Source: Clostridia bacterium (GTDB lineage: Bacteria; Bacillota; Clostridia; Oscillospirales; CAG-272). From it: 23,341 nt of DNA. The position numbers and the translations under genes were made by a program. Every line of letters begins with the position of its first letter. Positions within the stretch are counted from its first letter, which is position 1. The DNA is taken from positions 1-23,341 of the forward strand of contig JAFTIV010000090.1 in assembly GCA_017456685.1 (NCBI GenBank), written 5' to 3'. The notes beneath the pieces are model-generated. The model was not told the origin of the DNA, searched no databases, and was given only the letters and a program-made list of their open reading frames with translations. Shown here piece by piece: positions 1-23,341 of the stretch.

Positions 1-24
1 AAATTTTTGTCCTTTTTTAGCCAT
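1..24 (-). CDS. Start of a probable IS3-family transposase OrfA (first 8 residues)
   Basis: The minus strand reads ATG at 24-22 followed by codons for MAKKGQKF, and the gene continues beyond the left edge. AGGAGG at 39-34 is spaced nine bases from this ATG, so the start is convincing. A lysine-rich N-terminus of the type M-x-K-K-G-Q-K-F is familiar from helix-turn-helix OrfA proteins of IS3-like elements in Clostridia. Eight residues are too few for a firm family call, and any other gene starting this way is possible. Confidence 0.45.
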
Positions 25-30
25 AATTAA

Positions 31-66
31 AAACCTCCTATGGTCTTATTATACCATAAGAGGTTT
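31..66 (-). promoter_or_regulatory. Leader hairpin sequestering the transposase ribosome site
   Basis: Positions 31-44 (AAACCTCCTATGGT) and 53-66 (ACCATAAGAGGTTT) form a 14-bp stem with one mismatch and an 8-base loop. The AGGAGG of the leftward transposase (39-34) is inside the stem. A transcript entering from outside would fold and hide the ribosome site, a known way for insertion sequences to avoid activation by read-through. On the plus strand the hairpin is followed by a T-rich stretch and could also act as a terminator. Confidence 0.55.
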
Positions 67-163
67 CCCTTTTTTATTTTTTGTGAACTAAATGGGGTTC
101 ACTTCAGCAATCGCTGGTCCTTTATTTTTTTACTAAACTAAAGTATTTTTTTATATGCAAGCC

Positions 164-192
164 TTGACTTTTTTTGCGCATAGGTGTAGAAT
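164..192 (+). promoter_or_regulatory. Sigma-A promoter of the aromatic amino acid operon
   Basis: TTGACT (164-169), a 17-bp spacer and TAGAAT (187-192) give a near-consensus vegetative promoter. The predicted leader from about 199 to the ATG at 257 is only some 58 bases. It holds no room for a T-box or a peptide-coding attenuator, and none is visible. Confidence 0.8.
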
Positions 193-256
193 ATATATTA
201 TATTATAATGGATAAATGTTTAGTTTATTCAAGGATTATGCAAGGAAGTGAATAAA

Positions 257-1357
257 ATGAGCAAGCTTGAGCAAGCAAGAAAAATTATAAATGAGGTCGA
301 TGCCGAGATGGCAGCCCTCTTTGAAAAAAGAATGATGGCAGCACAGCTTGTTGCTGAATATAAGCGCGAGAATGGGCTCTCAATTTTTGATTCCGCGCGC
401 GAGGCAGAGGTCATAAAAAAGAACTCACAATATATAGAAAACGATACCATAAGAGAGTATTATGTTCAATTTTTAAAGGACACGATGTCAATTTCTCGCT
501 CATATCAGTCAAGACTAAACGAGGGTGTTCGTGTTGCATATAATGGTGTTCCTGGTGCATACGCATACATCGCCGCAAAGAAAATGTTCCCTGAGTGTGT
601 GCCTGTTTCATATAAGGATTTCCAAAGCGCATACGAGTCTGTCGAGAGAGGCGAGTGCGATATTGCAGTTTTGCCAATCGAGAATAGCTACGCAGGCGAT
701 GTAGGCATTGTAATGGACCTTATCTTTTCGGGCTCGCTTTATGTAAATCAGGTAATAGAGCTTCCTATAGTTCATAACCTTATGGCTTGTAAGGGCGCAA
801 CCCTTGATAGCGTTAAAAAGGTAATAAGCCACCCACAGGCGCTTTCGCAATGCGCAGAATTTCTTCAAAAGCGCGGTTATGATAGCGAGGCATTTGCAAA
901 TACCGCCGTTTCTGCACAATATGTAAAGGAAGCGAATGATGTTACCCTTGGCGCAATCGCCTCGGAGGAAACCGCAAATATATTTGACCTTGAAATCTTG
1001 GAAAGCAATGTAAATACAAGCAGAAGCAATACTACAAGATTTGCAGCATTCTCGCGCTCTCAAAACGCACAGAGTACAGAGAAAAGCAAGATGAACGACC
1101 ACTTCATATTAACCTTCACGGTTAAAAACGAGGCGGGCGCGCTTGCTAAAACACTTGATATAATCGGTGCGCACGGCTTCAATATGAGAAATCTTCGCTC
1201 TCGCCCTATGAAGGAGCTTTTGTGGAGCTATTATTTCTACATTGAGGCAGACGGAAACATAAATACAAGAGACGGCAAGGAGATGCTTAGAATTCTCGGT
1301 GCAACCTGCGATAGACTAAAGCTTGCAGGCACCTATAGCACCTATGTCGAAAAATAA
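257..1357 (+). CDS. pheA: Bifunctional chorismate mutase / prephenate dehydratase
   Basis: A 366-residue cytoplasmic enzyme converting chorismate to prephenate and then to phenylpyruvate, the phenylalanine precursor. An AroQ-type chorismate mutase helical domain spans about residues 1-85. The prephenate dehydratase domain spans about 91-267 with the catalytic T-R-F motif at 260-262, and a C-terminal ACT domain spans about 282-361. The start is taken as the ATG at 257, because AAGGA at 243-247 is correctly spaced for it and would crowd the in-frame GTG at 248. The ACT domain carries G-A-L-A (294-297) and R-S-R-P (314-317) where the family usually has GALV and ESRP. Those motifs bind phenylalanine, so feedback control may be altered. 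First gene of the operon. Confidence 0.93.
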   Translation: MSKLEQARKIINEVDAEMAALFEKRMMAAQLVAEYKRENGLSIFDSAREAEVIKKNSQYIENDTIREYYVQFLKDTMSISRSYQSRLNEGVRVAYNGVPGAYAYIAAKKMFPECVPVSYKDFQSAYESVERGECDIAVLPIENSYAGDVGIVMDLIFSGSLYVNQVIELPIVHNLMACKGATLDSVKKVISHPQALSQCAEFLQKRGYDSEAFANTAVSAQYVKEANDVTLGAIASEETANIFDLEILESNVNTSRSNTTRFAAFSRSQNAQSTEKSKMNDHFILTFTVKNEAGALAKTLDIIGAHGFNMRNLRSRPMKELLWSYYFYIEADGNINTRDGKEMLRILGATCDRLKLAGTYSTYVEK

Positions 1358-1380
1358 ATTCAACAGTTAAGAGGTTTAAG

Positions 1381-2391
1381 ATGATAATTACAGTTAATCT
1401 TGGCGAGCAAAGCTATGATATAACCCTTGAGCGCGGTGCGCTTTCCAAGGCATCAAGCATATTTAATCTTGAGCGCAAGGTGCTTATAGTTACAGATAGC
1501 GGTGTCCCTGCTGAGTACGCACTTAAAATAGCTAAGCAATGCAAGAGCCCTTATATCGTAACAATCCCACAGGGCGAGGCAAGCAAGAGCTTTGATAATT
1601 ATTCATCCTTACTTGCGGAGCTTGTTAAGAATGCCTTCACTCGTACGGACTGCGTTGTAGCTGTTGGTGGCGGAGTGTGTGGTGACCTTGCGGGCTTTGT
1701 TGCCTCGAGCTATATGAGAGGAATTGATTTTTATAATATACCAACCACGCTCTTGTCACAGGTTGATTCCTCGATAGGTGGAAAGGTCGCAATCGACTTC
1801 CAAGGAGTCAAGAATATCGTAGGTGCATTTTATCAGCCAAAGGGAGTTTTGATAGACTCAAATACCCTTAAGACTCTCGATAAAAGACAATTTAGCGCAG
1901 GTCTTTGCGAGGCTATAAAGATGTCTGCAAGCTTCGATAGAGCACTTTTTGAGCTGATTGAGCGCACAGAAAGCATAGACGACGATATTGATGAAATTAT
2001 AGAAAAATCACTTAATATAAAGCGCGAGGTCGTTGAGAAGGACCCCAAGGAAAAGGGACTTCGTAGAGTGTTGAATTTTGGACACACAATCGGCCACGCA
2101 ATAGAAAGCGAAAATAGCCTTGGCGCATTGCTCCACGGAGAGTGCGTAGCGCTTGGAATGCTTCCTATGTCCTCGTGTGAGGTAAGAGAAAGACTAAAGC
2201 GCGTGCTTGAAAAATATTCGCTTCCTACAAGCATCAAGGTAAGCCCAGATAGCTTAATCGGCTTTATAGCCCGCGATAAAAAGGCATCAGGCGATGAAAT
2301 TACCGTGGTGTATTGTGAAAGCCTCGGCACCTTCGAAATGAGAAAAATCAAGGTTGCTGAAATTGAAAAATATATAACGGAGGTATTTTAA
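1381..2391 (+). CDS. aroB: 3-dehydroquinate synthase
   Basis: Converts DAHP to 3-dehydroquinate using NAD and a divalent metal, the second step of the shikimate pathway. The 336-residue product is slightly shorter than the usual 350-370. Recognisable blocks are the nucleotide-binding GGGVCGDLAGF region (about residues 97-107), the TTLLSQVDSSIGGK block (about 122-135), the metal-ligand glutamate in LCEAIKMS, and the FGHTIGHA histidine motif. AAGAGG lies eight bases before the ATG. The gene starts 23 bases after pheA and ends one base before aroC, so translation is probably coupled. Confidence 0.95.
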   Translation: MIITVNLGEQSYDITLERGALSKASSIFNLERKVLIVTDSGVPAEYALKIAKQCKSPYIVTIPQGEASKSFDNYSSLLAELVKNAFTRTDCVVAVGGGVCGDLAGFVASSYMRGIDFYNIPTTLLSQVDSSIGGKVAIDFQGVKNIVGAFYQPKGVLIDSNTLKTLDKRQFSAGLCEAIKMSASFDRALFELIERTESIDDDIDEIIEKSLNIKREVVEKDPKEKGLRRVLNFGHTIGHAIESENSLGALLHGECVALGMLPMSSCEVRERLKRVLEKYSLPTSIKVSPDSLIGFIARDKKASGDEITVVYCESLGTFEMRKIKVAEIEKYITEVF

Positions 2392-2392
2392 T

Positions 2393-3478
2393 ATGAAAAA
2401 TACATTCGGTCAAAGCATATCATTAACCGTCTTTGGCGAAAGCCACGGTGAGGCAATAGGCGCGGTTATAGACGGACTTGCATCTGGTATAGAGGTTGAT
2501 ACCTCACGAATTGATGCTCAGCTTGCAAAAAGGCGCCCACAGGGTAAAACCGACACTCCTCGCGTTGAAAAGGACGAATATAAGATACTAAGCGGTGTGT
2601 TTAATGGAAAAACAACAGGCACACCAATCGCAATCGTAATTCCAAACGAAAATACAAAGAGCAAGGATTATAATTACGGAATTGCTCGCCCTGCACACGC
2701 TGATTATAGCGCGTATTGTAAGTATCACGGCTATGAGGATTATCGTGGGGGCGGACACTTTTCGGGTAGAATTACCGCATCAATTGTAGCCGCAGGCGCA
2801 ATTCTTCTTGATGCTCTTGAGAAAAAGGGAATAAAAATAGGTACACATATTCTAAAATGCGCAGGGCAAAGCGATAGACCCTTTGAAAATGTAAGCGAGG
2901 ATTTGGCGCTTCTTGCTAATTCCTCCTTCCCAACCCTTGAAAAGGGTGCTCAGGACGCAATGACTGAGGCGATTCTCGAGGCGAAAAGGGACGGAGATAG
3001 CGTAGGCGGAATTCTCCAAACAGCGATTACTGGAATTGACGCAGGCGTTGGAGAGCCTTGGTTCGATAGCGTTGAGAGCCTTTTGTCACACGCACTATTT
3101 TCAATAGGCGGAATAAAGGGAATTGAGTTTGGCGCGGGCTTCGCACTTGCTGATATGAGAGGAAGCCAAGCAAATGATGCCCTTGAGGTAATAGATGGTA
3201 AAATTGTCACAAAAACTAACAATAATGGCGGAATAAACGGTGGTATTACAAACGGAATGCCAATTATGTTTAATTGCGTAGTAAAGCCTACACCCTCAAT
3301 CTCTAAGGAGCAACAGAGTGTGAGCTTTATAGAAAATAAAAATCAAGCCCTTAAAATCGAGGGCAGACACGACCCCGCAATTGTAAGACGCGCTTGCGTT
3401 GTCGTAGATAGCATATGCGCGCTTGTTGTAGCCGACCTTCTTACACAAAGATTTGGCACAGATTACTTAGCACAATAA
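2393..3478 (+). CDS. aroC: Chorismate synthase
   Basis: Makes chorismate from EPSP with reduced flavin, the last step of the common pathway. The 361-residue product has the family blocks in order: FGESHGEAIGAVIDG near the N-terminus, KRRPQGKTDTPR, the RPAHADYSAYCKYHGYEDYR region followed by GGGHFSGR, and GRHDPAIVRR near the C-terminus. GGAGG precedes the ATG at the correct spacing, within the end of aroB. Nothing suggests damage. Confidence 0.96.
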   Translation: MKNTFGQSISLTVFGESHGEAIGAVIDGLASGIEVDTSRIDAQLAKRRPQGKTDTPRVEKDEYKILSGVFNGKTTGTPIAIVIPNENTKSKDYNYGIARPAHADYSAYCKYHGYEDYRGGGHFSGRITASIVAAGAILLDALEKKGIKIGTHILKCAGQSDRPFENVSEDLALLANSSFPTLEKGAQDAMTEAILEAKRDGDSVGGILQTAITGIDAGVGEPWFDSVESLLSHALFSIGGIKGIEFGAGFALADMRGSQANDALEVIDGKIVTKTNNNGGINGGITNGMPIMFNCVVKPTPSISKEQQSVSFIENKNQALKIEGRHDPAIVRRACVVVDSICALVVADLLTQRFGTDYLAQ

Positions 3479-3494
3479 CCAAAGGAGAAAAGCA

Positions 3495-4733
3495 ATGAAA
3501 TACGGACTTATATGAGAGCATCTTGGGCATAGCTTCTCAAAGGACATATACGAGGGTATTGCCGATTATAAGTATGAGCTTCGCGAGATAGAGCCGGATA
3601 AGCTTGGTAGCTTTTTTGAACAAGCCGAGTTTTTTGGCATCAATGTAACAATTCCATATAAGGAAAAGTGCATTCCGTATTTGCAGTTTGTTTCACAAAA
3701 TGCTCAAAGAATAGGCGCTGTAAACACAGTTAAAAACGAAAACGGTAGGCTCTGTGGCTATAATACCGATTATATGGGTATGAAGGCGCTTATTTTAAAA
3801 AATAATATAGACCTTAAGGGCAAAAAGGCTCTTATTCTTGGAGGCGGTGGCACCTCAAAAACAGGACGCGTCGTGCTTACCGACCTTGGTGTGCGCGAAA
3901 TTGTCCGCGTTGGACTTGATGCCGAAAGCCCCGATGTTACCTACGACGAGGTAGCAAAAAAGCACGCAGATGCCGAATTTATCCTAAATACAACGCCCGT
4001 TGGTATGTATCCAAAAAATGAGGGCAAAATAATCAATGTCAGCGATTTTCCTAACCTTATAGGACTTATAGATGTTGTTTATAATCCTCTTCGCACAAAT
4101 CTTGTCCTTGAGGCAAGACAAAACGGTATCCCTGCTGAGGGCGGACTTTATATGCTCGTATCTCAGGCTATATATGCGTGCGAGATTTTTACGGACAAGA
4201 AAATCAGCGACGAGGTGTGCAAGCGCACCTTCGATAAGATTTTTAAGGACAAGGAAAATATCGTTCTTGTCGGTATGCCCTCATCTGGAAAAAGCACAGT
4301 AGGTGCAAGGCTTGCAGAGCTTACGGGCAGAGAAATAGTTGATACCGATGCAAAAATCATAGAAAAAATAAAGATGCCTATAGCCGATTATTTTGCAAAA
4401 TATGGCGAGAGCGCATTCCGCGATGTCGAGAGCGAGGTAGTCAAGGAAATAGGTGCTAAAAACGGCTTAATTATAGCCACAGGTGGCGGTGCTATTCTAA
4501 GAGAAACGAATGTTACCTATCTTAGACAAAACGGAAGGATTTATTTCCTGAATCGCTCTCTTGAAAAGCTTACACCGACAGGAGACAGACCTCTGTCCGC
4601 TGACCTTGAGGCGCTTAAGAGGCGCTACGATGAAAGATACGATAAGTACATTTCAAGTGCAGATGTTGTCGTTGATGGCGACGGCACAGTCGATGAGGTA
4701 GCTGAAATTATAAAAGGAGAATTTTTCAAATGA
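3495..4733 (+). CDS. aroE/aroK: Shikimate dehydrogenase-shikimate kinase fusion, interrupted by an in-frame UGA at codon 7
   Basis: An AroE domain (about residues 1-250, reducing 3-dehydroshikimate to shikimate with NADPH) is joined to an AroK domain (about 255-412, phosphorylating shikimate). AroE shows the NVTIPYKE catalytic lysine block, GYNTDYMG with the catalytic aspartate, and a glycine-rich loop GGGGTSK. AroK shows the Walker A motif GMPSSGKST and the ATGGGA block. AAAGGAG precedes the ATG at 3495 by eight bases. Codon 7 (3513-3515) is TGA: the protein reads MKYGLI-stop-EHLGHSFSK, where AroE proteins have a conserved glycine (GLIG). The rest of the frame is open to the TGA at 4731-4733, which overlaps the aroQ start. 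The first downstream start-type codon, TTG at 3681, has no ribosome site and would lose the catalytic lysine. It may be a nonsense mutation (GGA to TGA), a sequence error or recoding. Confidence 0.88.
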
Positions 4734-5173
4734 AAATCCTCGTTCTAAACGGACCAAATATAAATTTTCTTGGCATAAGAGAGCCGGAGATATATGGTGG
4801 AAATACCTATAAGGATTTAATTCAAATGGTCACCGACTACGCAGTAACTCGCGGTGTAAAGGTTGAATTTTATCAGTCTAATCACGAGGGAGACCTCGTT
4901 GATGCAATACAAAGGGCGTATTTTGATAAGGTTGACGGAATTGTATTTAATCCCGCTGCCTATACGCATACAAGCGTTGCAATCTTAGATGCTGTAAAGG
5001 CTGTGTCTATTCCTATTGTTGAGGTTCACATTTCAAATGTGTCAAGCCGTGAGGATTTTAGACAAATAAGCTATATAGCTAAGGTTGCTAAGAAAACAAT
5101 AGCGGGCAAGGGCTTTGCAGGCTATACAGAGGCTATTGATTTTCTACTTGAATATTTAACTGCAAACCAATAA
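4730..5173 (+). CDS. aroQ: Type II 3-dehydroquinate dehydratase
   Basis: Dehydrates 3-dehydroquinate to 3-dehydroshikimate, the third shikimate-pathway step, as a dodecameric type II enzyme. The 147 residues match the usual length. The N-terminal LNGPNINFLGIREPEIYG carries the catalytic arginine and tyrosine, FYQSNHEGDLVD and NPAAYTHTS follow, and VEVHISN carries the catalytic histidine. The ATG overlaps the stop of the upstream aroE/aroK gene as ATGA (4730-4733), so its translation may depend on ribosomes finishing that gene. This makes the UGA in aroE relevant to aroQ expression as well. AAAAGGAG upstream can also support independent initiation. Confidence 0.95.
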   Translation: MKILVLNGPNINFLGIREPEIYGGNTYKDLIQMVTDYAVTRGVKVEFYQSNHEGDLVDAIQRAYFDKVDGIVFNPAAYTHTSVAILDAVKAVSIPIVEVHISNVSSREDFRQISYIAKVAKKTIAGKGFAGYTEAIDFLLEYLTANQ

Positions 5174-5187
5174 TAAAGGAATAAGCT

Positions 5188-6384
5188 ATGAAGGTAAAGA
5201 TTAAAAAGGGCTTACCAAGTGGCGAAATTTGTGCCCCACCATCGAAAAGCTATGCTCACAGGCTTCTTATATGCTCAGCTCTTGCTGGCTCAGGCTCTGT
5301 TAGCGGAATTTCGGGAAGTGAGGATATGCACGCAACTCTTGATTGCATAAATGCTCTTGGCATAAAATACGAGCTTGAAGGCAGTACAGTCAACATTTTT
5401 GGAGGCGGTACACCAAGCAATGTATTTAATTGCCGTGAAAGCGGAAGCACACTTAGATTTTTTATTCCTATTGCGCTTTTGCGCGGAGGAGTGTGTGAGT
5501 TTCGCGGTGCTGAGCGCTTGATATCTCGAGGAATAAGCGTCTATGAAGAGATTTGCAAGGCGCAGGGGATATCAGTGTTAAAAGCCGACACCTCAATCCG
5601 CTTCGAGGGCAGGCTTCACCCCGACACCTTTGAGGTGCGAGGAGATATAAGCAGTCAGTTTATTAGCGGACTTTTCTTCGCCCTACCGCTTCTTGATGGC
5701 GATAGCGTGGTCAAAATAACCACAGAGCTTGAGAGTAAGCCATACATAGATATAACAATTGATGCTCTTTCTCGCTTCGGTGTAAAAATCGAGCAAAGGG
5801 CGGATAATGAGTTCTTTATAAGGGGAAATCAAAAATATAATCCTATTGACACAGTAGTTGAGGGCGATTTTTCAAACTCCGCCTTTCTTGATGCGTTTGG
5901 TGTCTTAGGCACGGATATTTCTGTAATAGGACTCGACTATTGCTCCCTGCAGGGAGACAAGGTATATAAAGAGCTTTTTGAAAAAATTAAAAATGGCTAC
6001 CTTGAGGCGGACATCTCCGCGTGTCCTGACCTCGGCCCTATATTGCTCGCGCTTTGCTCGGCAAGGGAGGGTGGCTATATCACGGGCACTAAGAGGCTCA
6101 AAATAAAGGAAAGTGACCGTGCAGAGGCTATGGCGAGCGAGCTTGCCAAGCTTGGAATACGCGTTGATGTATTCGAAAATGCGGTAAAAATACATAAAGG
6201 ACAGCTAAAGACACCAAAGGAAGCACTAAGCTCTCACAACGACCATAGAATAGTAATGTCTCTAAGCGTTCTTGCAACGCTTGTTGGCGCAGAAATCGAC
6301 GGCTGTGAGGCTGTTTCCAAGAGCTACCCCGAGTTTTTCGAGGACATCGGCTCTCTTGGTGTTACATATGAAATAATAGAATGA
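5188..6384 (+). CDS. aroA: 3-phosphoshikimate 1-carboxyvinyltransferase (EPSP synthase)
   Basis: Joins PEP to shikimate-3-phosphate to give EPSP. At 398 residues it is shorter than the common 425-450. The family motifs are present in order: PPSKSYAHR near the N-terminus (phosphate and PEP binding), ESGSTLRFFIPI, SSQFISGLLFALP-like segment, KESDRAEAM and the C-terminal DHRIVMS. AAAGGA precedes the ATG by nine bases. The stop overlaps the tyrA start as ATGA (6381-6384). Confidence 0.95.
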   Translation: MKVKIKKGLPSGEICAPPSKSYAHRLLICSALAGSGSVSGISGSEDMHATLDCINALGIKYELEGSTVNIFGGGTPSNVFNCRESGSTLRFFIPIALLRGGVCEFRGAERLISRGISVYEEICKAQGISVLKADTSIRFEGRLHPDTFEVRGDISSQFISGLFFALPLLDGDSVVKITTELESKPYIDITIDALSRFGVKIEQRADNEFFIRGNQKYNPIDTVVEGDFSNSAFLDAFGVLGTDISVIGLDYCSLQGDKVYKELFEKIKNGYLEADISACPDLGPILLALCSAREGGYITGTKRLKIKESDRAEAMASELAKLGIRVDVFENAVKIHKGQLKTPKEALSSHNDHRIVMSLSVLATLVGAEIDGCEAVSKSYPEFFEDIGSLGVTYEIIE

Positions 6385-7238
6385 AAATTATAAACGATGT
6401 AAAATTCCTAATAGTAGGTCTTGGACTTATCGGCGGAAGCTACGCACAGGCGCTGACCGATCTTGGCTATGAGGTAGGGGCAATCACTCGCTCTCAATCC
6501 TCAATAGATTATGCCAAGGAAAACGGCTTGATTGCACACGGCTCAACCGAAATTTCGGGCGACTATGTTGGCAAATTTGATGTAATAATATTTGCTCTTT
6601 ATCCAAAGGTTTTAGTCGAGTGGATAGAGGAAAATCAATCGCTCTTTAAATCGGGCGCTCTCATTACCGATGTAACTGGTGTTAAGGGCCCCATCGTGTA
6701 TAAAATACAGGATATGCTAAGAGATGATGTTGAATTTGTCGGCGCTCACCCAATGGCAGGTAAGGAGGTTTATGGCGTTCAAAATGCCGATAAATCAATC
6801 TTCAAAAATGCCAACTATATAGTCACACCTACCGCCAAAAATACAGAAAAGGCAATTGAGGCAACAAAGCAAATAGGTAGGCTTCTCGGCTTCAAAACCG
6901 TGAGTGAGCTTTCCCCCGAGGAGCACGACGAGATGATAGGCTTCCTCTCGCAGCTGACTCACTGTATTGCCGTTTCACTAATGGATTGTAAGGAGAGCGA
7001 GAAGCTCGTTGACTACACAGGAGACTCCTTCCGTGACCTTACAAGAATTGCAAAAATCAATGATAGTATGTGGAGTGAGCTTTTCTTGCTTAACAAAAAG
7101 GAGCTTCTTTCACAAATGGATTTGTTTATGTCTAAGTTTACCGAGCTGAGAAACGCGCTTGAGGCAGAGGACACAGACAAGATGAGAGAAATGATGCGCA
7201 TTTCAACAGAGCGCAGAAGACATTTTGATAAAAAATAG
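6381..7238 (+). CDS. tyrA: Prephenate dehydrogenase
   Basis: Oxidatively decarboxylates prephenate to 4-hydroxyphenylpyruvate, the tyrosine branch. The 285-residue protein begins with a Rossmann motif VGLGLIGGS (about residues 11-19). Further on are GAHPMAGKE, with a catalytic-region histidine, and SQLTHCIAVS. There is no C-terminal ACT domain, so this is the short, possibly unregulated form. Its start overlaps the aroA stop by four bases, indicating translational coupling. Confidence 0.93.
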   Translation: MKIINDVKFLIVGLGLIGGSYAQALTDLGYEVGAITRSQSSIDYAKENGLIAHGSTEISGDYVGKFDVIIFALYPKVLVEWIEENQSLFKSGALITDVTGVKGPIVYKIQDMLRDDVEFVGAHPMAGKEVYGVQNADKSIFKNANYIVTPTAKNTEKAIEATKQIGRLLGFKTVSELSPEEHDEMIGFLSQLTHCIAVSLMDCKESEKLVDYTGDSFRDLTRIAKINDSMWSELFLLNKKELLSQMDLFMSKFTELRNALEAEDTDKMREMMRISTERRRHFDKK

Positions 7239-7263
7239 ATATAATTAAAGGGAGAAATATATT

Positions 7264-8292
7264 ATGAATATGGACTTTAAAAGAAAGCTTCCAACACCTA
7301 AGGAAATCAAGGAGATGTACCCCGTATCTGATGAGCTCCTTGCTATGAAGGAAGCAAACGACAAGGAAATTCAAGCAATCTTTAAGGGCGAGAGCGAGAA
7401 GCTTGCGCTTGTTATAGGACCCTGCTCAGCAGACCGTGAGGATGCTGTTCTTGACTACATATCAAGGCTTAGAGGGGTTCAAGAGAAGGTTAAGGAAAAG
7501 ATAGTTATCATTCCCCGTATCTACACAAACAAGCCAAGAACAACAGGAGATGGCTACAAGGGAATGCTTCACCAGCCTAATCCAAACGAAAACCCAGATA
7601 TGCTCAAGGGAGTAATCGCAATTCGTAAGCTTCATATGAGAGCAATGGAGGAAACGGGCTTTTCCTGTGCAGACGAAATGCTTTATCCAGAAAACCACAG
7701 ATACCTAAGCGACCTACTTTCGTATGTTGCAATCGGTGCACGCTCGGTTGAGGACCAACAGCATCGTCTTACCGCAAGCGGACTTGACATTCCTGTAGGA
7801 ATGAAGAACCCTACAAGTGGCGATATTTCCGTAATGATGAACTCAATTACAGCAGCCCAGCATAAGCACACCTTTATCTATCGTGGATGGGAGGTCGAGA
7901 GCAAGGGCAACCCAATGGCTCACGCAATCCTTCGTGGCTATGTGAACAAGCACGGCCAATCCCTTCCTAACTACCACTACGAGGACCTTATGCACCTTCT
8001 TGAAACCTACGCTAAGACAAACCTTGTAAACCCAGGCGTAGTAGTTGATACAAACCACGCAAACTCAGGCAAGAAGTGGGCAGAGCAGGTGAGAATTGCT
8101 AAGGAAATTCTCCATAGCACAAGACATAACAATGATATATTCAAGCTCGTTAAGGGACTTATGATTGAGTCCTATATTGAGGACGGATGCCAAAAGGTTG
8201 ACGAGGGAATTTACGGCAAGTCAATCACAGACCCTTGCCTTGGCTGGGAAAAGACCGAGCGTCTCATTCTTGATATAGCAGAGCTTAGATAA
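7264..8292 (+). CDS. aroF: 3-deoxy-7-phosphoheptulonate (DAHP) synthase, class I
   Basis: Condenses PEP with erythrose-4-phosphate, the committed step of the pathway. The 342 residues fit the AroF/AroG/AroH type. Visible motifs are LVIGPCSADRED (about residues 43-54), KPRTTGDGYKG (phosphate and PEP binding), ARSVEDQQHR, and a C-terminal DTNHANSGKKW metal-binding block. GGGAGAA precedes the ATG at good spacing. Placing the first pathway enzyme near the operon's end is unusual, but the gene is intact. Which effector inhibits it cannot be read from sequence, so the letter F is only a family-level symbol. Confidence 0.93.
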   Translation: MNMDFKRKLPTPKEIKEMYPVSDELLAMKEANDKEIQAIFKGESEKLALVIGPCSADREDAVLDYISRLRGVQEKVKEKIVIIPRIYTNKPRTTGDGYKGMLHQPNPNENPDMLKGVIAIRKLHMRAMEETGFSCADEMLYPENHRYLSDLLSYVAIGARSVEDQQHRLTASGLDIPVGMKNPTSGDISVMMNSITAAQHKHTFIYRGWEVESKGNPMAHAILRGYVNKHGQSLPNYHYEDLMHLLETYAKTNLVNPGVVVDTNHANSGKKWAEQVRIAKEILHSTRHNNDIFKLVKGLMIESYIEDGCQKVDEGIYGKSITDPCLGWEKTERLILDIAELR

Positions 8293-8302
8293 GGAGGCTA
8301 AT

Positions 8303-8626
8303 ATGAACGAAATTGAACCAATCAGCGAGGACGAATTTGCAACCGACGACATAGTTACACTTTGCTCAGCAACTGGCGAAAAAATCGATTTTATTGAGAT
8401 AGCAGGAATTGCACATAAGGGTCAATTCTATGCAATCCTTCAGCCCGTTGAGCTTATTGAGGGCATGGCAGAGGACGAGGCACTCGTTTTCCATGTGTCA
8501 AGAGATGACGAGGGCAACGACAAGTTCGAGATTGTTCTTGACGATGAGATTATCAATGCTGTTTTCGAAACCTATAATCAAATGCTTGATAATGTCGAGA
8601 ACGATGATGACGACCAAAATGCTTAA
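8303..8626 (+). CDS. DUF1292 family small acidic protein
   Basis: A 107-residue, strongly acidic protein with no signal peptide or membrane segment. The pattern of an N-terminal beta-rich block (DIVTLCSATGEKIDFIEIAGI), then a QFYAILQPVE strand and an F-H-V-S-R-D-D block, matches DUF1292. This small family is common in Clostridia and has no known function. The protein ends in an aspartate-rich tail. AAGGAGG gives a strong ribosome site. It is the last gene before the operon terminator, 10 bases after aroF, so it is co-transcribed with the aromatic genes. No aromatic-pathway role is established. Confidence 0.8.
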   Translation: MNEIEPISEDEFATDDIVTLCSATGEKIDFIEIAGIAHKGQFYAILQPVELIEGMAEDEALVFHVSRDDEGNDKFEIVLDDEIINAVFETYNQMLDNVENDDDDQNA

Positions 8627-8662
8627 AAAGCGGACCCCGTGTCGTAATTTGTGAATAGCTTT

Positions 8663-8694
8663 AAAAATCGCGCCACTCAAATGGCGCGATTTTT
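8663..8694 (+). terminator. Rho-independent terminator of the aromatic operon
   Basis: A 13-bp perfect stem (AAAAATCGCGCCA, 8663-8675, with TGGCGCGATTTTT, 8682-8694) closes a six-base loop, and its 3' arm ends in five Ts. It closes the transcript that starts near 199. Confidence 0.93.
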
Positions 8695-8700
8695 AATTAT

Positions 8701-8733
8701 AATTTAAACAAAATTTAAGTAAAATTTAAGTAA
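8701..8733 (+). repeat. Three 11-bp direct repeats upstream of a promoter
   Basis: AATTTAAACAA (8701-8711) is followed by AATTTAAGTAA twice (8712-8722 and 8723-8733). The 11-bp period places each copy on the same DNA face, and the block ends four bases before the -35 box at 8738. Tandem 11-bp half-sites directly before -35 are the usual binding pattern of OmpR/PhoB-type response regulators. An AT-rich UP element is the plain alternative. Confidence 0.55.
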
Positions 8734-8737
8734 AGTA

Positions 8738-8766
8738 TTGAATTCCTTGTAATAATGTGGTAGAAT
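8738..8766 (+). promoter_or_regulatory. Promoter of the YwaF-like gene
   Basis: TTGAAT (8738-8743), a 17-bp spacer and TAGAAT (8761-8766) form a good sigma-A promoter, with the start expected about 25 bases before the gene. The 11-bp repeats abut its upstream edge. Confidence 0.75.
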
Positions 8767-8799
8767 GTAAATGCAATAAAAATCATTTCGAGGTGAAAT

Positions 8800-9837
8800 A
8801 TGAAATCTTGGTTTTACATTGATTGGTTCAATTTCTGGTATTTCTTTTTCTTGGCAATATCAGCTGGACTTATCGTAGGACTTTATTTCTTACTTAGAAA
8901 TAAAAGCCAAAAAACACAAAAGATAGTTCTTTTTGCAATCTTAGCATTTGGACTTTTGATGCACTTTATGAAGGTGCTTTACCCGCCATATTCAACAGAC
9001 CCAGCAAGAATGCTTCGTGACTCATGGTTCGTTAATATATGTGGTGCTAATATCGCGCTTTTCCCGATCCTTTTCTGGGTAAAGAACAAGCTTGCTAAGG
9101 ACTATATGGTTTACATAGGCATTATAAGTGGCTTTATTGCTCTTGTTTATCCACAGGAGCCAATGGCAAAGAACGCAAGCGATGCAGAAATTATCGCCGA
9201 GGGCTTGGCTGATAAGTATGCTCCGCAAATGGAGCAATGGATGGACATTTTAAGATTTTATTTCCATCACTGGATGCTCATTGCAATTCCGCTTCTTATG
9301 GTCTTGCTTGGACTTCACAAGCTCTCCTATAAGAGAATTTTCAATGCACCTACAGGCCTTTTGCTCGTTATGCTATTTATTATGCTCAATCAGCTTTTCC
9401 AAGCGGAGCTCGGCTACATTCCGCTAAGAGATGCCAACTTCTTTGATGTCAACTGGAAGAATACCTCATATATTTGGGGTCCTGATGGAGATGCAATAGG
9501 TGAATTCCTTGCAATCTTTACACCGAAATTCTTTACAATAGTCCCCGAGGGCGTGCACGCAGGAGAGGTTAAATACTGGCCTTGGTTCTGGCTCATTTTC
9601 CCGTGCTACATACTCGTTTCAATCCTCGCATTCGGTGTAACTATGATTTGGGACCACAAGGCATTTGCTACAGATGTTAAAGCAATCCCTCAAAAATCCA
9701 AGGAGCTTTTGGCAAAAAAAAAAGCCTCTAAGCTCTACTGTCGTGTATTCAAAAAATCTGCAAATACCGACACTCCTGCCACCGAAGAAGCCGATGAGGC
9801 AGAGGCTAAGGCTCAAGAAACGATAGAAACAAAATAG
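8800..9837 (+). CDS. YwaF/TMEM164-like polytopic membrane protein
   Basis: A 345-residue membrane protein with about six or seven hydrophobic segments. They include residues 10-33, 43-60, 75-92, 103-118, 150-168, 183-198 and 268-288. A long loop precedes the last segment. The tail (about 300-345) is cytoplasmic in character, lysine-rich, then glutamate- and alanine-rich. The pattern N-I-C-G-A-N-I-A-L-F-P-I after the second segment and the F-H-H motif near residue 155 recall the YwaF/TMEM164 family, whose bacterial function is unknown. GAGGTGA gives the start. The tail is encoded across a run of ten As (9714-9723), which could slip. It is a single-gene unit between two terminators. The family call is moderate. 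Confidence 0.6.
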   Translation: MKSWFYIDWFNFWYFFFLAISAGLIVGLYFLLRNKSQKTQKIVLFAILAFGLLMHFMKVLYPPYSTDPARMLRDSWFVNICGANIALFPILFWVKNKLAKDYMVYIGIISGFIALVYPQEPMAKNASDAEIIAEGLADKYAPQMEQWMDILRFYFHHWMLIAIPLLMVLLGLHKLSYKRIFNAPTGLLLVMLFIMLNQLFQAELGYIPLRDANFFDVNWKNTSYIWGPDGDAIGEFLAIFTPKFFTIVPEGVHAGEVKYWPWFWLIFPCYILVSILAFGVTMIWDHKAFATDVKAIPQKSKELLAKKKASKLYCRVFKKSANTDTPATEEADEAEAKAQETIETK

Positions 9838-9838
9838 A

Positions 9839-9871
9839 AAAAGGGCTGTCGCATTAAGCGATAGCCCTTTT
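9839..9871. terminator. Bidirectional terminator between convergent genes
   Basis: AAAAGGGCTGTCGC (9839-9852) pairs with GCGATAGCCCTTTT (9858-9871) around a five-base loop, with one G-T pair. T-runs occur on both strands, so it can end both the YwaF-like gene and the convergent DUF1275 gene. Confidence 0.9.
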
Positions 9872-9878
9872 GAATTTT

Positions 9879-10430
9879 TTATTTAATAATGAGCGCCACT
9901 ACAAAAACACCAAGCATAAACGAGATGATAAGCGTTGAATAGATAAGCATGCCAAGAAGATATTTTTTATCTCTTGTAGTGATTAGCTGACCCGTGCATT
10001 CAGCAAAGCCCTTTAAATTTCCCGTACACATTGTTGTGGCAACTGTAAAGCCACTAATGCTTCTTATAACCTGAAGCTGAATAGCAACTCCAAACGCGAT
10101 AATAAGATTTGAAAGCGAATTAAGCGTACCTACAGGTATCAAAAGCCCAATTGTGTAGCATAAAATAGATGAGCAAATAGAAATTATCTCGTACCTTTTT
10201 GCCTTGCTTAATAGATGTGCTACAATAATTCCTAAAACAAAAGCAAGAATTGATAGAAAATACTTACCAAGCTCTACAAACTCGCATCTTGCGAGCTTGA
10301 TGGCAATTTGTATCATATTTCCGGTCTGCATTGCCGCAAACATACCATCGTGCATAATATAGCAAAAGGCATCAAGTCCACCTGCTATAAATATAAGTAT
10401 GAGAGCGGGAAAATATTTTTTCTTTTCCAT
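9879..10430 (-). CDS. DUF1275 (YoaK-like) membrane protein
   Basis: A 183-residue hydrophobic protein with about six membrane segments, belonging to DUF1275, an uncharacterised family of putative transporters. The family signature is clear: an N-terminal AGGLDAFCYI segment, then M-Q-T-G-N-M-I-Q, and a second half-repeat containing T-M-C-T-G-N-L-K. That gives the two T-G-N motifs typical of this internally duplicated fold. It is shorter than the usual 210-230 residues, mainly in loops and at the C-terminus. GAGTGA lies before the ATG. It forms a single-gene unit with its own promoter and a shared terminator. No substrate can be proposed. Confidence 0.8.
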   Translation of the reverse strand: MEKKKYFPALILIFIAGGLDAFCYIMHDGMFAAMQTGNMIQIAIKLARCEFVELGKYFLSILAFVLGIIVAHLLSKAKRYEIISICSSILCYTIGLLIPVGTLNSLSNLIIAFGVAIQLQVIRSISGFTVATTMCTGNLKGFAECTGQLITTRDKKYLLGMLIYSTLIISFMLGVFVVALIIK

Positions 10431-10483
10431 AAAATCACTCTAAATTTAAATATTAGCGCAGCAAAACCATCTGCGTCACACAA

Positions 10484-10512
10484 AGTATAGCACAAAAGAA
10501 GTGCCAAATCAA
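10484..10512 (-). promoter_or_regulatory. Promoter of the DUF1275 gene
   Basis: On the minus strand TTGATT (10512-10507), 17 bp and TATACT (10489-10484) form a good promoter with a leader of about 45 bases. It is divergent from the glnN promoter, about 39 bp between the two -35 boxes. Confidence 0.7.
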
Positions 10513-10550
10513 GAAAAATATCATTAAAAGTGAAAAATAGCCGAAAACTG

Positions 10551-10579
10551 TTGACAATAAATAAAAAATAGAATATAAT
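10551..10579 (+). promoter_or_regulatory. Full-consensus promoter of glnN
   Basis: TTGACA (10551-10556), 17 bp and TATAAT (10574-10579) match sigma-A consensus at every position. This implies strong basal transcription. I see no operator dyad or riboswitch in the roughly 40-base leader. Confidence 0.9.
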
Positions 10580-10627
10580 GCAAGAATAGAATGCGTATTA
10601 TAATATGTGTATATATAGGGGGGACTT

Positions 10628-12709
10628 ATGAGTACAATTGCAGAAATTTTTGGCACAATGGTGTTTGATGATAAGGAAATGAAGGCGCGCTTGCCCGAGG
10701 ACATCTATAACTCCATTCAAAATACAATAAAAAACGGAAAGCACCTTGACCTTGCCGTTGCTAATGTTGTCGCTAAGGCAATGATGGAATGGGCAATCGA
10801 AAAGGGCGCAACTCACTATACTCACTGGTTCCAGCCTATGACAGGCATTACAGCAGAAAAGCACGATAGCTTTATTTCTCCCAAGGAAAATGGAGTGATT
10901 ATGGACTTTCGTGGCAAGGAACTCGTAAGAGGTGAGCCTGATGCATCGTCCTTCCCCTCTGGCGGACTTCGTGCAACCTTTGAGGCAAGAGGTTATACCG
11001 CTTGGGACCCAACCTCATACGCGTTTATAAAGGATGAAACTCTTTGTATTCCTACCGCCTTCTGCTCATACGGAGGCGAGGCTCTTGATAAGAAGACCCC
11101 TCTTCTTCGTTCAATGGAGGTCCTTGGTAAGGCTACAATGAAAATACTTAAGCTCTTTGGAAACGAGAGCGTTACCTCTGTTCGTACAACCGTAGGTGCA
11201 GAGCAGGAATATTTCCTAATCGATAAGGAAATGTTCAATAAGCGCCCTGACCTTGTTTATACAGGCAGAACTCTTTTTGGCGCAAGACCACCAAAGGGTC
11301 AGGAGCTTGATGACCACTATTTTGGCTCTATCAAGTCAAGAGTGCTCGCATATATGAAGGAGCTGGATAGAGAGCTTTGGAAGCTTGGAGTGCTCGCTAA
11401 AACAGAGCACAACGAGGCAGCCCCAGCCCAGCACGAGCTTGCGCCTGTGTTCACCACAACAAATCTCGCAACCGACCATAACCAAATCACAATGGAGCTT
11501 ATGCAGAAGATTGCAAAGAAGCATGGGCTTGTTTGCGTGCTTCACGAGAAGCCCTTTGCGGGAGTTAGCGGTAGCGGTAAGCATAATAACTGGTCACTCT
11601 CAACCAACACAGGCGTAAATCTTCTTGAGCCTGGTGAAACACCATACGAGAATGCGCAATTCCTTTTATTCCTAAGTGCAGTTATAAAGGCTGTTGACGA
11701 CTATCAGGATGCGCTTCGCATCTCTGTCGCAAGCGCAGGAAATGACCATCGTCTTGGTGCTGCAGAGGCTCCACCTGCAATTGTTTCTATCTTCCTTGGC
11801 GATGAGCTTGCAGCAATCCTTGATGCCATCGAGAATGGCGAAAAATATGCCTCTAAGGAAAAGGAAAATATGCGTGTTGGCGTTCATATTCTCCCTAAAT
11901 TCCCTAAGGACACAACCGATAGAAATAGGACCTCGCCCTTTGCCTTTACAGGTAATAAGTTCGAGTTCCGTATGGTAGGTGCATCGGCATCTATCGCTGA
12001 TACTAATACCGTAATCAATACAGCAGTAACTCAAGTGCTTAATGAGTTCTATGAAATTCTTTCAAATGCCGAGGACTTTACAAGCGCACTTCATAACCTT
12101 GTAAGAGATACAATAAAGGCTCATAAAAGAATTCTTTTCAACGGAAATGGCTACGATAAGAGCTGGACCGAGGAAGCAAAGAAAAGAGGACTTTCCAATC
12201 TTGAAACGACTCCCGAGGCAATCCCACACCTTCTTGATGAGAAAAACATTAAGCTTTTCGTTGACAATAAGGTGTTTAGCGAAAAGGAGCTTAGGGCAAG
12301 ATGCGAGATTTTGCTTGAGTCCTACTCAAAGCTTATCAATATCGAGGCTCTAACCGCGGTTGATATGTCAAATCAAATGATAATGCCAGCCGTGTCCAAA
12401 TACACAAAGGAGCTCTCAAAAACAATAGAAATGAAAAAAGCACTTGGCATAGATGCCGAGTACGAAATAGAGGTTGCAAGAAAGCTTTCAACCCTCAATT
12501 CCTCAGCCTATAAAAAGACTAAGGAGCTTGAAATCGATATTGCCCGCGTAAAAGCCCTAACAGGTGCCGAAAAGGTAGCCAAGGAATATGCAAACAGTGT
12601 CCTCGTAAAAATGGCAGACCTAAGAGCCCTCGTTGACGAAATGGAAAGCATCACTGCCAAGGAATACTGGCCTGTGCCGACTTATGGGGATTTGCTTTTC
12701 AGCGTCTAA
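10628..12709 (+). CDS. glnN: Glutamine synthetase, class III
   Basis: A 693-residue ATP-dependent ligase that makes glutamine from glutamate and ammonia, the main entry of ammonia into metabolism. Length and motifs place it in the GSIII family and not the 440-470-residue GSI. The N-terminal block [11 protein letters not shown] (63-73) is GSIII-specific. GAEQEYFL (190-197) carries metal-binding glutamates, and [10 protein letters not shown] (261-270) is the ammonium/glutamate site region. A long C-terminal helical extension follows. The ribosome site is a run of six Gs before ACTT-ATG. The gene stands alone with its own consensus promoter. Nitrogen regulation is not evident in the leader. Confidence 0.95.
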
Positions 12710-12715
12710 TTTGAT

Positions 12716-13081
12716 GGCGAATAAGCGTCGAAATACTGCGTTGTTCCTCGCATACGACCTCGACTATCGTTAAGATAGCCTTCGTCCGTATGACTGTGGT
12801 ACGCCTTGTCTTTCTTGCTTCTTCACCATCAAAATTGAAATTGTGCGATAAGCGTCGTTTTTCTGTGTTGCTCCTGCATTGTGACCTCAGCGTACACAAG
12901 TACGCTATCGCCCTCAATGTGCGGTGCGCCTTGAACAACTCGCTTCTCACTCTTGAAAACGAAGCTAAAAGGCGATAAGCATCGAAATACTGCGTTGTTC
13001 CTCGCATACGACCTCGACTATCGTCAAGATAGCCTTCGTCCGTATGACTGTGGTACGCCTTGAACAACTTGCTTCTTCACC
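12716..13081. repeat. Three tandem copies of a ~110-bp palindromic (ERIC-like) repeat
   Basis: Units lie at about 12716-12827, 12844-12950 and 12971-13081. Units 1 and 3 are nearly identical; unit 2 is diverged. Each can fold into one long interrupted hairpin. In units 1 and 3 the core is CTATC/GATAG around a five-base loop, then CATACG/CGTATG, and in unit 3 GTTGTTC/GAACAAC further out. In unit 2 the core is AGCGTAC/GTACGCT and the next stem CATTG/CAATG, so pairing is kept while bases change. Unit 1 is also bounded by TTTGATGG and CCATCAAA. This 550-base stretch between glnN and the GH31 gene has no convincing protein gene; the small open frames here only follow the repeat. Confidence 0.85.
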
Positions 13082-13104
13082 ATAAAGGCATCAAATGTAA
13101 TAAT

Positions 13105-13131
13105 AAAGCGCCCGACTTGCTCGGGCGCTTT
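13105..13131 (+). terminator. Terminator downstream of glnN and its repeats
   Basis: AAAGCGCCCGA (13105-13115) and TCGGGCGCTTT (13121-13131) form a perfect 11-bp GC-rich stem with a five-base loop, followed by TGTCATTT. The palindromic repeats therefore lie in the glnN 3' untranslated region if transcription reads through to this point. From 13132 to 13220 I see only AT-rich sequence. Confidence 0.85.
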
Positions 13132-13220
13132 GTCATTTAAAATGTACATAAGATGTCAAAAATCTGTACTTTTTATATTATTATATTATCATATGTTCAA
13201 TAGTTAATGAATAAAAGCAT

Positions 13221-13249
13221 AAAAAGAGAGGCAAATCGCCTCTCTTTTT
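13221..13249 (-). terminator. Terminator of the GH31 operon
   Basis: AAAAAGAGAGGC (13221-13232) pairs perfectly with GCCTCTCTTTTT (13238-13249) around AAATC. It lies ten bases beyond the GH31 stop and has a T-run on either strand. Confidence 0.9.
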
Positions 13250-13259
13250 ATACAATCAT

Positions 13260-14834
13260 TTATTTAACTCGTCTAAACCACAAAAGCTTCTCAAGTGGAG
13301 TATCAAGCTCAATAACTGAGCTACCATTGTAGGTATTGCCGTCCTCATCGCGCCATACACCCTCGGGGAAGGTAATCGCCTTTTTGCGAGTGCCCTTAGT
13401 GATAACAGGACAAACCAAAATGTCTCTGCCGAGCATAAACTCATCGTTAATGAGCGCATAGCCCTTATTTGGGTCGTTATATTCAAGACAGCGCAGAATA
13501 GGCTCCCCAGTTTTTTCTGCGTCGGCAACAAGCTGAATTATCTCGTCAGTAAGTGACATATGATGCTTGTACCAATGCTTAACTATAGAAAAAGCCTCAC
13601 TTGATAGACATTTCCAAGGCGCCCTTGAAAATTGCATCATAGGGAACATAGATGAAAGCTGTGCCCATCTTATAAAAAGCTCCTCATCAATCTTAAAGTT
13701 AGACTGATAATCGTCAGTCCAGCTTCCGCCACCTATCATATCAGGACAAATAAACGGATGCCCGAAAAGCCCTTGCATAATCGAAGCGGGGATTATAGAC
13801 GGAATTCCCGAAGAAACGCCCCAAGTGTGCTCTCTGTCCCAAAGGCGCTGAAGCGTAGGCTTACCACCGCCCTTAAAGGTGTCCTTGTATTCGTGATAGG
13901 TGTATCTTGCACCAAATTCGTTCCAAGCAATATTAAGCTCAGCCTGGTCGTGGTCATCTCTTGGCTCGCCATTTATCATACTTGACGGATGATACATTTC
14001 ATATGAGCCACCATCAAACTTAAATCCATCAATGCCATATTCATTGATTAAGAAATCAAGTCTTTCTTGTAGGTATTTTTGGTCACATTCCTTTCTAAGG
14101 TCCAAAATAGCTGAGTAACCGTTCCACCATCTCACAAGCGCAACCTCGCCAGACTTGTTGCGAAGGAAGAGCTTGTCGTAGCTCTCGGGATTGAAAAGGT
14201 CGCGTGTTGATTTGCAAAAATCGACGCCGTCAGCGGTTACCATAGGAGTTACCCAAAGCATAACAATAAAGCCAAGGGAGTGTAGCTCATCTACCATCGC
14301 CTTAGGGTTAGGAAACTTATGAAAATCGAACCTCCATTGACCATATCTTGTTTGCCAGCCCTCGTCAATCATAAGAATACCGGGCTCAAAGCCGTTGTCA
14401 ATAATCGCGTGTGCATATTCAAGCACGCCCTTTTGCGTAGGATCGTACGCAAACTCAACCCAGGTGTTAAATTGTGCGGTCTTGAAAAAATCGCGTGGCA
14501 TAGTAACACCCTTAACCCTTGTCGCCTCAAAGGGGAAGTGCTTATTCATTGCATTAAGATACGCATCTCGCAAGGTAGAGCCGTCCTCATTTAGCTCAAG
14601 CTCAGCATCACTTCCAAAGCAAATCTCGTCGCCCTCGGTCCATACCTTAATTCCTCTTTCACTCCACACATAGCGACCCTTAGATGACAAAAACATAGGC
14701 ATACTTTGCGTAGTAGCGAAGTATCTAAAATCTCCCGAAAAATCCTTGCCCTTGTAAAGAGGCATATGAACTCCGCTTGGGGCATCGCCACCCCAAAAAT
14801 ATTCATTTTCTTTAAATTTAGTTTTAATAATCAT
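13260..14834 (-). CDS. Glycoside hydrolase family 31 enzyme
   Basis: A 524-residue (beta/alpha)8-barrel glycosidase, probably hydrolysing an alpha-linked sugar. An N-terminal beta-sandwich (to about 110) precedes the barrel. D-E-G-W at 157-160 and the G-F-K-F-D-G-G-S-Y block fit GH31, with Asp274 as the likely nucleophile. The acid/base may be Asp333 in L-W-D-R-E-H-T-W-G, but that is an inference. At this length, with the K-F-D motif in place of W-x-D-M-N-E, it resembles the short MYORG-like GH31 branch, some members of which act on alpha-galactosides. There is no signal peptide, so it acts inside the cell. AAGGTGA precedes the ATG. It lies 11 bases after the discoidin-like gene, in one operon. 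Confidence 0.85.
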   Translation of the reverse strand: MIIKTKFKENEYFWGGDAPSGVHMPLYKGKDFSGDFRYFATTQSMPMFLSSKGRYVWSERGIKVWTEGDEICFGSDAELELNEDGSTLRDAYLNAMNKHFPFEATRVKGVTMPRDFFKTAQFNTWVEFAYDPTQKGVLEYAHAIIDNGFEPGILMIDEGWQTRYGQWRFDFHKFPNPKAMVDELHSLGFIVMLWVTPMVTADGVDFCKSTRDLFNPESYDKLFLRNKSGEVALVRWWNGYSAILDLRKECDQKYLQERLDFLINEYGIDGFKFDGGSYEMYHPSSMINGEPRDDHDQAELNIAWNEFGARYTYHEYKDTFKGGGKPTLQRLWDREHTWGVSSGIPSIIPASIMQGLFGHPFICPDMIGGGSWTDDYQSNFKIDEELFIRWAQLSSMFPMMQFSRAPWKCLSSEAFSIVKHWYKHHMSLTDEIIQLVADAEKTGEPILRCLEYNDPNKGYALINDEFMLGRDILVCPVITKGTRKKAITFPEGVWRDEDGNTYNGSSVIELDTPLEKLLWFRRVK

Positions 14835-14845
14835 AATACTTCACC

Positions 14846-15283
14846 TTATTTTTTGAATTTGTATGCACCAAAATCACAAAGCATAGGCGTGGCAAGGCTT
14901 GATGTGATTTTAATTTTTATAACCGATGTCTTAATAGACTCAAAGTGCTCGGCAAGCAAATTACCGACACACTCTCGCTTAAAAAGCAATCTCCAATCAT
15001 TATCGACCAGAGCATAAGCCTCGATTCCCGTAACTCTTTGACCGTGACTGATTGCTTCACGAATGAGTAAAGTGTCAAGCCCATATTCTGTATCAAGTCT
15101 AATCATAAACTCGGGATGCAAATCACCGTCATCAGGGGAATAATAAGAACCGTCATTTTTGAAAATTGAAGACACGGGTGCGCTCGCTTTTTCGCTTGTG
15201 GCATATGCAATAGCTCCAAAGGCGAGATTTTCGTTCAATTCCTTATCAAGCTGTATTGAATTAGGTGTTCTAATATCATTCAT
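14846..15283 (-). CDS. Stand-alone discoidin-like domain resembling the C-terminus of GH29 fucosidases
   Basis: A 145-residue protein without signal peptide, predicted all-beta. The order N-L-A-F-G-A near the start, an L-L-I-R-E-A-I-S-H-G-Q-R-V core, a D-x-D-W-R-L-L strand and the closing P-M-L-C-D-F-G-A-Y-K resemble the galactose-binding-like (F5/8 C) domain at the end of GH29 alpha-L-fucosidases. No catalytic GH29 domain is present upstream or downstream. It is not an obvious fragment: it has its own GAGGA ribosome site, promoter and stop, and is followed directly by the GH31 gene. It may be a carbohydrate-binding accessory for that enzyme or a remnant. I judge the similarity real but distant. 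Confidence 0.6.
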   Translation of the reverse strand: MNDIRTPNSIQLDKELNENLAFGAIAYATSEKASAPVSSIFKNDGSYYSPDDGDLHPEFMIRLDTEYGLDTLLIREAISHGQRVTGIEAYALVDNDWRLLFKRECVGNLLAEHFESIKTSVIKIKITSSLATPMLCDFGAYKFKK

Positions 15284-15314
15284 AAAAAGTCCTCGCTGAA
15301 TTTACTCTAAATTT

Positions 15315-15343
15315 AGTATATCATCTATAAGATGATAAGTCAA
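15315..15343 (-). promoter_or_regulatory. Promoter of the discoidin-GH31 operon
   Basis: On the minus strand TTGACT (15343-15338), 17 bp and TATACT (15320-15315) give a near-consensus promoter about 25 bases before the expected transcript start. Confidence 0.82.
15319..15337. promoter_or_regulatory. Dyad operator candidate in the GH31-operon promoter
   Basis: TATCATC (15319-15325) and GATGATA (15331-15337) form a perfect 7-bp inverted repeat with a five-base centre. It fills the spacer between -35 and -10, where a bound repressor would block polymerase. The size suits a dimeric LacI- or GntR-type sugar regulator, but no regulator gene is in the window. Confidence 0.6.
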
Positions 15344-15386
15344 TAAGTAGGAGTGTAAAATAATTCCAAAAAACAACATTTATTAC

Positions 15387-15415
15387 TTGAATATAGGAGC
15401 ACAATATGATAGAAT
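15387..15415 (+). promoter_or_regulatory. Promoter of the ECF-LarA-mutarotase operon
   Basis: TTGAAT (15387-15392), 17 bp and TAGAAT (15410-15415). It is divergent from the GH31-operon promoter, with 43 bp between -35 boxes, so both arms could share a regulator. The leader is about 22 bases and leaves no room for a riboswitch. Confidence 0.75.
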
Positions 15416-15443
15416 AAAAATATATAACTATAGGAGGTGCCCC

Positions 15444-15974
15444 GTGCAGAAAAAAGAGCTAAGAAGGCTTGTTATATCAGCCCTGCTTTTGGCAGTCGGC
15501 ATTGTCCTGCCAATGCTAACAGGACAAATAAAGGAAATCGGTGACTCGCTTTTACCAATGCATATTCCCGTTATGCTTTGTGGTGTGCTTTGCGGTGCTA
15601 AATATGGCTCGGTGGTTGGTGCCAGCTTGCCGATTATTCGCGCACTCACCTTTGGTATGCCACCCATATATCCAAACGCAATTTGGATGGCGCTTGAGCT
15701 TGCTACATATGGCGCCGTAATTGCTATTTTATACACACATCTAAGGCTTAAAGGTAAAATTTATATATCACTAATCGGCGCTATGCTCGCAGGAAGAGTA
15801 GTGTGGGGCATTGCCAAGGCAATTCTGCTCGGGCTTGGGAATAGCTCGTTCACAGTAAGGGCATTTCTTATAGGTGGCTTTGTTGATGCGCTACCAGGTA
15901 TAGTCCTCCAAATCGTTCTAATTCCGCTAATAATTACATTGATTGAAAAATTAAGACTTAAAGAGGAGAGCTAA
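15444..15974 (+). CDS. ECF transporter S component (substrate unknown)
   Basis: A 176-residue membrane protein with about six segments. This is the pattern of the substrate-binding S component of energy-coupling factor importers, which pair with a shared EcfT/EcfA module encoded elsewhere. The N-terminal K-K-E-L-R-R-L-V-I-S-A-L-L-L-A block and the L-P-M-H-I-P-V-M-L-C-G region followed by G-A-K-Y-G are typical of the family. The start is GTG at 15444, because AGGAGGTG lies six bases before it; an upstream in-frame TTG at 15387 overlaps the -35 box. The substrate is not readable. It heads an operon with a LarA-type enzyme, so a hydroxy acid, a sugar derivative or a niacin-type precursor of the LarA cofactor are all possible. 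Confidence 0.8.
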   Translation: MQKKELRRLVISALLLAVGIVLPMLTGQIKEIGDSLLPMHIPVMLCGVLCGAKYGSVVGASLPIIRALTFGMPPIYPNAIWMALELATYGAVIAILYTHLRLKGKIYISLIGAMLAGRVVWGIAKAILLGLGNSSFTVRAFLIGGFVDALPGIVLQIVLIPLIITLIEKLRLKEES

Positions 15975-15975
15975 A

Positions 15976-17250
15976 ATGAAATATGTAGAATTTCCATATG
16001 GCAAGGGAAAAATAGGACACACCTTTGGCGATGAACTAATAGGGGTTCTTGATTCCTCAATAAATCAATACACCCCCGAGTACACAGAGCAGGAGCTTGT
16101 AAATAAGGCAATCGCCTCGCCCGTTGGCACAAAACCACTTTGTGAGCTTGCTAAGGGCAAGAAAAACATTGTAATAATTGCGAGCGACCATACGCGCCCC
16201 GTGCCAAGTAAGCTTATAATTCCGCCAATGCTTGAGCAAATAAGAAGCGCAAGCCCTGATGCAAAAATCACTATTTTAATAGCCACAGGGTGCCATAGAG
16301 GCACAACAAGGGATGAGCTTATCTCAAAGCTCGGCAAGGAGATAGTCGAAACCGAAGCTATTTATATTCACGACTGTGACGATAGAGAAAAGCTTGTTAA
16401 TATAGGCACTCTTCCCTCAGGTGGTGTGTGCGAGGTTAATAAAATTGCACTTGATGCAGACCTTCTTTTGGCGGAGGGCTTTATAGAGCCTCATTTCTTT
16501 GCGGGATTTTCTGGCGGAAGAAAGAGCGTTTTGCCAGGGGTGTGTGGAAGAAGCACCGTTTTGGCTAACCATTGCTCGGAATTTATAGCAAGCCCATATT
16601 CAAGAACAGGAATTCTTGAAAATAACCCGATGCACAATGATATGCTATGGGCATCCAAAAAGGCAGGGCTTGCCTTTATAGTGAATGTAGTTCTAAATGA
16701 TAAAAAACAGGTGATTTTTGCAACCGCAGGAGACCCTGAGATGGCACATAAGGCAGGCACGGATTTTCTTTCCTCTCTTTGTGGCGCTAAGGCTAACTTG
16801 GCAGATATAGCAATCACTACCAATGGTGGATACCCACTTGACCAAAATATGTATCAAGCCGTAAAGGGTATGACCGCGGGCGAGGCAACCGTTAAAAGGG
16901 GTGGTGTGATAATTATGCTTGCCGAGTCAGGAGATGGCATCGGTGGAGACCATTTTTATCATCAGCTCGCAGATGAGCCAGATATAAATAAAACAATGCA
17001 AATTTTCTTAAATCGTGCGCGAAATCAAACCGTACCAGACCAATGGCAGACACAGGTGCTTATTCGTGTCCTTCAGCACGCAAGCATGGTATATGTATCA
17101 AAACTGCCAGATGATGTAGTAAGAAAAATGCACATGCACCCTGCCCACTCAATAGACGAGGCAATAGAGGTCGCAAAAAAGCTACTTGGCAAGGAAAGCC
17201 CCTCAATCGTCGCAATCCCCGACGGAGTGTCTGTAATCGTAGAAAAATAA
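15976..17250 (+). CDS. larA: LarA-family nickel-pincer 2-hydroxyacid racemase/epimerase
   Basis: A 424-residue cytoplasmic enzyme of the lactate racemase family, which uses a nickel-pincer cofactor bound through a lysine. The active-site set is complete and one position off the Lactobacillus plantarum enzyme: Asp71 and Arg74 in D-H-T-R-P-V-P, His107 in A-T-G-C-H-R-G, His173 in E-P-H-F-F-A-G-F-S-G, Lys183 (cofactor attachment) in G-G-R-K-S, and His199. Family members also act on malate, phenyllactate, hydroxyglutarate and gluconate, so lactate is not assured. The larB, larC and larE cofactor genes are not in the window. The ATG is one base after the ECF gene's stop, and a mutarotase follows, which leans towards a sugar-related acid. 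The symbol reflects the family. Confidence 0.85.
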   Translation: MKYVEFPYGKGKIGHTFGDELIGVLDSSINQYTPEYTEQELVNKAIASPVGTKPLCELAKGKKNIVIIASDHTRPVPSKLIIPPMLEQIRSASPDAKITILIATGCHRGTTRDELISKLGKEIVETEAIYIHDCDDREKLVNIGTLPSGGVCEVNKIALDADLLLAEGFIEPHFFAGFSGGRKSVLPGVCGRSTVLANHCSEFIASPYSRTGILENNPMHNDMLWASKKAGLAFIVNVVLNDKKQVIFATAGDPEMAHKAGTDFLSSLCGAKANLADIAITTNGGYPLDQNMYQAVKGMTAGEATVKRGGVIIMLAESGDGIGGDHFYHQLADEPDINKTMQIFLNRARNQTVPDQWQTQVLIRVLQHASMVYVSKLPDDVVRKMHMHPAHSIDEAIEVAKKLLGKESPSIVAIPDGVSVIVEK

Positions 17251-17263
17251 AGGTGGTATTATC

Positions 17264-17581
17264 ATGGAAAAATATGCTTGGAAGGCTAAAATTGTAGATG
17301 GAGCCTTGGATGAATATGTAAGGCGTCATAATGAGATATGGGACGAAATGAAAAAGGTCCTAAATGATGCTGGAATTGTTAATTATACAATTTGGAACAC
17401 AGGGAATGAGCTTTTTGGCTATTATGAGTGTGAAAAGGGCATCGAATATGCCACAAGAGTTCAAAGAGAAAGCCCCGTTGTCGATAAATGGAATGAATAT
17501 ATGAAGGACATTCTCATAATGGAAATCGACCCCGAAACTGGCGCTCAGCCAAAGCTGACAAAGGTCTTTTCATTTAATTAA
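17264..17581 (+). CDS. rhaM: L-rhamnose mutarotase family protein
   Basis: A 105-residue protein of the RhaM (DUF718) family, a dimeric alpha/beta-barrel enzyme that interconverts alpha and beta anomers of L-rhamnose. Close relatives act on L-fucose. The length equals that of E. coli RhaM. Y-V-R-R-H-N-E-I-W at residues 18-26 contains the catalytic His22 and Tyr18. I-W-N-T-G-N-E-L-F-G-Y-Y-E and the terminal P-K-L-T-K-V-F-S are also family-typical. AAGGTGG lies before the ATG, 13 bases after larA. No rhamnose isomerase, kinase or aldolase is nearby, so the sugar is uncertain. It suggests that the operon handles a free 6-deoxy sugar released by a glycosidase. Confidence 0.87.
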   Translation: MEKYAWKAKIVDGALDEYVRRHNEIWDEMKKVLNDAGIVNYTIWNTGNELFGYYECEKGIEYATRVQRESPVVDKWNEYMKDILIMEIDPETGAQPKLTKVFSFN

Positions 17582-17594
17582 AGGAGAATTAGCA

Positions 17595-18335
17595 ATGAAG
17601 ATTTTATCTATCGGTAATAGCTTCTCGTTAGATGCTCAGGAGTTCTTGCACGATTTGGCAGAGCAGAGAGGCGATGATTTGACCGCGGTTAATTTAGCAA
17701 TAGGTGTCTGTAGCCTTGAAAGACACTGGGATAATGTAGTTAATAATAAAGCAAATTATTTGCATATTATAAACGGTGGTGCTTGGGAGGAAAAGCGGGT
17801 TACTGTTGAAGAAATCCTAAAAAGCGAGCAATTTGATATCATCACCCTACAGCAGGTGAGCCATTTTTCTGGACTTTACGAAACCTATCAGCCTTATTTA
17901 AATAACCTAATTTCATATGTGCGCAAGCATCAGCCAAGCGCAAGGCTCTATTTTCATTGCACCTGGGCATATGAGCTCGACTCGTCACATAGCGAATTTC
18001 CGCTTTATAATTGCGACCAAGGAAAAATGTATAACGCAATTTGCGAGACCTCAAAAAGAGTGTGTCTTGAAACAGGCTTGACCCCAATTTATGCAGGGCA
18101 GGTCATTCAAGCCCTACGCGAGCGCGTGCCTGAGTTCGACTACGCAAATGGTGGAGAGTCCTTGTGTATAGACGGCTTCCATATGTCGCATACCTATGGC
18201 AGATATGCCGTTGCCCTAACTTGGCTTGTAACCCTCACGGGCAAAAAAGTAGCCCCTATGCCATTTAAGGACCTCGACCCTAAGCTAATCTCAACAATTT
18301 GCCAAATCGTCAACGAAATAGCTCTTGGAGAGTAA
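17595..18335 (+). CDS. DUF4886 SGNH-fold hydrolase
   Basis: A 246-residue protein with the SGNH hydrolase plan. Block I is S-I-G-N-S-F-S near the N-terminus (nucleophile Ser9), N-G-G-A-W-E lies in the middle, and the closing C-I-D-G-F-H-M-S contains the D-x-x-H catalytic pair. This layout matches DUF4886, found in gut bacteria and often near glycan-degrading genes. It probably removes acetyl or other acyl esters from a carbohydrate, but no substrate is demonstrated. There is no signal peptide, so it would act in the cytoplasm on imported material. AAAGGAG precedes the ATG, 13 bases after the mutarotase. It is the last gene of the operon. Confidence 0.78.
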   Translation: MKILSIGNSFSLDAQEFLHDLAEQRGDDLTAVNLAIGVCSLERHWDNVVNNKANYLHIINGGAWEEKRVTVEEILKSEQFDIITLQQVSHFSGLYETYQPYLNNLISYVRKHQPSARLYFHCTWAYELDSSHSEFPLYNCDQGKMYNAICETSKRVCLETGLTPIYAGQVIQALRERVPEFDYANGGESLCIDGFHMSHTYGRYAVALTWLVTLTGKKVAPMPFKDLDPKLISTICQIVNEIALGE

Positions 18336-18344
18336 TGCTAAATA

Positions 18345-18371
18345 AAAAGGACACCGATTGGGTGTCCTTTT
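18345..18371. terminator. Bidirectional terminator, copy 1 of a twin
   Basis: AAAAGGACACC (18345-18355) pairs with GGTGTCCTTTT (18361-18371). It lies between the convergent DUF4886 and lipoprotein genes. The sequence AAAAAGGACACCGATT recurs exactly at 19604. Confidence 0.92.
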
Positions 18372-18374
18372 ATA

Positions 18375-19487
18375 TTATTTAACGCAGGTGAATTCGACCT
18401 TTATGTTTTTAAAGTGTACTAGATTTTGAATGTTGTCTGTTGAAAATTTAAGAGTGAGTTTTTCGTTCTTAACTGTTGAAGGTGACAAAGTGGTTTCTAT
18501 TGTTCTAGATTTTGAAGATTTTGTGGTGGAAAGGTCGCTATCTCCATAACCAGTTCCGTTAGATTTTAATATGTATGCATCGTATTTCGGTGCGCCCGCA
18601 TATCCAACATCAAGTGGCACATCATAATCCTTTTCATAATAAACATCATAGGTTACCTTTATTTGAATACGATAGCCCTCTTTTTCTAATTTGTCATAGT
18701 CAAAACCAGTAGGCATTATGTTATATGAAACATACGAGTCATCGCCAGCCCAATCCTTGATTTTCGCATTTTGGCAAGATGCAATATAATATATTTTCAA
18801 CCAACTAGCATAAAGATTAATATTGGATTTTATTTCAAGAGGAAACTTTGCTGATTCTGTTAATTGTTTGTCAAGATACCAACCAGAAAAATTAAAGCCT
18901 GTTTTTTCTGGAGAATCAATTTGATTTTCTTCTATGCATTGTCCTGATTTCATTCTTGATTTAAGCAGTGTATAATCATCATCTATAAATGTAACAGAGA
19001 GATACTTGATAACAATAGGATTTGAATCTGCGCTTTTCTCAGGCTTTTGAGTTGATTTTCCGGACAAGGAAATTTTCATTTGGTAAGCATCGTTGTAAAC
19101 AATCTCGCTAACATCTACATTAATCTTTATGTCTTCATTTGCATTTACAACGGCTTTTTCTGTGACGCTGTCTTGGAAAAGAAGCTCGTTTGTTAAAGAA
19201 TAAAATTTAACATCTGCGGTGTACTCAGTTAATGAATATTTGCATTGCGTATTAAAATCAAAGGAATAAGATTTTGATATAGCACCAGATTGTAAATTGT
19301 GAGTTGTATAAACCTTAAAGTCATAATCCTTAACATCAAAACTGTTTGTTGCAATATCATAAGTGTCGTTGTCTTTACTACTTCCGTTATTATCGTTATT
19401 GCCCTTGTCATTACCCTTGATAGAACACGACACCAAAGACAAAACTGTCAAAAGGACAAGGAAAAAAGCTAAAATTCTTGTTTTCAT
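18375..19487 (-). CDS. Lipoprotein with an InlB B-repeat
   Basis: A 370-residue predicted surface lipoprotein. Residues 1-20 form a signal peptide with lipobox L-V-S-C, placing the modified cysteine at 21. A G/N/D/S-rich linker (22-45) follows, then a beta-rich region of unknown fold. An InlB B-repeat (Listeria-Bacteroides repeat) spans about 164-229, recognised by F-I-D-D-D near its start and the ending G-F-N-F-S-G-W-Y-L-D...L-Y-A-S-W. The C-terminal 140 residues are not recognised. The ATG at 19487 is chosen because GGAGAG precedes it and the signal peptide starts there; the open frame extends 125 codons further but covers the promoter. It is a single gene, probably binding something at the cell surface, with partner unknown. 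Confidence 0.82.
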   Translation of the reverse strand: MKTRILAFFLVLLTVLSLVSCSIKGNDKGNNDNNGSSKDNDTYDIATNSFDVKDYDFKVYTTHNLQSGAISKSYSFDFNTQCKYSLTEYTADVKFYSLTNELLFQDSVTEKAVVNANEDIKINVDVSEIVYNDAYQMKISLSGKSTQKPEKSADSNPIVIKYLSVTFIDDDYTLLKSRMKSGQCIEENQIDSPEKTGFNFSGWYLDKQLTESAKFPLEIKSNINLYASWLKIYYIASCQNAKIKDWAGDDSYVSYNIMPTGFDYDKLEKEGYRIQIKVTYDVYYEKDYDVPLDVGYAGAPKYDAYILKSNGTGYGDSDLSTTKSSKSRTIETTLSPSTVKNEKLTLKFSTDNIQNLVHFKNIKVEFTCVK

Positions 19488-19526
19488 AAAACTCTCCTTA
19501 TCAAGCGCATTTAAAGTGATAATATT

Positions 19527-19555
19527 AGTATAGCATATTAATAAATTTTTGTCAA
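19527..19555 (-). promoter_or_regulatory. Promoter of the InlB-repeat lipoprotein
   Basis: On the minus strand TTGACA (19555-19550), 17 bp and TATACT (19532-19527) form a near-consensus promoter. It lies inside the long open frame extended upstream of the lipoprotein, which supports the shorter protein. Confidence 0.82.
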
Positions 19556-19603
19556 TATATGTCAAAAAGTCGAAAATATAGAATAAAAATATATTTCCGT
19601 TGC

Positions 19604-19632
19604 AAAAAGGACACCGATTTGGTGTCTTTTTT
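19604..19632. terminator. Terminator-like hairpin, copy 2 of a twin, without an obvious gene to end
   Basis: AAAAAGGACACC (19604-19615) pairs with GGTGTCTTTTTT (19621-19632) with one G-T pair. It repeats the hairpin at 18345-18371. No rightward gene lies between the two, and on the minus strand another terminator (19867-19889) already closes the next gene. Confidence 0.7.
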
Positions 19633-19866
19633 GTTTGGCTAAGCATATTGTTTGTAATTTGAACCTTAATCAATGCGTTAGCATTGTATGGAATCTTAGA
19701 AAGGAACAAGTTGGATGGCTTCTCGCTACGCGAGGCTTTTTCTCGAGCCTTATCCTTGCAAGCAGAGAACGGCTTTCTCAAAAAAGAACGCACCATATTC
19801 ATTTTCGACCAAGCGAAAATGAAAATAGTTCGAATCGCAAACCCACCCCAGCCAACAGACACAAAA
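19633..19866. other. Hairpin-rich intergenic stretch without a convincing gene
   Basis: Short perfect inverted repeats follow one another: CAATGC/GCATTG (19671-19686), CTCGC/GCGAG (19722-19734), AGGCT/AGCCT (19733-19750) and ATTTTCG/CGAAAAT (19801-19820). CAACAGACA (19853-19861) pairs with TGTCTGTTG (19889-19897) around the terminator that follows. Around 19827-19855 there is a TTCGAAT loop followed by ...CCCCAGCCA, reminiscent of a tRNA 3' end, but no stem partners were found. Small open frames on both strands cross the stretch but lack ribosome sites. It may be a dispersed noncoding repeat. Confidence 0.5.
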
Positions 19867-19889
19867 AAGCCACTCGTAATGAGTGGCTT
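19867..19889 (-). terminator. Terminator of the small leftward hypothetical gene
   Basis: AAGCCACTC (19867-19875) and GAGTGGCTT (19881-19889) form a perfect stem. Read on the minus strand the hairpin is followed by six Ts. An outer CAACAGACA/TGTCTGTTG pair (19853-19861, 19889-19897) could extend it. Confidence 0.85.
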
Positions 19890-19955
19890 GTCTGTTGCCT
19901 TAAACGAGTGAAAAGGTCAAAAATAGAGGTAAAAGCGAACAAAAGGTCAATAACA

Positions 19956-20291
19956 TTATATACCGCAGATGGTAAAGAATCTATGCTCGGCAAAGCATTT
20001 TTCTACCCACGGACTCAATTCTTCTATAACTTCCTTCCATAGCTCATTTTTATTCGATTTTTCGACAAGGTTTTTCCATTGTTCCTTGCTTACTTCGGTC
20101 GGAGCATAATAGCAAAAGTTCTCGATTGAATTAGAGAACAATTCATAAAGCATTAGTGAATCAAAAGTGTCAGCATGAAGACAAAGGGAATCTCTTAGCC
20201 AAAATTTATTTTTAAAATTCCCTTTTTGAAATTCAAAATAACAAGTGCCTCCCGTTGCTTTTCGTTGAGCTTCATCAAGAAAGTATTTCAT
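19956..20291 (-). CDS. Hypothetical 111-residue protein
   Basis: I do not recognise this family. The product is a soluble, mildly acidic protein with no signal peptide or membrane segment. Aromatic residues are frequent, with F-Y, F-W and Y-Y pairs throughout. It has an S-K-E-Q-W-x-x-L segment near residue 68 and four or more cysteines. AAGGATG precedes the ATG by eight bases, a plausible promoter lies upstream and a terminator lies downstream, so it is a complete one-gene unit and not a chance frame. Size, composition and solitary setting recall small immunity-type proteins, but this is an impression without motif support. Confidence 0.65.
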   Translation of the reverse strand: MKYFLDEAQRKATGGTCYFEFQKGNFKNKFWLRDSLCLHADTFDSLMLYELFSNSIENFCYYAPTEVSKEQWKNLVEKSNKNELWKEVIEELSPWVEKCFAEHRFFTICGI

Positions 20292-20331
20292 TTACTCACA
20301 TCCTTTCTCCAAATTCTCATCTATCGATTAG

Positions 20332-20360
20332 ATTGTACCACACTTCCGACAATAAACCAA
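20332..20360 (-). promoter_or_regulatory. Probable promoter of the 111-residue hypothetical gene
   Basis: On the minus strand TTGGTT (20360-20355), 17 bp and TACAAT (20337-20332), about 40 bases before the ATG. The -35 box is only moderate. Confidence 0.55.
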
Positions 20361-20380
20361 GACGTAGCCTTGTATCTTTA

Positions 20381-20545
20381 ATGAAATCGTGCGTTGCACG
20401 ATGAAATCCGAGCAAGCTCGGATGAAATCTTCGGCGTGCCGCCTCAGATGAAATTAAATCCGCCTCCCTTAACCTTGCGAAGCAAGATTTCATCGCGTAG
20501 CGATTTCATCCACGATAGTGGATTTCTTCCGCCATCGGCGGATTT
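20381..20545. repeat. Nested array of seven mini-hairpins separated by GATGAAATC / GATTTCATC units
   Basis: ATGAAATC occurs at 20381, 20401 and 20422, with a split fourth copy at 20448. The inverse follows: GATTTCATC at 20486 and 20502, and shorter GATTTC/GATTT at 20521 and 20541. Between consecutive units is a small palindrome: CGTGC-GTT-GCACG, CCGAGC-AA-GCTCGG, GGCG-TGC-CGCC, CTTGC-GAA-GCAAG, ATCGC-GTA-GCGAT, ATCCAC-GATA-GTGGAT and CCGCC-ATC-GGCGG. Direct units in the left half can pair with inverse units in the right half, leaving the mini-hairpins as side branches. The 303-base gap between the hypothetical gene and tRNA-Gln is almost entirely this array plus a terminator. Confidence 0.88.
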
Positions 20546-20550
20546 AGTTG

Positions 20551-20593
20551 AAAAAAGCACACATTGTCTTGGTAGACAAATGTGTGCTTTTTT
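20551..20593. terminator. Very strong terminator next to tRNA-Gln
   Basis: AAAAAAGCACACATTGTCT (20551-20569) pairs with AGACAAATGTGTGCTTTTTT (20574-20593), with one bulged base. On the minus strand it begins directly after the tRNA-Gln CCA end and is followed by a T-run, so it ends the tRNA transcript. It can also act rightward. Confidence 0.9.
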
Positions 20594-20594
20594 C

Positions 20595-20670
20595 TGGCTG
20601 GGATGGATGGGTTCGAACCATCGAAATGCCAGAGTCAAAGTCTGGTGCCTTACCGCTTGGCTACATCCCA
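20595..20670 (-). tRNA. tRNA-Gln (anticodon UUG)
   Basis: The minus strand folds as a 76-nt cloverleaf. The acceptor stem is TGGGATG/CATCCCA, the D-arm contains AGCGGTAAGGC, the anticodon stem is CAGA/TCTG with loop CTTTGAC, and the T-arm is GATGG-TTCGAAC-CCATC. Discriminator G and an encoded CCA follow. The loop places TTG as anticodon, reading CAA/CAG glutamine codons. It is a single tRNA gene with its own promoter and terminator. Confidence 0.96.
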
Positions 20671-20688
20671 ATATGTGATTGCCTAAGT

Positions 20689-20717
20689 ATTGTATCACAA
20701 AAAATTTAACTTGTCAA
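20689..20717 (-). promoter_or_regulatory. Promoter of tRNA-Gln
   Basis: On the minus strand TTGACA (20717-20712), 17 bp and TACAAT (20694-20689), ending 18 bases before the tRNA 5' end. Confidence 0.85.
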
Positions 20718-20772
20718 TACATTTTTTACAAATAAAATTTAATTTTCTAAAGCTTTTATTCAAGGTATTTGA

Positions 20773-20801
20773 TTGACATTTTTTTCTCAATGTTATATAC
20801 T
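20773..20801 (+). promoter_or_regulatory. Promoter of the GH127 gene
   Basis: TTGACA (20773-20778), 17 bp and TATACT (20796-20801). It is followed about 28 bases later by the ATG. Confidence 0.85.
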
Positions 20802-20810
20802 TAGTATATA
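20794..20810. promoter_or_regulatory. Dyad operator candidate over the GH127 -10 box
   Basis: TATATAC (20794-20800) and GTATATA (20804-20810) are perfect inverted repeats around TTA, covering the -10 element and the start-site region. A repressor bound here would block transcription. The sequence differs from the dyad at 15319-15337, so a different regulator is implied. AT-rich chance symmetry is possible. Confidence 0.45.
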
Positions 20811-20829
20811 CACCTTTTTGGAGGTAATT

Positions 20830-22626
20830 ATGAAAGCAGTTGATTTTACAAGCATAAAAATAAACGGAGGCTTTTGGAAAGAGAAGCAGGACCTTGTTCG
20901 CGAGGTTACAATAAATGCCGTTTATGATAGATTTAAGGAAAGCGGAAGAATAGATGCCTTCAATTTTGATAGCGGAGTGAAGGCGCACTTTTTCTGGGAT
21001 TCGGATGTTGCAAAATGGATTGAGAGCGTGGCATATCTTTCAACGGAGAAAAGAGAGCCAGCACTTGAGGCAATCGTTGACGAAATTGTTGATAATATAG
21101 AAAAATATCGCGATGAGTGTGGATATTTCAATATATATCATATGACAATTGAACCCGAAAATCGCCTCAAAATTCGCGACCATCACGAGCTTTATTGCTT
21201 AGGTCACCTAATAGAGGCTGGTGTTGCTTACTATAAGGCAACGGGCAAGGACAAGCTTCTTAAGCTAATGTGTGATTATACCGATTATGTAGAAAAGCGC
21301 TTTAAAATCGACAAGAATACCCCATTTACAACCCCAGGGCACGAGGAAATCGAGCTTGCGCTCGTTAAGCTCTACGATGTAACAGGCGAGAAAAGATATC
21401 TTGAGCTCTCGCGCTTCTTTGTTGACGAAAGAGGAACGAAAAGCGAGGAGCTGTGCGACTGGATGGCTCGCTCCTACAACCAATCCCATGCACCTGTAAG
21501 AGAGCAGGATACCGCAGAGGGACACGCTGTGCGCGCTGTGTATCTTTACTGTGCTATGGCAGACCTTGCGCTAAAATATAACGATGAGGCGCTTAAAAAT
21601 GCCTGCCGAAAAATTTTTGACAATATAATAAACAAGCGTATGTATATAACAGGAGGCATCGGCTCGAGTGCCTTTGGCGAGGCATTCACGGTGGATTACG
21701 ACCTTCCAAACCTAACTGCATACACCGAGAGCTGTGCAGCAATAGGACTTGCGCTTTTCGCACACAGGATGCTACTTTTGGAAAATGATGCTAAATATGC
21801 CGACACCATAGAAAGAGTAATTTATAACGGCTTTTTGTCCTCATTTTCGCTTGATGGCGATAAGTTCTTTTACTGTAACCCCTTGGAGATTTTGCCATAT
21901 ATGCTCACAAAGGACACAAGCCAAAACGAAAAGAACTCTCTTCACTTGCCCGTTACAAGACGACAAAAGGAATTTGAGTGCTCCTGCTGTCCGCCAAATA
22001 TCACTCGCTTTGTACCAACGATTGCTAATTTTATGTACACCTGTGACGATGATACAATATATGTTCATCAGTATATGCAAAGCGAGGCGCAAATTGCCCT
22101 TGGCGATAAGAAAATAAAAATCGAGCAAAAAACACTTTACCCAACAAATGGAAAAATCGAAATCAAGGTGGATACCCCCTGCAAGGTGGCTGTAAGAATT
22201 CCTGACTATTGTAGAGATAAAGGCTCAAGTGGCTATGAAATTTTCGAAATTACAGACCCGTCGTCGCCAATTTGCCTCGATTTTGACCTGACCCCTCGCT
22301 TTGTATGTGCAAACCCAGAGGTTCTTGCAGATGCCGATAAAATCGCCCTTGCACGCGGACCGGTTGTTTACTGTATGGAGGGCATTGATAATGAGGGGCA
22401 CCTTCGCTCAATCGTGCTTGATACAAGCTCGCAAATAACAGAGAGCGAAAACGCGGAGCTTGGCGTAATAGCTCTTACCCTTGACGCGTATCAGCGAAAG
22501 CCAATAGCCAGCCTATATTCAACCAAAATAAACGACACATATAAGACCAAAGCAACCCTAATCCCGTTCTATGCCTTTGCAAACAGAGAAGAGTGCGAGA
22601 TGCAGGTGTGGCATAACTACCGATAA
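20830..22626 (+). CDS. GH127 family beta-L-arabinofuranosidase-like enzyme
   Basis: A 598-residue cytoplasmic (alpha/alpha)6-barrel glycosidase. The zinc-thiolate active site of GH127 is visible. Glu300 and Cys302 in Y-T-E-S-C, plus Cys386 and Cys387 in E-C-S-C-C-P-P-N, correspond to Glu338, Cys340, Cys417 (nucleophile) and Cys418 of HypBA1 from Bifidobacterium longum. R-D-H-H-E-L-Y (about 116-122) and P-G-H-E-E-I-E-L-A-L (169-178) are further family blocks. The start is ATG 20830, with GGAGG seven bases before it; an in-frame TTG at 20773 lies in the -35 box. Characterised members release L-arabinofuranose from plant glycans, though the family has other activities. No signal peptide, so its substrate must be imported. 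Confidence 0.9.
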   Translation: MKAVDFTSIKINGGFWKEKQDLVREVTINAVYDRFKESGRIDAFNFDSGVKAHFFWDSDVAKWIESVAYLSTEKREPALEAIVDEIVDNIEKYRDECGYFNIYHMTIEPENRLKIRDHHELYCLGHLIEAGVAYYKATGKDKLLKLMCDYTDYVEKRFKIDKNTPFTTPGHEEIELALVKLYDVTGEKRYLELSRFFVDERGTKSEELCDWMARSYNQSHAPVREQDTAEGHAVRAVYLYCAMADLALKYNDEALKNACRKIFDNIINKRMYITGGIGSSAFGEAFTVDYDLPNLTAYTESCAAIGLALFAHRMLLLENDAKYADTIERVIYNGFLSSFSLDGDKFFYCNPLEILPYMLTKDTSQNEKNSLHLPVTRRQKEFECSCCPPNITRFVPTIANFMYTCDDDTIYVHQYMQSEAQIALGDKKIKIEQKTLYPTNGKIEIKVDTPCKVAVRIPDYCRDKGSSGYEIFEITDPSSPICLDFDLTPRFVCANPEVLADADKIALARGPVVYCMEGIDNEGHLRSIVLDTSSQITESENAELGVIALTLDAYQRKPIASLYSTKINDTYKTKATLIPFYAFANREECEMQVWHNYR

Positions 22627-22644
22627 AGGAAACGAGGTGATACT

Positions 22645-23341
22645 ATGCAAATGTGGAGTCCTTGGCACGGATGCCGAAAAATCAGTGAGGGCTGTGATAA
22701 TTGCTATATGTATTACCTCGATAAAATTCGCGATCGTGACGGAAGTGTAATTTATAAAACCCAAAGCTTTTATTTGCCAATTCAAAAGAACCGTCAGGGG
22801 GCATATCTTGTCCCACCAGGCTCCACGCTTAGCACCTGTATGTCCTCGGACTTTTTCCTTGAGGAGGCTGATGAGTGGCGAAGGGAGGCTTGGCAGATGA
22901 TGAGGGAAAGGAGCGATGTCCGCTTCTTTATAATCACTAAGCGCGTGCATCGAATTAAAGACACTCTCCCCGACGATTGGGGAGATGGCTACGAAAATGT
23001 CGATATAAATATCACCTGTGAAAACCAAAAAAGAGCAGATGAGCGAATTCCAATCCTTCTCTCCCTTCCCCTGAAGCATAAAAGCATAGCAGTCTCTCCG
23101 TTGATTGGTGAGGTTCACCTCGAAAAATACCTCGCAAGTGGACAAATTGAAGCTGTTAGCTGTGGTGGGGAAAACTATGAGGGGGCGCGCCCATGTAATT
23201 TTGAATGGGTTAAAGTCCTGCGACAGGAATGTGAAAAATATGGAGTCAACCTTTGCTTGTTCGACACCGGTACTAATTTTATAAAGGACGGCAAGGGCTA
23301 TCATATGCCCTCAAAGCCACTTCAAAGCAAAATGTCACATA
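22645..23341 (+). CDS. DUF5131 family protein (3' end outside the window)
   Basis: An open frame of at least 232 residues runs off the right edge. GAGGTGA precedes the ATG by five to six bases, and it starts 18 bases after the GH127 stop, so the two are probably co-transcribed. The N-terminal W-S-P-W-H-G-C-R-K-I-S-E-G-C-D-N-C-Y block has Cys10, Cys17 and Cys20. With later F-I-I-T-K-R, S-P-L-I-G and S-C-G-G-E-N motifs this fits DUF5131 (phage Gp37/Gp68-like). The cysteine cluster and barrel-like strand pattern suggest a radical-SAM-related iron-sulfur protein, but function is unknown. Its place after a glycosidase is unexplained. Confidence 0.8.
   Translation, partial: MQMWSPWHGCRKISEGCDNCYMYYLDKIRDRDGSVIYKTQSFYLPIQKNRQGAYLVPPGSTLSTCMSSDFFLEEADEWRREAWQMMRERSDVRFFIITKRVHRIKDTLPDDWGDGYENVDINITCENQKRADERIPILLSLPLKHKSIAVSPLIGEVHLEKYLASGQIEAVSCGGENYEGARPCNFEWVKVLRQECEKYGVNLCLFDTGTNFIKDGKGYHMPSKPLQSKMSH

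Follow-up and report, generated by a model that had tools for sequence, protein, structure and literature searches.

REP and REPIN sequences are dispersed, paired inverted hairpin units associated with a Y1 transposase (RAYT); CRISPR arrays consist of direct repeats and unique spacers with cas genes; and MITEs have terminal inverted repeats and a target-site duplication. The elements we describe here are likewise dispersed as paired inverted hairpin units, but they differ from REP and REPIN in having no link to Y1 and in that every unit has three or four different hairpins, the stems varying and the linker staying constant.

Two described systems come closer. Gut-1 (RF01706) entered Rfam in about 2010 and still has no function assigned; in the accessible part of the 2010 report it is marked "human gut only" and considered a likely noncoding RNA (PMC2864571). 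Like each half of the array in our window, Gut-1 has three hairpins joined by UGAAAU-type linkers. It models a single arm, whereas the window element has two inverted arms plus a long-range stem (P1), and the element family adds other ladder words and a linkage to the IVP gene. The second system is the intervening sequence (IVS) of 23S rRNA. In the accessible part of PMC4990558, the IVS with its S23/IVP gene is described as an insertion into hairpins and is called a selfish element, the solved S23 protein is a homopentamer, and no function is given for the protein. The protein family (PF05635, TIGR02436) is common to IVS and to the fuller members of our element family, and PF05635 resembles Avd of diversity-generating retroelements in the portion of PMC10053308 available to us. 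While IVS sit in 23S rRNA, the elements here occur at tRNA terminators, terminator loops and gene 3' ends, and hairpin ladders and gene-less copies are features of these elements, unlike IVS. The window copy itself lies not in 23S rRNA but behind a tRNA-Gln, and has no IVP gene.

Among the literature matches listed, we found no description of these arrays together with IVP, and the family is already known in part only, catalogued as the unexplained RNA Gut-1. We consider it probable (roughly 0.6) that the window array belongs, as a non-autonomous copy, to a family of mobile elements in gut Clostridia, with Gut-1 as one arm of the element, and that the fuller members combine a two-armed ladder with an IVP gene at gene 3' ends and behind tRNA terminators.

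The hairpin ladder and its surroundings

The window is the whole stretch of DNA that we analysed, 23,341 nucleotides of a Clostridia bacterium. The sequence-only reading had proposed that it holds an array of eight spaced copies of one 9-mer, four direct and then four inverted, and the word matches bear this out, with an eighth copy that is much diverged. On the forward strand, the L arm starts with AATGAAATC (20380..20388, outer, one mismatch), continues with two exact copies of the ladder word GATGAAATC (20400..20408 and 20421..20429), and ends with GATGAAATT (20447..20455, inner, one mismatch). On the R arm, the inverted words lie on the minus strand at 20486..20494 (inner), 20502..20510 and 20521..20529 (one mismatch), and the eighth word, also inverted, has decayed to GATTTAGTT (20541-20549). 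In the whole window we counted 18 matches to GATGAAATC with at most one mismatch, seven of them inside the array, against 8.4 expected, and none of 100 shuffles of the window reached 18.

The seven differing palindromes between the conserved words were also found again, partly by eye. Hairpins 1 (20389..20399) and 2 (20409..20420) in the L arm and hairpins 4 (20474..20486), 5 (20495..20501) and 6 (20511..20520) further on come from reading by eye and from the fold. Hairpin 3 (20430..20446), which has tandem G.A mismatches on the minus strand, was placed by eye and by alignment, and hairpin 7 (20529..20541) by eye and by a three-way covariation; one of its arms has an alternative pairing with the centre. 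That alternative is P1, whose central strand AAATCCGCC (20456..20464, plus) and outer strand GGCGGATTT (20537..20545, plus) rest on the fold and on covariation. As had been claimed, the array is unlike CRISPR in that its intervals are palindromes and half of its words are inverted. The earlier boundaries (20381..20545) leave out the terminator and promoter sides. We folded positions 20370-20600, with the tRNA terminator included, and the region beat all 200 of 200 shuffles on both strands (z of -7.8 and -7.5). The minimum-energy folds of that region, on either strand, did not use the proposed tree in which left words pair with right words.

The array lies between a tRNA and a small gene, as first described. 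On one side, a bidirectional terminator-like hairpin with 16-bp perfect arms (20550..20594) separates it from a tRNA-Gln (TTG) on the minus strand (20595..20670), followed by a GH127 beta-L-arabinofuranosidase gene (window 20773-22626), in which relatives have about 65-71% DNA identity. On the other side, a promoter-like TTGGTT-N17-TACAAT (20332..20360, minus, by eye) points from the L arm to a gene for 111 amino acids (19956..20291, minus), a conserved family of unknown function in the position that IVP takes in other copies; beyond it are genes for a protein with a Listeria-Bacteroides repeat (window 18375-19862) and a LarA-type lactate racemase (window 15976-17250). We found 85 proteins of the 111-aa family, the window's own included. 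The open reading frame had no Pfam or NCBIfam match and we rejected it as an IVP on that ground; we also rejected it as regular cargo, as it was found in four of 116 genomes, again including its own. Two homologues had readable upstream DNA (L508, L509), and by eye neither had an array.

Reading by eye, we also saw that the stretch around 20332-20380 combines a small palindrome, AAGGCTACGCCTT, with the promoter-like site. A similar AAGGCTACGCCTT-type stretch stands behind arrays of differing ladders at three other loci (L020, L028, L398), with different genes behind it. From the window alone, the connection with IVP genes described below is not visible.

Gut-1 copies and the anatomy of the family

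In a permissive Rfam search, the two halves of the window array matched Gut-1 in opposite orientations with E of about 1e-5: 20350..20433 on the plus strand (35.5 bits) and 20482..20550 on the minus strand (36.5 bits). Both halves align to model positions 1-77 and have three hairpins with the conserved linkers. Neither reaches the Gut-1 gathering cut-off of 50 bits, at which only the tRNA was found in the window, and the ten remaining permissive matches to other Rfam families were weak or overlapped the terminator.

Searching the host genome and its relatives for copies, as had been suggested, was productive. In the own genome, an assembly of 1.43 Mb in 208 contigs that is 64% complete, 51 places match Gut-1 with E up to 0.001, of which 22 exceed the cut-off, and ten copies have the same 69-nt core, letter for letter, in surroundings that differ. 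Gut-1 matches were present in 44 of 57 genomes (own and relatives), above the cut-off in 38, compared with one of 14 control genomes and none of 14 above the cut-off. Several own-genome copies (for example L307, L308 and L323) have another interspersed repeat, ACCGCCCCCTTTAGAGT..., at the L-arm position. At L305, L315, L328 and L329 the three L-arm hairpins are absent between ladder words, by eye, as if deleted between direct repeats.

We collected 95 composite elements in fetched loci, of which 76 could be oriented by P1 and 19 could not. In the alignment, starting at the outer end of the R arm, the order is AAATCC with a variable part, a run of hairpins joined by GATGAAATC, the P1 partner, which ends in GGATTT, and a second run of hairpins joined by the inverted word. 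The sequence-only reading would have been undone by a lack of further copies and of covariation, and the covariation proved strong. Across 39 elements, 89.7% of hairpin cells pair, compared with 34-38% when the partners are slid, and double-sided changes occur in 29 of 43 hairpin pairs (236 double-change cells); none of 500 shuffles reached any of five measures. For P1, 98% of cells are paired with 27 double changes; no shuffle of 500 matched it in paired cells, in double changes or in covariation score, and 22 and 445 reached its values on two coarser counts. At two variable positions of P1 the covariation is three-way, involving both hairpin 7 and the centre, which indicates that two mutually exclusive pairings are both kept.

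When we scanned 234 Clostridia loci for hairpins flanked by copies of any repeated word, 204 arrays emerged, a number in which overlapping fetches and some low-complexity words are counted too; shuffled sequence gave none. Sixteen loci with non-Clostridia titles were kept out of the array scans, loop counts, end comparisons and oriented-element set. Viral-contig loci among the matches listed for a two-word pattern held seven arrays in 0.99 Mb. In sister arrays the ladder word has changed in concert (for example GTGATAT, GTGAAGT, GCTAAAT and GTTATGA), and further words are GTGAAAT, TGATGATAT, TTCGATATA, AGCTAAATT, GTTACACT and GTGAAGTT. In each ladder type that we inspected, forward and inverted words are complementary, and the own genome has GTGATAT arrays with the same plan. 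One left end was seen with four words (GATGAAATC, GTGATAT, GTTATGA and AGTGAAGTT), and both ends with GATGAAATC and with GTGATAT.

GNA, GNNA and tandem G.A motifs are stable in DNA. On the strand that reads ATTTCA, the triloops of 152 distinct hairpins include 56 GNA and 4 TNC, while other hairpins in the same loci have 126 GNA and 112 TNC among 1556. Of 80 tetraloops on that strand, 28 are GNNA (15 GNRA, 13 GNYA) and none are TNNC. The ratio of GT to AC wobbles is 4:10 in the R arm and 17:7 in the L arm (p=0.018), so that it follows the ladder and is opposite in each arm; for the loop and wobble counts alike, related sequences are not independent. These loop and wobble preferences would be consistent with each arm being selected as a single strand, and with DNA at least as well as RNA.

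The probable IVP partner gene and the sites of the arrays

Behind several arrays of the tRNA class lies a small gene that belongs to the four-helix-bundle family PF05635/TIGR02436 (IVP/S23); the array is upstream of the gene, with the L arm nearest to it. A profile of 16 IVP proteins matches the solved structures 2rld and 2gsc. From 133 hits we set aside the ten best and took the next 60 by score, and 40 of these 60 genes had an inverted ladder upstream, compared with three of 80 control ORFs (p=1.5e-16); two of those three controls lie in IVP loci, and the test was positive in two of 300 shuffles. The other 20 IVP genes had no inverted ladder in the test, and by eye some of them show arrays and others show none. 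Over the 57 genomes, 41 had both Gut-1 and IVP, three had Gut-1 alone, three had IVP alone and ten had neither (p=1.6e-6); the same table for 23 order-level genomes is 11/1/3/8 (p=0.003).

Ladder type also tracks IVP clade. On a tree of 67 IVP proteins, which has few columns and many weak forks and for which 62 of the 67 rows were labelled by eye, the ladder label needs 12 changes, while 300 shuffles need at least 36 and the genome label needs 51. Leaving out the no-hairpin label gives 11 changes against at least 29. Seven of the 67 rows had been picked for carrying a GATGAAATC-type ladder, and the agreement between ladder and clade may have come about through linkage alone. We believe that the four-helix IVP protein of the fuller relatives is probably the missing partner of the ladder. 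No GATGAAATC-type IVP was found in the 64% complete own genome, whose three IVP genes go with GTGAAGT, GTGATAT and CATCAT-like ladders.

We saw three classes of insertion site. For the tRNA class, 73 of the 76 oriented elements had sufficient upstream DNA, and 27 of the 73 had a same-strand tRNA or tmRNA ending at most 110 nt from the first word, compared with three of 219 control positions. The window element belongs to this class, in which the array stands, by eye, between a terminator and a promoter-like site. In the second class the element sits in a terminator loop. There were 25 left ends, 11 with less than 420 nt on the far side and 14 with at least 420 nt; among the 14, an exact far arm of at least 10 nt was found in eight and one of 8 nt in two, and four had none. 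A general search found terminator-like outer stems around 16 of 157 full-flank arrays, several of which are overlapping fetches of one locus, and at eight of 489 control positions, so that only a subset can be said to lie in terminator loops. The third class is the 3' ends of genes: rumA and dnaN (named by NCBIfam) and guaA, asnS, gyrB and ftsK-like genes (named by eye).

The site behind tRNA-Gln could be compared in twelve genomes, six filled and six empty. The window genome has the GATGAAATC ladder there; the others have GCTAAAT with IVP (G021), GCTAAAT with a broken IVP (G003), ATGATAT with a partial IVP (G020), GTGATAT (G004) and ATGATG (G027). In another comparison, one relative has a 183-nt array built on another word that a second relative lacks, and a further pair differs by a 23-nt indel that is one hairpin plus a word.

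Filled gene ends carry an inverted copy of the target. An array was present at 10 of 29 rumA-type gene ends; a palindrome spans the gene end in all ten, exact and 8-17 bp long in eight and imperfect in two (partly by eye). Sixteen ends had neither an array nor such a palindrome; three had a 12 bp palindrome with no clear array, and these are excluded from the association test. In G014, for example, the rumA end reads GTTGAAACTGTTGTTTG, five bases, the reverse complement of GTTGAAACTGTTGTTTG, and then the array. By eye, the native 3' sequence of the unfilled genomes resumes behind the IVP stop codon, and the rumA arrays lie between co-directional genes. At dnaN, an array is present in three of 28 genomes, with palindromes of 18 bp, 16 bp and one with 9 of 10 pairs; the other 25 lack an array, by eye, as well as any palindrome of at least 9 bp. 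The ends of type-B elements look alike and inverted, by eye. We identified no direct target duplication; the filled rumA and dnaN ends have the inverted target copy instead.

Weighing the readings

The copies are dispersed, are present or absent at the same site among relatives, are linked to IVP with ladder types that follow its clades, and have an inverted target copy at filled sites, in assemblies that come mostly from uncultured organisms and with ladder labels and gene names (other than rumA and dnaN) that rest in part on reading by eye. From these comparisons we infer that the array family is mobile. The sequence-only reading had offered three possibilities: a mobile repeat, a noncoding RNA, or a structure in DNA recombination or replication. 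The mobile repeat fits best and the RNA idea is covered by the Gut-1 match; the proposal stands in part. That the element is a Gut-1 small RNA gene, a multicopy structured noncoding RNA acting as RNA, has the Rfam listing as an sRNA behind it, along with the judgement of its authors in the accessible part of their report (PMC2864571), the match of both window halves, the covariation in hairpins and P1, and the rumA arrays, which may be transcribed from between co-directional genes. We consider this reading unlikely, as the arms are inverted, the loop and wobble preferences follow the ladder and not one transcript strand, tRNA-class arrays stand by eye between a terminator and a promoter-like site, and copies at the same site differ among relatives. 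The same placement between terminator and promoter-like site, often behind tRNAs (27/73 against 3/219), would suit a host-selected transcription insulator or mRNA-stabilising structure that is not mobile; presence that varies among relatives, and different ladders at the same site, make this a very unlikely account.

The array could also control the IVP gene in cis, as an operator or leader to which IVP binds, and solo arrays would then be relics of lost genes. Its position upstream of IVP with the L arm nearest the gene would suit this, as would ladder types that track IVP clades, but the many solo arrays, the ten recent identical copies, the several ladder types found at one tRNA site in different genomes and the inverted target copies all tell against it, and we regard it as quite unlikely. 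An element of the REP/REPIN kind, moved by a Y1 (RAYT/IS200) transposase on single-stranded hairpins, would account for the paired inverted hairpin units and for stable loops preferred on one strand per arm. Over the 57 genomes, Y1_Tnp and Gut-1 are not associated (21/23/6/7, p=1), several many-copy genomes have no Y1 match, and none was found in the own genome; we rejected Y1/RAYT as the mover, and this explanation is highly improbable.

To return to the mobile family, insertion that leaves an inverted target copy is unusual and calls for a mechanism. In the one that we propose, an IVP ring would bind ladder words in single-stranded DNA or RNA, the target end would fold back on itself, and the array would be copied onto the folded-back end by template switching into the array, aided by the ring. 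Such fold-back copying would leave an inverted target copy. We infer that each IVP recognises its own ladder word and can act in trans on arrays bearing that word; the window copy, having no IVP, would be a passenger. Against the passenger role, none of the three IVP genes in the own genome, which is incomplete, has a GATGAAATC ladder. Linking Gut-1 to IVP gives both a testable role: the protein would be specific for a ladder, and the ladder would be its partner in DNA or RNA. The pairs of ladder and protein, of which there are many, would serve as natural specificity variants.

More tentatively, and at a little under even odds, these elements may form a mobile element class without a recognised transposase of their own, made of IVP and a matching array of words and hairpins. 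Word specificity would have diversified among paralogues in the same genome, and the element would insert at the 3' ends of conserved genes, leave an inverted target copy and fill genomes with gene-less arrays. Gut-1, the intervening sequences of rRNA and the repeats of short words around IVP genes in other lineages would then all fall into one class. PF05635 occurs in 59 of 299 phylum-sampled genomes (50 above the cut-off). We looked at 34 IVP flanks, 30 from this sample and four from named plasmids, and a 6-mer was present at least six times in 16 of them, compared with four of 77 control windows. Most of the flanks that we inspected by reading have short-word repeats without hairpins. In distant phylum members, IVP lies inside LSU rRNA at three of 30 loci and inside RNase P RNA at one of 30 (L459, L465, L470, L468).

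In plasmids of Treponema saccharophilum, Nostoc and Planktothrix (L510, L512, L515), IVP sits amid long runs of short words with no hairpins; cyanobacterial short tandem repeats (STRR) resemble the short-word runs that flank plasmid IVP genes. Two human-gut contigs labelled as bacteriophage (L513, MT835590.1; L514, MT835815.1), which may be mislabelled bacterial DNA, have an IVP behind a hairpin ladder, by eye, and in one of them the ladder and IVP stand behind a tRNA-like sequence, also by eye.
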